Source: Flavobacterium cellulosilyticum (GTDB lineage: Bacteria > Bacteroidota > Bacteroidia > Flavobacteriales > Flavobacteriaceae). Taken from it: a stretch of 64,000 bases of DNA. Below, in pieces: positions 1-64,000 of this stretch; position 1 is the stretch's first letter, and each line of letters begins with the position of its first letter. Location: contig NZ_SMFK01000001.1 of assembly GCF_004349355.1 (NCBI RefSeq), positions 124,001 to 188,000 on the forward strand, written 5' to 3'. Both the position numbers and the translations under genes were made by a program. The notes below the pieces were generated by a model, which saw nothing but the letters and a program-made list of their open reading frames with translations, had not been told where the DNA came from and searched no databases.

Positions 1-32
1 ATAAAAACAGCCCTTTTTTGAAAGATTTTTGA

Positions 33-1103
33 TTATTGTTTGGTTATTGTATATGTATAGGCTCTTGGTGTGTTTAAATCAAGGGCTATTTTATAAGACG
101 CTGGAGTTGTCCCTGCTAAATAAATATCTTTACCATTATAAGTCATGGTTTTCCCCGCATAATTAGCTCCAACTACAGTTTCATCGTATCCACCCAAAAT
201 TAGAGTAGTCGCCGTGTTTCTAAATCTAAATGGTTTACCGCCACTAAGAGTTATTGTTAATTCCCACTTTTTTGTTGTTGCATTATAGGTCATTTTTTTG
301 TTAAGCGCTGTTGGGAATGGAGTTGCAAGACCATAAACACCCCATTCACTAGAAGTGATTGAATATGTTTTAGGCGTTGTTCCAATGTTTGCTTTCAACA
401 TATAAAATCCAGCAGTTGCCACATTAATAGCAGCACCATTTAACACTAATGCTCCACTACCATTATCACCATAATACGGATTCGTTGATTGATACACACC
501 ACCTACTGAGGTGTAAAACTTATAAGCCCCCGCTTCTAACCAAGCATACCCCTCACTATCAGAGGTATATAATCCTGATGATATCATTTTAGGAGCGTTT
601 GCAGGATTATCAGTATTTTTAGTAAAAGCAAATGTTACTTGAGCAAATGGAGTTACTTTGAGAGTAACTGTATTTGAATATTGGACAAAAGGATTGGCAC
701 TTTCGCCCAAAACTGATTTCACTCTTATATCTAAATCAACTGCTGTGTCTGGTATAAAACCATTGTCTAATAACAAAGCATTGATAAAACTTTCTTGCCA
801 TACTGCTTTCAAATCTGTTGAAGTTGTACTGGCAACTATAGATTTTGCAAAATTAGTACCTGCTTTGGCTATTTCAACAGTGTACTTTGGTGAAGCAGTA
901 GCAACTCCACTATCAGCAGCATCCCAAGTTAATGTAGTTACAAGATTATCCCCATCTAATGGCGATAAAACAAATGGACCATTTGGAGCTGGTACTTTAA
1001 GCGCCAGTCCTATTGGAGCGACCATTGGATCTATGACATCTGTGCATGAAGCAAATGATATAAGCAAAAATGCAAAAGTCGTTATCTTTAAAATGTTTTT
1101 CAT
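33..1103 (-). CDS. susE: SusE/SusF-like starch-binding outer-membrane lipoprotein
   Basis: This 356-residue protein begins with a lipoprotein signal peptide whose lipobox ends at C20 (SFASC), so it should be anchored in the outer membrane. An Ig-like SusE N-terminal domain (about residues 25-150) is followed by beta-rich modules containing SSEWGVYG- and GKPFRFRNT-type strands, as in SusE/SusF carbohydrate-binding repeats. It is the last gene of susC-susD-susE, 35 bp after susD. By family knowledge it binds starch or maltooligosaccharide next to the SusCD transporter and has no catalytic role. At 356 residues it is similar to SusE and shorter than SusF. Its ligand is inferred from the neighbouring amylase genes. 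Only 32 bases lie downstream, too few to show the terminator. Confidence 0.85.
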   Translation of the reverse strand: MKNILKITTFAFLLISFASCTDVIDPMVAPIGLALKVPAPNGPFVLSPLDGDNLVTTLTWDAADSGVATASPKYTVEIAKAGTNFAKSIVASTTSTDLKAVWQESFINALLLDNGFIPDTAVDLDIRVKSVLGESANPFVQYSNTVTLKVTPFAQVTFAFTKNTDNPANAPKMISSGLYTSDSEGYAWLEAGAYKFYTSVGGVYQSTNPYYGDNGSGALVLNGAAINVATAGFYMLKANIGTTPKTYSITSSEWGVYGLATPFPTALNKKMTYNATTKKWELTITLSGGKPFRFRNTATTLILGGYDETVVGANYAGKTMTYNGKDIYLAGTTPASYKIALDLNTPRAYTYTITKQ

Positions 1104-1138
1104 TGTATATATTTATTTAATTTAAATACCCTAGAAAT

Positions 1139-2755
1139 TTAAAACCCTGGGTTTTGTGATAAATTAGAATTTGAGCGTAACTCATTAGCTGGAATTGCAA
1201 ACAAGAGTCTAAAATCAGGCAAAGTACCACCTGCTTTTACTCCACCTTTCCATTCCCAATTATAACCGCTTAAGTATTTACCAAATCGGATCAAATCCTG
1301 ACGTCTGTAACCTTCCCAATATAATTCTTTAGCTCTTTCGTTTAGCACTAAATCTGGCGTCACTTCGCTAGCAGTAATTGTAGGCGCATTAATGTTAGCT
1401 CTTTTTCTTAAATTATTTATATAATCTTTAGCGATTGATTTATCTCCTACTCCATTGGCTGCTAATTCAGCATACATTAGGTAAGCATCTCCCATTCTAA
1501 ACATAGGAAAATCAGTATCCGGAAAAGTTGCTGAAGTCGCTTTGGCCCCATCTGATCTTACGTTAGTGAATTTTGTGAGTTTTTTACCTTGTACAAATGC
1601 GTCTTGATTGGTATCAACAGTTGGATTTGTAATCGAGGCAGGATCTGTATTTCCTTGTACATACGTTACTCGAGCATCACTTGTACCCACTGTTTCAGCA
1701 AATTCTTTACGAATTCTGTACCCTTTCCAACCTGAATCTACACCTAGTAATAAACCAACAGCATTATCACAAGATCCATGTACTAAATAGGTCATACCTC
1801 CCCAAGTTTGGGATTTAATTCCATCAGAAACTAATGGAAAAATGATTTCGTTTTGTGCTCCATTTGTATTGTTATCTGCTTGAAATAATTTATTTCTGTC
1901 GGCAATAATTATATATCCTGAAGTAAGCACCTTGTTTAGAGCAACTAAAGCATCCGCATTACGATCTTTCGTAGTATATACTTTTGAATTAATTAATAAT
2001 TTTGCCTTTAACATCCAAGCGGCGGCTTTATCTGCTCTACCGTATTCATTTGCTTTTGGTGCAACTAAGTCTGCATCAATAGCATCTAATTCTGTTATTA
2101 GATAATTAAAAATAAATTCTCGGGTTTGCATTGGTGGTTTAATTCCTAAAGGATCGGCATCAGTCATAAAAGGTAAATTCCCAAAAATATCAATTCCATG
2201 AAAATAAGTTAAAGCTCTTAAAAAACGAACTTCAGCTCTGAATTTAGTGATTTGAGTTTTTAAATCATCGCTTACTCCTCTACTTGTTAATTTCTCTGGA
2301 GTAGTTTCTCTTAAAAATTCATTACATAATCCAACTTGGAAAAACACTCTAGCAAAAAAAGCTTCTGTAAAAACATTGTCTTTATCCCAGGTATTAAAAT
2401 TCAAGTCTTTGATCGTTTTATTATCACTTTCACCCCAAGCAATCATCGCTTCGTCGGTAGTCAATTCCTGACATTGCCAATATCCTCTAAGATATTGTGA
2501 AAACCCTTCATCTACAGATGAACCTAAATCAGACTGACCTGCAGGGCCTTCTTGACCCGTTACCACAAAACCTGCATAGATTTTAGCCAAAAACTGCTTG
2601 TAAGAATTTGGATTAGTTGCAAAAAAACTTTCACTTAATGCCTGATCATCATCTTTTGGTGCAATATTTAGATCATCTAAGCAAGAACTTAATGAAAACA
2701 AGATGGATAAAATAAATACCCATTTTAAATTCTTTATTATTAGTAATTTTTTCAT
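1139..2755 (-). CDS. susD: SusD/RagB-family nutrient-binding outer-membrane lipoprotein
   Basis: The 538-residue protein has a lipoprotein signal ending at C25 (SLSSC) and then the alpha-helical TPR scaffold typical of SusD/RagB. The C-terminal SusD signature is clear: LNERAKELYWEGYRRQDLIR near residue 470, then a LFAIPANEL stretch and the final SNLSQNPGF. The first residues after the lipid Cys (LDDLNIAPKDDD) also match the family. It would cap the SusC barrel and bind maltooligosaccharide at the cell surface. It lies 19 bp after susC in the same operon. Starch specificity is inferred from the linked GH13, GH31 and GH65 genes. Confidence 0.95.
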   Translation of the reverse strand: MKKLLIIKNLKWVFILSILFSLSSCLDDLNIAPKDDDQALSESFFATNPNSYKQFLAKIYAGFVVTGQEGPAGQSDLGSSVDEGFSQYLRGYWQCQELTTDEAMIAWGESDNKTIKDLNFNTWDKDNVFTEAFFARVFFQVGLCNEFLRETTPEKLTSRGVSDDLKTQITKFRAEVRFLRALTYFHGIDIFGNLPFMTDADPLGIKPPMQTREFIFNYLITELDAIDADLVAPKANEYGRADKAAAWMLKAKLLINSKVYTTKDRNADALVALNKVLTSGYIIIADRNKLFQADNNTNGAQNEIIFPLVSDGIKSQTWGGMTYLVHGSCDNAVGLLLGVDSGWKGYRIRKEFAETVGTSDARVTYVQGNTDPASITNPTVDTNQDAFVQGKKLTKFTNVRSDGAKATSATFPDTDFPMFRMGDAYLMYAELAANGVGDKSIAKDYINNLRKRANINAPTITASEVTPDLVLNERAKELYWEGYRRQDLIRFGKYLSGYNWEWKGGVKAGGTLPDFRLLFAIPANELRSNSNLSQNPGF

Positions 2756-2774
2756 TTTAATTTATTTTTTAATA

Positions 2775-5693
2775 TTAAAAATTTGCATTCACACCCAACA
2801 TAAACATTCTTGCTCTTGGGAAGATTGTTCCATCAATTCCATTGTTGAAAACCTCAGGATCAATACCTTTGTAATCTGTAATAGTCAATACATTCTGAAC
2901 ACCACCATATAACCTCAATGAATATTTATCCGTTTGAAATACAGATTTAAAATTATATCCTATTGTAATATTATCTAATTTTAAAAAAGATGCATTTTTT
3001 ATATAATAATCAGATTGTTTTGAAGCCGCTATAAAGCTGGTGTTGCTGTAATCTATTGGTGAATTATTAATAGTTTGATTGAAAGTATCGTTAATTGTAC
3101 CTAAGAAAGCTCTACCGGCATTTACGTCATCATATACATAATTCCCTAAACTTGCTCTCCATGCCATAGAGTAATCCCAATTTTTATATAGTGTCCCATT
3201 AAACATAAGCCCCATTGTTATATCGGCTTGTGGTTTATGATAATTATACTGATCACTACTATCTATTTTTCCATCTCCATTTCTATCTACAAAAACTCCT
3301 TCTATAGGTCTTCCTTCTGGAGTATAAACCTGCTCATAAACTCTAAATGAAAAAGGAGACAATCCAATGGTATGTGTTTGTACAAAAGCACCTAAACCAA
3401 CACCTCCTTGTGGATCATTATCTGTAGCTAAAGCAGTGATCTTTGTTTTATTGTAAGTAAAGTTATAATTAATTCCTAAGGTGAAATTATCCTTTTGAAC
3501 GGCGTCATAATTCAATCCAAAATCAATACCTTTTGATTCAAGAGATCCAATATTTGTTGGTCCATAAACCCCTAAGTTCTGTAGCGCTCCTAATTTAGTG
3601 TTAGCAAACAAATCAGTCGTTTTAGAAAAATACCCATCTATAGATCCTTTTAACCTATTATCGATAAACCCAAAATCCAATCCAGCATTGTATTTAGCAC
3701 TTCTTTCCCATTTTAAACTTTCGTTATAACCATCAGGTTTAGAGATAACAACAAATTCGTTACCAAATTGATAATAGTTATTTTTAGATGTACTATATTT
3801 TTTTATCCATGCTAGAGATGTTCCTAAATTTTGCTGCCCTGTCTCTCCATAACTTAATCTTAATTTTAAATCAGAAAAAGTTTTAGAATCTCTAAGAAAA
3901 CTTTCTTCTTTCATTTTCCAAGCAAAAGCAACCCCTGGAAAATTAGCCCATTTATTTACTGGAGAAACCCTAGTTGAACCATCACGTCTAAAATTGAATG
4001 TCATTAGATATTTATCATTAAATCCTAAATTTAAACGACCAAAAAAGGCTTGCAAATTATTACCTGGATCGGTATAAACGTCTTCTTTTGCTTCTTCATT
4101 TACGCCTAAACCAAATAATTTTTTGTTTCCTGAATAATAATTTTGCCAATCAAATTGTTGGTACTCATAACCTGCTAACAAATCCACATTCCATTTTCCA
4201 ATAGCTTTCGTATAATTTAACTGAGCATTTAAATTTTCGTTTTTATTATGATACCAAGTATTAGAATAAGACCCAATTTGATTTGTTGGCAAATTTGGAT
4301 TGTTATTATAACCCGATCTCGACAATGGGTTAATAGTTAGACTACCATCACCATCTTGTTTATCCATACCTGCATTTATAACCGCTTTTAATTCTGGTAA
4401 GAAATGAAACTTATAATCGATGTTTATGTTTCCAAAAAATCTAAATTGATTGGCAACATTTCTTTTGTCTTTTAACAAACTCACTGGATTCGATGTCCCT
4501 TTTGGCTGACCTGAATTGAACCATTCTGTATAACCATTAAAAATAGAAGTTGGATTATAAACCGATTGTGTTGGGTCATAAGAAATCGCACTTCCTATTG
4601 CTCCTTCATCCGCTATTTGTCGGAAAGTGTAAGAATAATTTCCTGTAATATTCAATTTTAAATGATCGTCTAAAAAACTAGGATTCAACGCAATAGAAGC
4701 AGTAGATCTTTTAAAATTAGAGGTATTCAAAACACCACTATTATCTGTATTTCCAATAGTTAATCTTGAAGGCACTTTATCAAACAGATTACCCATAACA
4801 GATAAATTAATATCCGAAGTATAGGAATCACTAAAAATCTCATTCTGCCAATCTGTTTTTGAATTCCCTAAAAGATTGGCTTTAAGTGGCGCTTTTTCAT
4901 TAATCAATGTTCTATATTCATCAGCAGAATAAACATCTATTTTCTTAGCCAAAGTATTTAATGTAGTAAAAGTGTTGAAAGAAACTTGCATCTCTTTTTT
5001 AGACCCTCTTTTGGTAGTAATCAAAATTACCCCGTTTGATCCTCTATTACCATAAATAGCAGTTGCTGATGCATCTTTCAAAATAGAAAACGATTCAATA
5101 TCATTGGGGTTTATTGCCGAAAGCCCTCCGTCAATAGGCAAGCCATCAATAACTATTAATGGATCATTACTTGCAAGCAACGAAGATCCACCACGAATTC
5201 GTATTACAGGATCATTTCCCGGAGTTCCTGAAGAAGTAACAACAACACCTGCCGCTCTACCGCTCAACAATCCTTCAACTCCTACAATTGCTCCTTTATT
5301 AAAGTCCTTAGCTGAAACCAAATCTACTGCTCCAGTAGCATCTTTCTTTCTCACAGAACCATATCCTACTTGAACAACAACTTCTTGCAAAAGATTAGCA
5401 TCCTCAACAAGACTAATATTTAAAGTGACTTGATTTGTAAAGCTAATAATCTGACTAGAATAGCCTAAATAAGAAAAAATTATTTTATCTCCTTTTTTTA
5501 ATGTTGGTAAGTTATATTTTCCATCAAAATCTGTTTGTGTTCCCATTGTAGAACCTTGAATTACTACATTAACTCCAGGAATTGGCTGATTCGATTTTGA
5601 ATCCAATACTGTACCACTTAATGTTCCTTGTGCAAGAACACAAATTGGCATGAATAGTAATAAAAATAACAACTTTTTGTAAATTGTTTTCAT
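2775..5693 (-). CDS. susC: SusC/RagA-family TonB-linked outer-membrane transporter
   Basis: A 972-residue TonB-dependent transporter. A Sec signal peptide ending near residue 21 (CVLAQ) is followed by a carboxypeptidase-D-like regulatory domain (about 23-105), a plug with the motif DPLIVIDGLP and the SusC/RagA signature ATAIYGNRGSNGVILITTKR, and a beta-barrel ending in an aromatic residue (NANF). No N-terminal FecR-interacting STN domain is present, so the transporter itself is unlikely to signal to an anti-sigma factor, which fits regulation by the divergent LacI-type protein. It is first in susC-susD-susE and should carry maltooligosaccharides into the periplasm using TonB energy. No perfect TAnnTTTG -7 box was found in its upstream region. 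Confidence 0.96.
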   Translation of the reverse strand: MKTIYKKLLFLLLFMPICVLAQGTLSGTVLDSKSNQPIPGVNVVIQGSTMGTQTDFDGKYNLPTLKKGDKIIFSYLGYSSQIISFTNQVTLNISLVEDANLLQEVVVQVGYGSVRKKDATGAVDLVSAKDFNKGAIVGVEGLLSGRAAGVVVTSSGTPGNDPVIRIRGGSSLLASNDPLIVIDGLPIDGGLSAINPNDIESFSILKDASATAIYGNRGSNGVILITTKRGSKKEMQVSFNTFTTLNTLAKKIDVYSADEYRTLINEKAPLKANLLGNSKTDWQNEIFSDSYTSDINLSVMGNLFDKVPSRLTIGNTDNSGVLNTSNFKRSTASIALNPSFLDDHLKLNITGNYSYTFRQIADEGAIGSAISYDPTQSVYNPTSIFNGYTEWFNSGQPKGTSNPVSLLKDKRNVANQFRFFGNINIDYKFHFLPELKAVINAGMDKQDGDGSLTINPLSRSGYNNNPNLPTNQIGSYSNTWYHNKNENLNAQLNYTKAIGKWNVDLLAGYEYQQFDWQNYYSGNKKLFGLGVNEEAKEDVYTDPGNNLQAFFGRLNLGFNDKYLMTFNFRRDGSTRVSPVNKWANFPGVAFAWKMKEESFLRDSKTFSDLKLRLSYGETGQQNLGTSLAWIKKYSTSKNNYYQFGNEFVVISKPDGYNESLKWERSAKYNAGLDFGFIDNRLKGSIDGYFSKTTDLFANTKLGALQNLGVYGPTNIGSLESKGIDFGLNYDAVQKDNFTLGINYNFTYNKTKITALATDNDPQGGVGLGAFVQTHTIGLSPFSFRVYEQVYTPEGRPIEGVFVDRNGDGKIDSSDQYNYHKPQADITMGLMFNGTLYKNWDYSMAWRASLGNYVYDDVNAGRAFLGTINDTFNQTINNSPIDYSNTSFIAASKQSDYYIKNASFLKLDNITIGYNFKSVFQTDKYSLRLYGGVQNVLTITDYKGIDPEVFNNGIDGTIFPRARMFMLGVNANF

Positions 5694-5797
5694 ACTTTTA
5701 GTTTAAATTAATTTGGTTATTGTTATATTTACCCTTACTTCGAGTGTTAAAATTAAGTAAATTTATGATTGTGAGGACATATAACTTTTTAAACCGA

Positions 5798-5819
5798 CAA
5801 CGAAAACGTGATAGTGTTG
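5798..5819. promoter_or_regulatory. candidate operator in the susC / regulator divergent region
   Basis: The 225-bp region between susC and the LacI-type gene contains an imperfect inverted repeat, CAAC-N14-GTTG, with partly matching inner positions and a central AAACGT. LacI-family proteins normally bind such dyads. This is the only GC-enriched dyad I noticed there, so it is a candidate site for the divergent regulator. The symmetry is weak (about 7 of 13 half-site positions), so this is a guess. Confidence 0.3.
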
Positions 5820-5918
5820 AAAACTTTCTATTTTATTGAAGTTTTTCGCCTTATTTTTACTAATATTTAAATTAATATATACATATACTACGAAAGTCAT
5901 TATATTCAAATCCCAAAC

Positions 5919-6962
5919 ATGAAAAAGAAGGTTACCCTAAAACAAATTGCCAGAGAATTAGACGTTTCCATTTCTACTGTTTCTAAATCTTTGAGAAATA
6001 GCCCAGAAATAGGAGAGGAAACCAGGCTAAGAGTTCAGGCTTTTGCCAAATTTTATCATTATAAACCCAACAATATTGCACTAAGTTTAAAAAACAGAAA
6101 AACAAAAACTATAGGAATTATAATTCCAGAAATCGTTCATCATTTTTTCTCAACAGTAATTAATGGCATTGAAAGGATTGCTAATGAAAATGGCTACAGC
6201 GTAATCATCTGTTTATCTGACGATTCATTTGACAAGGAAGTATTAAACATGGAATTACTTGCTAATGGAAGTATCGATGGATTTATCATGTCCTTATCTA
6301 AGGAAACCCAACAAAAAAAAGATTTTCACCATATTACTGAAGTAATTAATCAAGGAATGCCTGTTGTAATGTTTGACAGGGTTACTCAAGATATTAATTG
6401 CGACAAAGTAATTATAGATGACGAATTAGCGGCTTATGAAGCCGTTCAAAGTTTAATTGATAAAGGAAGAAAAAACATTGCACTAGTGACAACGGTCGAT
6501 TACGTAAGTGTCGGTAAACTAAGAACGGATGGTTATACAAAAGCTTTGCTTGAAAATGGTTTGCCTTTTGAAGAAAATTTGATCATAAAAATTGAAAATG
6601 TCGATAATTGTGAAATAAAAATAGGAAAGCTATTAGAAGATAAAGCTATTGATGCTGTTTTAGCAGTTAACGAATTATTTGCCGTTACTATCATAAAAAT
6701 AGCCAATAAAATGGGATTAAAAGTTCCTGACGATGTAGCCGTTATCGCTTTTACTGATGGTATTATTTCTAAATATTCTACTCCAACTATCACAACTGTA
6801 TCACAAAACGGAATAGAAATGGGAAATATCGCAGCAAAAGTACTCATCGAAAGATTAGAAGAAGTGCATAATGAGAAAGAATTTGATGAAGAGGAAGAAG
6901 AGGAAATATACAAAACCGTTGTAATTGAAACACATTTGATAGAAAGAGAATCCACTCAATAA
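5919..6962 (+). CDS. LacI/GalR-family transcriptional regulator of the starch locus
   Basis: A 347-residue repressor-type protein. The helix-turn-helix occupies residues 4-25 (TLKQIARELDVSISTVSKSL), followed by the hinge region (YKPNNIALSL) and a periplasmic-binding-protein-like sugar domain opening with KTIGIIIPEIVHHFFS. It is transcribed divergently from susC and towards the maltose genes, so it probably controls both arms. In some Bacteroidota maltose loci LacI-type proteins act as activators, so the sign is open. Near the C-terminus (about residues 316-330) there is a run of Asp and Glu inserted before the conserved VIETHLIERES tail. The effector is likely maltose or a maltooligosaccharide, by context. 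Confidence 0.9.
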   Translation: MKKKVTLKQIARELDVSISTVSKSLRNSPEIGEETRLRVQAFAKFYHYKPNNIALSLKNRKTKTIGIIIPEIVHHFFSTVINGIERIANENGYSVIICLSDDSFDKEVLNMELLANGSIDGFIMSLSKETQQKKDFHHITEVINQGMPVVMFDRVTQDINCDKVIIDDELAAYEAVQSLIDKGRKNIALVTTVDYVSVGKLRTDGYTKALLENGLPFEENLIIKIENVDNCEIKIGKLLEDKAIDAVLAVNELFAVTIIKIANKMGLKVPDDVAVIAFTDGIISKYSTPTITTVSQNGIEMGNIAAKVLIERLEEVHNEKEFDEEEEEEIYKTVVIETHLIERESTQ

Positions 6963-7089
6963 AAAAATCAATTTTAATAGCAATATTAATATTCAAAAAA
7001 GTTGAAATTGATATTGCCATTGTTTTTTGCTATTACTCTTGATTTTAAAACTTATCAAACTATTTCGTTGTAGTCTCTTCAAATTCAAC

Positions 7090-7124
7090 AAAATCTAAAA
7101 TCTAAAATCTAAAATCTAAAATCT
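7090..7124. repeat. five perfect tandem copies of a 7-bp unit
   Basis: AAAATCT is repeated five times without error between the LacI-type gene and the permease gene. The array ends 4 bp before a TATATTTA promoter-like box, so it fills the place where a -33 element would lie. Short perfect tandem repeats can gain or lose units by slippage. Confidence 0.9.
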
Positions 7125-7128
7125 TTAT

Positions 7129-7136
7129 TATATTTA
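7129..7136 (+). promoter_or_regulatory. candidate -7 promoter box for the permease gene
   Basis: TATATTTA followed by C matches the Bacteroidota -7 consensus TAnnTTTG at 7 of 8 positions. The same variant precedes the glycerophosphodiesterase gene and the epimerase gene in this window. It lies about 90 bp before the permease start. No TTG is seen at the usual -33 distance because the 7-bp array occupies it. Confidence 0.4.
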
Positions 7137-7225
7137 CAGCATTCAAAACTTTTACTTTTACTTCGAAAAATAAGTTTAGTTTTGATAAGCAAGGCGCTTA
7201 TCGTACATTCATTTAAAATACGATA

Positions 7226-8761
7226 ATGGAAAAGCGTAAATTAAGTTTCTGGCAAATTTGGAACATGAGTTTCGGATTTCTAGGAATACAAATGGGTTTT
7301 GCACTGCAAAACTCAAACGTTAGTAGAATATTTCAAACACTAGGTGCAAATATTGACGACATTCCCATTTTATGGGTTGCCGCACCTTTAACAGGGTTAA
7401 TTATCCAGCCTATTATCGGATATTTTTCAGATAGAACTTGGACAAAATTAGGCCGAAGAAAACCTTACTTTTTAGTAGGAGCTATTCTTGCTTCTGCCGC
7501 TTTGTTTATTATGCCAAACTCTCCTTTTCTTTGGTTTGCAGCTGGAATGTTATGGATTATGGATGCTTCTATTAATGTTTCAATGGAACCATTTCGAGCT
7601 TTTGTTGGAGACAATTTACCCGATTCCCAAAGAACAACTGGTTTTGCAATGCAAAGCTTTTTCATTGGAATAGGTGCTTATTTCGCCTCAAAACTTCCAT
7701 TAATTTTTACCCATTTGGGAGTTAACAATACTGCTCCGCTTGGAATTATTCCAGATTCTGTAAAATATTCTTTTTATTTTGGAGGAATCGTATTTATTAT
7801 AACTGTATTATGGACCGTTATATTCTCAAAAGAATATTCTCCTGAAGAATTAGCCGCTTTTGAAAAAAGCAAAGAAAGGGTTTTCCAAAAAGAAACCCAT
7901 TCATCTGAATGGTATTTGGCAAATGCTAAATCACATTTAAATAAAGGTGTTTTATTTATAGTAGTAAGTCTCTTATTTTCATTGATTATCTATCAATTTG
8001 ATCTAAAAAAAGATTTATATGTTTTGTCATTAGGTCTAATTGGCCTTGGCGGATTAGCCATGTTAATCTCTGGATTAATGCAAAAATCGAATAAAACTGA
8101 AAATGGTTTTATTACTATAATGAATGATTTTCAGTTTATGCCAAAAATCATGAAACAATTGGCTTGGGTGCAATTCTTTTCGTGGTTTGCGCTTTTCTCT
8201 ATGTGGATTTACACCACACTTGCTATAACTCAGCATATATATAAAACAGTTGACACTACATCCGAAGCTTACAATACTGGCGCAAATCAAGTAGGCGAAA
8301 TGTTTGCTAATTACAATCTAATCGCTGCAATAGCCGCATTTATACTACCTGTATTGGCGAAATACACCAGTAGAAAATTTACCCATTTTGCTGCCTTAGT
8401 TTGTGGTGGCTTAGGATTAATTTCTGTTTATTTTATTACCGAACCTACAACATTTACAATAGAATGGCTTCCTATGATAGGTGTCGGAATTGCTTGGGCA
8501 AGTATTTTATCTATTCCTTATGCCATGCTTTCAGGCTCATTACCTTCCGATAAAATGGGATATTATATGGGTGTTTTCAATTTCTTTATAGTAATTCCAC
8601 AATTAGTTGCAGCCTCAATATTAGGATTTCTTGTATCCAAATTTTTCAACAATGAGCCGATTTATGCTCTATTGATTGGTGGCGCCTCTATGATACTTGC
8701 CGGAATTATTGCCCTTACCATTACTGATACTGATGAAATTAAAATTAAATCAAATGATTAA
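7226..8761 (+). CDS. MFS sugar permease (glycoside-pentoside-hexuronide / SLC45-like), probably for maltose
   Basis: This 511-residue membrane protein has about twelve hydrophobic segments. The loop after the second one reads GYFSDRTWTKLGRRKPY, the signature of the MFS branch that includes sucrose and maltose transporters. Family members are usually sugar:proton symporters of the inner membrane. It heads the cytoplasmic arm of the locus and overlaps the beta-phosphoglucomutase gene by 8 bp, which suggests coupled translation. As maltose phosphorylase follows, the imported sugar is probably maltose. The start is chosen because ATG is followed by a conserved N-terminus (KRKLSFWQIWNMSFGFLGIQ). 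Confidence 0.88.
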   Translation: MEKRKLSFWQIWNMSFGFLGIQMGFALQNSNVSRIFQTLGANIDDIPILWVAAPLTGLIIQPIIGYFSDRTWTKLGRRKPYFLVGAILASAALFIMPNSPFLWFAAGMLWIMDASINVSMEPFRAFVGDNLPDSQRTTGFAMQSFFIGIGAYFASKLPLIFTHLGVNNTAPLGIIPDSVKYSFYFGGIVFIITVLWTVIFSKEYSPEELAAFEKSKERVFQKETHSSEWYLANAKSHLNKGVLFIVVSLLFSLIIYQFDLKKDLYVLSLGLIGLGGLAMLISGLMQKSNKTENGFITIMNDFQFMPKIMKQLAWVQFFSWFALFSMWIYTTLAITQHIYKTVDTTSEAYNTGANQVGEMFANYNLIAAIAAFILPVLAKYTSRKFTHFAALVCGGLGLISVYFITEPTTFTIEWLPMIGVGIAWASILSIPYAMLSGSLPSDKMGYYMGVFNFFIVIPQLVAASILGFLVSKFFNNEPIYALLIGGASMILAGIIALTITDTDEIKIKSND

Positions 8762-9413
8762 AAAAGCTTTTATATTCGACCTTGACGGAGTAATTGTCGA
8801 CACAGCAAAATATCATTTTCTAGCTTGGAAAAAAATCGCCAACGAACTTGATATTGATTTCACATTGGAACACAATGAATTATTAAAAGGCGTGAGCCGA
8901 GTACGTTCTTTAGATATCATCCTAGATATCGGAAAAATTGAAGCTTCGCAAGCAGATAAAAACAAATGGCTCATTCAAAAAAACGAAGATTATCTTTCCT
9001 ATTTGGTCGATATGAATCAAAGTGAAGTTTTGCCAGGAGTAATGCCTATTTTAAACTATTTGAAAGAACAAAATCAATTAATTGCATTGGGTTCTGCCAG
9101 TAAAAACGCAAGACCAATATTAGAAAAAACTGGCACTTTATCCTTTTTTGATGCCATTGTTGACGGTAATGATGTTACTAATGCAAAACCCGACCCTGAA
9201 GTTTTTCTAATTGCTGCTCAGTTATTAGGAGCTAAACCAGAAGATTCAATTGTATTTGAAGATTCTGTTGCTGGAATTCAAGCGGCAAATATTGGCGGAA
9301 TGCTCAGTATTGGAATTGGTGACAAAGAGACCCTTCATGAAGCCCAATATATCTTTAACGATTTCAATGAAATTGACACGATTTTTATCGATGAATTAAT
9401 AAGAAAAAAGTAA
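8754..9413 (+). CDS. pgmB: beta-phosphoglucomutase (HAD family)
   Basis: Converts beta-glucose 1-phosphate to glucose 6-phosphate in the cytoplasm, using the product of the maltose phosphorylase encoded next. The start at 8754 gives 219 residues and places the HAD motif FDLDGVIVDT at residues 8-17, with D9 as nucleophile and D11 as acid/base. An ATG further upstream would add about 19 residues that look like read-through of the permease gene. Motif II is GSASKN, and motif III/IV contains KPDPEVF and VFEDSVAGIQAA, all typical of beta-phosphoglucomutase. The start overlaps the permease stop (ATGATTAA). Confidence 0.93.
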   Translation: MIKKAFIFDLDGVIVDTAKYHFLAWKKIANELDIDFTLEHNELLKGVSRVRSLDIILDIGKIEASQADKNKWLIQKNEDYLSYLVDMNQSEVLPGVMPILNYLKEQNQLIALGSASKNARPILEKTGTLSFFDAIVDGNDVTNAKPDPEVFLIAAQLLGAKPEDSIVFEDSVAGIQAANIGGMLSIGIGDKETLHEAQYIFNDFNEIDTIFIDELIRKK

Positions 9414-9445
9414 AAAAAACTTTAACCTTTTAAACAAAATAAAAA

Positions 9446-11752
9446 ATGAACCAAAATTATATAAAACCAGACAATTGGTCCATCATTGAAGAAGGATTTG
9501 ATGTAGAAAGTGTGAAATCGTCCGAAAGTCTTTTCAGTATTGGAAATGGCGCCATGGGACAACGCGCTAATTTTGAAGAAACATACACCGGAGAAAGCTT
9601 TCAAGGAAGCTATATAGCAGGAATTTATTATCCTGATAAAACAAAAGTAGGTTGGTGGAAAAATGGCTATCCAAAATATTTTGCAAAAGTCCTAAACGCT
9701 CCTAATTGGATTGGTATCGACGTTGAAATCAATGACGAAAACCTTGATTTGAAAACCTGTACGGAAGTGAATAACTTCCGTCGCGAATTGAATATGAAAG
9801 AAGGCTGGTACAACCGATCCTTTGATGCTACATTGCAAAATGGAACCGAAATTTCGGTGACTATTCGTCGTTTTTTGTCCTTAGATTTAGACGAAGTCGG
9901 TGTAATCAATTATGAAATCACTCCTGTAAATAAAGATGCAAAGATAGTTTTCAAACCTTATATAGACGCAGGAATTCATAATGAAGACACCAACTGGGAC
10001 GAAAAATTCTGGGAAACTCTGGAAGTAAAAAGAACAGGAAATGAAGGTTTTGTCACTGCCCAAACATTAAAAACCAATTTCAAGGCAACAACATTTATGC
10101 AAAATAACATTTTCATAGATGGAAAAAACGGAAACATTTCACCTTCAAATATTAAAACAGGTACTGATAAAATTCAATTTTCATTCGATGTTATTATTGC
10201 TCAAGGTCAAAAAACATCCATTCAAAAAATTGGTGGCTACACCGTTTCTCTTAACCATAATGACACGTTAAATGCAGCTGAAACTGTTATAAAAACAGCA
10301 TTGGCAAAAGGATATGACCAAATGTTAGCCGAACAAAGCGATGCTTGGGCTAAAATTTGGGAAATGTCTGATATCACAATTGATGGTGATGTAAAAGCAC
10401 AGCAAGGAATTCGTTTTAATATTTTTCAGTTAAACCAAACTTATTTAGGAAAAGACTCTCGATTAAATATTGGTCCAAAAGGGTTTACTGGCGAAAAATA
10501 TGGTGGTTCGACTTATTGGGATACTGAAGCGTATTGTATTCCTTTTTACATGGCGACCAAAGATCAGCAAGTAGCCCGAAATTTATTGACATATCGTTAC
10601 AATCAGCTAGATAAAGCCATAGAAAATGCCGAGAAAAATTTAGGTTTCACAAATGGAGCTGCACTTTATCCTATGGTAACAATGAATGGTGAAGAATGTC
10701 ACAACGAGTGGGAAATCACTCATGAAGAAATACACCGAAACGGCGCCATTGCTTTTGCTATATATAACTATTATCGTTTTACAGGCGATTACAGTTATAT
10801 TCCTGAAAAAGGGTTGGAAGTCTTAATTGGAATTGCTCGTTTTTGGCATCAAAGAGCCAATTTTTCCAAAGAAAAAAACCAATTTGTTATACTTGGAGTT
10901 ACGGGACCCAACGAATACGAAAACAATGTAAACAATAATTTCTACACAAATTTTATTGCAAAATGGTGCATCGACTATACATTCGAACAAATTCAAAAAG
11001 TCGCTTTGGAATATCCATCAGACCATAAACGAATCGTCGAAAAAGTAAAATTGTCCGATGCTGAACTACAAGATTGGAAAAAAGTTTCTGGAAATATGTA
11101 CTTTCCAAAATCTGAAAAATTAGGAATTTATCTGCAACAAGATGGCTTTTTGGACAAAGAATTAGTGTTAGTAAAAGACTTGGATAAAAGCCAAAGACCT
11201 ATTAATCAAAAATGGTCATGGGATAGAATCCTACGTTCTCCTTATATTAAACAAGCCGACGTATTACAATGTTTTTATTTCTTTGAAGATCATTTTTCAA
11301 AAGAAGAATTACAACGCAATTTTGAATTCTATGAGGCATTTACAGTTCACGAAAGTTCCCTTTCTCCTTGCGTGCACTCTATTCAAGCGGCCAAGTTAGA
11401 CAAAATGGATATGGCCTATACCTTTTATTTAAGAACCTCAAGATTAGATTTAGATGATTATAACAAAGAGGTCGAAGAAGGTTGTCACATTACTTCAATG
11501 GCAGGAACTTGGATGAGTATTGTAGAAGGTTTTGGCGGAATGAGAGTCAAAGATAACACACTTCATTTTTCTCCTAAAATCCCAAAAGAATGGACAGGTT
11601 ATACTTTTAAAATTAACTTTAGAAATCAAATTTTAAAAGTTATTGTTAATCATACTAAAACACAGTTTGAACTCGAAGGTACAAAAAATATGACACTTTT
11701 TGTAAATGGAGAATCTGTTTTGGTAAATGCAAATTTACTAACTAATGCTTAA
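9446..11752 (+). CDS. maltose phosphorylase (GH65)
   Basis: A 768-residue cytoplasmic enzyme with no signal peptide. It has the GH65 layout: N-terminal beta-sandwich (about 1-270), (alpha/alpha)6 barrel (about 310-690) and a short C-terminal beta domain. The catalytic region ECHNEWEITHEEIHRNGAI (residues 417-434) carries the general-acid glutamate, and the barrel contains the phosphate/substrate motifs KYGGSTYWDTEAYC and GVTGPNEYENNVNNNFYTN. By family it splits maltose plus phosphate into glucose and beta-glucose 1-phosphate. The adjacent beta-phosphoglucomutase supports maltose over trehalose or kojibiose as substrate, though sequence alone cannot exclude those. Confidence 0.9.
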   Translation: MNQNYIKPDNWSIIEEGFDVESVKSSESLFSIGNGAMGQRANFEETYTGESFQGSYIAGIYYPDKTKVGWWKNGYPKYFAKVLNAPNWIGIDVEINDENLDLKTCTEVNNFRRELNMKEGWYNRSFDATLQNGTEISVTIRRFLSLDLDEVGVINYEITPVNKDAKIVFKPYIDAGIHNEDTNWDEKFWETLEVKRTGNEGFVTAQTLKTNFKATTFMQNNIFIDGKNGNISPSNIKTGTDKIQFSFDVIIAQGQKTSIQKIGGYTVSLNHNDTLNAAETVIKTALAKGYDQMLAEQSDAWAKIWEMSDITIDGDVKAQQGIRFNIFQLNQTYLGKDSRLNIGPKGFTGEKYGGSTYWDTEAYCIPFYMATKDQQVARNLLTYRYNQLDKAIENAEKNLGFTNGAALYPMVTMNGEECHNEWEITHEEIHRNGAIAFAIYNYYRFTGDYSYIPEKGLEVLIGIARFWHQRANFSKEKNQFVILGVTGPNEYENNVNNNFYTNFIAKWCIDYTFEQIQKVALEYPSDHKRIVEKVKLSDAELQDWKKVSGNMYFPKSEKLGIYLQQDGFLDKELVLVKDLDKSQRPINQKWSWDRILRSPYIKQADVLQCFYFFEDHFSKEELQRNFEFYEAFTVHESSLSPCVHSIQAAKLDKMDMAYTFYLRTSRLDLDDYNKEVEEGCHITSMAGTWMSIVEGFGGMRVKDNTLHFSPKIPKEWTGYTFKINFRNQILKVIVNHTKTQFELEGTKNMTLFVNGESVLVNANLLTNA

Positions 11753-11770
11753 TTAATAATTTGCTCATAA

Positions 11771-11811
11771 GCAACTAAGAAAATTAAGTACGTTCTTATT
11801 TTCTTAGTTGC
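11771..11811 (+). terminator. strong stem-loop after maltose phosphorylase
   Basis: A perfect 14-bp inverted repeat (GCAACTAAGAAAAT and its complement) with a 13-nt loop is followed by CTTATTTTTATTT. It fits a rho-independent terminator, or an attenuator separating the cytoplasmic genes from the secreted enzymes downstream. The arm resembles the 'CTAAGAAAxTTAAG' elements seen at 16.1, 18.6 and 19.2 kb. Confidence 0.75.
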
Positions 11812-11857
11812 CTTATTTTTATTTAAAAAGGTTTCTCTGAAATTAATCATTTATCAA

Positions 11858-13690
11858 ATGAAAAAGATAATTTTACTTCTTATCATTACAACTACTACTA
11901 TGTTTGCTCAAATTGAAAAAATAGAACCTCCTTTTTGGTATGCAGGAATGCAAAATCCTGAATTACAAATTATGTTTTACGGAAAAAACATAGCTAAATA
12001 TCAGGTTTCAGTTTCCAATTCGATTACTATACTAAATGTTAAAAGAACTGAAAATTCAAACTATATTTTCATTACAATAAACACTAAAAATGTTACCGCC
12101 ACAGAATTTATTTTTACTTTCAAGGAGAAAAATAAAGTAGTTTTTACTCAATTATATTCTCTAAAAAAACGAAGAGAAAACTCAGCGCAACGACTCAGTT
12201 TTGATGCCTCAGATACGATGTATTTGTTGATGCCAGATCGCTTCTCAAACGGGAATCCCAATAATGACAGTGATGCTTTAATGACTGAAAAATACAATCG
12301 AGAATTGCCAGGTGGAAGACATGGTGGGGACATTCAAGGCATTATCAATCATTTAGATTACATACAGGACTTAGGCGCAACAACTATTTGGAGCACACCG
12401 CTTTGCGAAGATAATGAAGCTGCATATTCCTATCATACTTATGCACAAACAGATGTTTATAAAATTGATCCACGTTATGGGACCAATGACGATTATGCGC
12501 GATTAGCATCTGAAATGCACAAGAGAAAATTGAAATTAGTAATGGATTATGTGACCAATCATTGGGGAAAAGAACATTGGATGATGAAAGATTTACCCAC
12601 TCCAGATTGGATTCATCAGTTTGAAAATTATACTCAAACCAATCATAAAAGAACCGTTATTCACGACACACATGCATCGAAAAGTGACACTAAAATATGT
12701 ATGGAAGGATGGTTTGCTCCTACGATGCCAGATTTGAATCAAAATAATCCGTTAGTATTAAACTATCTTACACAGAATGCAATTTGGTGGATTGAATTCG
12801 CCAATTTAGATGGTTTTAGAGTGGACACCTACAATTATGCTGAACCAAAAGCCATTGCTAAATGGACTAAAGCTATAACGGATGAATACCCTAACTTTAA
12901 TATTGTTGGCGAAATATCGATGCGAAATCAAGCCCAACTTTCGTATTGGCAAAAAGACAGCCCCATTGGAAAAATTCAAAATTTCAATTCCAATTTGCCG
13001 AGTATAATGGATTTTATTCTATCCGATGCTCTTTTGACCATTTTCAATGAAGATGGCAATTGGGAAACAGGAATGATCCGAATCTACGACAATTTAGCCA
13101 ATGATTTTTTGTATCCAAATGTAAATAATTTGCTAATTTTTGCTGAAAATCATGATACACATCGTGTCAATCATGTGTATCTAAATGACATTCAAAAATA
13201 CAAAATGACTATGGCTGTTCTTGCTACAGTTCGAGGAATTCCACAATTGTATTATGGTTCCGAAATTGGAATGACCGGAAACAAAGACAGTGGTGACGCC
13301 TATATCCGACAAGATTTTCCCGGCGGATGGGAAGGCGATACCATTAATGCTTATACTAAAAAAGGCAGAACTGATGGTCAAAACGAATATTTCGATTTTA
13401 CCCGTAAATTATTTAATTGGAGAAAAACAAAATCAGTCGTACATTTTGGAAAAATGACCCATTATATTCCAGAAAACAATACCTATATCTATTTTCGATA
13501 TGATAGCAATGACAGCGTGATGGTTTTATTCAACAACAATAGTGAAACAAAATCTATTGCTACCGATCGTTTTGAAGAAAATTTAAAAAACTATACCATT
13601 GGAAAAGATGTCATTTCTGAAAAAATAATTGATATAACAAAAGATATTATTTTGGAACCAAAATCGGTTTTAATACTCGAATTGAAATAA
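11858..13690 (+). CDS. periplasmic GH13 neopullulanase/cyclomaltodextrinase-type amylase (SusA-like)
   Basis: A 610-residue secreted enzyme. The signal peptide ends near TTTTMFAQ (about residue 18), an N-terminal cyclomaltodextrinase domain covers residues 19-105 and the GH13 barrel follows. The four conserved regions are visible: I DYVTNHWG (230-237), II GFRVDTYNY with nucleophile D323, III IVGEISMR with acid/base E352, and IV FAENHDTHR with H432 and D433. Lack of a lipobox suggests the periplasm. By family it hydrolyses maltooligosaccharides, cyclodextrins or pullulan to maltose or panose. It would act after SusCD import and before the permease. Confidence 0.92.
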   Translation: MKKIILLLIITTTTMFAQIEKIEPPFWYAGMQNPELQIMFYGKNIAKYQVSVSNSITILNVKRTENSNYIFITINTKNVTATEFIFTFKEKNKVVFTQLYSLKKRRENSAQRLSFDASDTMYLLMPDRFSNGNPNNDSDALMTEKYNRELPGGRHGGDIQGIINHLDYIQDLGATTIWSTPLCEDNEAAYSYHTYAQTDVYKIDPRYGTNDDYARLASEMHKRKLKLVMDYVTNHWGKEHWMMKDLPTPDWIHQFENYTQTNHKRTVIHDTHASKSDTKICMEGWFAPTMPDLNQNNPLVLNYLTQNAIWWIEFANLDGFRVDTYNYAEPKAIAKWTKAITDEYPNFNIVGEISMRNQAQLSYWQKDSPIGKIQNFNSNLPSIMDFILSDALLTIFNEDGNWETGMIRIYDNLANDFLYPNVNNLLIFAENHDTHRVNHVYLNDIQKYKMTMAVLATVRGIPQLYYGSEIGMTGNKDSGDAYIRQDFPGGWEGDTINAYTKKGRTDGQNEYFDFTRKLFNWRKTKSVVHFGKMTHYIPENNTYIYFRYDSNDSVMVLFNNNSETKSIATDRFEENLKNYTIGKDVISEKIIDITKDIILEPKSVLILELK

Positions 13691-13706
13691 TAGATTAACT
13701 CCTACC

Positions 13707-13739
13707 AAACCTGAAACTTTATAAAATCCTATCAGGTTT
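13707..13739. terminator. weak stem-loop between amylase and GH31 genes
   Basis: AAACCTGA and its complement TCAGGTTT form an 8-bp stem with a 17-nt loop, 63 bp in total between the two genes. There is no long T tract, so this may be a processing or partial termination site, or a copy of a dispersed repeat. Confidence 0.4.
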
Positions 13740-13752
13740 AAAATCATTTTAA

Positions 13753-16122
13753 ATGAAAAAAATATTTTTCTTATTATTTATAACTTCGCTTTCCTTTGCC
13801 CAAAATGCAAACAGAAAATTCATCAGTTGCAAAGAAAATAAAGGCATTTTAGAAATCTCAACTTCTGATGGTTTCTATTTGATAAAACCCTATTCTGATA
13901 AAATTATTGAAACCTCTTTTATTCCAAAGGGACAAAGTTTCAATCCAATTTCTGAAGCTGTCGTTTTAACTCCAAAAAAGAGAGCTTCAAAGGTTTCCGA
14001 AAATAAAAAATCAATTACACTTTCAACTTCTGGAATTGTAGTTTCCATCCAAAAATTCCCGTTTCAAATTTCTTATTTCAATCAACAAAAACTGTTGTTT
14101 TCAGAGAAAAACGGTTATTCTAAAAAAGACAATAATGAAATACTAGATTTCAACATTGACTCTTCCGAAGTACTTTATGGTGGTGGCGAACGCGCTTTGG
14201 GAATGAACCGCCGTGGAAATCGTTTGCAATTATACAATCGTGCCAGTTATGGCTACGAAACGCATGCTGACTTAATGAATTTCTGTATTCCGATGGTTTT
14301 ATCCTCAAAAATATACGCGGTTCATTTTGATAATTCCGCTATTGGTTACTTAGATTTAGACAGCAAAAAAGACAATACATTAGAATATGAAACGATTTCT
14401 GGCAGAAAAACCTACCAAGTAATTGTAGGCGATTCTTGGACCGATTTAATTTCTAATTATACTGATTTAACCGGAAAACAACCTTTACCTGCAAGATGGA
14501 CTTTGGGAAATTTCTCCAGTCGTTTTGGGTATCATTCGCAAGAAGAAGTCGAGAAAACAATCAAAAAATTTGAAGATGATAAAATTCCTGTCGATGCCAT
14601 AATCCTAGATTTATATTGGTTTGGCAAAGAAGTAAAGGGAACAATGGGGAATTTGGCTTGGGATAAAGACAAATTTCCACATCCAACAAAAATGATTGCC
14701 GATTTGAATGCTAAAGGAGTGAAAACGGTGCTAATAACGGAACCATTTGTCTTAACTACTTCCAGTAAATGGCAGGAAGCAGTTGATAAAAAAATCTTGG
14801 CAACGGATGACAAAGGGAATCCATTTCAATATGATTTCTATTTTGGCAACACTGGTATCATAGACATATTTAAACCTGAGGGAGCATCTTGGTTTTGGAA
14901 TATTTATAAAAACTTAATCAATCAAGGTGTTGGTGGCCTTTGGGGAGATTTGGGTGAACCCGAAGTATTTCCATCTGAAGCTAGAACTGCAGCTGGAAAA
15001 GCAGATGAAGTTCATAATATTTATGGTCACAACTGGGCAAAATTAATTGCAGAAGGTTATAAAAAAGATTTTCCAAAGGTACGTCCGTTTATCTTGATGC
15101 GCGCTGGATTTTCTGGCTCGCAACGTTTTGGCATGATGCCATGGTCTGGTGACGTGAGCCGCTCTTGGGGTGGATTGCAATCCCAAACTGAGATTGCACT
15201 GCAAATGGGAATGCAAGGAATGGGCTATATGCACTCCGATTTAGGTGGTTTTGCTGGGGATTATTTCGACAATGAATTGTATATCCGTTGGTTGCAATAT
15301 GGAGTTTTTCAACCTATTTTTCGACCACATGCGCAGGAAGATGTTGCTTCGGAACCTGTTTATAAAGATATAATAACCAAAGCCAAAGCCAAAAAACAAG
15401 TGGAATTGCGTTACCAATTATTACCTTATAATTACACCTTGGCTTTCGAAAACAGTCAAAAAGGAACACCATTAATGCGTCCATTGTTTTTTGAAGAACC
15501 TAATAATCCGAAATTAGCTACCGTTTGCGAAAGCTATCTATGGGGAAATGACTTTTTGGTTACGCCAATTACAAAACCGGGTATAACTTCAACTACTATC
15601 TATTTTCCTAAAAACAACAATTGGTATGATTTTTATACGGACGAAAAACAAATGGCTGGAACTACTGCAACTGTTTCGGTTGTTGAAGACCATATTCCAG
15701 TTTATGTTCGTGGTGGCGCTTTTATTCCAATGATAAAAACAATCCTAAACACATCGAAATATTCTTTAGACAACTTTGATTTGCACTATTATTTTGATGC
15801 AAAAACTACAAACAGTTCAGGAAACCTGTACAATGATAATGGGACAACTACTTTTACTTTCGAAAAAGGAGAATATGAACTATTAAATTTCAATGGCAAT
15901 TTCAATGGTAATGGCAAAGTAATTGTCCTGAAATTGGATTCAGAAATTGGAAAAAACTTTCAATCTGCTGACAAAAATGTAAATTTGATCATTCACAATA
16001 TAAAAGCCAAAACCATTACTGTCGATGGAAAAATTGTAGCATTCAAAGCAAATAAAAACACAGTTGAAATTCCTGTTTCATGGAAAAAAGGAACTGGTGT
16101 TGAAATAAAAATACAACTATAA
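13753..16122 (+). CDS. GH31 alpha-glucosidase, secreted
   Basis: A 789-residue glycoside hydrolase with signal peptide (cleavage near SLSFAQ, residue 17) and no lipobox, so probably periplasmic. An N-terminal GH31 beta-sandwich is followed by the catalytic barrel with WGDLGEPE (nucleophile D399) and WSGDVSRSW (acid/base D467), and by beta domains at the C-terminus. The N-terminal domain contains YGGGERALGMNRRG, typical of the family. By family knowledge it releases glucose from the non-reducing ends of maltooligosaccharides. It occupies the place that the GH97 enzyme SusB has in the Bacteroides sus locus. Confidence 0.92.
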   Translation: MKKIFFLLFITSLSFAQNANRKFISCKENKGILEISTSDGFYLIKPYSDKIIETSFIPKGQSFNPISEAVVLTPKKRASKVSENKKSITLSTSGIVVSIQKFPFQISYFNQQKLLFSEKNGYSKKDNNEILDFNIDSSEVLYGGGERALGMNRRGNRLQLYNRASYGYETHADLMNFCIPMVLSSKIYAVHFDNSAIGYLDLDSKKDNTLEYETISGRKTYQVIVGDSWTDLISNYTDLTGKQPLPARWTLGNFSSRFGYHSQEEVEKTIKKFEDDKIPVDAIILDLYWFGKEVKGTMGNLAWDKDKFPHPTKMIADLNAKGVKTVLITEPFVLTTSSKWQEAVDKKILATDDKGNPFQYDFYFGNTGIIDIFKPEGASWFWNIYKNLINQGVGGLWGDLGEPEVFPSEARTAAGKADEVHNIYGHNWAKLIAEGYKKDFPKVRPFILMRAGFSGSQRFGMMPWSGDVSRSWGGLQSQTEIALQMGMQGMGYMHSDLGGFAGDYFDNELYIRWLQYGVFQPIFRPHAQEDVASEPVYKDIITKAKAKKQVELRYQLLPYNYTLAFENSQKGTPLMRPLFFEEPNNPKLATVCESYLWGNDFLVTPITKPGITSTTIYFPKNNNWYDFYTDEKQMAGTTATVSVVEDHIPVYVRGGAFIPMIKTILNTSKYSLDNFDLHYYFDAKTTNSSGNLYNDNGTTTFTFEKGEYELLNFNGNFNGNGKVIVLKLDSEIGKNFQSADKNVNLIIHNIKAKTITVDGKIVAFKANKNTVEIPVSWKKGTGVEIKIQL

Positions 16123-16137
16123 AAAAAAACGTCAAAC

Positions 16138-16183
16138 CATTTAGAAAATTAAGAAATAGATAATGAACCTTAATTCTTTAATG
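16138..16183. repeat. imperfect hairpin of the 'ATTAAGAAAxTTAAG' family
   Basis: CATTTAGAAAATTAAG and CTTAATTCTTTAATG face each other between the GH31 and GH13 genes. The arms resemble the terminal repeats around the GxxExxY gene at 18.7-19.2 kb and the terminator at 11.8 kb. It may be a relic of the same dispersed element family. No T tract adjoins it. Confidence 0.4.
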
Positions 16184-16202
16184 ATATTTTAAAAAAAAAT
16201 CT

Positions 16203-17849
16203 ATGAAAAAATTAATCTTGCTTTTAACTATTTCTCTTTTATTCACAAGCTGTTCTTCAACAAAACAAAATAAAAGTGAAACAAAAACCCCATTCGTTTG
16301 GGAAAATGCCAATGTCTATTTTCTATTAGTGGACCGGTTTAATAATGGGGATAAAACCAATGACCACACCTATAACAGAAATAAACCAGCAGATAAATTG
16401 CGAGGTTTTGAGGGTGGAGATATTAGAGGTGTAATTCAAAAATTAAACGAAGGTTACTTTGAAAAATTAGGAATTAATGCTATTTGGATGACGCCAATTG
16501 TAGAACAAATACACGACGGAGTCGATGAAGGAACAGGTTACACATATGCATTTCATGGCTATTGGGCAAAAGATTGGTCTGCTTTAGACCCTAATTTTGG
16601 AACAAAAAAAGATTTAGCTGAATTAGTCCAAAAAGCACATGCTAAAGGAATTCGGATCATGCTTGACGCTGTTATCAACCATACAGGACCTGTAACTGAG
16701 GAAGATCCTGCATATCCTGATGAGTGGGTTCGTACTACTCCAAAATGCACCTACAAATCATATGACACTTATATTAATTGCACTTTAGTTGATAACCTCC
16801 CGGATGTTAAAACCGAAAGTAATGAGAATGTAGATTTACCTCTAATGCTCATTGAAAAATGGAAAAAAGAAGGTCGTTATGAAAAAGAAGTCGCTGAGTT
16901 AGACGCCTTTTTCAAAAAAACAGGCTATCCAAGAGCACCAAGATATTATATTATGAAATGGTTGTCCGATTATATAACCAACTATGGAATTGACGGTTAT
17001 CGTGTGGATACCGTGAAACACACTTATGAAAATGTTTGGGCCGATTTTTCAGTAGTTTGCAAAAATGCTTTTACTGAATACAAACAAATAAATCCAAATA
17101 AGGTATTAGACAACAATGCTTTTTTCTTGGTTGGAGAAGTGTATGGTTATGGCATTAAAGCTAAGCAATGGTATGATTTTGGAGATAAAAAAGTAAATTA
17201 TTTCGAAAACGGATTCAATGGATTAATCAATTTTGATTTCAAAGGCGATGCCAATAAATCGTATGAAGAAATCTTCTCAAAATATTCGACTATTTTAAAT
17301 TCAGAATTAAAAGGCTTGACCGTAATGAATTATTTGACCTCACACGATGATGGTACTCCTTTTGATAAAAAGAGAGAAAAAACCATCGAAGCAGGAACTA
17401 AACTACTGCTAGCACCTGGAATTTCGCAAGTGTATTATGGTGATGAAAGTGCTCGATCACTTGAAATAGCAGGCACTACAGGTGATGCAACCTTACGATC
17501 GATGATGAATTGGGCTGCCATAAAGACAAATCTTACAACTCAAAAAGTACTATTGCATTGGCAGAAATTAGGCAATTTCAGAAAAAAACATCCTTCAATT
17601 GGAGCAGGAATTCATCAAGAAATTACAGCAAGTCCTTATGTTTTTAGCAGAACTTATACTAAAGATAACTACACAGATAACGTAGTTGTTGGATTGGACT
17701 TAGCAATTGGAGAAAAAGAGATTTCAGTGGGAGCTATTTTTAAAGACGGAACTAAAGTAAGAGATGCTTATTCTGGAATATCAACTGTAGTTTTGAATGG
17801 AAAAGTTAGTATTGATACTGAATATGCTATTTTGTTACTGGAAAAATAA
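16203..17849 (+). CDS. surface/outer-membrane GH13 alpha-amylase lipoprotein (SusG-like role)
   Basis: A 548-residue alpha-amylase. The lipoprotein signal ends at C17 (LFTSC), which predicts membrane anchoring, probably on the outer membrane as in SusG. GH13 regions: I DAVINHTG (155-162), II GYRVDTVKH with nucleophile D269, III LVGEVYGYG with acid/base E312, and IV YLTSHDDGTPF with H381 and D382. Region IV has SHD in place of the usual NHD. The enzyme would make the first cuts in starch so that SusCD can import the products. It closes the run of same-strand starch genes. Surface exposure is inferred. Confidence 0.9.
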   Translation: MKKLILLLTISLLFTSCSSTKQNKSETKTPFVWENANVYFLLVDRFNNGDKTNDHTYNRNKPADKLRGFEGGDIRGVIQKLNEGYFEKLGINAIWMTPIVEQIHDGVDEGTGYTYAFHGYWAKDWSALDPNFGTKKDLAELVQKAHAKGIRIMLDAVINHTGPVTEEDPAYPDEWVRTTPKCTYKSYDTYINCTLVDNLPDVKTESNENVDLPLMLIEKWKKEGRYEKEVAELDAFFKKTGYPRAPRYYIMKWLSDYITNYGIDGYRVDTVKHTYENVWADFSVVCKNAFTEYKQINPNKVLDNNAFFLVGEVYGYGIKAKQWYDFGDKKVNYFENGFNGLINFDFKGDANKSYEEIFSKYSTILNSELKGLTVMNYLTSHDDGTPFDKKREKTIEAGTKLLLAPGISQVYYGDESARSLEIAGTTGDATLRSMMNWAAIKTNLTTQKVLLHWQKLGNFRKKHPSIGAGIHQEITASPYVFSRTYTKDNYTDNVVVGLDLAIGEKEISVGAIFKDGTKVRDAYSGISTVVLNGKVSIDTEYAILLLEK

Positions 17850-17877
17850 ACTAGAAATCAAAGAATTTACACCTATT

Positions 17878-17919
17878 CGCAAAGCTCTCAAAGTAAATTA
17901 ACGCTTTGAGAACTTTGCG
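17878..17919 (+). terminator. terminator closing the starch locus
   Basis: Arms CGCAAAGCTCTCAAAG and CTTTGAGAACTTTGCG pair at 15 of 16 positions around a 10-nt loop, followed by ATTTTTCTTT. It marks the end of the starch operon, with the next gene having its own promoter-like box. Confidence 0.8.
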
Positions 17920-17931
17920 ATTTTTCTTTAA

Positions 17932-17939
17932 TATATTTA
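17932..17939 (+). promoter_or_regulatory. candidate -7 box for the glycerophosphodiesterase gene
   Basis: TATATTTA followed by C, 16 bp before the start codon and just after a terminator. It matches TAnnTTTG at 7 of 8 positions. Confidence 0.4.
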
Positions 17940-17955
17940 CATTAAATTAAATGAA

Positions 17956-18642
17956 ATGAATAAAATTCTCAAAATAGCTCACCGTGGCGCTTCTGGTTAC
18001 GAACCTGAGAACACCTTAATTTCCTTTCAAAAAGCAATTGATTTGAAAGCCGATGGCATTGAGCTCGATGTGCATTTAAGTTCAGATGGTGTATTAATTG
18101 TTATGCACGACGAAACCATCGACCGAACCACAAACGGTAGAGGAGAAGTGAACAAAATGTCTCTAAAAGAATTGAAAGCTTTTAAAATTCACAATTCTAA
18201 AGAAATTCCAACTTTAATCGAAGTTTTCGATATGGTCAAACAACACTGTTTTATCAATATTGAACTCAAAGGAATTGGCACTGCGAAACCCGTTATCGAT
18301 TTAATAAGTTTTTATAGTAAAGAAAAAGGTTGGCATCACGATAATTTCCTTATTTCCAGTTTTGATTGGAAAATGTTAGAAGAAACTAGATTGTTAAACC
18401 CGAATATTCGAATTGGTGTTTTGACTGAAGAGTCTATTGAAGAGGCGTTGGCTTTCGCCAAAAAAATAAAAGCCTATTCCATTAATCCCGATTACACATT
18501 GCTAACAAAAGAAAATGTAGCTTTGCAACAAGAAAATGGCTTCCAGGTTTTTCCTTGGACAGTGAACTCTGAAGAAGCAATTTTAAATATAAAATCATTC
18601 AAAGTAAACGGAATCATTTCTAATTTTCCTGATAGGATTTAA
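17956..18642 (+). CDS. glycerophosphodiester phosphodiesterase
   Basis: A 228-residue protein with the GDPD signature. HRGASGYEPENTL (residues 8-20) gives the first catalytic His and the metal-binding Glu, and IELDVHLSSDGVLIVMHD (about 35-52) adds the second Glu/Asp pair and the second His. It has no signal peptide, so a cytoplasmic enzyme that splits glycerophosphodiesters into glycerol 3-phosphate and an alcohol is expected. It stands between two terminator or repeat zones and has no evident operon partner. Functional link to the starch genes is not indicated. Confidence 0.92.
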   Translation: MNKILKIAHRGASGYEPENTLISFQKAIDLKADGIELDVHLSSDGVLIVMHDETIDRTTNGRGEVNKMSLKELKAFKIHNSKEIPTLIEVFDMVKQHCFINIELKGIGTAKPVIDLISFYSKEKGWHHDNFLISSFDWKMLEETRLLNPNIRIGVLTEESIEEALAFAKKIKAYSINPDYTLLTKENVALQQENGFQVFPWTVNSEEAILNIKSFKVNGIISNFPDRI

Positions 18643-18666
18643 TTTTAAACCATTAAGAAAGTTAAG
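18643..18666 (+). repeat. first copy of 24-bp terminal repeat (L1)
   Basis: This 24-bp sequence, containing AAACCATTAAGAAAGTTAAG, is repeated identically at 18741-18764. The similarity continues beyond it: TGTAAATAAT, then ATTG and GACTAAAAAA occur after both copies. So the 5' flank of the GxxExxY gene has been duplicated with a step of 98 bp. Confidence 0.85.
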
Positions 18667-18740
18667 TAAATTAAGTTTTATTGTAAATAATCAGATTGTT
18701 GACTAAAAAAAGTATTTCGAGTTTTTTAAACAACTATTTA

Positions 18741-18764
18741 TTTTAAACCATTAAGAAAGTTAAG
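18741..18764 (+). repeat. left inverted repeat of the GxxExxY cassette (L2)
   Basis: Identical to 18643-18666 and, in inverted orientation, matching 19207-19230 at 23 of 24 positions. The pair encloses the GxxExxY gene at short distance on both sides (24 bp to the start codon, 11 bp after the stop). Confidence 0.85.
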
Positions 18765-18787
18765 TATGAATGTAAATAATTTGATTG

Positions 18788-19195
18788 ATGACTAAAAAAG
18801 AAATAACGCAATTATCTTATGAAATTATTGGATTTGCCATAAAAGTTCACAAAAAACTAGGTCCAGGTTTGTTGGAGAAAATTTATGAAGAATGTTTAAA
18901 ATATGAACTAGAAAAAAACGGGTACAATGTTAAACAACAAATAAATATAGAAATCGATTATTATGATTTAGAACTATCAAATCCATTGAGATTGGATTTA
19001 TTAGTAAATGATTGTATCATCGTCGAGTTGAAAACAGTTGAAAAATTTCACCCAATAGATGAAGCCAAACTATTAACTTACATGAAACTATTAAGTATTC
19101 CGCAAGGATTACTCATCAATTTTAATACTACCAACATATCAAAATCTACCAAACCATTAATAAATGAATATTTTTCCAGACTTGCTGACGATTAA
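18788..19195 (+). CDS. GxxExxY protein (PD-(D/E)XK nuclease-like, function unknown)
   Basis: A 135-residue cytoplasmic protein. The name motif is present as GLLEKIY (residues 27-33 from the ATG at 18788), preceded by AIKVHKKLGPG. Further on it has LRLDLLVNDCIIVELKTVEK, the D-x(n)-E-x-K arrangement of the PD-(D/E)XK nuclease superfamily (Pfam PDDEXK_3), so nuclease chemistry is possible though no role is established for this family. A TTG three bases earlier could also start translation. I prefer ATG. The gene sits between 24-bp inverted repeats and beside a tandem repeat array, as if carried by a small mobile or amplifying element. Confidence 0.88.
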   Translation: MTKKEITQLSYEIIGFAIKVHKKLGPGLLEKIYEECLKYELEKNGYNVKQQINIEIDYYDLELSNPLRLDLLVNDCIIVELKTVEKFHPIDEAKLLTYMKLLSIPQGLLINFNTTNISKSTKPLINEYFSRLADD

Positions 19196-19206
19196 ATTTA
19201 ATAAAC

Positions 19207-19230
19207 CTTAACTCTCTTAATGGTTTAAAA
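19207..19230 (-). repeat. right inverted repeat of the GxxExxY cassette
   Basis: CTTAACTCTCTTAATGGTTT followed by AAAA is the reverse complement of the left repeat with one mismatch in 24. Together with L2 it bounds a segment of 490 bp that contains a single gene. Confidence 0.85.
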
Positions 19231-19297
19231 ATAATTAACGTTTTTGTTACAGTACTCGCAGGCAACCATACTTAACAAATCTAAAGTCACTTAATTG

Positions 19298-19620
19298 TTT
19301 AAAAAATATTTCACAATACTCACACACAACTAAACTTAATTTTTCTTATATTTCTTAATGGTCAAAGAAAAGTAAAACTTAATAAATAGAAACTCTTAAA
19401 GGTTTAAAAAATATTTCAAAATACTCACACACAACTAAACTTAATTTTTCTTATATTTCTTAATGGTCTAAGAAAAGTAAAACTTAATAAATAGAAACTC
19501 TTAAAGGTTTAAAAAATATTTCAAAATACTCACACACAACTAAACTTAATTTTTCTTATATTTCTTAGTGGTTTAAGAAAAGTAAAACTTAATAAATCGA
19601 AACTCCTAAAGGTTTAAAAA
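19298..19620 (+). repeat. three tandem copies of a 105-bp unit plus a partial fourth
   Basis: The 425-bp gap before the flavoprotein gene is largely repeats. TTTAAAAAATATTTCA recurs at 19298, 19403 and 19508, and CACACACAACTAAACTTAAT at 19321, 19426 and 19531, an exact 105-bp step with few substitutions. The array stops at TTTAAAAA followed by the ATG of the next gene, so the fourth copy starts where the gene starts. Each unit carries TTTCTTAATGGTC and CTTAAAGGTTTAAAAA, which resemble the right inverted repeat. A more diverged copy may occupy 19220-19297. Spacing is too large and spacers absent for CRISPR. Confidence 0.93.
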
Positions 19621-20829
19621 ATGAACTCAAATTTTGACATACTAATTATTGGTGGTGGAGCTGCAGGGTTTTTTACGGCAATCAATATTGTAGAAAAAAA
19701 TCCAAAATGTAAAGTAGCTATTCTTGAACGCGGAAGTGAAGTCTTATCTAAAGTTCGTGTTTCTGGAGGTGGAAGATGCAACGTTACTCACGCCTGTTTT
19801 GAACCCAATGAGTTGGTGAAATTTTATCCCCGTGGCGAGAAAGAATTGCGAGGTCCTTTCCATCAATTTTGTTCAGGTGACACCGTAGAATGGTTTAATA
19901 ATCATGGAGTCGAACTTAAAATGGAAGCCGATGGCCGAATGTTTCCTGTTTCGAATTCATCGCAAACTATAATTGATTGTTTTCTTCAAGCCACCCAAAA
20001 ACTGGGCATTACAGTATTAACTGGGCAAAGCGTGCAATCTATTTTCAAAAAAGACAACTTGTGGAAAATTGAAACTCAAAACGAAAATTATATCACCGAA
20101 AAATTAATTCTTGCCACAGGAAGCAACCCAAAAATATGGGAAATGTTACAAACTTTTGGCCACGCCATCGTAAATCCCGTTCCTTCCCTGTTTACATTTA
20201 ATATCAAAGATGCTAGAATTAAAGAATTGCCTGGAGTTTCGGCACAAGTTTCAATAAAAGTAAAAGACAGCAAACTTACCTCAACAGGTCCTTTATTGAT
20301 CACACATTGGGGAATGAGTGGTCCTGCGATTTTAAAACTATCTGCTTGGGGTGCACGAATTTTATCCGAAAAAAAATATCAGTTTACTATTTTTGTCAAT
20401 TGGTTGAATGATAGTGATTCTGAGGAAATTGAGCAGCAATTAAAAAAATTAAAACAAGAACAAGCTAAAAAAATGGTTTCCAAAAAATCACCATTTGATC
20501 TCACCAATCGTTTGTGGGAAAGTTTAGTCTTAGCATCTAATATTCAAGAAGAAACTAAATGGGCGGATTTGTCTAAAGTTCAAATTCAAGCTTTATCTAA
20601 TCAACTTACAAAAGGAATTTTTCAAGTAAATGGCAAAAGTACTTTTAAAGAAGAATTTGTCACGGCAGGAGGTATTGACTTAAAGGAAATTAATTTTAAA
20701 ACCATGGGAAGCAAACTGCACGAAAACCTCTACTTTGCAGGGGAAATCGTTAACATAGATGCAATAACAGGAGGATTTAACTTTCAAAATGCTTGGACAA
20801 GTGGTTTTATTTTAGCGAATGCAGTATAG
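19621..20829 (+). CDS. HI0933/BaiN-family NAD(P)/FAD-dependent flavoprotein
   Basis: A 402-residue flavoprotein. The dinucleotide-binding motif IIGGGAAGFFTAI lies at residues 8-20, and the family hallmarks LSKVRVSGGGRCNVTH (about 43-58), LLITHWGMSGPAILKLS (about 226-242) and the C-terminal GGFNFQNAWTSGFILANA are all present. Family members are oxidoreductases of largely unknown physiology, with BaiN acting in bile acid dehydroxylation in clostridia, so substrate cannot be named. Translation starts directly at the edge of the 105-bp tandem array, which therefore supplies its whole leader. A decayed copy of its 3' third follows downstream at 21205-21447. Confidence 0.9.
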   Translation: MNSNFDILIIGGGAAGFFTAINIVEKNPKCKVAILERGSEVLSKVRVSGGGRCNVTHACFEPNELVKFYPRGEKELRGPFHQFCSGDTVEWFNNHGVELKMEADGRMFPVSNSSQTIIDCFLQATQKLGITVLTGQSVQSIFKKDNLWKIETQNENYITEKLILATGSNPKIWEMLQTFGHAIVNPVPSLFTFNIKDARIKELPGVSAQVSIKVKDSKLTSTGPLLITHWGMSGPAILKLSAWGARILSEKKYQFTIFVNWLNDSDSEEIEQQLKKLKQEQAKKMVSKKSPFDLTNRLWESLVLASNIQEETKWADLSKVQIQALSNQLTKGIFQVNGKSTFKEEFVTAGGIDLKEINFKTMGSKLHENLYFAGEIVNIDAITGGFNFQNAWTSGFILANAV

Positions 20830-21204
20830 TATTTTTTGTATATTTATTTAGTAAAGTTTTGATACAAACATCTTAATAAAATTATTTCATTCTGAATTTT
20901 ATTAGTTTTAGTATTGAGACGTGATTTGGAATTCAAATTTTAGGAGGTTGCTACATTCATCAATAAGAAATAATTTATCCTATTTGCATCAAGTGGCAAT
21001 ATTTGACTTTAAATAAAATCTTACCTTATTTCAGAATAGTCATGCTACTAATTTAAATTTTAAATCAAATTAAAATTAGAAAAACATTTAGTTCTTAATC
21101 ACTTTATAAGATACCGATTCATATTTTGTAATCCTTAATGTATCGGGAAACATTCTATTTGTTATATCAAAAACAATTGGATCTGGTTTGGCAAATGTAA
21201 AGCG
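20830..21204. other. non-coding stretch, possibly very decayed flavoprotein copy
   Basis: No open frame is present. A faint resemblance to the flavoprotein gene (around 20940-20970, near TCAATAA) suggests that the recognisable remnant at 21205-21447 once extended further upstream, but the match is too weak to draw a boundary. Confidence 0.35.
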
Positions 21205-21447
21205 ATACAAAAAATACAATCAAACAAGTCAATTAGAGAAAGTTTAACACTGGTTTAGAATATTTAAGAAGATACCAAATGAATCAATTTATGTAAAATT
21301 CTTCTGCAAAATCTAACCAATAAATTAACGAATTCTAGATTTCAAATAAATGGAAAAAGTACCTTAAAAAAAATATTTATAACGGTTCGTGAATTTAACT
21401 TTCAAATGGCTTTAACTTGTAGTTTTATTTTGGCAAAATCTTTATAG
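21205..21447 (+). pseudogene. remnant of a second flavoprotein gene (3' part)
   Basis: The sequence aligns with the 3' third of the flavoprotein gene at a constant offset of 720 bp until about 21390. After that the offset is 618 bp, so 102 bp (34 codons) are missing. In the matching frame it reads FQINGKSTLKKIFITV and then FNFQ...SFILAKSL before a TAG, against FQVNGKSTFKEEFVTA and FNFQ...GFILANAV in the intact gene. Upstream parts are out of frame. There is no start codon or full domain, so it is a decayed partial paralogue. Confidence 0.82.
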
Positions 21448-21580
21448 TCATAAATAAATTAATCGTAATTTTGAAAATACATGTTTTATCAGACATTAAA
21501 ATTATTCAACGAATTATAAAATTTATATTTAAATAATTTCTTTACGGTTCTACAGTAAATCAACTAATATCCTATAGTAA

Positions 21581-24500
21581 ATGAAAAAAAATTACTTGTT
21601 AATCGCTATATTTTTAAACCTATTTACTCTCTATTCATTTGCCAATAGTTTAAAAAATAAAAATAACACAAATGATTTAAAAGAAGCATTTATTATTCAT
21701 TTGATTTCACCTATTTCATTATTAAATAATAATTCAAATGCTTTTTTAACAAATACTTTAGCCTCAACAGTAATTGCTTGCGAAGGCGACAACATAACAC
21801 TGATCGCAAATCCAAGCGGAGGAGTTGCTCCATACACATCCTTTAGTTGGACTGGTCCAAATGGTTTTGTTTCAACTGCCGAAAATCCAATTATAAATAA
21901 CATCAAAGAAGCTGATGCTGGAGATTACATTGTAACTTATACCGATGCTGCTGCTTCAACTTTTCAGAATACCATATCTGTTATCGTAACGAAAAAAATT
22001 ATTCCAACTTTTGATGCAACTGTATTTGCAATCTGTAATGGTGGTTTTGCTCCAATTTTATCAACAACATCAACAAATGGAATTAAAGGGTCTTGGAGTC
22101 CTTCAGTGGTAAGTAATACTGCAACAAACACCTATATTTTCACACCTGATGCCGGTCAATGTGCTAATAATTTTTCATTAACCATTTATGTCATTAATAA
22201 TGTTACCCCTACTTTCACATTACCAAAATCAATTTGTTCAAACAACACCCCTCCACTATTATTAAATATTTCTAACAATGGTATCGTTGGGACTTGGAGT
22301 CCAAGCACCGTAAGCAATACAAATTCAGGAAGTTATATATTTACACCTTCATTAGGACAATGTGCATTACCTACTACACTACAAATAATTGTAAACCCTT
22401 TATCGGCCATTTTTTTACCAGCAATCCCACCAATATGTTCTGGCGAAGTTTTAGCCCCTTTGCCGACTACTTCGAATAATGGTGTTACCGGAACTTGGTC
22501 GCCTGCAATAAACAATACAGCAACTACAACTTATACGTTTACGCCAACACCTGGACAATGTACTACTACTCCAACAACAATGACTATTGTAGTTAATCCT
22601 ACTATGCCAACTTTTACACAAGTGGCCCCAATATGTTCTGGTGAAGTTTTAGCTCCTTTGCCAACTACTTCGAATAATGGTGTTACCGGAACTTGGTCGC
22701 CTGCAATGAATAATACAGCAACAACAACTTATACTTTTACACCAACTACAGGACAATGTGCTACTAGTCCATCTACAATGACAATTGTCGTAAATCCGAT
22801 TGTGGCAACTTTCACGCAAGTGGCTCCAATATGTTCTGGCGAAGTTTTAGCCCCTTTGCCGACTTCTTCGAATAATGGTGTTACCGGAACTTGGTCGCCT
22901 GCAATAAACAATACAGCAACTACAACTTATACGTTTACGCCAACACCTGGACAATGTACTACTACTCCAACAACAATGACTATTGTAGTTAATCCTACTA
23001 TGCCAACTTTTACACAAGTGGCCCCAATATGTTCTGGTGAAGTTTTAGCTCCTTTGCCAACTACTTCGAATAATGGTGTTACCGGAACTTGGTCGCCTGC
23101 AATGAATAATACAGCAACAACAACCTATACTTTTACACCAACTACAGGACAATGTGCCACTAGTCCAGCTTCAATGACAATTGTCGTAAATCCGATTGTG
23201 GCAACTTTCACGCAAGTGGCTCCAATATGTTCTGGTGAAGCTTTAGCTCCTTTGCCTACTACTTCGAATAATGGTGTTACAGGAACTTGGTCGCCTGCAA
23301 TAAACAATACAGCATCTACAACTTATACGTTTACGCCAACACCTGGACAATGTACTACTACTCCAACAACAATGACTATTGTAGTAAATCCTACTATGCC
23401 AACTTTTACACAAGTGGCTCCAATATGTTCTGGTCAAGCTTTAGCTTCTTTGTCTACTACTTCGAATAATGGTGTTACCGGAACTTGGTCGCCTGCAATG
23501 AATAATACGGCTACAACCACTTATACTTTTACACCAACTACAGGACAATGTGCCACTAGTCCATCTACAATGACAATTGTCGTGAACCCATTAGTGGCAA
23601 CTTTCACGCAAGTGGCTCCAATATGTTCCGGTGAAGCTTTAGCTCCTTTGCCTACTACTTCGAATAATAATGTTACTGGAACTTGGTCGCCTGCTCTGAA
23701 TAATACGGCAACAACAACCTATACTTTTACACCAAATACAGGACAATGCACTACTAGTCCATCTACAATGACAATTGTCGTGAACCCATTAGTGGCAACT
23801 TTCACGCAAGTGGCACCAAAATGTTCTGGTGAAGCTTTAGCTCCTTTGCCTACTACTTCGAATAATGGTGTTACCGGAACTTGGTCACCTGCTCTGAATA
23901 ATACGGCAACAACAACCTATACTTTTACACCAAATACAGGACAATGCACTATTAGTCCGGCTACAATGACTATTGTAGTAAATTCGATTATGGCAACTTT
24001 CACGCAAGTGGCTCCAATATGTTCTGGTCAAGCTTTAGCTCCTTTGCCTACTACTTCGAATAATGGTGTTACCGGAACTTGGTCGCCTGCAATGAATAAT
24101 ACAGCAACAACAACTTATACTTTTACACCAACTACAGGACAATGTGCAACTAGTCCAGCTTCAATGACAATTGTCGTAAATCCGATTGTGGCAACTTTCA
24201 CGCAAGTGGCCCCAATATGTTCTGGTGAAGTTATAGCTGTTTTGCCTACTACTTCGAATAATGGTGTTACTGGAAATTGGTCACCTGCAATGAATAAGAC
24301 GGCTACAACAACTTATACTTTTACACCAACTACAGGACAATGTACCACTACTCCAGCTACAATGACAATTGTCGTGAATCAAAAAGTAACACCCACTTTT
24401 AATTCAATTGCATCAATTTGTTCAGGAGAAACTTTAGCTCCTTTGCCTACTACTTCGAATAATGGTGTTACTGGAATTTGGTCGCCTGCAATGAATAATA

Positions 24501-26062
24501 CAGCAACTACAACGTATACTTTTACACCAACTACAGGACAATGCACCACCACTCCTTCTACAATGACTATTGTCGTAAATCAAAAAGCAACTCCAACTTT
24601 TAATTCAGTTGGGCCAATTTGTTCAGGTGATACATTAGCTCCTTTGCCAACAACTTCGAATAATGCAATTACAGGAACTTGGTCACCAGTAATTAATAAT
24701 ACAGCAACAACAACTTATACTTTTACACCAACTACTGGTATCTGCGCAACAACAACTGTATTAACAGTAACTGTAAACCCAAATATTGTTCCGACTTTTA
24801 ATGCTATTCCAGATGTTTGTTATGAATCTGTAGCACCTAGTTTACCTACAATTTCGACTAATGGAATTACAGGAACTTGGAGTCCAACGATTGTAAGCAA
24901 TATAACTTCAGCTTCTTATACATTCATTCCTACTGCTGGCATTTGTGCAAGGAAAGCATCATTAAGTATAAACGTCAATACAATAGTACCCGTTTTCAAT
25001 ATCGTTCCTTCAATTTGCATCAACGGTACAGCTCCATTATTACCTAGTACTTCAACAAATGGAATTACTGGAACTTGGAGTCCTTCTATTATTAGCAACA
25101 CAGTTTCTGGAAATTATACCTTTACTCCTAATGCTAACCAATGTGCTACAACAACAGCTTTAACTATTACAGTTAAACCAATTCTTACTTCAAATTTTAC
25201 AGCTATTTCTCCAATTTGTTCGGGTGCAACAAGGCCATCATTACCTCTTGTATCAACAAATGGAGTTACAGGAACTTGGAACCCAGCAGTTGTAAATAAT
25301 CTGGCATCTGGAATTTATACATTTACACCAGCTCCAAACGAATGCGCTATTGGCACTACAATGAATGTTACAGTTATTCCAAATGCAATTCCGACATTCA
25401 CTCAAATTGCCCCAATTTGTTCTAATACTGCTTTAGAATCATTATCAACTACATCAATTAATGGCATAACTGGAACATGGTCGCCTGCTATGAATAATAC
25501 TACTACAACCACTTATACATTTACACCAACAACTGGTCAATGCGCAATTACAACTACAATGAGCATTATTGTTAATCAATCTCCAACAGCATTCACTATT
25601 AAAACTACAGATGTGGTTAATGGCAGGCCAGATGGAATTATTGAAATAAGCAATCCCTTAAATGGCTTAGCTCCTTTTCAGTACAGTGTTAACAATAGTT
25701 CATTTACTACAAATCCTTCGTTTACAAATCTAGCTCCAGGTGATTATACCATCACAATAAAAGATTCAAATAATTGTGAGTACAAAAAAGGAGCGATAAT
25801 TAACACTATGTGCTTATTCCCAAATGTCATTACTCCAAATAATGATTCTTACAACAATACGTTTAACCTTAGTGGTTGCGAGGTTGAAAGACTTCAGTTG
25901 TTTAATAGATACGGAAGAGAAGTTAATAGTTACACTAATTATACTAGTCAATGGGATGGAGCCAATAATAAAGGAGAACGTCTCCCTGATGGAACCTATT
26001 TTTATGTAGCCGAAATAAAAGGCGGCAAATCAAAAGTAGGTTGGGTATTTATATCTCGATAA
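21581..26062 (+). CDS. large secreted repeat protein with gliding-motility-type (T9SS type B) C-terminal domain
   Basis: A 1493-residue secreted protein. After a signal peptide (about 1-22) comes an Ig/PKD-like domain (about 65-135), then 18 repeats of about 66 residues whose consensus contains ICSGEVLAPLPTTSNNGVTG, TWSPAMNNTATTTYTFTP and GQC. Each has two cysteines, probably one disulphide. A SprB-like domain (NGRPDGIIEI...GDYTITIKDSNNCEY) precedes the last 85 residues (FPNVITPNNDSYNNTF to GWVFISR), the type IX secretion C-terminal domain found in gliding proteins. An adhesin or gliding-associated surface role is inferred. The Thr/Asn/Pro-rich composition differs from its neighbours. It has its own terminator. 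Confidence 0.92.
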   Translation: MKKNYLLIAIFLNLFTLYSFANSLKNKNNTNDLKEAFIIHLISPISLLNNNSNAFLTNTLASTVIACEGDNITLIANPSGGVAPYTSFSWTGPNGFVSTAENPIINNIKEADAGDYIVTYTDAAASTFQNTISVIVTKKIIPTFDATVFAICNGGFAPILSTTSTNGIKGSWSPSVVSNTATNTYIFTPDAGQCANNFSLTIYVINNVTPTFTLPKSICSNNTPPLLLNISNNGIVGTWSPSTVSNTNSGSYIFTPSLGQCALPTTLQIIVNPLSAIFLPAIPPICSGEVLAPLPTTSNNGVTGTWSPAINNTATTTYTFTPTPGQCTTTPTTMTIVVNPTMPTFTQVAPICSGEVLAPLPTTSNNGVTGTWSPAMNNTATTTYTFTPTTGQCATSPSTMTIVVNPIVATFTQVAPICSGEVLAPLPTSSNNGVTGTWSPAINNTATTTYTFTPTPGQCTTTPTTMTIVVNPTMPTFTQVAPICSGEVLAPLPTTSNNGVTGTWSPAMNNTATTTYTFTPTTGQCATSPASMTIVVNPIVATFTQVAPICSGEALAPLPTTSNNGVTGTWSPAINNTASTTYTFTPTPGQCTTTPTTMTIVVNPTMPTFTQVAPICSGQALASLSTTSNNGVTGTWSPAMNNTATTTYTFTPTTGQCATSPSTMTIVVNPLVATFTQVAPICSGEALAPLPTTSNNNVTGTWSPALNNTATTTYTFTPNTGQCTTSPSTMTIVVNPLVATFTQVAPKCSGEALAPLPTTSNNGVTGTWSPALNNTATTTYTFTPNTGQCTISPATMTIVVNSIMATFTQVAPICSGQALAPLPTTSNNGVTGTWSPAMNNTATTTYTFTPTTGQCATSPASMTIVVNPIVATFTQVAPICSGEVIAVLPTTSNNGVTGNWSPAMNKTATTTYTFTPTTGQCTTTPATMTIVVNQKVTPTFNSIASICSGETLAPLPTTSNNGVTGIWSPAMNNTATTTYTFTPTTGQCTTTPSTMTIVVNQKATPTFNSVGPICSGDTLAPLPTTSNNAITGTWSPVINNTATTTYTFTPTTGICATTTVLTVTVNPNIVPTFNAIPDVCYESVAPSLPTISTNGITGTWSPTIVSNITSASYTFIPTAGICARKASLSINVNTIVPVFNIVPSICINGTAPLLPSTSTNGITGTWSPSIISNTVSGNYTFTPNANQCATTTALTITVKPILTSNFTAISPICSGATRPSLPLVSTNGVTGTWNPAVVNNLASGIYTFTPAPNECAIGTTMNVTVIPNAIPTFTQIAPICSNTALESLSTTSINGITGTWSPAMNNTTTTTYTFTPTTGQCAITTTMSIIVNQSPTAFTIKTTDVVNGRPDGIIEISNPLNGLAPFQYSVNNSSFTTNPSFTNLAPGDYTITIKDSNNCEYKKGAIINTMCLFPNVITPNNDSYNNTFNLSGCEVERLQLFNRYGREVNSYTNYTSQWDGANNKGERLPDGTYFYVAEIKGGKSKVGWVFISR
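22000..25580 (+). repeat. 198-bp tandem repeat array within the adhesin gene
   Basis: Eighteen units of about 198 bp. Units 4-14 (about 22400-24590) are near-identical at DNA level, while the outer ones are diverged. In units 4-9 two unit types alternate (MPTFTQ...AINN...PTPGQCTTTPTT and VATFTQ...AMNN...PTTGQCATSP), giving a 396-bp higher-order period. Confidence 0.95.
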
Positions 26063-26106
26063 TTTAAAATAATAAAAGCTCCAATTGGAGCTTTTATTAT
26101 TTTAAA
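26063..26106. terminator. bidirectional terminator between adhesin and tspO
   Basis: A perfect inverted repeat of 20 bp with a 4-nt loop (core AAAAGCTCC-AATT-GGAGCTTTT), A-rich on one side and T-rich on the other. It can end transcription of both convergent genes. Confidence 0.9.
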
Positions 26107-26131
26107 ACGAAATAGTATTTATTTCATGAAA

Positions 26132-26608
26132 TTATTTATTCAACCACCAAATACTGAAATTCAAAATCATGGCGAAACTTACCCATAGCAAATATGGAAT
26201 AAGTAAATATCCTGCAATTTTATTAATTTTTTCAAACTTAGTATACGTTTCAAATATCATAAGCCACAATAATATTATTTCGATACCAGCTAACATTGGG
26301 TTTTTCAATCCAAAAAACAAATAGGACCACAAGCCATTTAGAGCTAATTGAACAGCAAATAAAACCAATGCTTTTTTAACCAAATCTTTATCAAATTCAA
26401 TTTTGTTCCAAATTAATCCCGCGGCAACACCCATCATCACATAAAGCATACTCCAAACAGGAGCAAAAACCCAATTCGGTGGATTAAAACTTGGCTTCAC
26501 CAAAGTAGGATACCATGTAGTTATTGCAGTACGAGTAACCATTCCAGAAAAATAACCAATCACTAAACAGGTAACAACTACAACTAGAATCCGAGTTATC
26601 TTATTCAT
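26132..26608 (-). CDS. tspO: TspO/MBR-family membrane protein
   Basis: A 158-residue protein with five hydrophobic segments and the TspO signatures: WYPTLVKPSFNPPNWVFAPVW (about 32-52), LYVMMGVAAGLIW, LALNGLWSYLFFGLKNP (about 89-105) and the final FAMILNFSIWWLN. TspO proteins bind porphyrins and sterol-like ligands in the inner membrane and can affect tetrapyrrole handling. It is divergent from mvaD with about 100 bp between, where each has a -7 box. Whether its role connects with the isoprenoid genes is unknown. Confidence 0.93.
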   Translation of the reverse strand: MNKITRILVVVVTCLVIGYFSGMVTRTAITTWYPTLVKPSFNPPNWVFAPVWSMLYVMMGVAAGLIWNKIEFDKDLVKKALVLFAVQLALNGLWSYLFFGLKNPMLAGIEIILLWLMIFETYTKFEKINKIAGYLLIPYLLWVSFAMILNFSIWWLNK

Positions 26609-26620
26609 TTATTTTTTTTG

Positions 26621-26628
26621 CAAATCTA
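26621..26628 (-). promoter_or_regulatory. -7 box for tspO
   Basis: On the minus strand this reads TAGATTTG, an exact match to TAnnTTTG, 12 bp upstream of the tspO start. No clear TTG at the standard upstream distance. Confidence 0.5.
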
Positions 26629-26685
26629 ACCAAATCTTTAATCCAATTCTACAAATAAACAAAGGAAGGTATAAAACAAAAAAAG

Positions 26686-26693
26686 TATCTTTG
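26686..26693 (+). promoter_or_regulatory. -7 box for mvaD
   Basis: TATCTTTG followed by C, an exact match to the Bacteroidota -7 consensus, 16 bp upstream of the ATG at 26710. The same octamer precedes the mevalonate kinase, rluB and tyrS genes here. Confidence 0.65.
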
Positions 26694-26709
26694 CAAAAAT
26701 TTTTAATTG

Positions 26710-27813
26710 ATGTTTTCAACAAACGATTTTATTCCAAATAAATATACTCAGTCCATCGAAAATGGAAGTTTCCAATGGAGTTCGCCCAGCAATATTGCCT
26801 TGGTGAAATATTGGGGTAAAAAAGACAAGCAGATTCCTGCCAATCCTTCGGTGAGTTTTACATTGAGTAATTGCAAAACCATTACAACTTTGGCTTTCGC
26901 CAAAAAACCGATTTCCTCTGCGCTCCCAGTAGAAGATTCAGATTTCTCCTTCGATTTGCTTTTCGAGGGCCAATCAAAAGAAGATTTCAAACCTAAAATT
27001 CAACAATTTTTCGAAAGAATTTCGGTGTATTTGCCCTTCTTGAAAGAATATCATTTTACGATCGACACTAAAAACACTTTTCCTCACAGTTCCGGAATTG
27101 CCTCTTCGGCATCTGGAATGGCGGCTTTGGCAATGAATTTAATGAGTTTAGAAAAAACATTAAATCCAACGATGACCGAAGATTATTTTTTTCAAAAAGC
27201 TTCTTTCTTAGCTCGTTTGGGTTCAGGAAGTGCTTGCCGAAGTATAAAAGGGAAAGTGGTAGTTTGGGGTAATCATAACACTATTTCAGGAAGTTCGGAT
27301 TTATTTGGTGTCGAATTTCCAAATACAATTCACGAGAATTTCAATAATTTCCAAGACACTATTTTATTGGTGGACAAGGGCGAAAAACAAGTTTCGAGTT
27401 CACTTGGTCATAATTTAATGAACGGACATCCATTTGCCGAAAGGCGATTTGATCAAGCTCATGAAAACTTAGACAAACTAATTGCTATTTTTGAAAACGG
27501 AAATCTTGAGGATTTTATCAAAGTGGTCGAAAGCGAAGCACTTACATTGCACGCTATGATGATGTGTTCTATGCCTTATTTTATTTTAATGAAACCCAAT
27601 ACGCTGGAAATTATTAATGCGATTTGGAAATTCAGAAACGCAACCAAAACACCTGTTTGTTTCACACTTGATGCAGGAGCAAATGTACATGTATTGTATC
27701 CTCATAACGTCAAAGAAAAAGTATTGCAATTTATTAAAGACGAATTAGTTGGCTATTGTCAAAATGCACAGTACATTTGTGACCAAATTGGAAGTGGTTC
27801 GATTGCATTGTAA
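26710..27813 (+). CDS. mvaD: diphosphomevalonate decarboxylase
   Basis: Catalyses the ATP-dependent decarboxylation of mevalonate diphosphate to isopentenyl diphosphate. The 367-residue GHMP-fold protein has the family N-terminus SPSNIALVKYWGKKD (about 25-39) and the ATP-binding PHSSGIASSASGMAALAM (about 128-145). It also has LARLGSGSACRSIKG and, near the C-terminus, TLDAGANVHVLYP. ATG at 26710 is chosen over the TTG just before it because the -7 box lies only 16 bp upstream. It leads a compact isoprenoid cluster with the next two genes. Confidence 0.95.
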   Translation: MFSTNDFIPNKYTQSIENGSFQWSSPSNIALVKYWGKKDKQIPANPSVSFTLSNCKTITTLAFAKKPISSALPVEDSDFSFDLLFEGQSKEDFKPKIQQFFERISVYLPFLKEYHFTIDTKNTFPHSSGIASSASGMAALAMNLMSLEKTLNPTMTEDYFFQKASFLARLGSGSACRSIKGKVVVWGNHNTISGSSDLFGVEFPNTIHENFNNFQDTILLVDKGEKQVSSSLGHNLMNGHPFAERRFDQAHENLDKLIAIFENGNLEDFIKVVESEALTLHAMMMCSMPYFILMKPNTLEIINAIWKFRNATKTPVCFTLDAGANVHVLYPHNVKEKVLQFIKDELVGYCQNAQYICDQIGSGSIAL

Positions 27814-27819
27814 TTTTTG

Positions 27820-27827
27820 TATCTTTG
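27820..27827 (+). promoter_or_regulatory. candidate -7 box for the mevalonate kinase gene
   Basis: TATCTTTG followed by CGC, immediately after the mvaD stop and about 138 bp before the next start. Exact -7 consensus. A TTG at the ideal upstream distance is not evident, so strength is uncertain. Confidence 0.5.
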
Positions 27828-27964
27828 CGCATTAAAGCATTGATGTTTTGGATTTTCAAAAAGATTAGAAATTTTTAAAATTTCACTTTTCTATACTAAA
27901 CATAAAGTAAGCAAGATTAACAAAACAGAATAATTATCAACCCCAAATTGCTAATTTAAAACAG

Positions 27965-28903
27965 ATGAAAGGACCATTATTTTACTCTAAAATACTTCTC
28001 TTTGGTGAATACGGAATTATTCGTGACTCTAAAGGATTGTCTATACCCTACAATTTTTATAATGGAGCCCTAAAAAAAGATGCACATCCATCAGTTGAAA
28101 ATTTAAAATCAAATGACAATTTAAAACGTTTTGTTTCCCATCTTGAAACTTTACAAAAGGAACAACCTGAATTAGTTCATTTTGACTTAAACGCTTTGAA
28201 AATAGATGTAGAAAGCGGAATGTACTTTGACTCAAGTATTCCACAAGGATACGGAGTAGGAAGTAGCGGCGCACTGGTTGCGGCCATATATGATAAATAT
28301 GCCCAAGACAAAATTACGGTTTTGGAGAATTTAACTCGCGAAAAACTATTGCGATTAAAAACTATTTTTGGACAAATGGAGTCATTTTTCCACGGAAAAA
28401 GTTCAGGATTGGATCCTTTAAATAGTTATTTGAGCATTCCAATCTTAATAAATTCTAAAGATGATATTGAAGCAACTGGAATTCCAACTCAAAGTTTGGA
28501 AGGAAATGGAGCAGTATTTTTGATAGATTCTGGAATTATTGGAGAAACAGCTCCAATGGTAAATATATTTATGGAGAAATTGAAAGATCAAGGTTTCCGA
28601 AGAATGCTAAAATCCCAATTTATCAAACATACTGATGCTTGTGTCGAAAACTTCTTGGGTGGTGACATGAAATCATTATTTGCCAACACTAAAAAATTAT
28701 CGAAGGTTGTTTTGAATAACTTCAAACCTATGATTCCAGAACAGTTTCATGGTATTTGGCAACAAGGCATAGACACCAATGATTATTATCTAAAATTATG
28801 TGGTTCTGGTGGTGGCGGTTATATTCTAGGTTTTACACAAAACATAGAAAAAGCAAGAATTTCATTGAAAGATTATAAGCTCGAAGTAGTTTACCAATTT
28901 TAA
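27965..28903 (+). CDS. mvk: GHMP kinase, probable mevalonate kinase
   Basis: A 312-residue GHMP kinase. The N-terminus KILLFGEYGIIRDSKGLSIP matches mevalonate kinases, the ATP loop is PQGYGVGSSGALVAAIYD (about 83-100), and motif 3 near the C-terminus reads LKLCGSGGGGYILGF. It lies between mvaD and a UbiA prenyltransferase and 1 bp from the latter, so mevalonate phosphorylation is the natural role, with phosphomevalonate kinase activity the main alternative. The protein is a little short for the family, and the segment between residues 30 and 80 is poorly conserved. Confidence 0.85.
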   Translation: MKGPLFYSKILLFGEYGIIRDSKGLSIPYNFYNGALKKDAHPSVENLKSNDNLKRFVSHLETLQKEQPELVHFDLNALKIDVESGMYFDSSIPQGYGVGSSGALVAAIYDKYAQDKITVLENLTREKLLRLKTIFGQMESFFHGKSSGLDPLNSYLSIPILINSKDDIEATGIPTQSLEGNGAVFLIDSGIIGETAPMVNIFMEKLKDQGFRRMLKSQFIKHTDACVENFLGGDMKSLFANTKKLSKVVLNNFKPMIPEQFHGIWQQGIDTNDYYLKLCGSGGGGYILGFTQNIEKARISLKDYKLEVVYQF

Positions 28904-28904
28904 A

Positions 28905-29825
28905 ATGCTAAGTAGGAAGAACAAAATAATACTGATGAAATTCGTCGGTTTGTTCTCTGTAGTTAGAGGTTATAACATTCCGATAATCATTCTAGCACAA
29001 TATCTTTCTGCCATTTTCATTCTCGCACCCGAAAAAAGAGCCTTATACATCCTACTCGATTTTGATTTATTCATCATAGTTTTAGCTTCGTCTTTAACCA
29101 TTGCTTCAGGATATATAATCAATAACTTTTACGACAAAAAGAAAGACTTAATCAATCGCCCCAATAAATCTATGCTTGATAGATTGGTCAGTCAGAAAAC
29201 AAAACTACAAGTATATTTTAGTTTGAATTTTATAGTTGTATTTCTAGCTATAATTGTATCCTGGCGTGCTTTTCTTTATTTTTCAGTCTATATTTTCTTG
29301 ATTTGGTACTATTCTCATCGAATAAAAAAATATGCGTTTATAGGTAATTTAACTGCTGCAATACTAGCTGTTTTGCCTTTTTTCGCAATTCTATTATATT
29401 ATAAAAACCTTTACGAGGTAATCTTTGGCCATGCCTCTTTTTTATTTTTATTACTATTGATTCGGGAAATGATAAAAGATTTGGAAAATATTAGAGGTGA
29501 CTTAGCTAACGATTATAAAACGATTCCTATTCTTTTTGGAGAATCCGTTTCAAAAAAAATAATTACTTTCTTGACAATCGCAACAATAATTCCAGTTTAT
29601 GTTTTAATAGATATATTCGACGTGGGTTATATGGATATTTATTTTTATTGTTGCTTAATTATAATGACTTTTTTCTTACTTTCCCTTTGGAAATCCAACT
29701 CCAAAGAACAATATCTTTTACTTCACAATGTTTTGAAATTTTTAATTGTAGCTGGTGTTTTTAGCATCATTCTCATTAATCCGAGTGTACTGTGGCATGG
29801 TGAGAAATTATTGCGTTCGATATAA
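28905..29825 (+). CDS. UbiA-family prenyltransferase, probable geranylgeranylglycerol-phosphate geranylgeranyltransferase
   Basis: A 306-residue integral membrane protein with about eight or nine hydrophobic segments. The two Asp-rich motifs of UbiA enzymes are present: INNFYDKKKDLINRP (about 67-81) and REMIKDLENIRGDLANDYKT (about 187-206). Flavobacterial relatives are commonly named geranylgeranylglycerol-phosphate synthases, but the prenyl acceptor cannot be read from sequence, and a quinone-type acceptor remains possible. The position, 1 bp after the mevalonate kinase-like gene, ties it to isoprenoid use. Confidence 0.82.
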   Translation: MLSRKNKIILMKFVGLFSVVRGYNIPIIILAQYLSAIFILAPEKRALYILLDFDLFIIVLASSLTIASGYIINNFYDKKKDLINRPNKSMLDRLVSQKTKLQVYFSLNFIVVFLAIIVSWRAFLYFSVYIFLIWYYSHRIKKYAFIGNLTAAILAVLPFFAILLYYKNLYEVIFGHASFLFLLLLIREMIKDLENIRGDLANDYKTIPILFGESVSKKIITFLTIATIIPVYVLIDIFDVGYMDIYFYCCLIIMTFFLLSLWKSNSKEQYLLLHNVLKFLIVAGVFSIILINPSVLWHGEKLLRSI

Positions 29826-29935
29826 TTAATGCATTAGAAAACTATATTTAAACTAAACATCCTATTGTTTTGACCATATGGTGTATTCATTCCCTCGTTT
29901 TTTTTTTATATTTTTACATTACTTAAATATACAAA

Positions 29936-30751
29936 ATGCAAACCATCGTATACGAAGGAATTAAAAAGACAGCTGAATCTACAACCATAATCAATGATTT
30001 TTTAGTTGTCGAAGCTCCTTTGGAAATCAACGTAAACGGCAATCCTTTTACCGTCGTGATGCGAACGCCTGGTGACGACTTGGAATTAGTACGAGGTCTT
30101 CTCTATTCAGAAGATATTTATAGAGGCATTGAAAATCTAGTTTTGACTGTTTTAGAAAATTCCGTAACTAATTTTACCAGAATAAATGCAACGATTCCTA
30201 AAGATAAATTAGGAAAAGGATATTTAAACAAAAGGTCTTTATTATCCGTTTCATCCTGTGGAATTTGTGGCAAACAAAGTTTAGACGATTTTGAAAGACC
30301 TAATACTAAACTTGCCAACCAACCAAAAATAAATCTAGACCGATTATCCGAACTATTTTCGACCATGCGATTGCACCAACATACTTTTAGTTTAACAGGA
30401 GGCTCACATGCAGCAATATTATTTAGTGATAAATATGAATTTCTTACTTTAAAAGAAGACATTGGAAGACACAATGCAGTCGATAAATGTGTGGGTGAAT
30501 TATTGAATTCCAATAAATTAAAATCAGCGGCTTTTATGTTAGTTAGCGGTAGGGTTTCTTATGAAATTATTACCAAAGCATTTCTAGCAAAAATAAGCAC
30601 TATTGTTGCTGTTTCTGCTTGCTCTTCTTTAGCTGTTGATTATGCCAAAGAATTTGGAATTTGTCTCATTGGATTTTCAAGAGATAACAATGCTACTGTC
30701 TATTCTAACCCTTCGGGATGTATAGAATCGACATTAAAAAACTTAAAATAG
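29936..30751 (+). CDS. fdhD: formate dehydrogenase accessory sulfurtransferase FdhD
   Basis: A 271-residue cytoplasmic protein. FdhD delivers sulphur to the molybdenum cofactor of formate dehydrogenase-type enzymes. The conserved cysteine pair is SSCGICGK (C108 and C111), with MRTPGDDLELVRGLLYSE, LTGGSHAAILF and LKEDIGRHNAVDK following as expected. It is 7 bp upstream of the molybdoenzyme gene it probably serves. A 110-bp gap with a long T tract separates it from the prenyltransferase gene. Confidence 0.95.
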   Translation: MQTIVYEGIKKTAESTTIINDFLVVEAPLEINVNGNPFTVVMRTPGDDLELVRGLLYSEDIYRGIENLVLTVLENSVTNFTRINATIPKDKLGKGYLNKRSLLSVSSCGICGKQSLDDFERPNTKLANQPKINLDRLSELFSTMRLHQHTFSLTGGSHAAILFSDKYEFLTLKEDIGRHNAVDKCVGELLNSNKLKSAAFMLVSGRVSYEIITKAFLAKISTIVAVSACSSLAVDYAKEFGICLIGFSRDNNATVYSNPSGCIESTLKNLK

Positions 30752-30758
30752 TTTCACA

Positions 30759-33053
30759 ATGACAAAAAAAACAATAGCACAACCTCCAGTGAAATTCACT
30801 GGAATAAAGGAAATTAAAATGCCAACATCGGCAGTAGGATTCAAGGCTATCAAGTCAGCATTGACCCATATTACAGATGAAGTAGGGATAATGAAGGGGA
30901 TTGGATTATTGGCCAAATTGAACCAGAAAGATGGTTTTGACTGTCCCGGATGTGCATGGCCTGATCCAGATGAAAAAAGAGCTTTTTTGGCCGAATATTG
31001 TGAAAATGGCGCCAAAGCTGTAGCAGAAGAAGCCACAAAAAACAGGGTTTCTCCTCTATTTTTTGCGACACATAGCATAGCAGAATTAGGACTACTATCC
31101 GATTTTGAACTTGGAAAAAAAGGTCGTGTTACCCAACCCATGTACCTGCCCGAAGGCGCCACACATTATCAACCGATTGAATGGGATGCAGCTTTTCAAA
31201 TCATTAGCAATAATCTAAAAAAATTACAATCTCCCGACGAAGCTATTTTTTATACTTCGGGTCGTACCAGTAACGAAGCAGCTTATTTGTACCAATTATT
31301 TGTTCGCCAATTTGGGACCAATAATTTGCCTGATTGTTCCAACATGTGTCATGAATCCAGTGGTGCCGCCTTATCCGAAACACTTGGAATTGGTAAAGGA
31401 TCTGTAACTTTAGATGATTTCAAATATGCTGAAGTTGTCATTGTCATAGGTCAAAACCCCGGTACGAATCATCCTAGAATGCTTACGGCTTTAGGCGAAA
31501 CCAAAAAACATGGTGGTAAAATAATCAGTATCAACCCCTTGCCTGAAGTGGGATTGAAAAATTTCATTGAGCCTCAAAATCCACTAAAATGGTTGGGAGA
31601 CGGAATGGATTTATCCGACTTATTTCTTCAAGTAAAAATCAACGGAGATGTGGCTTTGCTGAAAGCGATTCTGATTTTATTAAACCAAAAAGAAATGAAT
31701 AATCCAGGAACTGTTTTCGACACCGATTTTATCCAAAAACAAACCCAAGGTTACGAAGATTTTATCGGTGATTTAGAAACATATAACTTTGATGATTTAG
31801 TAAATCAAACCGGAATTTCACTTTCTGAAATCGCAGCTGCAGTGGAAATTTTGGCAAACAATAAGAAAATCATTGTTTGTTGGGCAATGGGACTTACTCA
31901 ACATAAAAACGCAGTAGACAACATTCGCGAAGTAGTGAATCTATTACTACTCAAAGGTAGTATTGGCAAACAAGGAGCAGGAACCTGTCCTGTTCGTGGT
32001 CATTCGAACGTGCAAGGAGATAGAACTATGGGGATTTGGGAAAGACCTGAAGAAGATTTTTTGAATGCTCTAGATGCTCATTTTAATTTCAAATCTCCAA
32101 GAAAAAATGGTTACGATGTGGTCGAATCTATTGAAGCAATGTACGAAAAAAAGGCTCATTTTTTCCTGGGAATGGGTGGAAATTTCAATTCGGCAACTCC
32201 AGATACAGAAGTGACTGCCAAGGCTTTACGCAACTGTGAGTTGACAGTACATATTTCGACAAAAATAAATCGAAGCCACCTCATTCACGGCAAAGAAGCT
32301 TTGATTTTACCTTGCTTAGGACGCACCGAAAAAGACATTCAAGCCAGTGGCGAACAATTTGTAAGCGTCGAAAATTCGATGGGAGTTATTTCGAAATCAG
32401 TGGGACATCTCGAACCTTTGTCGGAGTATTTAAAAAGCGAAACCGCAATTGTAGCAGGTATTGCCAATGCTACTTTAGAAAACACCACTGTAAACTGGAC
32501 GGCAATGGCAGGAAATTATGACTTAATTCGTGATGCGATTGAGGCTACTATTCCAGGTTTTGAACAATTTAATGAGCGAATTCGAATTTTGGGTGGGTTT
32601 TATTTGCCTAATAGTTCACGTGAAAATGATTTTAGCGTAACCTATACCGGAAAGGCTAATTTCACCATCAACCAAGTCTCGGATATCGTATTGAAAAAAG
32701 ACCAATACCTTATGATGACCATTCGTACCCATGATCAATTCAACACAACAATTTATGGATTAAACGACCGCTACCGCGGGATTCTCAATGAAAGACGGGT
32801 AATTTTTATGAATAGTGAAGACATTAAAGAAGCCGGATTGCAACACAACGACTTGGTCGATTTAGTCAGTCATTTTGAAGGTCAAGAACGCCGAGCGGAA
32901 CAATTTTTAGTCATTCCTTATAGCATTCCACGTCAATGTACGGCAACTTATTTTCCAGAAACCAATGTCTTAGTGCCTTTGAAATCAACAGCTAGAATTA
33001 GCAACACACCTACCTCAAAAACGGTGGTAATATCCATTCATAAAAGGGAATAG
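30759..33053 (+). CDS. FdhF/YdeP-family molybdopterin oxidoreductase
   Basis: A 764-residue molybdopterin enzyme of the YdeP type. The N-terminal region has FDCPGCAWPDPDEKRAF (about 65-81), the cofactor region has YTSGRTSNEAAYLYQLFVRQ and CSNMCHESSGAALSETLGIG (about 198-217), and further typical parts are GQNPGTNHPRML, GTCPVRGHSNVQGDRTMG and a C-terminal molydopterin dinucleotide-binding domain (TIRTHDQFNTTIYGLNDRYRG). Substrate of YdeP proteins is not settled (E. coli YdeP is linked to acid resistance), so true formate dehydrogenase activity should not be assumed. It forms a two-gene operon with fdhD. Confidence 0.9.
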   Translation: MTKKTIAQPPVKFTGIKEIKMPTSAVGFKAIKSALTHITDEVGIMKGIGLLAKLNQKDGFDCPGCAWPDPDEKRAFLAEYCENGAKAVAEEATKNRVSPLFFATHSIAELGLLSDFELGKKGRVTQPMYLPEGATHYQPIEWDAAFQIISNNLKKLQSPDEAIFYTSGRTSNEAAYLYQLFVRQFGTNNLPDCSNMCHESSGAALSETLGIGKGSVTLDDFKYAEVVIVIGQNPGTNHPRMLTALGETKKHGGKIISINPLPEVGLKNFIEPQNPLKWLGDGMDLSDLFLQVKINGDVALLKAILILLNQKEMNNPGTVFDTDFIQKQTQGYEDFIGDLETYNFDDLVNQTGISLSEIAAAVEILANNKKIIVCWAMGLTQHKNAVDNIREVVNLLLLKGSIGKQGAGTCPVRGHSNVQGDRTMGIWERPEEDFLNALDAHFNFKSPRKNGYDVVESIEAMYEKKAHFFLGMGGNFNSATPDTEVTAKALRNCELTVHISTKINRSHLIHGKEALILPCLGRTEKDIQASGEQFVSVENSMGVISKSVGHLEPLSEYLKSETAIVAGIANATLENTTVNWTAMAGNYDLIRDAIEATIPGFEQFNERIRILGGFYLPNSSRENDFSVTYTGKANFTINQVSDIVLKKDQYLMMTIRTHDQFNTTIYGLNDRYRGILNERRVIFMNSEDIKEAGLQHNDLVDLVSHFEGQERRAEQFLVIPYSIPRQCTATYFPETNVLVPLKSTARISNTPTSKTVVISIHKRE

Positions 33054-33104
33054 TTTCAAGCCAGCTTCTATTTTACATTACCTAAGAAAGTTAGTAAAGA
33101 ATTT

Positions 33105-33141
33105 CACCAATATCACAAATTAAAAATCTGTGACATTGGTG
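33105..33141. terminator. stem-loop between the molybdoenzyme and VOC genes
   Basis: CACCAATATCACA and TGTGACATTGGTG pair at 12 of 13 positions with an 11-nt loop. It lies between convergent genes and may serve both, though T tracts are short. Confidence 0.6.
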
Positions 33142-33188
33142 GTCAATAAATAATTAGGTAAATCCTTGAGGTATTAATAATAAAGTTG

Positions 33189-33629
33189 TTACACTTCTTT
33201 ATTATAATTTGGATCAAAATCCACCATCCATTGAATTCCAAATTTATCTTGGAATAAGCCAAAATAAGATCCCCATGGACTTTCTGCAATGGGCACTTCT
33301 ATTTTCCCACCTACTGTAAGACCATTAAAAATTTGGTCGGCTTCGTCGCGACTTTGAGCATTTATTGAAAGAGAATAACGATTGCCTTCGATCATTTTAT
33401 GCCCTTGACTTTCTAGGAAATCGGTTGCCATAAGCACATTCTCTTTGCCAATTGGCAAAGCTATATGCATAATTTTATTGGCTTCTTTATCTGACAAAGG
33501 CGCTTCGGGATTTGGCATGTCTTTGAATCGAACGATCATTGCAAATTCACCACCAAATACTGATTTGTAAAAAGTAAATGCTTCTTCGGAATTTCCGTTG
33601 AAGTTGATATAAGGATTTATAATTGCCAT
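33189..33629 (-). CDS. VOC-fold (PhnB-like) protein
   Basis: A 146-residue small protein. It begins with the PhnB-like strand INPYINFNGNSEEAFTFYKSVFGGEF and ends with SPWGSYFGLFQDKFGIQWMVDFD, typical of the vicinal oxygen chelate superfamily. The exact reaction is unknown, and members include glyoxalase- and bleomycin-resistance-type proteins. It follows a second VOC gene by 11 bp on the same strand, so the pair is probably one transcript. Confidence 0.85.
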   Translation of the reverse strand: MAIINPYINFNGNSEEAFTFYKSVFGGEFAMIVRFKDMPNPEAPLSDKEANKIMHIALPIGKENVLMATDFLESQGHKMIEGNRYSLSINAQSRDEADQIFNGLTVGGKIEVPIAESPWGSYFGLFQDKFGIQWMVDFDPNYNKEV

Positions 33630-33640
33630 GATGTACTAGT

Positions 33641-34063
33641 TTAAGAATTAATTAATTTTTCGATATCAAATTTTGTCATTTGCATAAAAGCATACATGGC
33701 TCTTGGTGCTTTTTCAGGGTCGTTCATCAATTTACCTAAAATTGAAGGTACAATTTGCCAAGAAACACCAAACTTATCGTCAAGCCAACCGCATTTATTG
33801 TACTTTCCTCCAGCTCCCAATTTCTCCCAATAATGGTCGATTTCTTCTTGAGTTTCGCAAGTTATGACATAGGAATTGGCGGGTGAAAATTGATATTCAG
33901 GACCTCCATTTAAGGCCATAAATTTAGTTTCATTAAGTTCAAAAATCACAACCATAGGATTTTCTGAAACTATTTTAGAGTTTTTGAAAATGGAACAATA
34001 ATGATCTGCTGCTGCTTTTGCTTGGCCGTCGAACCATAAGCATGGAAAAAGTTGATTTGCCAT
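33641..34063 (-). CDS. VOC-fold protein of the 3-demethylubiquinone-methyltransferase-like (PF06983) type
   Basis: A 140-residue protein starting LFPCLWFDGQAKAAADHYCSIFKNSKIV and containing FMALNGGPEYQFSPANSY and CGWLDDKFGVSWQIVP, all hallmarks of the PF06983 group. Despite the domain name, these are not proven methyltransferases. It is the upstream member of the two-gene VOC pair and is only distantly similar to its partner. Confidence 0.87.
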   Translation of the reverse strand: MANQLFPCLWFDGQAKAAADHYCSIFKNSKIVSENPMVVIFELNETKFMALNGGPEYQFSPANSYVITCETQEEIDHYWEKLGAGGKYNKCGWLDDKFGVSWQIVPSILGKLMNDPEKAPRAMYAFMQMTKFDIEKLINS

Positions 34064-34289
34064 ATTTAATTTTTTTAATTTGTTTTATTTTCTTTAGCAC
34101 CTTAACTCTAATGATTTACATTTTGCATAAACATCATCAAATTTCGTAACATCTTTTGAACAAACATAATTATTTTTCAGGAAAACTATAACAATTAAAT
34201 GTTATTATTTCATAAGGATTTAAGCTTTAGTACACTATAACATCCTGCATTTCAATAAGGTAAATAAATTCAATGATTTTATATAACTC

Positions 34290-34446
34290 CATAGCCCTGA
34301 CAGCAGTGGAAAGCCTTTGCTGTGTGAAAACTACTTTTTTCTGGTGGTGGCAGAGCGACCATCGGAAGCTCCTGCCAGCACCTAGAAAAAGAGTTTGAAG
34401 CCAGTGAAGCTTGGAACGAATGGCAGGAATAGCTTCTAGAAAAAAG
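34290..34446. ncRNA. structured, GC-richer intergenic island (candidate RNA or dispersed repeat)
   Basis: Within a 484-bp gap, 34290-34446 stands out by base composition and pairing. ACAGCA/TGCTGT (34300-34305/34318-34323) form a small hairpin. CTGGTGGTGGCAG (34341-34353) pairs with CTGCCAGCACCTAG (34372-34385) almost fully, extended by T/A tracts. CCTGCCA and GAAGCT (34365-34377) can instead pair with TGGCAGG and AGCTTC (34421-34436). CTTTTTTCT (34334-34342) pairs perfectly with AGAAAAAAG (34438-34446). The second and third stems exclude each other. No ORF is present. I recall similar islands in other Flavobacterium genomes but cannot verify this here. The strand is undetermined. Confidence 0.5.
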
Positions 34447-34542
34447 AATTTTGAAAATTACATTCTTTAAGTACTTAATAATTAAGACTTAATCCTTAGC
34501 ACTTAATGACTATCAATTGGTCAAAGGCAAGGATATAAATAC

Positions 34543-34550
34543 TATCTTTG
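34543..34550 (+). promoter_or_regulatory. -7 box for rluB
   Basis: TATCTTTG followed by C, with a TTG at 34517-34519 (23-bp spacer, slightly long). It lies 18 bp before the ATG at 34569 and overlaps an upstream TTG codon that might otherwise be taken as the start. Confidence 0.65.
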
Positions 34551-34568
34551 CAAAAATTAAGAATAATT

Positions 34569-35477
34569 ATGAATGACAAGCAAGGCAGTAATAGAGGCGG
34601 AAGCGCTAGATCAGGTGGATCTAGAACAAACTCTAATAAGTCAAAACCTGCGATGGCCAAAAGGGCTCAAGGTCCTAAGAAAGCCAAAATAAACACCAAA
34701 GCTGCAGAAGTTGCGAGCGATAAAGTAGAGAAAAAACCGAATCAAGCGCCTAAAAGACCTAAGGTTAAAGACGAAATTCGATTGAATAAATACATTGCCA
34801 ATTCAGGAGCATGTTCCCGTCGCGATGCCGATATTTATATCCAATCTGGAACTGTTAAGGTAAACGGAATTCCTGTTACTGAAATGGGATACATGGTTAA
34901 ACCTGGAGATGTAGTGAATTTTGACGGTGCGACTTTGACACCTGAGAAAAAAGTGTACATCTTGCTGAACAAGCCTAAAAACTTTACAACCGCTCTTGAC
35001 GAAGGTCAAGAATATCGTAATGTGTTGGAATTGGTCAAAGGTTCGACTACAGCCAAAATTGGAGCTATTGGAAGAATGGATAAAAATACGACTGGTTTAT
35101 TGCTGTTTACAAACGATACCGATATGATTCGTAAGTTTACTTTGCCAACTAACAAATCATCAAAAATATATCAAGTTTCGTTAGATAAAAACTTAAAATT
35201 TGAGGATTTAGAAAAAATAAATAAAGGCCTAGTTCTTGACGGACACCGCGTTTTTGTTGAAGATGTGAGTTACATTGAGGGTGAATCGAAAAGCGAAATT
35301 GGCTTGAAATTAAGATCTGCGAATGTAAAAGTAGTACGCGCAATTTTCGAAAGTTTTAGTTATGATGTTTTGAGAATTGACCGAGTTGCTTTTGCTGGTT
35401 TGACAAAGAAAAACTTACCTCGTGGTAACTGGAGATTATTGACAGAACAAGAAATCATCAATTTGAAGAACGTATAA
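34569..35477 (+). CDS. rluB: RluB/RsuA-family ribosomal RNA pseudouridine synthase
   Basis: Isomerises a uridine of 23S rRNA (or 16S rRNA) to pseudouridine. The 302-residue product has a basic, disordered N-terminus of about 65 residues rich in Lys, Arg, Gly and Ser, an S4 RNA-binding domain (IRLNKYIANSGACSRRDAD, 70-88), and the synthase domain with GAIGRMDKNTTGLLLFTND, where D171 is the catalytic Asp. The start at 34569 is preferred because the -7 box covers any earlier candidate. RluB specificity is by resemblance and RsuA/RluE-type targets remain possible. It has its own promoter and terminator. Confidence 0.92.
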   Translation: MNDKQGSNRGGSARSGGSRTNSNKSKPAMAKRAQGPKKAKINTKAAEVASDKVEKKPNQAPKRPKVKDEIRLNKYIANSGACSRRDADIYIQSGTVKVNGIPVTEMGYMVKPGDVVNFDGATLTPEKKVYILLNKPKNFTTALDEGQEYRNVLELVKGSTTAKIGAIGRMDKNTTGLLLFTNDTDMIRKFTLPTNKSSKIYQVSLDKNLKFEDLEKINKGLVLDGHRVFVEDVSYIEGESKSEIGLKLRSANVKVVRAIFESFSYDVLRIDRVAFAGLTKKNLPRGNWRLLTEQEIINLKNV

Positions 35478-35498
35478 GTTAAAATAATTTCAACTATT

Positions 35499-35534
35499 AA
35501 ATCTCCTGCTTTATGTATTTAAAGCAGGAGATTT
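35499..35534 (+). terminator. terminator after rluB
   Basis: Perfect 15-bp stem (AAATCTCCTGCTTTA and complement) with a 6-nt loop, continuing into a run of T. Classic rho-independent form. Confidence 0.92.
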
Positions 35535-35617
35535 TTTTTATAATAAACTCGATAAATTGATTCATAAATGTATTTTTAACATCCTAATGATTTATTTTTC
35601 GATAATATTAATAAAAA

Positions 35618-36594
35618 ATAAAAAGAATAACTGCTGTTTTTATAGTAATCGCTGTGTCTTTTCTATTCGTTAAATGCAAAGTACAAGAGAACAAACAAGA
35701 CTTTAATACCTTAGCAAATAGTTATTTTGACGATAAAAATGCTTTAAATCCATTAGAAGCTACCCAATATGGACAAAATAAGTATAATGATCAAATACAA
35801 TTGGAGATCAACGATGCATATAGGAAAAAACAAGCCGCTTTTTTTGATAAATATGAATTCGCATTGTCAACAACAGATGAAAAACAATTATCCTTTGAAG
35901 AAAAAAACAGTTACGAAAATATATGCTGGAAAGTTGAAATTGAGAAAGAGTTACTAAAATACCCTACCAATCTAATGCCTATTTCTCAATTTAATGGAAC
36001 ATATTTAGAGATGGGAAGATTTGCTGGTGGTGAAAGTTGACAACCTTTTAAATCTGAAAAGGACTATACAAATTTTCTAAAAAGATTGGACATCATTTTC
36101 AAGTTTCTATACAACAAGAATGTACTACTTTACCCAATTTCAGAAAATTTAATTGGCTGAGCGCCTATGGTGAAGGTTGGGCTTTGTACTCTGAAAGTTT
36201 AGGAAAAGAATTAGGAATGTATCAAGATCCCTACCAATATTTAGGAATGCTTGACGGTGAAATGCATAGAGCCATTCGATTAGTTGTGGATACTGGTATT
36301 CATAGCAAACACTGGACAAGAGAACAAGCGATTCAATATTCCTTAGCCAATGAAGCTAGAAGCAAGGATGTTATCATTCCCGAAATCGAACGTTATATGG
36401 CGCGGCCAGGACAAGCATTGTCCTATAAAATTGGACAGCTGAAAATTTTGGAATTAAGACATAAAGCAAAAACTGCAATGGGGGCAAAATTTTATATCAA
36501 GAAATTCCACAAAAAAGTATTAGAATCTGGTGTAATGCATCTTGTCTTATTAGAAAAGAAAATTAACCTTTGGATAGCTGAATCAAAGCAATAA
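35618..36594 (+). pseudogene. DUF885 (M32-like metallohydrolase family) lipoprotein, broken
   Basis: Parts of a DUF885 protein survive in two frames. The 5' part reads from an ATA at 35618 (ATAAAAAGAATAACTGC) through a signal-like stretch ITAVFIVIAVSFLFVKC, so the start codon seems lost. It runs to an in-frame TGA at 36038-36040, after which KSEKDYTNFLKRL still continues in frame. At about 36085 the sequence jumps, in another frame, to GHHFQVSIQQE and AYGEGWALYSESLGKELGMY and runs to the stop at 36594. Family members are about 550-600 residues, so some 250 codons, including the HEAxP half of the metal-binding HEAxPGHH motif, are deleted. Not functional. Confidence 0.9.
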
Positions 36595-36595
36595 A

Positions 36596-36622
36596 AAAAG
36601 CTGCAAGAACACTGCAGCTTTT
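36596..36622. terminator. terminator for hemD (and the pseudogene)
   Basis: AAAAGCTGCA and TGCAGCTTTT form a perfect 10-bp stem with 7-nt loop. On the minus strand it is followed by a run of T, placed 27 bp after the hemD stop. Confidence 0.85.
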
Positions 36623-36649
36623 ATATATTTATTTAAAAGCAATTTCTGT

Positions 36650-37399
36650 TTACTTTCCTTTATTTGCCTCTATTATATATTTTTCTAATGCCATAGACAT
36701 TGATGGAGTTTCAGGAGTTGGAGCAAGAATATCAATTCTTAATCCTTTGTCTAAAGCTTCTTTTTGAGTAGAACTTCCAAAAACAGCAATTCTAGTATTA
36801 TTTTGTTCGAAATTGGGGAAATTTGTAAACAATGATTTTATTCCTGTTGGGCTAAAGAATGCTAAAACATCATAATACACATCGGCCAAATCAGATAAAT
36901 CACTTATTACTGTTCTATAAAAAACGGCTTGAGTCCATTCTACCTTTAAATTATTTAGCGTTATTGGCGCATCAGGATTTAATTGGTCAGAAGCTGGCAA
37001 CAAGAATTTTTCGTCTTTGTACTTTTTAATTAATGGAGATAAATCAGCAAAGTCTTTTGGACCCACATAAATTTTACGCTTGCGGTACACTACATATTTT
37101 TGCAAATAGAAAGCTACTGCCTCTGATTGGCAAAAATACTTTAATCCTTCCGGAACTTTAAATCGCATTTCATCTGCGACCCTAAAAAAGTGATCTACAG
37201 AGTTTTTGCTTGTTAAAATAATTGCAGTAAAATTATTAAGGTCAATTTTTTGCAGTCTAATCTCTTTAGCACTAACACCCTCTACGTGAATGAAACATCT
37301 GAAATCAACTTTTACCTTATGTTTGTTTTGAAGCTCAAAGTATGGAGAGTTTTCCACTTTAGGCTCTGGCTGCGACACTAAAATTGTTTTCACTTTCAT
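36650..37399 (-). CDS. hemD: uroporphyrinogen-III synthase
   Basis: A 249-residue two-domain protein of the HemD fold, closing and inverting hydroxymethylbilane into uroporphyrinogen III for haem synthesis. Recognisable parts are TAIILTSKNSVDHFF (about 57-71), KILLPASDQLNPD-type strand, and DVLAFFSPTGIKSLF followed by RIAVFGSSTQKEAL. HemD is weakly conserved, so the call rests on these and on the usual flavobacterial neighbour DUF4271. It is 12 bp downstream of that gene, as one operon. Confidence 0.88.
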   Translation of the reverse strand: MKVKTILVSQPEPKVENSPYFELQNKHKVKVDFRCFIHVEGVSAKEIRLQKIDLNNFTAIILTSKNSVDHFFRVADEMRFKVPEGLKYFCQSEAVAFYLQKYVVYRKRKIYVGPKDFADLSPLIKKYKDEKFLLPASDQLNPDAPITLNNLKVEWTQAVFYRTVISDLSDLADVYYDVLAFFSPTGIKSLFTNFPNFEQNNTRIAVFGSSTQKEALDKGLRIDILAPTPETPSMSMALEKYIIEANKGK

Positions 37400-37411
37400 A
37401 TTTTACATTTT

Positions 37412-38083
37412 CTAAGCAATCCCTTTTGTAAACAAATAATACATGAAATAATAAGGTGCTATTTCGAGAGCGCAAAGATACAAAATAAAGTAAAACAACT
37501 TACTGTATATTATATTTTGATAATTTTTAATTGAAACGAAATAGACTAACACATTGACAGACAACAAAATAACTATAATGATTGTCAAAATATTTATTGA
37601 AATTGTGTCATGATAGAACAAAAATATATTGATTGGAAGTAAAATCAGACCAATATAAGTTCTAAAAACAACCTTCTGAAGATTATATTGCTCCATAAAT
37701 TCTTCAATATCGAATGCTGTAGCAATGATCTTTTCAATTAAAAATTTAGATAAAGTAAAGAAAACTAAAAAAGTAAAAATTTGAATATAAACTATCCAAT
37801 CGGTTTTAGAAGCAAAACCAAATATGGACAGTGAAATCTGGATAAAGAAGGTCAATGAAATTATTTGAACAAAAAACAAGGCAATAGTAAAACCACTTTT
37901 AAGGTTACTACTGTCTTTATATACATTTGTATATTTATCAGAATAAATTAATTTAGCAAAGTCTGCAAACCGATTCTCAAATGCTGATTTTACAATTGCA
38001 ATAGTAGCAAATGATAGTACAAATATGATAATTGCCCAATCTCTATTCTCGATTTCCCGTAAATGAAGTACATTTTCTGTCAT
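37412..38083 (-). CDS. DUF4271 integral membrane protein
   Basis: A 223-residue protein with about six hydrophobic segments spread over its length (for example WAIIIFVLSFATIAIVKSAF near residue 15-34 and ILLPINIFLFYH near 146-157). It matches the DUF4271 family of Bacteroidota, whose function is unknown. It is first in an operon with hemD and is divergent from a polyprenol-phosphate sugar synthase. A -7 box TAATTTTG lies 8 bp before its start. Confidence 0.8.
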   Translation of the reverse strand: MTENVLHLREIENRDWAIIIFVLSFATIAIVKSAFENRFADFAKLIYSDKYTNVYKDSSNLKSGFTIALFFVQIISLTFFIQISLSIFGFASKTDWIVYIQIFTFLVFFTLSKFLIEKIIATAFDIEEFMEQYNLQKVVFRTYIGLILLPINIFLFYHDTISINILTIIIVILLSVNVLVYFVSIKNYQNIIYSKLFYFILYLCALEIAPYYFMYYLFTKGIA

Positions 38084-38091
38084 ATCGACGC

Positions 38092-38099
38092 AAAATTAC
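38092..38099 (-). promoter_or_regulatory. -7 box for the DUF4271-hemD operon
   Basis: Minus strand TAATTTTG, an exact TAnnTTTG match, 8 bp upstream of the DUF4271 start, so the transcript would be almost leaderless. Confidence 0.5.
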
Positions 38100-38160
38100 T
38101 AATTTTTTATTTCATTATTTTTATTATAATTTTATTATCAATCAAATCGTATAAAAAGTT

Positions 38161-38168
38161 TACTTTTG
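38161..38168 (+). promoter_or_regulatory. -7 box for the polyprenol sugar synthase operon
   Basis: TACTTTTG followed by CG, an exact TAnnTTTG match, 19 bp upstream of the start. It forms a divergent promoter pair with the DUF4271 box. Confidence 0.55.
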
Positions 38169-38187
38169 CGATGAAATTATTCGAAGT

Positions 38188-38913
38188 ATGAACGATTGCA
38201 TTGTTATAATTCCTACCTATAACGAAATTGAAAACATTGAAAGCATTGTTAGGTCAGTGCTTTCCCAACACAAGACTTTTCATGTACTTGTTATTGACGA
38301 CAACTCACCTGATCACACTGGAGATAAAGTGGTTCTGCTACAATCTGAATTTGAAGGAAAATTGTTTTTAGAAAAAAGAACAGGAAAATTAGGTTTGGGA
38401 ACTGCTTATGTTCATGGATTTAGATGGGCATTGGAAAATAAATATGAATACATTTTCGAAATGGACGCTGATTTTTCTCACAATCCTAATGATTTAGAGA
38501 AATTATATGACGCATGCCATTTTGGGGGAGCTGATTTGGCTATTGGTTCTCGATATGTTACTGGAGTAAATGTTGTAAATTGGCCGTTAAGCAGGGTTCT
38601 TATGTCCTATTTTGCTTCAGTTTATGTAAGAATGATTACTGGAATGAAAATTCATGATGCAACAGCTGGATTTATTTGCTATAAAAAAGAAGTGTTGCAA
38701 AAGATAAATTTGGATAAAATAAAATTTGTTGGCTATGCTTTTCAAATAGAAATGAAATACAGAACCTATTGTAATGATTTTAAAATTGTAGAAGTCCCAA
38801 TTATTTTTACGGACAGAACAAAAGGCCAATCAAAAATGAGTAGTGCTATTTTTAAAGAAGCCGTTTTAGGTGTAATTGCACTACGGTTAAAAAAATTAGT
38901 TAATACCTTATAA
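38188..38913 (+). CDS. polyprenol monophosphomannose synthase (GT2, DPM1-like)
   Basis: A 241-residue family 2 glycosyltransferase. N-terminal VIIPTYNEIENIESIV (residues 5-20), the VIDDNSPDHTGD nucleotide-binding strand, the EMDADFSHNP metal site (about 91-100) and the KGQSKMSSAIFKEAVLGVIALR tail match the DPM1-type enzymes that load mannose (or a similar sugar) onto polyprenyl phosphate. Absence of C-terminal membrane helices puts it with the soluble DPM1 type. It is probably translated together with dihydroorotase, 12 bp on. Sugar identity is unproven. Confidence 0.88.
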   Translation: MNDCIVIIPTYNEIENIESIVRSVLSQHKTFHVLVIDDNSPDHTGDKVVLLQSEFEGKLFLEKRTGKLGLGTAYVHGFRWALENKYEYIFEMDADFSHNPNDLEKLYDACHFGGADLAIGSRYVTGVNVVNWPLSRVLMSYFASVYVRMITGMKIHDATAGFICYKKEVLQKINLDKIKFVGYAFQIEMKYRTYCNDFKIVEVPIIFTDRTKGQSKMSSAIFKEAVLGVIALRLKKLVNTL

Positions 38914-38925
38914 ACCAAAGAAACA

Positions 38926-40266
38926 ATGAATAGGGTTTTAATCAAGAATGCCAAAATAGTAAACGAAGGAACTATTTTTGAAGGAGATGTTTTAATTGAA
39001 AATGATCTAATAGTTGAGATTGCTGAAACTATTAGCGCTAAATCATCTGAATGTATGATATACGACGCCGAAGGAAATTATTTAATACCTGGAGCTATTG
39101 ACGATCAAGTGCATTTTAGAGAGCCCGGTTTAACTCATAAAGGAGATATTGAATCCGAATCTAAAGCTGCTGTAGCAGGTGGAATCACCAGTTTTATAGA
39201 ACAACCAAATACAATTCCCAATGCGGTGACGCAGGAAGTATTGGAGCAAAAATATCAATTGGCAGCTGAAAAATCATATGCAAATTATTCGTTTATGATG
39301 GGCGCTACAAACGATAATTTAGAGGAAGTTCTTAAGACAAATCCAAAGAATGTTGCTGGGATAAAAATATTTTTAGGTTCATCAACTGGAAATATGTTAG
39401 TTGATAATGAAGCCATTTTAGAACGAATATTTTCTAGCACACCGATGCTAATTGCTGTGCATTGTGAGGATGAAACTACCATAAAAAACAATCTTGAAAA
39501 ATATATAGCTGAATTTGGCGATGATATCCCGGTAACCGCGCATCACCTTATTCGAAGTGAAGAAGCGTGTTATCTTTCCTCTTCTAAAGCGATTGCTCTT
39601 GCAAAAAAAACAGGTGCAAGATTGCATATTTTTCATCTTTCGACTGCCAAAGAAATGGAATTGTTTACCAATAAAATTCCATTGGAAGAGAAAAAAATAA
39701 CAGCCGAAGTTTGTATTCATCATTTATGGTTTTCGAATGACGATTATGCAACAAAAGGCAATTTGATAAAATGGAATCCCGCTGTTAAAACGGCAAATGA
39801 CAGAAAAGTGTTATGGGAAGCATTACTAGACGGAAGGATTGATGTCATTGCTACAGATCATGCTCCCCATACTTTAGAAGAGAAAAAGCAATCTTATTTG
39901 AAAGCACCTTCTGGAGGGCCTCTTGTTCAACATGCAGTTGTTGCAATGTTCGAAGCATACCACCAAGGAAAAATAAGCGTTGAAAAAATCGTTGAAAAAA
40001 TGTGTCATAATCCCGCTAAGATTTTTAAAATTGAAAAACGAGGTTTTATAAAAGTGGGCTATTTTGCTGATTTAGTAATTGTCAATTCTGGATTGCCTTG
40101 GAGCGTTAAAAAAGAAAATATTCTCTATAAATGTGGTTGGTCACCGTTCGAAGGTTTTACATTTAAAACCCGAATTACCCATACTTTTGTTAATGGACAA
40201 TTAGTTTATGCCGCTTTTAAAGTTAAAAACATACGCGCTGGAAAGCGTTTGTTGTTCAATAGATAA
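38926..40266 (+). CDS. pyrC: dihydroorotase (PyrC-type) with a QxH metal motif
   Basis: A 446-residue amidohydrolase for pyrimidine synthesis. Conserved elements: IKIFLGSSTGNMLV with the carbamylatable Lys, VHCEDE, HIFHLSTAKEM and VIATDHAPHTLEEKK. The first metal motif reads DDQVHFREPGLTHKGD (59-74), where most dihydroorotases have HxH, so the first histidine is replaced by Q61. I remember the same form in other Flavobacteria, so it is probably a lineage trait rather than decay. Positioned between a GT2 gene and a DUF4296 lipoprotein with 12-bp and 2-bp gaps. Confidence 0.9.
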   Translation: MNRVLIKNAKIVNEGTIFEGDVLIENDLIVEIAETISAKSSECMIYDAEGNYLIPGAIDDQVHFREPGLTHKGDIESESKAAVAGGITSFIEQPNTIPNAVTQEVLEQKYQLAAEKSYANYSFMMGATNDNLEEVLKTNPKNVAGIKIFLGSSTGNMLVDNEAILERIFSSTPMLIAVHCEDETTIKNNLEKYIAEFGDDIPVTAHHLIRSEEACYLSSSKAIALAKKTGARLHIFHLSTAKEMELFTNKIPLEEKKITAEVCIHHLWFSNDDYATKGNLIKWNPAVKTANDRKVLWEALLDGRIDVIATDHAPHTLEEKKQSYLKAPSGGPLVQHAVVAMFEAYHQGKISVEKIVEKMCHNPAKIFKIEKRGFIKVGYFADLVIVNSGLPWSVKKENILYKCGWSPFEGFTFKTRITHTFVNGQLVYAAFKVKNIRAGKRLLFNR

Positions 40267-40268
40267 TT

Positions 40269-40814
40269 ATGAAGACGAAAATAATACTACCATTATTTGT
40301 TTTTTGTGCAATTCTTATGAGTTGTAATAAGGAAATAATTAAGACCCCAGATAATCTTATAGAACAAGATAAAATGGTAGATATTATGTACGACTTATCC
40401 CTTTTGTCAGCTATGAAAATTCAATATAGTAGCATGCCAGATACTGAAGCTATTAATTCGAACGAATATATCTATAAAAAATATAAAATCGATAGTCTTC
40501 AATTTGTGCAAAGCAATATTTATTATGCTTCTGATACAAAGGAGTATCAAAAAATGATACTAGAAATTAAAACACGTTTGGATAAGAATAAATCTACAGC
40601 TGATTCTATTTTTAAAATTAAGGAGAAGAAAGATTTGTTAGTTAAAAAGAAGCAAGAGAAACTTAAACAAATTAGACTAAAAGATTCAATATCTAAAATT
40701 AAAAAAGAAATAAAAACAGCATCGGATTCAATAAAAAAATATAAATTTATAGATTCGCATTGGCCATTATATATTGATGAATATCTAAAAACTCCATATT
40801 TAAAGCGTTTTTAA
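40269..40814 (+). CDS. DUF4296 lipoprotein
   Basis: A 181-residue lipoprotein with signal ending at C19 (AILMSC). The N-terminal half (TPDNLIEQDKMVDIMYDLSLLSAMK) matches DUF4296. The rest contains a lysine-rich, coiled-coil-like helix (about residues 95-160) and a short tail. The function of the family is unknown. Two bases separate it from dihydroorotase. Its last 68 bp overlap the end of the convergent epimerase gene. Confidence 0.82.
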   Translation: MKTKIILPLFVFCAILMSCNKEIIKTPDNLIEQDKMVDIMYDLSLLSAMKIQYSSMPDTEAINSNEYIYKKYKIDSLQFVQSNIYYASDTKEYQKMILEIKTRLDKNKSTADSIFKIKEKKDLLVKKKQEKLKQIRLKDSISKIKKEIKTASDSIKKYKFIDSHWPLYIDEYLKTPYLKRF

Positions 40815-41736
40815 TTTTTTCGTTTGAATACAATTTCTTTGAATAAGAAGCTTTAGCAGAAGCTCTAACTAAAAATCTCCTTTTCCTAAAAAGAGTAGAT
40901 ATGACCCAATCCATTCTCCACAATATCTTCATCATTAAGGGACTCAAATAGATTGATGGTTTTTTGATTTTTTTAGCCATTGCAATTGAGTTAAAAAAGT
41001 CTCTGTAAACAATGTTTTCTGAAATTAATATGTACCGTTCGTTTTTGGTTTCACGATTGATTAATCCCACCATAACTTTAACCACATCTGTAACAGCAAT
41101 ATATCCTGTGGTACCTGTGGTATAAAAAGGCATTCCATTTTGTACATTTTTTATCAATTTTCCGCTTCCTTGGTCGAGAAAACCTGGCCCAATTATCATA
41201 CCGGGGTTAACAATAACTGCATTTACACCTTCCTGTTGTCCACGCCATATTTCCATTTCTGCACCATATTTTGAGATGGCATAATCGCTATGAGGTTTCT
41301 CGGGATTCCATTCAGTATCTTCAGTTATTATTTTTTCGTTTTCCTTCAAATCACCAAGAGCCGCAATTGAGCTTACAAAACAAAGTTTCTGCACGTTTTT
41401 GGCAATGCAAAAATTAACAATATTGGCTGTTCCTTCAATATTAATTTTACGTAATAAATCTTCGTCATTGGGTTCAAATGAAATCAAGGCAGCACAATGA
41501 TAAACATACTCAATCTTTTCGAATGCAATTTCTAAAGAAGGAACATCTATAATATCACCCTTCATCCATTCAATTTTATTAAATAAAGGCTCTTTGTTAT
41601 ATTGAGAAAAAAGTGATTTTGTTTTTTGAATTGAATCGATATTTCGATAAATAGCTCGTACGCTTTCTCCATTTTCAATCAAATGAAGCAACAAATGTGC
41701 TCCTACTAATCCTGTACCTCCTGTGACTAATATCAT
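40747..41736 (-). CDS. NAD-dependent epimerase/dehydratase family protein
   Basis: A 329-residue short-chain dehydrogenase of the extended type. Start at 41736 gives MILVTGGTGLVGAHLLLHLI, with the Rossmann glycine motif at the very N-terminus. An earlier in-frame ATG would place 19 residues before the usual start and overlap the promoter. The active-site YAISKYGAEMEIW provides the YxxxK pair, with S in VSSIAALG as partner, and VIVNPGMIIGPG follows. The substrate is unknown, and flavobacterial relatives are annotated as epimerases or dihydroflavonol-reductase-like. Its end overlaps the DUF4296 gene by 68 bp. Confidence 0.88.
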   Translation of the reverse strand: MILVTGGTGLVGAHLLLHLIENGESVRAIYRNIDSIQKTKSLFSQYNKEPLFNKIEWMKGDIIDVPSLEIAFEKIEYVYHCAALISFEPNDEDLLRKINIEGTANIVNFCIAKNVQKLCFVSSIAALGDLKENEKIITEDTEWNPEKPHSDYAISKYGAEMEIWRGQQEGVNAVIVNPGMIIGPGFLDQGSGKLIKNVQNGMPFYTTGTTGYIAVTDVVKVMVGLINRETKNERYILISENIVYRDFFNSIAMAKKIKKPSIYLSPLMMKILWRMDWVISTLFRKRRFLVRASAKASYSKKLYSNEKIKNALNMEFLDIHQYIMANANL

Positions 41737-41740
41737 ATTG

Positions 41741-41771
41741 TAAATATACCCTTTTGTGTTTAAGACACAAA
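41741..41771 (-). promoter_or_regulatory. promoter of the epimerase gene (-33 and -7)
   Basis: On the minus strand TTTG (41771-41768) and TATATTTA (41748-41741) are separated by 19 bp, the standard spacing. The -7 box is 4 bp from the start codon, so the mRNA would be leaderless or nearly so. This also argues against the longer ORF start upstream. Confidence 0.6.
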
Positions 41772-41892
41772 GTTTTTTTTGCCATAAAGGCACAAAGTTT
41801 AAGTCTATGAATTATTTTATGTTGTCATTGTCTTTGCTTTTTATGAAATAGTTAATACTATATTTCTATTGCTATTGAAATTGCCATTCTCA

Positions 41893-41922
41893 TTGCCATT
41901 GCTTTTTGAATTACTATCTTTG
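41893..41922 (+). promoter_or_regulatory. tyrS promoter (-33 TTG and -7 TATCTTTG)
   Basis: TTG at 41893-41895 and TATCTTTG at 41915-41922 have a 19-bp spacer, an excellent match to the Bacteroidota primary promoter. The start codon is 22 bp downstream. This excludes the TTG start at 41869. Confidence 0.75.
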
Positions 41923-41943
41923 CCAAAAATTTACTCTTCTAAA

Positions 41944-43242
41944 ATGAAAAATATTATTACCGAATTACAATGGCGCGGATTGGTTCACGATATAATGCCT
42001 GGAACCGAAGATCAATTGTTGAAAGAAATGACTGCTACTTATATCGGTTTTGATCCAACATCAGATTCATTGCATATAGGAAGCTTAGTACCGATAATAC
42101 TTTTAGTTCATTTGGAAAAATTCGGACATAAACCAATTGCATTAGTTGGTGGAGCTACAGGAATGATTGGTGATCCATCCGGAAAATCAGACGAAAGAAA
42201 TCTATTGGATGAAGCTACATTAAATCATAATGTAGCTGGAATTAAAGCAGTATTGTCTCGATTTTTAGATTTTAATTCTAAAGCTGTTAATGCTCCCGTA
42301 TTAGTCAATAACTACGATTGGATGAAAGGCTTGTCATTTATAAATTTTGCTCGTGATGTGGGAAAACGAATCACAGTGAACTATATGATGGCAAAAGATT
42401 CGGTTAAAAAACGCTTGTCTGGCGAAGGTGAAGGAATGTCTTTTACCGAGTTTACATATCAATTGATTCAAGGATACGATTTCTATCATTTACATAAAGA
42501 ATACAATTGTTTGCTACAAATGGGAGGTTCCGACCAATGGGGAAATATTACCACTGGAACTGAACTAGTACGCCGCATGAATGTTGGCGAAGAAGCCAAA
42601 GCGTATGCAATGACTTGTCCGTTAATTACCAAAGCAGATGGTTCGAAATTTGGAAAATCCGAGGGGGGAAATGTTTGGCTAACCGCTGATAAAACTTCGG
42701 TTTACAAATTCTACCAGTTTTGGTTAAACACAACTGATGTTGATGCTGAGAAATACATTAAGATTTTTACTTTCTTAGACGAAGCAACTATAAATACTTT
42801 GATCGAAGAACATAAAGTAGCACCGCATTTAAGAGTTTTACAAAGGAAATTAGCTGAAGACTTGACTGTTTTTGTACATTCAAAGGAAGATTTGGAAAAA
42901 GCGACTAAAGCATCAACTATTCTTTTTGGAAATGCTACAGCCGATGATTTGAAACAATTGGATGAAGCAACCTTTTTAGAAGTATTTGAAGGCGTTCCAC
43001 AAGCAGAAATCTCAAAAAGCGAAATAGAAGCAGGAATACAAATTATAGGCGTTTTAAACGATAGAACAGGTTTTTTTAAATCCAATGGAGAAGCTAGACG
43101 TGCCTTGAACGCCAATTCTATTTCAGTAAACAAGGAAAAAGTAACGGAAGAATTTGTGCTTTCGACCAAAGATTTGATCAACAACCAATTTGTGTTGTTA
43201 CAAAGTGGAAAGAAAAATTATTTTGTGGTAAGGATAGCTTAA
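41944..43242 (+). CDS. tyrS: tyrosyl-tRNA synthetase
   Basis: A 432-residue class I aminoacyl-tRNA synthetase. The HIGH-type motif is HIGS (residues 44-47), the KMSKS-type motif is KFGKS (235-239), and the tyrosine/tRNA region has [16 protein letters not shown] (about 196-211). A C-terminal S4 domain ends with the KNYFVVRIA strand. Start is taken at 41944 because of the promoter at 41893-41922 and because this gives the usual N-terminus. It is monocistronic. Confidence 0.97.
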
Positions 43243-43356
43243 AAGGTTAACTGGTTAGTCGTTCAACTGTTTGCGAAAAATAGTATTATCTTTTTGATTT
43301 TGTGACAAGAGCGGCTTAAACATTAATGGTTTAAGCAATTAACCGAATAACCTTTT
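43241..43356. terminator. long imperfect hairpin between tyrS and the LuxE-like gene
   Basis: AAAAGGTTAACTGGTTA (43241-43257) faces TAACCGAATAACCTTTT (43340-43356), 14 of 17 pairs, and inside lies a perfect hairpin GCTTAAAC/GTTTAAGC (43314-43336). The outer arms reach into the stop codons of both convergent genes. A related GGTTAA hairpin occurs between pstB and phoU. Confidence 0.55.
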
Positions 43357-44336
43357 TACAAAACCATTAAATTACAACCACGAATATCCGAATTATCAAA
43401 ACGTCCCAATACTTCAAAAGAGTTGTTGGGATTTTTTTTACCTAAATCTTGGGTGGCAATAAAAGAACAGGAATTAATATTGGCTAAATCAATCACATTA
43501 ATACCGCCCGTTTTTCCTTCTTTAACATAGGTCAAGGCATCCTCAGTGTCTCGAATGAGGATTTGTATCCAAGAAGGACATTCGAACACACCATTTCCCA
43601 AAGAATAGGCTTGCGATAACAATTCAGTCATTCCATATTCAGAATGAATAGCAGCAACTCCAAATCCATTGCATAAAATTTCGTGCAATTCTTCGCGAAT
43701 AATTTCTTTGCGCTTGCCTTTCATTCCACCAGTTTCCATAATAATGGTATTCTTCAATCGAAAACTCTGGTATTCAATCAAATCTAACAATGCATAAGTA
43801 ACTCCAATCAAAATAATATTTTGACCTGCATTGTCTAACTTTACCAGTTTTTCAGTAAGCTCTTTATAATTATGAAGATAAAAACCACTTTCTGGATTAT
43901 TGGTTTTATTTATTAAATCTTCAACCATATAAATCAATGACGAACCTTCACGTTCTAGATAAGAGGGTAGTAATGCTAGAACCACGTAATCTTCAATATT
44001 TCCATAAAACTGCGAAAATCCATTGAGATAACTTTCTTCATACAAAGAGACTTCCGTAACAAAATGTTTACTCGTAATCATTCCTGTCGTTCCACTACTG
44101 CTAAAGATTTGTTGAGCAGCATCCTTGTTGGAAACTACTTTATGACTTTTAAAAAACTGAATGGGCAAAAATGGAATTTGTTTTAATGATTTTACTTTTT
44201 GAACATCTGTTTTCAGGTAATCACAAAACTCATGATAAACCAAGTTATTTTCATATTGAAATCGAAACACTTTAAGTGCTACTTTTTCAAATTGCTTTTG
44301 GTTTGAAATGGCGAATATATCAGGAGTTGAAGACAA
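43356..44336 (-). CDS. LuxE/PaaK-like acyl-activating protein
   Basis: A 326-residue protein of the LuxE acyl-protein synthetase group, related to the AMP-forming CoA ligases. The ATP loop is FSSSGTTGMITSKH (about 78-91), and the later GGMKGKRKEIIREEL and SEYGMTELLSQAYS (about 237-250) are typical. Family members activate a fatty acid and pass it to a protein or carrier. Flavobacterial copies are usually called acyltransferase without proof. It stands alone between tyrS and an intergenic region. Confidence 0.83.
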   Translation of the reverse strand: MSSTPDIFAISNQKQFEKVALKVFRFQYENNLVYHEFCDYLKTDVQKVKSLKQIPFLPIQFFKSHKVVSNKDAAQQIFSSSGTTGMITSKHFVTEVSLYEESYLNGFSQFYGNIEDYVVLALLPSYLEREGSSLIYMVEDLINKTNNPESGFYLHNYKELTEKLVKLDNAGQNIILIGVTYALLDLIEYQSFRLKNTIIMETGGMKGKRKEIIREELHEILCNGFGVAAIHSEYGMTELLSQAYSLGNGVFECPSWIQILIRDTEDALTYVKEGKTGGINVIDLANINSCSFIATQDLGKKNPNNSFEVLGRFDNSDIRGCNLMVL

Positions 44337-44353
44337 AAATATTTTTTTTTTTA

Positions 44354-44382
44354 CAAAAGTAATTAAATAAAAAACACCGCAA
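44354..44382 (-). promoter_or_regulatory. promoter of the LuxE-like gene
   Basis: Minus strand TTG (44382-44380), 18 bp, TACTTTTG (44361-44354), then a run of A/T to the start codon 18 bp downstream. Matches the -33/-7 consensus well. Confidence 0.6.
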
Positions 44383-44611
44383 CTTTTCAGTAATAGTATT
44401 TAATAATTAATTTTAGAGTAACTACCTTTCACTTTTCGGTCATTAGGTAGTTTTAGTTTACATTTTAAGTTGGATTTTTTGTTGATTTTTTAAACACAAT
44501 TGTAATTATCGAAACACAACCAATTATCAAATACACTTATAGAATCTAATTCAACATTTTCGATTTTGAACTTACAATAATTTTAGGAAAAGACCTCTAC
44601 TTCTACATAAC
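44383..44611. other. intergenic AT-rich stretch with one small dyad
   Basis: No ORF. AACTACCT (44420-44427) and AGGTAGTT (44445-44452) form an 8-bp dyad with a 17-nt loop, upstream of the LuxE-like promoter. Could be an operator or a weak terminator. Nothing else is recognised. Confidence 0.4.
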
Positions 44612-44667
44612 AGAAAGAATAAAAAAATAGCGACAAATTTAATTGTCGCTATTTTTTTATTCTTTCT
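44612..44667 (-). terminator. 25-bp perfect stem-loop after the MORN-like gene
   Basis: AGAAAGAATAAAAAAATAGC plus GACAA pairs perfectly with its complement across a 6-nt loop. It begins 26 bp after the stop of the MORN-like gene and is A/T-rich at its base, so it can terminate in either direction. Confidence 0.9.
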
Positions 44668-44692
44668 TAAATCCACCTTTCAGGAAAGCTCA

Positions 44693-45058
44693 TTAATATC
44701 CATCTGCTAAACTATTTTGTTTCCAATTTTTTATATCAGCTATTTTATTAGAGGAATAATCAACTTCAAATAAATTACTAACCAAAACATCATTATCTCG
44801 TGACCAAAAAAACCATTTACCAGTTTTAATACCTTTAGTGTATTCGCCCATTGAAGTTTTGTTTCCTTGCTCATCAAAAGCAACCCAAACCCCTTCTAAT
44901 TTTCCATTTTCAAAAAAACCTTGTTGTAATATATTTCCATTCTCATAAAAATAAGTTGCTCTAATTTTTTTTCCAAATAATTCCAATACGGGTTTTGACT
45001 CTTGGGCAAATAGTGTTCCTGTGAACAAAATTGCGATTAAAATTATATACTTTTTCAT
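44693..45058 (-). CDS. secreted MORN/YwqK-like repeat protein
   Basis: A 121-residue exported protein with signal peptide cleaved near TLFAQ (residue 19). The rest has MORN-like repeats: ATYFYENGNILQQGFFENGK, LEGVWVAFDEQGNK and YTKGIKTGKWFFW, the pattern also seen in YwqK antitoxin-like proteins. Similar flavobacterial proteins are often named nicotinic acid mononucleotide adenylyltransferase, for which I see no support. Function unknown, location probably periplasm. Confidence 0.8.
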   Translation of the reverse strand: MKKYIILIAILFTGTLFAQESKPVLELFGKKIRATYFYENGNILQQGFFENGKLEGVWVAFDEQGNKTSMGEYTKGIKTGKWFFWSRDNDVLVSNLFEVDYSSNKIADIKNWKQNSLADGY

Positions 45059-45093
45059 CTTTATGGTTTTTTATATGTTTTTTAATTACTACT

Positions 45094-45101
45094 CAAATGT
45101 A
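45094..45101 (-). promoter_or_regulatory. -7 box for the MORN-like gene
   Basis: Minus strand TACATTTG, an exact TAnnTTTG match, about 35 bp upstream of the start codon. No TTG at the ideal -33 position. Confidence 0.5.
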
Positions 45102-45568
45102 GGGAATTAATTTACATTAAAAAAACATTAGCTTAACAATTTCTTTACATTGGACAAAACTTAACATTGGAAACTATTTCAAAATAAAAACAATCTAATT
45201 ATTTCCATATTCTTAAATAATAGAAAGTTATGAATTTCTGAAATTTTATTTTTTTGATAATATCATTAACATGTTGCAGCATTAATTTTATACTAATGAT
45301 CGCGTTACGAATTATCTATTATTAGGAATAGATGTACTACAATTTTAGGAATTAAAAATAGCTGTTTTCTGGTGGATTTATTAATCCTAAAGCAAAAGAA
45401 ACAAGTTAAGATTGTTATTTGCAAAAAATTTCACTCTGACGAGTCTATTTGCTAGCACATTACAATCCATTAAAGTATATAATCGAAAATTACCCAAACT
45501 TTAAAAGGAGGAAAAAATAATTAACTAAATTATTGAAGAGAAAATTAATCGAAAAAAATTAGAATTAA
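45102..45568. other. 467-bp intergenic region with no recognised feature
   Basis: AT-rich, stop codons in all frames, no clear hairpin or repeat. I see nothing in it beyond the promoter side of the MORN-like gene. Confidence 0.6.
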
Positions 45569-45910
45569 CTATCTAACAATCAATTTTCTAGTTGCAGAAG
45601 AAGTGTCTCCTTCACTGATTTTGATAATATAAACACCCGGAGAAAGGCTAGAAATATTCAGTTCTTTTGAACTTATTGTAGATTGCAGTACTTTTTTTCC
45701 TAATACGTCAAAAATAATTATATCCTTATTTGAATCGTTTTTTGACGTAATATATACTTTTCCATTGCTTGCTGGATTAGGGTACAAGTTTAGACCTTCA
45801 ATAGAAGTTGATTCTTGAATTTTGGATTGTTGCTTAGACTCTTGAGCAGAACCACTCAGCGTAAAGAAAAAAGCCAATAAAATAGTAATATAAAAGTATT
45901 TTTTTGCCAT
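45569..45910 (-). CDS. small secreted protein consisting mainly of a T9SS type A sorting domain
   Basis: From ATG at 45910 the protein has 113 residues (one more if the adjacent ATG at 45913 is used). A signal peptide ends near LSGSAQ, a linker of about 20 Gln/Ser/Glu-rich residues follows, and the remaining 75 residues are a Por-secretion-tail domain (GLNLYPNPASNGKVYITSK ... GVYIIKISEGDTSSATRKLIV). There is no cargo domain. Such proteins would travel through the type IX system carrying nothing else. It is on the same strand as the lipoprotein and TonB receptor genes but is separated by a terminator. Confidence 0.85.
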   Translation of the reverse strand: MAKKYFYITILLAFFFTLSGSAQESKQQSKIQESTSIEGLNLYPNPASNGKVYITSKNDSNKDIIIFDVLGKKVLQSTISSKELNISSLSPGVYIIKISEGDTSSATRKLIVR

Positions 45911-46110
45911 CATTAGGATTTGGATTTGTAAATGTATAAAAAACATTTCAAAATGTATACCAAAGTTAATAAAAATACGTTTAGCGAAGTAATTTATATA
46001 AATATTAACTTGAAATGTACTATTTAACAGATATTATTAAACAGTAAATCTATTTGAATTTTTATTTGCATATCGTAATTTCAGCACTAGAAACATGCAT
46101 AAATAAAAAA

Positions 46111-46132
46111 CACCTCCCAAATTTGAGAGGTG
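46111..46132 (-). terminator. terminator after the beta-helix lipoprotein
   Basis: CACCTC and GAGGTG (with inner CAAATTTG) form an almost perfect 22-bp dyad, followed on the minus strand by TTTTTTATTT, 22 bp beyond the lipoprotein stop. Confidence 0.85.
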
Positions 46133-46154
46133 CTTTATTAAAGTATTTTAAAAT

Positions 46155-47336
46155 TTAGAAAGCATAACCAGTCCAAGTAAATACTGAAGTATTAGCTCCA
46201 GTTGCTCCAGTTGGAGAAACAGTAATTATTCCTGTACTTGTACCTTTAAAGTTGTTATTTATATCTAAGTTTAAACCTTGCCCAGTAATTATTACTGATG
46301 AAGTATTGCCTGCATCTCCTTTAGAATCTGTATAGTTAACAAACCCTTTTGTTGGAGCTGGAGCTTTAGTCCCTAATATTGCTAATGAATTAGTCATTGT
46401 AATACCACTATTTCTTCTGATTTTTATAATTGCATCCAATGCAACTACAGAGTTTGAAACAATAGTAATGTTTTTCAATACGGGGTTAGATTGACCTGCT
46501 TGAGTTGGAGCTAATCCATCAAAGTTACCATCACCTTCAACACCTCTTGGGTCAGAAGTTACATCATTATAACCTAGTTCTCTAATACAGTATGCGTTAT
46601 CAATTGTTCCAGTGTATCCTTGAGTATAGTCAAGCATGTCATCTTTAGCATTTACTACTAGTATGTTTTTTACATTTACTGTTCCTCCAAAAAACTCAAT
46701 AGCATCATCATCACCGTATTTAGAAGCGATATTTTCTACTACAGTTCCACTTCCTACTGAATACATAGTAAATCCGTTAAATTCTTTATCACCATTAATT
46801 CTAGCTCCAGTGTATTCAACAGTTACATATTTAAGAGTACCAGAGTTGTCAGCTGGATCAGTACCACCGTATGTGAAATCAACAACTTCAGTAGTTGCCG
46901 TACCACCACCACTTATAGGTGCTTTACCCATAAGTAATAAACCTCCCCAGTCACCTGCTCTTGGATTTCCTGAATTTGAAGTAAAAAGAATAGGTAATGC
47001 TGCTGTACCAGAAGCATCAATTTTAGCTCCTTGCTCAACTGCTAAATATACATTGGTTCCACCAGGAGTTGCTTTGAAAGTTGAACCAGCTGCGATTGTT
47101 AATTTAAATCCGCTTTTTACAACCAATGCTCCATCTAAAATGTAGTCTCCTTTAGGTAAAGAAAGGTTTGCCGTAATATCACCTTTAAGACTTGTTGCAT
47201 CGTAGTCTAAATCAGTTAGTGATGTTATTTTACCATCTTTAACTGCAACAGGTGTTGTTGTAGCATTATCGCTGCTACATGATACAATAGTTCCCGCTAG
47301 AACTGAAAAAAATAGGAATTGTTTAATTGTGTTCAT
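46155..47336 (-). CDS. beta-helix-type outer-membrane lipoprotein, probable Pho-regulon member
   Basis: A 393-residue lipoprotein with signal ending at C20 (TIVSC). The mature part is Gly-, Thr- and Asn-rich with regularly spaced beta strands (for example SGFKLTIAAGSTFKATPGG, ISGGGTATTEVVDF, GGTVNVKNILVVNAKDD), like right-handed beta-helix proteins. No catalytic motif is recognised. Relatives are sometimes named multidrug transporter in databases, which the sequence does not support. Its promoter carries three 11-bp spaced TAAC motifs in the same layout as the phosphate porin gene, so it probably belongs to the phosphate-starvation response together with the TonB receptor next to it. Confidence 0.75.
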   Translation of the reverse strand: MNTIKQFLFFSVLAGTIVSCSSDNATTTPVAVKDGKITSLTDLDYDATSLKGDITANLSLPKGDYILDGALVVKSGFKLTIAAGSTFKATPGGTNVYLAVEQGAKIDASGTAALPILFTSNSGNPRAGDWGGLLLMGKAPISGGGTATTEVVDFTYGGTDPADNSGTLKYVTVEYTGARINGDKEFNGFTMYSVGSGTVVENIASKYGDDDAIEFFGGTVNVKNILVVNAKDDMLDYTQGYTGTIDNAYCIRELGYNDVTSDPRGVEGDGNFDGLAPTQAGQSNPVLKNITIVSNSVVALDAIIKIRRNSGITMTNSLAILGTKAPAPTKGFVNYTDSKGDAGNTSSVIITGQGLNLDINNNFKGTSTGIITVSPTGATGANTSVFTWTGYAF

Positions 47337-47373
47337 CTTTAAAATTTTTTGTTTTATTATATTTTTATTAGTG

Positions 47374-47417
47374 CAAAGGTATCATCGCTTTGTTAACTCA
47401 TTGTTACAGCGTTGTTA
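47374..47417 (-). promoter_or_regulatory. Pho-box-like promoter of the lipoprotein gene
   Basis: Reading the minus strand from 47417: TAACAACGCTG, TAACAATGAGT, TAACAAAGCGA, then TGA and TACCTTTG (47381-47374). TAACAA starts at 47417, 47406 and 47395, an 11-bp period, and the last lies 14 bp upstream of the -7 box. 11-bp direct repeats upstream of the -10 region are what PhoB-type regulators bind in Proteobacteria. phoB itself is 3 kb away. Confidence 0.75.
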
Positions 47418-47433
47418 TCATAATGTAATTAAT

Positions 47434-50205
47434 CTATAGGTTCCAATAGATTCCTAAACTTGTAAATACCCCTTTTTTATATTGACCAACTTCAGCTTGA
47501 CCAACTTGGCCGTTGTTGACATATTCCTTAGTTAATTTAAAATCTGGGTTTAAAATGTTTTTTAATGAAAAGTTGATTCCCAATTTGTTTTTTATAAATT
47601 CAAATTTGTTTACAAAATCTAATGTAGGAACTCCTTTCTCAACTATATTTTCATTTGTTGATGTACCAATAGAGTATATTTTATCATAAAAATAATTTAA
47701 TACTATTGTTGATGTTAAACTGCTTTTTCCTGTTTTGTAATTATAACTCAAATCAGAATTAATTAATAATGGGGAAGCACCTTCTAGCTTGTCACTTTTA
47801 TGTGTAGGCAAAATTGTCAATCTGTCATTTGGATTGTCAATAATTTTTTGATTTGTTATCAAGTAGGATAAATTAAGCCCCCCGGTAAGATTTGATCTTT
47901 TTGAGGAGTTGACATCATCAAATCCAAAAATTGTTTTTCTTACTTCTAATTCAAAACCAGTTGCATAAGCGTCACCTAAATTTACATACGACAATTCATT
48001 TGATGCTGAAGCAACGTTGATTCTGTTAATAGGATCTTTTATTTTTTTGTAGAAACCACCTAAAGAGATGATCTCGTTTTTAGATAAATAATAATCATAT
48101 TTTAAATCGAAGTTCAAGTTTGTTGAAGGTTTTAAGTCAGGGTTACCAAAACTAGCAAAACTGATTTCTTCGTATAAAAAGGGCGCTGTTTCTTTAAACT
48201 GCGGCATTGTATAAGTTTGACTCGCAGCAAAACGTACTGCATTTTTATCTGACAATGTATATTTAGCAATTAAACTTGGTAAGAAATAATTTTTTTTGAT
48301 TACCGAAGGATCAATTGTTAGAGTATTTACACTACTTGAGATATTCGTGTCCCATTCCACTTTTTGATTAATGTTTTCATATCTCGCACCTAGCTGTACT
48401 GTAAATTTGTTATTTATAGGATAGGTCAACTGTGCATAAGCAGCATATAAATCTCTTTTTCCAGTATAATACATTGGTTCAAAAACATTAGAAACTCGTT
48501 CGTCTCCCCTAGCAGTTTTCATTTTGAATGTATTGTTAACTCCGGCTTGATTAAAGACAGCATCAGGATTATTTATATCAATAACTACATTATTACTGGG
48601 AACATCAAAGTTAATTTGTGTAAAATCAAATTCCCTCTTTGTATTTCTATAATTACCTCCAAAATTTAGTTTTTTAATAAGTTCAGCATCAGGATTAAAA
48701 GTGTAGCTCAATTCAGCTTTACCAGCTAAATCTTTTTCGTTTAGTACAGAAAAATACCTATTATTTAGTACTGATGAGTTTGTAGCTAAAATATAATTTC
48801 CGTCTTTATAGTCGTATGAGTTTGTTTTTCGATCAGGCTCACTTGCATCAATTTTATTATAGGAAGCGCTCACATTAGCTTCTAATTTCTCATTAATTTT
48901 GTAATCGAACAAAAGCTGATTTGAGAATAAAATATTATTATTGGTCTGTTGTCTTCTTATGAATGATTTTTGGCCTGAATCAAAATTATCATTTATACTT
49001 ACTGAAAAGCCTGTATAATCACCCATATTTTCGTTTGAATCGTGTATAAACAATCCATTATAAGAGATGCTTTTACCAGAACCAAATTTATATTTAACAT
49101 TGGCTAACCCAGATTGTGTTGAATTGTAATTGTATTTTTTGTATTTCAAATCTTGACCTATTCCTCCATTAGCATTTATATTTCCTGTTTTTCCTTCTTT
49201 AAAACTAAATTCACTAGTTGAAAATAGAACGGCAAAAAAACTTAAGCTTTTGTAGTTTTCAAAATTAAATTTATTTCCAACTGCAACAGAAAAATTAGAA
49301 TTCACTGTGCTTTTTATTGATTGTGGCTTAAAACTAGTTTTAAAACTATAAAAATTTAAGTCGGTAATTGGAACGTTTTTTTTATCTCCCACAAAACCAA
49401 AATAACTATGACCATCAGGAGCCTTAAAAATTGAATTTAAAGTGTTGGAATTGTAACCGCTTCCAACACTAATGTTTAGTACTGATTGTGTTTCTAATTC
49501 TTTTGAAGCAATATCAATGTTAGCACCAGCTACATCGCCGTACAATGATGCGTTAAAAGTCTTGTTAACATTTATGTTTTTAATGATATTTGTAGAAAAG
49601 AATTTTAAAGCAATATTCTTGTATTCGGGATCTTCAGAGGGTAATGGTAGCCCATTCAATGAAGTTGAATTGTACCGATCTCCTAATCCTCTAACATTTA
49701 CATTTTTGACACCCTCTTGTTCCGAAACTCCCGAAGTTTTTGCAACTGCTCCAGCAGCATCTCCAACTCCTTTTCTTGATAATTCTTGAGCTCCAATAGC
49801 TTGTTTTATTTCAACGGCATTTCTTTGCTCTAATAATAATGCTGTTTCTATTGATCTGTTGACATTGGTTTTGATAATAACATCTTCTAATTTATAGCCT
49901 CCAGAACCTAATGCTTTGTCCACAATTAAAGTTTTACCTTCAACCACTGTGATAAGAGTTTCTAATGGATCATAACCTACGAAGCTAAATTGAATCGTAT
50001 AATTTCCAGCATCGGCATTTAATGTGTATTTACCGTTAATATCCGTTATTGTGTTAATTTTTGTTCCTTTAATAACAACATTTGCAAAAGGCAATGTTTC
50101 GTTTTTTGCATCTTTATCAGTTAATGTTCCTGTTATAGTGCCTTTATTTTGTGAAAAACAAATTGCATTAATAAAAAGTGCCAAAATGAATAATCTAATT
50201 TTCAT
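47434..50205 (-). CDS. TonB-dependent receptor, probable Pho-regulon member
   Basis: A 923-residue outer-membrane receptor. Signal peptide (to about 18, NAICFSQ), carboxypeptidase-like domain (about 22-105, ANVVIKGTKINTITDINGKY), plug domain with SRKGVGDAAGAVAKTSGVSE and NVNVRGLGDRYNSTSLNGL (about 142-186), and a barrel ending in GIYWNL. It is not SusC-type and has no SusD partner; the neighbour is the beta-helix lipoprotein. The promoter region has TAAC repeats with an 11-bp phase, so phosphate control is likely. Ligand unknown: a phosphorylated organic compound or similar is a guess. Confidence 0.88.
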   Translation of the reverse strand: MKIRLFILALFINAICFSQNKGTITGTLTDKDAKNETLPFANVVIKGTKINTITDINGKYTLNADAGNYTIQFSFVGYDPLETLITVVEGKTLIVDKALGSGGYKLEDVIIKTNVNRSIETALLLEQRNAVEIKQAIGAQELSRKGVGDAAGAVAKTSGVSEQEGVKNVNVRGLGDRYNSTSLNGLPLPSEDPEYKNIALKFFSTNIIKNINVNKTFNASLYGDVAGANIDIASKELETQSVLNISVGSGYNSNTLNSIFKAPDGHSYFGFVGDKKNVPITDLNFYSFKTSFKPQSIKSTVNSNFSVAVGNKFNFENYKSLSFFAVLFSTSEFSFKEGKTGNINANGGIGQDLKYKKYNYNSTQSGLANVKYKFGSGKSISYNGLFIHDSNENMGDYTGFSVSINDNFDSGQKSFIRRQQTNNNILFSNQLLFDYKINEKLEANVSASYNKIDASEPDRKTNSYDYKDGNYILATNSSVLNNRYFSVLNEKDLAGKAELSYTFNPDAELIKKLNFGGNYRNTKREFDFTQINFDVPSNNVVIDINNPDAVFNQAGVNNTFKMKTARGDERVSNVFEPMYYTGKRDLYAAYAQLTYPINNKFTVQLGARYENINQKVEWDTNISSSVNTLTIDPSVIKKNYFLPSLIAKYTLSDKNAVRFAASQTYTMPQFKETAPFLYEEISFASFGNPDLKPSTNLNFDLKYDYYLSKNEIISLGGFYKKIKDPINRINVASASNELSYVNLGDAYATGFELEVRKTIFGFDDVNSSKRSNLTGGLNLSYLITNQKIIDNPNDRLTILPTHKSDKLEGASPLLINSDLSYNYKTGKSSLTSTIVLNYFYDKIYSIGTSTNENIVEKGVPTLDFVNKFEFIKNKLGINFSLKNILNPDFKLTKEYVNNGQVGQAEVGQYKKGVFTSLGIYWNL

Positions 50206-50222
50206 GTTTATTTAATTTTTTG

Positions 50223-50299
50223 CAAAATTATAATTAAAACGGAAAGTGTAAGTTAACTGTGTATTATCATTAGGTGTCTTGAATGTTATAGAATCGTTA
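50223..50299 (-). promoter_or_regulatory. Pho-box-like promoter of the TonB receptor gene
   Basis: Minus strand TAATTTTG (50230-50223) is an exact -7 box 17 bp upstream of the start codon. TAAC lies at 50255, 50288 and 50299 and TAAT at 50266, all at multiples of 11 bp from each other and in the same phase relative to the -7 box (25, 36, 58 and 69 bp) as in the two other Pho-box-like promoters. The positions at 14 and 47 bp are degenerate. Confidence 0.65.
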
Positions 50300-50423
50300 T
50301 CATATTAAATTACGGTTAACAAGGGTTTTTAACCATTAATATATTGTTATATTTACATTTTAAATTGAAATTGAGAGCTAAATTTTGCCGAATTTCTAAA
50401 AGATTAATATTATTTTTTTCAAT

Positions 50424-51107
50424 ATGAAAAACAGAAACACTAAGATTTTACTTGTTGACGATGAACCGGATATACTAGAGATTGTTGGTTACAATCTAGC
50501 TCAAGAAGGATATCAAATAATAAAAGCTTCAAATGGTAAAGAAGCCATACTAAAAGCTAAGAAAGAAATCCCAGATCTTATTATTATGGATGTCATGATG
50601 CCCGAAATGGACGGAATGGAAGCTTGTGAAATGATAAGAAAAATTCCTGAATTAAGTCAAGTGATTATAACTTTTTTAACCGCCAGAAGTGAAGATTATT
50701 CTCAAATGGCAGGTTTTGATGCTGGTGGGGATGATTATATTACAAAACCAATCAAACCAAAATTATTGGTTAGTAAAGTTAAAGCATTGTTACGCCGTCG
50801 AAATGAAAAAGAAACAAGTAGCGAAACTTTAAATGTTGGTGGAATCGTAATAAATCGCGAAGAATATATAATCATAAAAGATGATGTTGTAATTGCTTTA
50901 CCTCGAAAAGAATTTGAACTTTTCTATTTATTGGCATCTAAACCAGGAAAAGTTTTCAAAAGGGATGAGATCTTAGATAAAGTTTGGGGAAATGAAGTCA
51001 TAGTAGGCGGAAGAACTATTGATGTTCACATTAGAAAACTTCGGGAGAAAATAGGCGAGGAATTTTTCAAAACTATTAAAGGAGTTGGTTATAAGTTTGA
51101 AATTTAA
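50424..51107 (+). CDS. phoB: PhoB-type OmpR-family response regulator
   Basis: A 227-residue response regulator. Receiver domain with acidic pocket D12, D13 and phospho-acceptor D56 (LIIMDVMMPEMDG), then T/S and K positions in FLTARS and ITKPIKP. A winged-helix domain follows from about 135 (NREEYIIIKDDVVIALPRKEFELFYLLA ... TIDVHIRKLREKIG). It is divergent from the TonB receptor and followed by its histidine kinase, with porin and pst genes after that. The PhoB name rests on this context as the OmpR family is large. Confidence 0.9.
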   Translation: MKNRNTKILLVDDEPDILEIVGYNLAQEGYQIIKASNGKEAILKAKKEIPDLIIMDVMMPEMDGMEACEMIRKIPELSQVIITFLTARSEDYSQMAGFDAGGDDYITKPIKPKLLVSKVKALLRRRNEKETSSETLNVGGIVINREEYIIIKDDVVIALPRKEFELFYLLASKPGKVFKRDEILDKVWGNEVIVGGRTIDVHIRKLREKIGEEFFKTIKGVGYKFEI

Positions 51108-51142
51108 ACTATAAATGCCATATTAGCAATTGTTAAAATATA

Positions 51143-52222
51143 ATGAAAATAAGTTTAAAAAAAACTTTTAGGTTTGCCGCGATATCAGCATTCTACATCA
51201 GCATCTTTGGTGGTTTTGTAGTGCTTGTCATGGTAAAAAAAATGATTAATTTACCTTTTCAAAATTTATTAATCTTTGTATTAGTGTTTTTTGGATTTAT
51301 TTATTTATATACCTTTTTAGTATTACAGTACAGAGTAGAAAAATTCATTTATAGAAGGGTAAAAAAAATCTATGAAGATATTTCTTTATTAGAGTCCAGT
51401 ACCTTTATTGAAAAACCTATAACAACGGATATCGAAGAACTAACACGAGAAGTAAAAAAGTTTGCTACAAGCAAAAAACTCGAAATCGAAATGCTAAAAG
51501 TTCGAGAACAATACCGACGAGAATTTCTTGGAAATGTTTCTCACGAACTTAAAACACCCTTATTTACTGTTCAAGGTTATTTGTCTACACTCCTTGATGG
51601 CGCAATGGATGACAAAACAATTCGAAAAAAATACTTAAAACGAGCTGAAAAAGGGGTTGAAAGATTAATTTATATAGTGGAAGATTTAGACATGATTACC
51701 AAACTTGAAGTAGGTGATTTAAATTTGGATTTTTCTGAATTTGATATTGTCGATTTAATCCAAAATGTTTTTGATTTATTAGAAATGAAAGCGGATAAAA
51801 AGAAGATTTCATTGGCATTCGATAATTACCACATTCAACCTATCTTTGTATATGGAGACAAGGACAAAATTCAACAAGTATTAGAAAATCTAATTGTAAA
51901 TTCCATAAAATATGGTAGAGAATCAGGATTAACAGAAGTTAGCGTGATTAATTTGACTAAGAAAAAAGTATTAATCCGCATAAGTGACAATGGTGAAGGT
52001 ATCGAAAGTCAAAATATCCCTAGACTATTTGAACGATTTTTTCGAGTAGACAAAAGTGGTGCTCGTTCTGAGGGAGGTTCCGGTTTGGGACTTGCTATTG
52101 TAAAGCATATTATTGAAGCACATAAAGAAAAGATATATGTAGAAAGTGAATTTGGTATAGGATCTGAATTTTCTTTTACATTAAAAAAAGCGCAAGCAAA
52201 TAATTTAAAAAATATATTGTAA
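51143..52222 (+). CDS. phoR: PhoR-type sensor histidine kinase
   Basis: A 359-residue kinase with two transmembrane segments (about 13-31 and 41-61) separated by only a short periplasmic turn, so it has no large sensor domain. That fits PhoR, which senses through PstSCAB and PhoU. The phospho-acceptor H134 sits in FLGNVSHELKTPL. ATP-binding boxes are VNSIKYG (N), ISDNGEGI (G1) and GGSGLGLAIVKHI (G2). It lies 35 bp after phoB. There is no PAS domain visible between the helices and HisKA, which makes it more compact than E. coli PhoR. Confidence 0.9.
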   Translation: MKISLKKTFRFAAISAFYISIFGGFVVLVMVKKMINLPFQNLLIFVLVFFGFIYLYTFLVLQYRVEKFIYRRVKKIYEDISLLESSTFIEKPITTDIEELTREVKKFATSKKLEIEMLKVREQYRREFLGNVSHELKTPLFTVQGYLSTLLDGAMDDKTIRKKYLKRAEKGVERLIYIVEDLDMITKLEVGDLNLDFSEFDIVDLIQNVFDLLEMKADKKKISLAFDNYHIQPIFVYGDKDKIQQVLENLIVNSIKYGRESGLTEVSVINLTKKKVLIRISDNGEGIESQNIPRLFERFFRVDKSGARSEGGSGLGLAIVKHIIEAHKEKIYVESEFGIGSEFSFTLKKAQANNLKNIL

Positions 52223-52296
52223 TAAAGTGATAATCAATGTTTAAAGAATTATTTATCAGAATTTAGCAGCAATTTGATAACAATTTGTTTACATGA

Positions 52297-52340
52297 TAAC
52301 ATTGCCTTAACGTTATCTTAACATTGCATCCGCAACTTTG
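52297..52340 (+). promoter_or_regulatory. Pho-box-like promoter of the porin-pst operon
   Basis: TAACATTGCCT, TAACGTTATCT and TAACATTGCAT follow directly on each other, with TAAC at 52297, 52308 and 52319. CAACTTTG (52333-52340), one change from TAnnTTTG, starts 14 bp after the last TAAC. The spacing is identical to that upstream of the lipoprotein gene. It lies between phoR and the porin gene, 30 bp before the start codon. Confidence 0.75.
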
Positions 52341-52369
52341 TCCCATAAAATTAATTAACACAATTAAGG

Positions 52370-53665
52370 ATGAAAAAAATTACACTGGCGTTTTTGATTA
52401 TAAGCGCAATTGTTGCAAATGCACAAGAAATACATAGAGATACTGTTTATTCATCTTTGAGAGAAAAAGTTGACGAGCAAGCAATGAAAATTGCAGGCTA
52501 TGACGAAAGAATTTCTGCAGACGAATCTGTTCTTAATGAATTAAATAAAATTAAAATTTCTGGTTATATACAGAGTCAATTTGAAATGAATGATGTTTGG
52601 TCAGCTGATGGAAGTGTACATGGATCTGGAACTCCTACTGTTAGTAATTCATTCTCTCTTAGAAGAGCAAGGGTTAAATTTACTTACAAACCAATTGATG
52701 GTGTGAATTTTGTATTGTGTCCAGACTTTCAAGTCAATAAAATTAGTTTGAAAGATGCATTTGTACAATTGAATGACCTTTGGATCAATACTTTTTCATT
52801 ATTTGTAGGACAGTTTAACAGACCTACATATGAAGTAGAGTTTTCCTCATCAGCAAGAGAATTTGCTGAAAGATCTTTGATGACAAGAACACTTTATCCT
52901 TCTGAAAGAGATCAAGGAGCTAAATTAGAAGCGGATTTTATGACAAAATTCAATGTTCCTTTAAAATTGCAATTTGCCGTGTTAAATGGGAATTTTGGTG
53001 AAGGTGCTATAGATAATCAGGTAAAAGACATTGATAATGGTAAAGATGTAATGGCTAGAGCAGTTTATTCTTTTTCAATGCCAAACAAAGGTTTGGGTAT
53101 CGATATAGGTGGGCATACTTATATAGGAAACACTACAGTAATTGCTCAAACAACTCCTGTGCCAACTGTTTTTAAGGATGTAAATAATAATTCATTTACT
53201 CCAATAGTGGGTGATAAATTGAAAAAAGAATTGTTTGGAGCTGAGATGCAAGTGTATTACGATTTTCTTGGCGGATTGTCTTTAAAATCAGAATACATTA
53301 GAGGTACTTATTCAGGAACAACTAATCCAACTCAGGTGAACTCATCATTCAATGCTAATAAAGTAAGAAATATAGAAGGTTATTATATTTCATTAATTAA
53401 AGATGTAGGTAAAAATAATGTAGCTTCTATACGCTATGATGTATTTGATCCAAACACTAAATTATCTGGAGATGCAGTTACAAAGAAAGATGATTTAAAA
53501 TACAATAACTGGACCTATGCATGGCAGTATTTCTTTAATTCAAATATTAAATTAATGGCTAGTTATACTATGCCTATTAATGAAAAATCACTAAATGCAG
53601 GAGCTGATTATATAAAAGACAAACATGACAATGTTTTCACACTAAGATTTCAAGCTTCGTTTTAA
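52370..53665 (+). CDS. OprP/OprO-type phosphate-selective porin
   Basis: A 431-residue outer-membrane beta-barrel with signal peptide (to about 18, AIVANAQ), a short coiled stretch and the porin O/P domain: KISGYIQSQFEMND (about 61-74), SFSLRRARVKFTYKPIDGVNFVL-type strands and a C-terminal FTLRFQASF ending in Phe. By family it is an anion-selective channel for phosphate or polyphosphate. It is first in the operon with two pstS genes and has a Pho-box-like promoter. Confidence 0.9.
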   Translation: MKKITLAFLIISAIVANAQEIHRDTVYSSLREKVDEQAMKIAGYDERISADESVLNELNKIKISGYIQSQFEMNDVWSADGSVHGSGTPTVSNSFSLRRARVKFTYKPIDGVNFVLCPDFQVNKISLKDAFVQLNDLWINTFSLFVGQFNRPTYEVEFSSSAREFAERSLMTRTLYPSERDQGAKLEADFMTKFNVPLKLQFAVLNGNFGEGAIDNQVKDIDNGKDVMARAVYSFSMPNKGLGIDIGGHTYIGNTTVIAQTTPVPTVFKDVNNNSFTPIVGDKLKKELFGAEMQVYYDFLGGLSLKSEYIRGTYSGTTNPTQVNSSFNANKVRNIEGYYISLIKDVGKNNVASIRYDVFDPNTKLSGDAVTKKDDLKYNNWTYAWQYFFNSNIKLMASYTMPINEKSLNAGADYIKDKHDNVFTLRFQASF

Positions 53666-53701
53666 TAAATTGGTTTAAAAAAAAAACAAATAATAATAAA
53701 A

Positions 53702-54535
53702 ATGAAAACAAAAAATTTAAAAATAGCAGCAATTTTATTAGTCATAATGACAATAGGATTATCATTTACATCAATTGACAAAATAACAGTTAAGGGTTCT
53801 GATACTCTAGTTATTTTATCTCAAAAATGGGCCGAAGTATATATGAAAAGCCATCCAGGTGTTTCAATTCAAGTAACAGGTGGAGGATCAGGAGTTGGAA
53901 TTGCATCTTTGATTAATGGTTCTACAGATATTGCAAATGCAAGTCGTCCTATGAAAGCTTCAGAAGTTAGCAAATTGAAAGCAAGGTACAATACTCTTGG
54001 TGTTGAAATACCTTGTGCTAAAGATGGTTTGTCCGTTTATCTTAATAAAGCGAATGGAATTTCTGAACTTACAGTAAAACAAATTGGGTTAATTTTCTCA
54101 GGAAAAATTACAAACTGGAAAGAAGTTGGAGGAGTTGATGCTGGAATTAGATTATATGGAAGAGAAAGTAGTTCAGGTACTTTTGGATTTTTTCAAGATA
54201 ATGTAGTAAAAGGAGATTATTCTCCAAACTGCCAAACTTTACCAGGAACCGCTGCTATTGTAAATGCGGTAAAAAAAGATAAATTTGCCATTGGATATGG
54301 TGGTGCTGCTTATGCAGAAGGTGTAAAAGATTGTGCTGTAAAAGTAGATGATAAAAGCAAAGGAGTTTATCCAACAGCAGAAACAATTAAAAACAAATCC
54401 TATCCTATTACTCGATACTTGTATATGTATTTAAAATCTAGACCAACGGGAGAAACTAAAGCTTTTATAGATTGGATATTAAGTCCCGAAGGACAAAAAT
54501 TAGTTGTTGAAACTGGATATTTTCCGGTAAGATAA
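53702..54535 (+). CDS. pstS: phosphate-binding protein PstS (soluble copy)
   Basis: A 277-residue periplasmic phosphate-binding protein with a cleavable signal peptide (near GLSFTS, residue 24) and no lipobox. The phosphate-binding parts are KGSDTLVILSQKWAE, TGGGSGVGIASLINGSTDIA (58-77), SRPMK and YGRESSSGTFGFF (about 151-163). It lies 36 bp after the porin gene. Similar at most positions to the pstS copy that follows, so the two arose by tandem duplication. Confidence 0.95.
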   Translation: MKTKNLKIAAILLVIMTIGLSFTSIDKITVKGSDTLVILSQKWAEVYMKSHPGVSIQVTGGGSGVGIASLINGSTDIANASRPMKASEVSKLKARYNTLGVEIPCAKDGLSVYLNKANGISELTVKQIGLIFSGKITNWKEVGGVDAGIRLYGRESSSGTFGFFQDNVVKGDYSPNCQTLPGTAAIVNAVKKDKFAIGYGGAAYAEGVKDCAVKVDDKSKGVYPTAETIKNKSYPITRYLYMYLKSRPTGETKAFIDWILSPEGQKLVVETGYFPVR

Positions 54536-54545
54536 TAAAAACTCT

Positions 54546-54578
54546 GAATCCCTTGTTCGCTTTTCGAATAAGGGATTC
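54546..54578 (+). terminator. stem-loop between the two pstS genes
   Basis: GAATCCCTTGTTCG and CGAATAAGGGATTC form a 14-bp stem (one G-T pair) with a 5-nt loop, followed by TTTTCCTTTT. It would reduce transcription of the second pstS and the downstream pst genes relative to the porin and the first pstS, or protect the 3' end of the upstream message. Confidence 0.8.
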
Positions 54579-54610
54579 TTTTCCTTTTAATAATAAATAA
54601 AAAAAACGAA

Positions 54611-55438
54611 ATGATGAAATTTAAAATTGTTACTTTATTATTAGTACTAATAACAGTTGGATGTGGTTCTAAAGAATCGAAAAAAACAACAGTAAAAGGT
54701 TCAGATACCATGGTGATTTTATCACAAAAATGGGCTGAAGCATTTATGAAAGAGCATCCTAAATCTACAATTCAGGTAACTGGTGGTGGTTCGGGTGTAG
54801 GTTTAGCAGCATTAATTAATGGTTCAACTGATATTGCAAATGCAAGTCGCCCTATAAAACCATCAGAAATAGATCAAATAAAAGAAAAATACAAAGAAAA
54901 TGTAGTAGAAATTCCTTGTGCCAAGGATGGATTATCTGTTTTTCTTAATCAAGGAAATTCAGTTTCAGAACTTACAATACAACAGTTAGGTGATATTTAT
55001 TCCGGAAAAATCACAAACTGGAAAGAGGTAGGCGGTGACGACGAAAAAATCCAATTGTATGGTAGAGAAAGTAGTTCAGGTACTTTTGAATTCTTTAAAG
55101 AGCATGTAGTAAAAGGAGATTTTTCTAAATATGTGCAAACTTTACCTGGTACTGCTGCAATTGTAAACGCAGTTAAAAAAGATAAATACAGTATTGGATA
55201 CGGAGGAGCAGCTTATGCTGAAGGCGTAAAAGACTGTAAAGTAAAAGTAGACGCTACTACTGAAGGGGTTTTACCTTCTGCGGCAACTATTAAAGACAAA
55301 ACTTATCCAATTTCTAGATATCTATACATGTATCTTAAATCAAAACCAACTGGAGACGCTAAAGAATTCATAGACTGGATATTAAGCCCAGCAGGACAAA
55401 AAATTATTGAAGAAGTAGGGTATTACCCACTAAAATAA
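54611..55438 (+). CDS. pstS: phosphate-binding protein PstS (lipoprotein copy)
   Basis: A 275-residue second PstS. It keeps all the binding segments of the first copy (KGSDTMVILSQKWAE, TGGGSGVGLAALINGSTDIA, YGRESSSGTFEFF), but its signal peptide ends in a lipobox at C18 (LITVGC), so it should be membrane-anchored. The adjacent pstCAB genes suggest it is the partner of the inner-membrane transporter, with the soluble copy scavenging freely. Confidence 0.95.
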   Translation: MMKFKIVTLLLVLITVGCGSKESKKTTVKGSDTMVILSQKWAEAFMKEHPKSTIQVTGGGSGVGLAALINGSTDIANASRPIKPSEIDQIKEKYKENVVEIPCAKDGLSVFLNQGNSVSELTIQQLGDIYSGKITNWKEVGGDDEKIQLYGRESSSGTFEFFKEHVVKGDFSKYVQTLPGTAAIVNAVKKDKYSIGYGGAAYAEGVKDCKVKVDATTEGVLPSAATIKDKTYPISRYLYMYLKSKPTGDAKEFIDWILSPAGQKIIEEVGYYPLK

Positions 55439-55447
55439 TTTTTTTTT

Positions 55448-55481
55448 AAAACAGCATTCCTTATTTTAGGAGTGCAGTTTT
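55448..55481 (+). terminator. stem-loop after the second pstS
   Basis: AAAACAGCATTCC and GGAGTGCAGTTTT pair at 11 of 13 positions with an 8-nt loop. Located in the 168-bp gap before pstC, it may partly terminate transcription. A TAATTTTA -7-like box near 55532 could restart it, weakly supported. Confidence 0.55.
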
Positions 55482-55606
55482 GGATTTGTATATCTATCAA
55501 ATGCGCATATCCCAAAATTGGTTTTAATTACTAATTTTACAATGCGAATAAAATATGACCGATAAAAAACAATCCATATCTACATATGAATTATTAAATA
55601 AATCAA

Positions 55607-56911
55607 ATGAATTCCCAATTTCCGATTAATCAAAATTTCACCAAAGAAAGCCTGAAAAAACAATTCAGGCTTTCCGAGTTTCTAGCAGAGAAAATTATAT
55701 CATCAATTGCATTTCTTTCGATTACAATCATTATCTTGATCTTTTTCTTTGTTTTTAAAGAATCGCTACCCATTTTTCATTTTGGAAAAAGCGAGAAGGC
55801 AAAAACAGAAGTAAGTTCAGAATCAATGCCTGAATCATACGGATCTACTTCGGTTGAGGACTTAAAACCAGAGTCCTATGGCTCTGAACCAAAAGAAGAT
55901 TTAAAACCGGAGGCCTATGGTGAACCGGTAAGTCAATCCGATTTAAAACCAGAATCTTATGGGGAACCGGTAAGTCAATCCGATCTAAAGCCAGAATCTT
56001 ATGGGGAACCAGTAAGTCAAACAGATTTAAAGCCAGAAACCTATGGTGATGTAGTTGTAGAACCATTGACGGAGACTACTACAAAGGATTCTAGTATAAG
56101 TGAGGAGAACCAACATCAAGACAAGGTTGCGGAAAACAATGAAGGAACTGATCAAACTTGGAGTACATTCCTAACTACAGAATGGGTTCCTGTTTCAAAC
56201 AATCCTCGTTTTGGTTTAATTGGATTACTTATTGGAACAATAAAAGTAACTATAATTGCAATGCTAATTGCTGGACCACTAGCAATTTTAGCCGCACTCT
56301 ACACCTCTTGTTTTGCTTCTAAAAGAAAAAAAGAGATCATTAAACCTATTATCGAAATGCTTGCTGCTTTTCCTTCAGTGGTTATTGGTTTTTTTGCATT
56401 AATTGTGTTAGCTACTTTTTTCCAAAATATATTTGGTTACGATTCTAGATTAAATGCCTTTATTGGAGGAGTTGCAATGGCTTTAGCAGCAATTCCAATT
56501 ATCTATACTATTTCTGAAGATGCACTTTCTGCAGTTCCAAAAACCTACACTGAGGCAAGTTTAGCACTTGGCGCAAGCAAATGGCAAACTGCTTTCTTCG
56601 TGACATTGCCAGCCGCAACACCAGGGATTTTTGCCGCCTTACTTTTAGGTATTGGTCGTGTTTTTGGAGAAACGATGATTGCGCTTATGGCTACTGGAAA
56701 TGCAGCTTTATTATCATCAAATCCATTCGAAAGTGTACGTACATTTGCAGCAACAATTGGTGCAGAAATGGCCGAAACTGTATTTGGTGAAACTCATTAT
56801 AGTGTTTTGTTTTTTATAGGCTCACTGCTTTTTATTTTCTCATTTGTATTAAATGCCGTAGCAGAGTTTTATGTAAAAGGTAAATTAATTAAAAAATTTC
56901 AAGGTAAATAA
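55607..56911 (+). CDS. pstC: phosphate ABC transporter permease PstC with repeat-bearing periplasmic insertion
   Basis: Inner-membrane permease half. At 434 residues it is about 100-130 longer than usual. The first transmembrane helix is at about 29-50. Residues 60-185 form an acidic hydrophilic insertion with six PE-S/A/T-YG repeats at 13-14 residue spacing. The rest is ordinary PstC: WSTFLTTEWVPVSNNPRFGLIGLLIGT, GPLAILAALYTSCFA and the EAA-type loop YTEASLALGASKWQTAFFV. The insertion should lie in the periplasm, where PstS docks. It is followed 3 bp later by pstA. Confidence 0.93.
   Translation: MNSQFPINQNFTKESLKKQFRLSEFLAEKIISSIAFLSITIIILIFFFVFKESLPIFHFGKSEKAKTEVSSESMPESYGSTSVEDLKPESYGSEPKEDLKPEAYGEPVSQSDLKPESYGEPVSQSDLKPESYGEPVSQTDLKPETYGDVVVEPLTETTTKDSSISEENQHQDKVAENNEGTDQTWSTFLTTEWVPVSNNPRFGLIGLLIGTIKVTIIAMLIAGPLAILAALYTSCFASKRKKEIIKPIIEMLAAFPSVVIGFFALIVLATFFQNIFGYDSRLNAFIGGVAMALAAIPIIYTISEDALSAVPKTYTEASLALGASKWQTAFFVTLPAATPGIFAALLLGIGRVFGETMIALMATGNAALLSSNPFESVRTFAATIGAEMAETVFGETHYSVLFFIGSLLFIFSFVLNAVAEFYVKGKLIKKFQGK
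55829..56050 (+). repeat. six in-frame 39-42 bp repeats inside pstC
   Basis: Encodes PESYG-type repeats at residues 75, 88, 101, 115, 129 and 143, each followed by a variable acidic/Ser-Gln stretch and DLK (consensus LKPESYGEPVSQSD). Units 3-5 are nearly identical at DNA level, so recent expansion is likely. Confidence 0.93.
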
Positions 56912-56914
56912 AAT

Positions 56915-57859
56915 ATGGACAAAATTATAGACAAAGAAAATCCGCATTTTTTTTCCAATACTACAAACAATGCAGATGTAAAAGGAAAATTTTTTATAGG
57001 GATTACCCAATTAGCGGTTGTATTGATTATTGCTATTCTTTTTATCATATTAGGAATTATAGTTTTTGAAGGTCGTGAAAAATTTTCCTGGGAATTCATT
57101 AGCTCATTCCCAACAGATGGAATGACAAAAGGAGGTGTTTTACCTGCCATTATAGGAACTTTTATTTTAGTGGTTGTGATGTCGATTGCTGCCGTTCCAT
57201 TTGGGACAATTACAGCTATTTATTTGACAGAATATGCAAAGGAAAATTCAAAAATTGCTGCGGCAGTTCGTTTTTCTGTTCGAACTTTAGCAGTTGTACC
57301 TTCGATAATATTTGGGCTTTTTGGACTTGGTTTTTTTATTCAATTCTTAGGAACTGGACTGGATGAAACCTTCAACGGGGGAGAATTACATTGGGGACAG
57401 CCAAATATTCTTTGGGCCAGTCTTACCATGTCCTTGCTTACACTTCCTGTAATTATAGTCTCAGTAGAAGAAGCCCTAAAAACGATCCCACGCGAATTGC
57501 GCGAAGCTAGTTTAGCATTAGGAGCAACCAAATGGCAAACGATAAAAAATATCGTTTTACCAGGTTCAATTTCTGGTATAATGACCGGAACTATTTTAGC
57601 TGTAAGTAGAGGCGCTGGTGAGGTTGCACCAATCTTATTTACAGGAGCAGCATACTATTTAGCCACTTTACCGGAATCTTTGAGCGATCAATTCATGAAT
57701 TTGGGGTACCACATTTATATTATGTCAACCCAATCTTCAGATGTTGAAAAAACAATGCCGATACAATTTGCAACAACATTAGTGCTGTTAATCCTTACCT
57801 TATCATTAAACTTGGTAGCTGTAATTATTAGATCTCGAATTAGAAGAAAATCAAAATAA
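56915..57859 (+). CDS. pstA: phosphate ABC transporter permease PstA
   Basis: A 314-residue membrane protein with about six hydrophobic helices. Characteristic parts are FISSFPTDGMTKGGVLPAIIGT (about 62-83), AIYLTEYAKENSKIAAAVRF and the EAA loop LREASLALGATKWQTIKNIVLPGSI (about 193-217). Pairs with PstC to form the phosphate channel. Three bases separate it from pstC. Confidence 0.95.
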   Translation: MDKIIDKENPHFFSNTTNNADVKGKFFIGITQLAVVLIIAILFIILGIIVFEGREKFSWEFISSFPTDGMTKGGVLPAIIGTFILVVVMSIAAVPFGTITAIYLTEYAKENSKIAAAVRFSVRTLAVVPSIIFGLFGLGFFIQFLGTGLDETFNGGELHWGQPNILWASLTMSLLTLPVIIVSVEEALKTIPRELREASLALGATKWQTIKNIVLPGSISGIMTGTILAVSRGAGEVAPILFTGAAYYLATLPESLSDQFMNLGYHIYIMSTQSSDVEKTMPIQFATTLVLLILTLSLNLVAVIIRSRIRRKSK

Positions 57860-57896
57860 TTAGAAAAATATTTGCCACTACCCAATAATTCATAAA

Positions 57897-58655
57897 ATGA
57901 AAAACACAAAAATAGAAGTAAAAGATTTATCATTATACTACGGTGAAAAACAAGCACTTAAAAACATATCATTAGAAATTCCTCGAAACAAGGTTACTGC
58001 ATTGATTGGACCTTCGGGATGTGGGAAATCCACTTTTTTGAGATGTATCAATAGAATGAATGACTTAATTCCAAGCGTAAAAATTACTGGAGAAATGTTG
58101 GTTGAAGGGATTGATATTTACGATAAAAATGTAGACGTTGTCAATATTAGAAAAAAAATTGGAATGGTTTTTCAAAAATCAAATCCTTTTCCAAAATCTA
58201 TCTATGAAAATGTCGCTTATGGACCAAAAATTAATGGAATTAATAACAAAACGGAGTTAGACGAAATTGTAGAAACTTCTTTGAGACAAGCTGCTATTTG
58301 GGATGAATTGAAAGACCGACTTGATGATTCAGCTATGGGTCTTTCTGGAGGACAACAACAACGTTTATGTATTGCAAGAACACTTGCTGTAAGTCCAGAT
58401 ATTATTTTAATGGATGAGCCTGCTAGTGCATTAGATCCCATTTCCACCTCTAAAATTGAAGAATTAGTTCATGAGTTAAAGGAGCAATATACCATAATTA
58501 TCGTGACACATAATATGCAACAAGCCGCACGAACAAGTGATTATACAGCTTTCTTTTATCTTGGTGAATTAATAGAATTAGGTAAAACAAATACAATATT
58601 TACCAAACCAGAACAAAAACAAACGGAAGATTATATCACTGGAAGATTTGGATAA
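57897..58655 (+). CDS. pstB: phosphate ABC transporter ATP-binding protein PstB
   Basis: A 252-residue ABC ATPase. Walker [10 protein letters not shown] (38-46), Q-loop [17 protein letters not shown], signature LSGGQQQRL (about 144-152) and Walker [14 protein letters not shown] (about 164-176). The [13 protein letters not shown] stretch is specific for PstB. It lies 37 bp after pstA. Confidence 0.97.
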
Positions 58656-58677
58656 TATTTGTTAAACGGTTAACTGC

Positions 58678-58726
58678 TTAATTGGTTAATCGCAATCAAA
58701 CTTCCTATTTTCGATTAACCAATTAA
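58678..58726. repeat. hairpin and short tandem repeat between pstB and phoU
   Basis: TTAATTGGTTAATCG and CGATTAACCAATTAA form a perfect 15-bp stem with a 19-nt loop. Directly after it, CTAACCGATTGGCCTTT is repeated with one extra A at 58734-58770. Similar GGTTAA-type arms flank the tyrS / LuxE-like junction, so these may be members of a dispersed family. Partial termination is possible. Confidence 0.6.
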
Positions 58727-58790
58727 CCTTTCCCTAACCGATTGGCCTTTCTCTAACCGAATTGGCCTTTTAAAAACTAAAAACTGTAAG

Positions 58791-59459
58791 ATGACACACT
58801 TTGAAATAGAATTAGAAAAACTTAAAAATGTAATTATAAAAATTGGTAATTTGGCTGAAGGTCAAGTTCAAGAATCAATAAAAGCATTATTATCTGAACC
58901 AATTGAGGGAAAAGAAGTAAAGAAAATTGAAAGTAAAATTGATAAATTAGATGTGAAAATTGACGAAATTTGTCAAAGTATTTTCGCTTTGCAACAGCCC
59001 GTAGCTTCTGATTTACGTTTTATTATGGGTTCTTTACAAATGAGTAACGAGATAGAACGAATTGGAGATTTAGCCGTAAGTGTTATAAAAAGAAATAAAA
59101 GCATCAAGGATAAACATGATTTGATAGCTAAATTTGACATTGCTGAATTAGGTAAAAAAGTAGAGCTGATTACTTCAAAAACAAATGCGTTTTTCCTTAC
59201 CCGTGACGAAACCCTATTTACTGAAATTTTTAGCTTGAATACGGCAATTAAAATTAAAAGCAATGAAACTATTTTAGAAATTATAACTGAAATGAAATCA
59301 CATTCAAAAACAGTTGTTTCAGGCACAAATCTTGTTATTGTTATCAAACATTTGGAACGTATTTCAGATCATTGTACCAATATAGCCGAATATGTTTATT
59401 TTATAATAAACGCAAAAATCATCAAGCATGACAAGCACGAAGATATAAATTTAGAGTAA
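58791..59459 (+). CDS. phoU: phosphate signalling protein PhoU
   Basis: A 222-residue all-helical protein. The two PhoU repeats carry the metal-binding motifs EIERIGDLAVSV (about 85-96) and HLERISDHCTNIAEYVYF (about 186-203). PhoU links PstSCAB with PhoR and keeps the regulon off when phosphate is ample. It is the last pst gene, 135 bp after pstB with a hairpin between. Confidence 0.95.
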   Translation: MTHFEIELEKLKNVIIKIGNLAEGQVQESIKALLSEPIEGKEVKKIESKIDKLDVKIDEICQSIFALQQPVASDLRFIMGSLQMSNEIERIGDLAVSVIKRNKSIKDKHDLIAKFDIAELGKKVELITSKTNAFFLTRDETLFTEIFSLNTAIKIKSNETILEIITEMKSHSKTVVSGTNLVIVIKHLERISDHCTNIAEYVYFIINAKIIKHDKHEDINLE

Positions 59460-59473
59460 AGCGCACTATCATG

Positions 59474-59516
59474 AAAAACCCCGACTTATACTAATCTACT
59501 ATAAGTCGGGGTTTTT
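59474..59516. terminator. terminator ending the pst operon
   Basis: Perfect 17-bp stem (AAAAACCCCGACTTATA and complement) with a 9-nt loop ending in a T run. Lies between phoU and the convergent glycosyltransferase gene and can serve both. Confidence 0.95.
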
Positions 59517-59540
59517 ATTTGGTTAATGATTTTATGTTTT

Positions 59541-60608
59541 TTACTTCTCAAAAACCTCAAATAATTTTCCCCAATTGATACTGTTGTTGGTCCCCTTAAA
59601 CCCTTTGTATTGCTCGATTTCAAAGATGTCTTTCATCTTAAATTCATCCTGATTTTTATAGGGAGCAAACCCTTCTTTTTCTAACTTTTCAGCCAAATAT
59701 TCTTGTTCATATTGTCCTGGGGTTGGAATAAAAAATGCTTTTTTCTCCAATTTTACCAAGTCCATAATCGTTGTGTAACCGGAACGACATAACACTATTT
59801 CGCTCTCATTGAACGTTTGTTCCAGTTGTCGAGTATTCATAAAATTGTAATAAGTAATATTCCCAATTTGTTCCTTTTTCTGAGTTTTTTTAACTACCCC
59901 TCTTATAAAAACGATCTTTCCGCTAAAATGCAAAACTTCATTCTTAAGTTTAGCTTCTAACAATCCTCTTTGAGGTTCAGGTCCTGAAAGAAGGATCATT
60001 AAATCATAGTTTTTTGGAGTCTCTTTTTTTTGCATTCGGCTTAAAGGACCTAGGTATTTTAGATTTAAATCTGTTTTTTCTAAATGACCCAATTTACCGG
60101 TATAATTTGGGGTTTCTTCAAAATCTGGCACCCAACATTCCGTATGTTTTTTTATTATGCATTGATGCAATATACTCGACAACCAAGTAGTGCTTCCCGT
60201 TAATACATTCAATTGATGAGTGATGAAAACTGAGGGCACTTTTTTAGTACACACACCTAAACGATTGTCAGAAATAATCCCTTCGATGTTGTGTTTTTTT
60301 ATCCATTTATTGACTAATCTTTTTTCATTTAAAACAGCACCAATAAATTTAGGTGAATTCCTTAATAATTTCCATTTAAAATTTCTTCCATTTTTGGCAT
60401 ATTCTATTTTATAAGAAGGCAATTCTAAAGTTTTAATATAAGGAAATTCTTTGCGCAATAGTTCAAGAGCAATCCCATCAGTTGCTATAATTGGGATGTA
60501 ATTATTTTCCTGTAATGCCTTTATTATAGGAATGCATCGCGTTGCATGTCCCAATCCCCAATTTAAGGGGGCAATTAAAATTGTTTTATTTGTTGAGTTC
60601 AAAGTCAT
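59541..60608 (-). CDS. MurG-like glycosyltransferase (GT-B fold)
   Basis: A 355-residue protein resembling the UDP-N-acetylglucosamine transferase MurG and the glycosyltransferase-28 C-terminal domain. N-terminal ILIAPLNWGLGHATRCIPIIKAL (10-32) has the glycine-rich GHATR loop, and the C-terminal half has LLSGPEPQRGLLE and CRSGYTTIMDLVKLEKKAFFIPTPGQYEQ (about 271-299), a sugar-nucleotide binding site. It is not the MurG of peptidoglycan synthesis, as that gene has a different sequence and neighbourhood. Substrate unknown. Possible -7 variant TATCTTTC lies at 60631-60638. Confidence 0.82.
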   Translation of the reverse strand: MTLNSTNKTILIAPLNWGLGHATRCIPIIKALQENNYIPIIATDGIALELLRKEFPYIKTLELPSYKIEYAKNGRNFKWKLLRNSPKFIGAVLNEKRLVNKWIKKHNIEGIISDNRLGVCTKKVPSVFITHQLNVLTGSTTWLSSILHQCIIKKHTECWVPDFEETPNYTGKLGHLEKTDLNLKYLGPLSRMQKKETPKNYDLMILLSGPEPQRGLLEAKLKNEVLHFSGKIVFIRGVVKKTQKKEQIGNITYYNFMNTRQLEQTFNESEIVLCRSGYTTIMDLVKLEKKAFFIPTPGQYEQEYLAEKLEKEGFAPYKNQDEFKMKDIFEIEQYKGFKGTNNSINWGKLFEVFEK

Positions 60609-60703
60609 TTTCTATGTCTAATTTAGAAGCGAAAGATAGATATAGCATCACAATTTAATATTTTGAAAGTATTATTATACTATTAAGTTATTAGGAAACA
60701 AAC

Positions 60704-63700
60704 CTAAAAAAAGGCTCTCAACTGTACGCTTCCTGTATGAATGGTTTGGCTTGATTCGCTTTTTCGTCCTTGGTAATTCAAGTTGATGTCTAAATAACTG
60801 GTTAAGTTTTTTTGCAACAGCAATCTCCAAGTCAAGTTTTGACCCGTTTGCAATCCTTCAAGCATTTGAAACCCTACCGATGAATATTCATTCCCATTAA
60901 ATTTATTTTGATAAAAAGACACTTCTCCATTCATGGTCAAATTTTTACTGCTTGCATAAGTAAATGAAGTACCAAATCGGTTTTGCAGCAATGTGTCAAA
61001 ATTGCCAATTTGATTATTCTTTTTTTGCAATTCGTAAAACAAATCCAAACTGGTATTTTTAGAAAATAAATAACTGATTTTTGGGGCCAATTGATATCCT
61101 TTTATTTCATAATTTTTCTCAGGGAAATTTTCAGATGCAATTGATGTATTTATGGTTTTGGCAAAAAAACCAAACAACCAACTTTTTTTATATAAGTGTG
61201 CATATTGTATTTGGTTCGAACTATTTTTTGATTCTTGAGAACCTATGGAAAGCAAATTTTTTGACTGATTTTGTATATAAGAATAAGTAATCGAATGATC
61301 TTGCTTTCCTCTGTTATAAAACAAGCTGTTTCTGAAACTGGAGTTCAATCCCAAAACAGTTGAATTTGAATTACCAAAAGGATTCAGGTCGAAATTACCG
61401 CCTTTGTTTTCAATCTTTCGGTCAATTAAAAACGATGTTTGGTTGTAAAAATAAGAAATAATTTTCTTGAACCCAACTTCATTTTGCCATTGATTTGGGT
61501 TTAAAACTATGGATTGTGAGAATTTATTTTGATGAGTTTTGATATAAATTCGGTTAGGCAAATACACCCTAATATATTTAGCCTGATCAATAAATGGAGC
61601 CACTTCAAACTCTTCTAATTCTTGAATTCCATTACTGTTATAATCATTCCAGGTATAAACACCTTGTCCAGCAGCAACTTCTAAATACGTAAATTCCTGC
61701 TGCGGAATCGATCCTGAATTGGTTTCAAAAACAGTTGTTGATTGAATTAATTGCTTAAAGAAACGATCGTTATAGATCATTCTGGAATTTAAAGAAGGCT
61801 CTTTCTTCTGGGTCGAATTAACATAATCCAATATTCTGTAATTAACAAAAAGAGACAAATCACTTTTGGTCGTTTGAATTAATTTTGATTTCAAAACAAA
61901 TGTTTGAGAGTTGTTGACTCTTTGAATACTTCCGTTTTGCAGACTATCATTTGCTCTTTTAAAATAACCTAATTCAACGAAAACCTTGGTACTATCACCA
62001 CGACCTGCAAAAAAACCATATTCTAAAAACCGTTGGCTCAATGCCGAAAATTGATTGGTTGATTTGTTTTTTTCTTGATTATCTTCAAGTTTTAGACTCG
62101 TTCCAATCCAGTTTTTATGGAAATTATATTTGACTTTAGATTGATTTCTAATAAATTTAGATACTGTGTTTGTGGAATTGCTATTTAAGAAACTCCCGTG
62201 ATTTTGCAACATCCATTGATTCAATTTAAACGCTCCATTTAGTACAGAACGATTTCCGCTAAAGTTTTTGGAGAAATCGAGTTTTTCAAATTGATAAACC
62301 AAACTTCCTTTTTCAGGCAAAACCATATTTAAACCGGATATTAAATAACTTTGATTTCCGATTGCTATAGTTTCTAAATTCCAATCACGGCTAAATTCAA
62401 TGCTATTTAATCTTTCAACTGAACTGAAATTTTCTTGCACAAACTGATAATTTGCAAATGCATCAACTACCCATTTTTTTGAAAACAAGCGTTGTCGTGC
62501 ATTTATTTTTGCAGCCAATCCTTGATTGTTAGCGTCGTCTATTCTCGAAAAAAGATTTTTATCATTGTTACTCAAACCTATTTCAAAGTCAATGGACGAT
62601 TTCTCTGTTGGCGTATATTTACCCATAAAAGTAGCAACTTGAATTTTTATGGGGGCAATTAATGGAATAATTGGTTCGTAATTCCCTTGTGGAACGGAAT
62701 TTAGAGGTTCAATATATTCGTATATTTTGCTGATTGTAGCGGAGTTTTTTAAGATGTAATTTCCTTTATTCGTGCCTATAAAATTAAACCGAACGTTAAA
62801 TAATTCATCTTGTGGATTATTTGAATATTCGAAAATTTCAACTTGATTAACAATTCTTTTTTTATATAAAATTTTATTATCAGAATAGGAATCTAAATAG
62901 GCTGATGGCGCAGTCATTAAATCAGGATTGTCACCAGCATTAGCTAAGATAAGAGCTTGATCTGTAGAAAGACTTTGTTGTAATGGCTGGTTTTTTAAAT
63001 CACTTTCCGAATACAAATAGCTGCCAAAACTCCATTTTTTGGCTTCATGACTACCACCTGCGTAGGTTACAAATCGGGTGAAATTTTGATTTGAATATTG
63101 GTATTCAATTGTAATTCGCATTTCCGATGTTATGGTATAAAGTGGTGTAAACAGTATTTCGCCAGCATTATAATCGATGGTGTAATCATTGTTTTCGCCT
63201 CTTTTCAAAAGAATTCCGTTCACATAAACCCTTTCTGATCCTGAAATAACAAGCACATACAATTCTCCCTTTTGACCTATTAATTTATAAGGACCTTGAT
63301 TTCCTTCTTGACCAATAAAATTGCTTTTAGCATATTGACCTTTAACCAATGCCGCTGATGCAAATATATTTGTCTTATTTTCTTCAGTTCCAAAGTCGAA
63401 ATTGGCAGTTATACCTTGCGCTTTTTTGTTGAAATTTAAAAACTGAGATTTCTTATTTTCGAGAAAGACATCACCAGCTCGAATATTCCATTGATTACTA
63501 AATAGCTCTATAAAAACATTATCAAATTGATCTAGTTTTTGAGAATATCCGCCATCTTGCAATGGTATATTGCTGTCTTGTAAAGAGGCTCTCAAACTTA
63601 CTTTTTCGGATAGTTTTCCTGTAATTTGCAAATCTAGATTGGAGGTCAAAACCGTATTTTGATTATTACCAATTGTGACACCTCGTGTGATACTTCCTGA

Positions 63701-64000
63701 AGTGTTTAATCCTTCAAAAGGGATGGTGTTTTTCTGGATATTGGTTTCAATATTGAACAAATTTTCATTACTAGCTTTATTACTTACTATCTGACTTGAG
63801 TCATAAATGTGGTATTCTTTAGTTAAAAATGCTGGTAATTTTAAATATTGAACAGTAATTGAATCTAAAGCAGCACCTTCTTTTAATAATAATATTCCTT
63901 TTTCGAAATTTATGGTATAAAAAGAGCTGTCTATTTGTGTATTATTTTTGTCTAATAAAACAAAATGATTGGTGTTAATGCTTTCTTTTTCAAGATAAAT
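60704..64000 (-). CDS. large outer-membrane protein, partial, related to SprA-type beta-barrels
   Basis: The reading frame is open to the right edge, giving at least 1098 residues without the N-terminus; the TTG at 63760 is internal, not the start. Visible at the N-terminal side: HFVLLDKNNTQIDSSFYTI, then GSITRGVTIGNNQNTVLTSN, LDLQITGKLSEKVSLRASLQ and DSNIPLQDGGYSQKLDQFD. These echo the repeated module of the T9SS translocon protein SprA (GNNQ, LQL-G, DDNIPIQP, LQEFD), though the protein itself is a different, Ser/Asn-rich family. The rest consists of alternating beta strands and ends in LRAFF with a terminal aromatic residue, as in an outer-membrane barrel. Function unknown. Confidence 0.7.
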   Translation of the reverse strand: MYLEKESINTNHFVLLDKNNTQIDSSFYTINFEKGILLLKEGAALDSITVQYLKLPAFLTKEYHIYDSSQIVSNKASNENLFNIETNIQKNTIPFEGLNTSGSITRGVTIGNNQNTVLTSNLDLQITGKLSEKVSLRASLQDSNIPLQDGGYSQKLDQFDNVFIELFSNQWNIRAGDVFLENKKSQFLNFNKKAQGITANFDFGTEENKTNIFASAALVKGQYAKSNFIGQEGNQGPYKLIGQKGELYVLVISGSERVYVNGILLKRGENNDYTIDYNAGEILFTPLYTITSEMRITIEYQYSNQNFTRFVTYAGGSHEAKKWSFGSYLYSESDLKNQPLQQSLSTDQALILANAGDNPDLMTAPSAYLDSYSDNKILYKKRIVNQVEIFEYSNNPQDELFNVRFNFIGTNKGNYILKNSATISKIYEYIEPLNSVPQGNYEPIIPLIAPIKIQVATFMGKYTPTEKSSIDFEIGLSNNDKNLFSRIDDANNQGLAAKINARQRLFSKKWVVDAFANYQFVQENFSSVERLNSIEFSRDWNLETIAIGNQSYLISGLNMVLPEKGSLVYQFEKLDFSKNFSGNRSVLNGAFKLNQWMLQNHGSFLNSNSTNTVSKFIRNQSKVKYNFHKNWIGTSLKLEDNQEKNKSTNQFSALSQRFLEYGFFAGRGDSTKVFVELGYFKRANDSLQNGSIQRVNNSQTFVLKSKLIQTTKSDLSLFVNYRILDYVNSTQKKEPSLNSRMIYNDRFFKQLIQSTTVFETNSGSIPQQEFTYLEVAAGQGVYTWNDYNSNGIQELEEFEVAPFIDQAKYIRVYLPNRIYIKTHQNKFSQSIVLNPNQWQNEVGFKKIISYFYNQTSFLIDRKIENKGGNFDLNPFGNSNSTVLGLNSSFRNSLFYNRGKQDHSITYSYIQNQSKNLLSIGSQESKNSSNQIQYAHLYKKSWLFGFFAKTINTSIASENFPEKNYEIKGYQLAPKISYLFSKNTSLDLFYELQKKNNQIGNFDTLLQNRFGTSFTYASSKNLTMNGEVSFYQNKFNGNEYSSVGFQMLEGLQTGQNLTWRLLLQKNLTSYLDINLNYQGRKSESSQTIHTGSVQLRAFF

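Follow-up and report, generated by a model that had tools for sequence, protein, structure and literature searches.

REPIN/RAYT systems consist of short extragenic words, often arranged as inverted doublets and present in many copies per genome. Each word type has one divergent enzyme gene, located among its own repeats; enzyme and word co-vary, the repeats far outnumber the gene, and repeat clusters are inserted in or next to others (accessible parts of PMC3116915 and PMC8266576). Palindromic REP carries a GTAG or CGTC tag (PMC3733652, accessible part). Rpn/YhgA-like proteins (PF04754) are PD-(D/E)XK nucleases with several copies per genome and a suggested horizontal spread, according to the accessible text of PMC5350276, which describes little, if any, sequence specificity for RpnA. 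MITEs are small gene-free inverted-repeat elements between genes. The ends of the Porphyromonas BrickBuilt MITE resemble IS5-family elements, and GxxExxY is unmentioned in the accessible part of that article (PMC4596501). The GxxExxY family itself is named in PMC9756366 and PMC12085832 and mentioned in passing in PMC8934634, as far as the accessible parts go. No account of a GxxExxY-word system was found in a literature search whose scope excluded most subscription papers and bioRxiv preprints.

The window analysed here is a stretch of 64,000 nucleotides from Flavobacterium cellulosilyticum, in which a GxxExxY gene lies between inverted arms (Table 1). The earlier note had compared this locus with RAYT/REP, and the population pattern fits, with dispersed words tied to the gene. 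Of the REPIN/RAYT traits, the extragenic words in many copies, the divergent enzyme gene among its own repeats, the co-variation, the excess of repeats over genes and the inserted repeat clusters recur; inverted doublets recur in part. The enzyme differs, a PD-(D/E)XK nuclease with PF13366 as sole Pfam match in place of a HUH/Y1 tyrosine transposase. Instead of a palindrome, each arm is made of 2-4 word units in direct orientation, which the commonest class spaces in helical phase. Degenerate letters hardly agree between paired arms, whereas compensatory hairpin changes are reported to be common in REPINs (PMC3116915, accessible part). Given the other enzyme superfamily and the non-palindromic arms, the system would work like REPIN/RAYT without being a member. 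Its gene-free elements resemble MITEs; unlike in IS MITEs, the cassette carries no transposase, the associated gene encodes a nuclease, and the ends are word arrays. Rpn proteins share the fold class and the copy pattern but form a different family. The best explanation is a system that appears new, REPIN/RAYT-like and built on an unrelated nuclease, with putative mobility, cleavage and binding.

Table 1. Features of the GxxExxY locus and of related gene-free pairs (positions in the window).
Feature	Position	Strand	Remarks
GxxExxY PD-(D/E)XK nuclease gene	18788..19195	+	135 aa; PF13366 and TIGR04256 matches
Left arm, outer copy	18639..18668	+	CCATTAAG-AAAG-TTAAG word array; 24 bp identical to inner copy
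Left arm, inner copy	18737..18766	+	includes the 24-bp repeat 18741-18764
Right arm	19207..19235	-	inverted relative to left arm; 23/24 with 18741-18764
Three 105-bp tandem copies with right-arm-like words	19290..19622		copies 2 and 3 are 97% and 93% identical to copy 1
Block from last GDPD codon to start of HI0933-like gene	18640..19620		the same two genes overlap as ATGA in ten relatives
Gene-free inverted word pair, AACTAAG-AAAATTAAG	11767..11816		arms 11767-11788/11798-11816, score 30
Gene-free inverted pair, decayed, CCATTTAG-AAAATTAAG / CATTAAAGAATTAAG	16135..16188		arms 16135-16153/16169-16188, by eye; below the score limit of 28 used for window pairs
Gene-free pair, different word CGCAAAG-CTCTCAAAG	17877..17920		arms 17877-17893/17904-17920, score 29

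The earlier note had described 24-bp inverted repeats around the gene, and 18741-18764 matches 19207-19230 at 23 of 24 positions. The second left copy claimed 98 bp upstream is present and identical (18643-18666), and the reported amplification of right-end-like sequence downstream corresponds to the three 105-bp tandem copies. The 24-bp unit stood as a repeat but not as the full extent of the arm, which is an array of short CATTAAG-type words with a 4-nt gap (CCATTAAG-NNNN-TTAAG); alignment of the outer left arm extends over about 46 bp. The left end is partly duplicated in tandem, as shown by the 84% match of 18751-18799 to 18662-18710. An alternative start of the gene is the TTG at 18785. 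Arms were scored by the best local alignment of the upstream flank with the reverse complement of the downstream flank. The window locus scores 51, and none of the 495 neighbouring genes examined in related loci scores as much as 50. The genome encodes six family members, and an inverted pair is visible by eye at each, every one with a different word, e.g. AAACACAAAAGACACAAAAG (L002), GCCGCAGATTCGCTGATT (L005), ACCACAAATTACACGAATTTTCACAAATT (L006) and AACCATTAAGAAAGTTAAG (window). Five of the six score at least 30, and L001 scores 27. The arms at 11.8 and 16.1 kb, suspected to be non-coding relatives, were both identified as inverted pairs without a gene. The pair at 17877-17920 may be a plain terminator. 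Farther downstream, the window encodes a 1493-aa repetitive protein (21581-26062) with twelve DNA repeats of 198-201 bp, which resemble the reference copy at 63-99%.

The assignment of the protein to the GxxExxY PD-(D/E)XK family is confirmed by TIGR04256 (137.2 bits, curated cut-off 35, E 3.1e-40) and PF13366 PDDEXK_3 (129.4 bits, cut-off 22, E 1.1e-37); Rpn PF04754 gave no match up to E 0.001 in the Pfam search. The residues E30, D70, E80 and K82 are invariant in 25 diverse homologues and in 62 aligned members and are, from the fold class, the predicted catalytic residues. An AF2 model of the window protein (62 sequences) reached a pLDDT of 91.5. The nearest solved fold to this model is Cas4 SSO0001 (4ic1; Foldseek E 3.4e-4, Z 9.1, 3.9 A over 102 residues), the single chain above Z 8. 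Archaeal Hjc resolvases follow at Z 6-7, restriction enzymes and others in the range of Z 5-8; these lower matches may reflect a common arrangement only. A relative by sequence was not found among solved structures, Cas4 and Hjc included (PDB sequence search, best E 0.6). Cas4 proteins are marked by conserved iron-sulphur cysteines and cas neighbours. A PADLOC Cas4b match to a relative of the window protein was weak (E 0.0015).

At the window site, dN/dS of the GxxExxY gene amounts to 0.017-0.038 (six comparisons, four species). The neighbours at the same site yield 0.13-0.21 (GDPD) and 0.05-0.06 (HI0933), with synonymous distances alike. The gene is thus intact and under strong purifying selection, and the codon comparison suggests a host function beyond selfish spread. 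GxxExxY copies within one genome are divergent, with a median identity of 43% over 96 pairs, a set that includes two pairs with a repeated locus; the enzyme gene therefore appears to stay while the words multiply, as with RAYTs. A local duplication was observed at L086 (G005:C24), two GxxExxY genes 1.5 kb apart with 86% identity. A domesticated DNA-binding nuclease with a role in chromosomal housekeeping (repair, recombination, layout) would agree with a dN/dS below that of both neighbouring genes, with the divergence of copies within a genome and with the processing and repair nucleases among the nearest folds. The arrays would then be working sites, multiplied by ordinary duplication, and nothing would be mobile.

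The family is present in 50 of 61 Flavobacterium genomes, with 0 to 9 copies each, and in 42 of the 52 genomes of good completeness; some of the 11 genomes without a match are incomplete. The genus set, best-scoring or hand-picked loci among the matches listed, comprised 100 gene matches, less three that lie at contig ends; L018 and L037 duplicate own loci and were unused. Among the resulting 97 genes with flanks, one is counted twice (L035 is the second gene of L086), and L038 and L041 stem from the neighbour-gene search. A score of at least 40 is reached by 49 and of at least 50 by 24 of these genes. The earlier note had proposed a check of whether GxxExxY genes are generally repeat-bounded; they are, with 76 of the 97 at 30 or above compared with 18 of 495 other genes of the same loci, of which 5 reach 40 and none 50. 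In a second control of 8904 mismatched flank pairs, with homologous flanks excluded, 4.3%, 0.9% and 0.2% reach 30, 40 and 50. The 21 loci below 30 count against the mobile-unit reading: some share word cores only, and L034 and L029 have nothing clear.

Named genomes hold at least 574 relatives. The best 80 of these originate mostly from other Bacteroidota, with single Ignavibacteria, Chlorobiota, Methylobacter and Treponema MAGs, and IMG/VR contributed five further loci. After removal of 6 of 85 loci at contig ends, 47 of the 79 loci beyond the genus (74 named, 5 IMG/VR) reach 30, 42 of them named. The corresponding control of 12% is explained by words shared between distant members. A score of 50 is reached by 13 of the 79 (10 named), compared with 0.3% in the control. 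Seven plasmid loci, from eight records listed, were examined. Pairs are present in Gemmatirosa (score 113), Bacteroides (45), Bernardetia (36) and Sphingomonas (33); the Treponema, Fusobacteria and Prevotella loci yielded no pair above 24 (scores 22-24). The IMG/VR locus L207, on a contig classed as viral, has a GxxExxY gene with CACAAAG-type arms (score 47). The unit statistics exclude L208-L211, also from IMG/VR, whose flanks match in a different way; L208 and L209 are near-copies.

The arms are arrays of 2-4 short words. In 172 loci, CRCNRAG units number 2.1 per locus upstream on the plus strand and 2.3 downstream on the minus strand, compared with 0.09 expected from the remainder of the same loci. 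The opposite orientations hold 0.56 and 0.39 per locus. On the same strand, CRCNRAG units are most often 10, 21 or 31 bp apart; distances of 8-9 bp are less frequent. Judged by this spacing, the class is in helical phase, with one unit per turn. Four units in both arms were found in 41 loci, at a score that no shuffled flank attained; their commonest spacing is 10, 11, 10 bp (left 22 of 41, right 31 of 41). The core letters of left and right arms in these loci agree at 0.90-0.96, the same as between different elements. Identity at the degenerate letter (offset 3) is 0.59 within and 0.59 between elements; spacer letters yield 0.46/0.37, 0.59/0.55 and 0.44/0.42, respectively. Offsets 1 and 4 are higher within an element (0.61/0.51 and 0.73/0.51), an excess that a clade-specific word would give. 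A hairpin would need paired degenerate and spacer letters, which is hardly observed, so a reading of double-stranded units is favoured. For gene-bearing elements of this one word class, the nuclease probably reads double-stranded units on one helix face. The hairpin suggested as nuclease substrate in the earlier note is doubtful, and hairpin recognition is disfavoured in these 41 gene-bearing loci, since the paired arms share mainly core letters.

Words and spacings differ by clade on a tree of 176 proteins. Clade words are CATTAAG or CATATAAG, CGCAAAG at 8 bp and CGCAGATT at 9 bp, further CCACAAATT, CCACAGATTAAAAGATT and CACAGAG in four units. Arm class, with four classes assigned by regular expressions and doubtful labels for L092 (TAAG) and for L134, L142, L166, L186 and L201 (AAG8), changes 13 times on the protein tree, compared with a shuffled mean of 51.7 and a minimum of 42 (n=105). 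When each shared-neighbour cluster was reduced to a single locus (five draws of 36-38 loci), the tree required 8-9 changes, against shuffled means of 16.5-18.8 (0 of 1000 shuffles in each draw). Some named loci repeat genus genomes, e.g. L130 and L031, and this test should remove them. A Mantel test with site-sharing pairs removed gave r 0.28 (0 of 1000) for the 109 of 176 loci that score at least 33, four viral loci being left out; 105 loci were labelled for the class test. Ranked by similarity, the arm of the nearest protein relative stands at a median percentile of 0.13, a signal of modest strength. A gene inherited together with its flanks could produce this co-phylogeny without recognition, and dispersed copies therefore weigh more. 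Only these copies and the 1-bp spacing match bear on an action in trans; part of this evidence could instead reflect copies descended from the arms at the genes.

The 61 genomes were searched for five word patterns, each against a reversed-pattern control; the first pattern yielded 737 summed matches compared with 93 for its reversal. Total word matches correlate with gene copies (Spearman 0.70; 0.51 after removal of genome size). The median is 4 matches (0-32) in the 11 gene-less genomes and 45 (2-411) in the 50 gene-positive ones. The repeats are thus not general terminators independent of GxxExxY; terminators of that sort were one of the outcomes that the earlier note had named as fatal to its proposal. 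An explanation by terminators only was rejected, the words being scarce without the gene, clade-specific and helically spaced. Exceptions are G044 (32 matches) and G010 (10), both without the gene, and some gene-positive genomes with 2 or 3 matches. High CCRCRRATT loads occur in G042 (205), G008 (181), G015 (131) and G006 (94), for which no member of the matching clade was among those fetched.

For four of four words, matches are more numerous in genomes with a member of the matching clade than in the other gene-positive ones (P 6e-4, 4e-3, 1e-5 and 5e-4). These P values ignore shared ancestry, the clades were picked by eye on a tree displaying the arms, the counts include gene-borne arms, and the clade members are those fetched, a part of the family. 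In the window's own genome, 32 of 32 CATTAAG arm matches have the 4-nt gap, three of them at the window gene. Five genomes with 3-nt gaps in their own gene arms (L075, L084, L097, L080, L036) show the 4-nt gap in 7 of 209 matches.

Word copies without the gene, for which the earlier note had recommended a search, do occur, partly as inverted pairs. In 1.02 Mb away from the genes, 60 word matches were found, one of them inside an ORF of at least 150 aa; such ORFs fill 81% of this sequence. Close neighbours of the same class are convergent in 10 cases (+-), tandem in 5 (3 ++, 2 --) and divergent (-+) in none. With a convergent pair defined by a same-class partner within 160 bp under strict patterns, 20 of the 60 gene-free matches belong to such pairs; the remainder are single or have a partner that misfits the strict patterns. 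In a sample, gene-free arms are 23-154 bp apart. A 150-bp gene-free element with CACATAG inverted ends (L101, about 11825-11973) has six further matches of 85-90% in G042 (BLAST), which indicates copying of whole elements and not chance birth of words. The CACATAG word also flanks the GxxExxY genes of L107 and L121. Word matches at steps of about 100-140 bp were observed at G000:C23:294613-295004, G000:C12:195878-196095 and G052:C96:249370-250505. These steps suggest tandem amplification like that of the 105-bp triplet in the window.

Non-autonomous repeats might also be moved by an unrelated host transposase, with GxxExxY as a passenger or repressor between two copies. Words far outnumber genes in many genomes, and an inverted pair encloses the gene, the position expected of a captured gene. 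This origin is improbable, since word class and spacing track the GxxExxY clade, word load tracks gene copy number, and other phyla too have the same gene family between such words.

The GDPD neighbour of the window gene was matched in 203 genus genomes; the best 30 of these 203 neighbourhoods were located, and 27 junctions were read. The cassette fills the GDPD/HI0933 junction in four species: L037 (the own copy), L038, L041 and L047. L045 retains the remnant of a deleted cassette. In ten species the junction is empty; GDPD and the HI0933-like gene overlap by ATGA, with nothing between them. Empty sites, sought at the suggestion of the earlier note, thus exist as presence and absence of the cassette at one exact junction, between species. 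Six relatives (L050, L053, L055, L057, L060, L062) carry gene-free repeats with other words at the same junction. A palindrome of the type CTTTGTCAAAG...CTTTGACAAAG was observed there in the cassette-less L048, L058, L060, L062 and L066. The junction looks like an insertion hot spot.

A target duplication, also sought, was found in part. In L038 and L041, ATATGA precedes the left arm and ATGAAC follows the right arm, which places ATGA on both sides; the window's own copy lacks this arrangement. A different left side, with GDPD running to a stop at or inside the arm, is present in the own copy, L047 and L045. For L047, the ATGA reading covers the left side only, as its sequence piece ends before the right neighbour. 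A duplication of ATGA in two of four filled species is suggestive; codon needs could keep ATGA as well. On a tree of the two neighbour genes, filled and empty species interleave, e.g. L041 with L039 (support 94/82), with an unsupported placement of L047. The interleaving implies that the cassette was gained, or exactly lost, several times at this one junction; exchange by recombination in the flanks could likewise yield the pattern.

Gene-free pairs vary at junctions in a similar manner. At another syntenic spacer, word pairs are present in G042, G006, G015, G008, G004 and G005, with one pair nested within another in G042 and G015. The same spacer measures 4, 8 and 11 bp in G003, G017 and G010 and holds another gene in G007 and G019; G002, G013 and G014 are poorly readable at this place. 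The next spacer has word pairs, some decayed, in G042, G006, G015, G008 and G004. It measures 1 and 7 bp in G010 and G017, holds another gene in G005 and G007, and comprises 74 bp (G003) and 42 bp (G019) without a word pair. The neighbourhood of L100 was considered as a second insertion site of the cassette and discarded as not clean, the gene-less L213 and L215 carrying other repeats and a terminator. Their intergenic region contains a palindromic repeat GTCATTTCGAC...GTCGAAATGAC of about 100 bp with an unrelated word design.

Homologous recombination between species, mediated by the flanks, might account for presence and absence, with arms that are mainly terminators of small genes. Filled and empty alleles share conserved flanking genes and are swappable, some pairs lie near gene ends, and the gene-less relatives at the L100 site have a terminator. 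This explanation is very improbable; it leaves the clade-specific words, the gene-tied dispersal, the helical spacing and the orientation of close gene-free neighbours unexplained. Still less credible is an Rpn-type nuclease that acts in homing or against phages, whose repeats would mark or protect self DNA. The PD-(D/E)XK fold is compatible with it, and a Rpn member is an endonuclease promoting RecA-independent recombination (PMC5350276, accessible part). PADLOC returned no family up to E 1 for the window protein, and a phage collection no match for the one family member searched. Homing, also considered in the earlier note, is disfavoured, since the word is located on the element and is absent from the ten empty overlap sites, and members occupy many unrelated sites.

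The housekeeping nuclease introduced above gains from the dispersed copies, two thirds of the gene-free matches having no detectable convergent partner. It is nonetheless unlikely. The gene is patchily distributed, although some of the 11 genus genomes without a match are incomplete; cassette and pairs are present or absent at exact syntenic junctions; copies of the 150-bp element lie at several places of one genome; and a word pair is nested inside another.

The preferred reading, to which a probability of about two in three is assigned, is that GxxExxY genes and their flanking word arrays form one genetic unit of a dispersed-element system. Comparison among genomes establishes the association, the inverted orientation, the phase, the co-variation of word and spacing, the gene-tied dispersal and the exact presence and absence. 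The PD-(D/E)XK nuclease would recognise its own short word, repeated in arrays, on double-stranded DNA; in CRCNRAG arrays, it would read one unit per helical turn on a single helix face. Two inverted arrays would delimit the mobile or copied segment, rarely a gene-bearing cassette and mostly a gene-free stretch. The nuclease would bind both arrays and nick or cut at the ends (e.g. by staggered cuts), and host repair would copy or paste the segment elsewhere. Gene-free stretches between genes would be dispersed or maintained in trans by the resident nuclease. Joint diversification of nuclease and word would account for the clade differences in letters and spacing. The protein presumably binds its word and cuts, and cutting presumably drives movement. 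A wider claim has slightly better than even odds: GxxExxY proteins would be the engines of an undescribed type of prokaryotic mobile DNA, with arrays of 7-bp words in helical phase, gene-free pairs spread in trans, clade-specific words and members in several phyla.

If this is true, a widespread nuclease family annotated by motif alone would obtain a role. The CACAAAG, CACAGAG and CCACAGATT-type intergenic repeats of Flavobacterium, and those around the genes in other phyla, would obtain an origin. The system would do the work of REPIN/RAYT systems by a second and unrelated route, and the family would represent a natural series of nucleases with diversified DNA specificity. The paired nucleases and word arrays would offer a testbed for DNA recognition, for copying and for the long-term co-existence of host and repeats.
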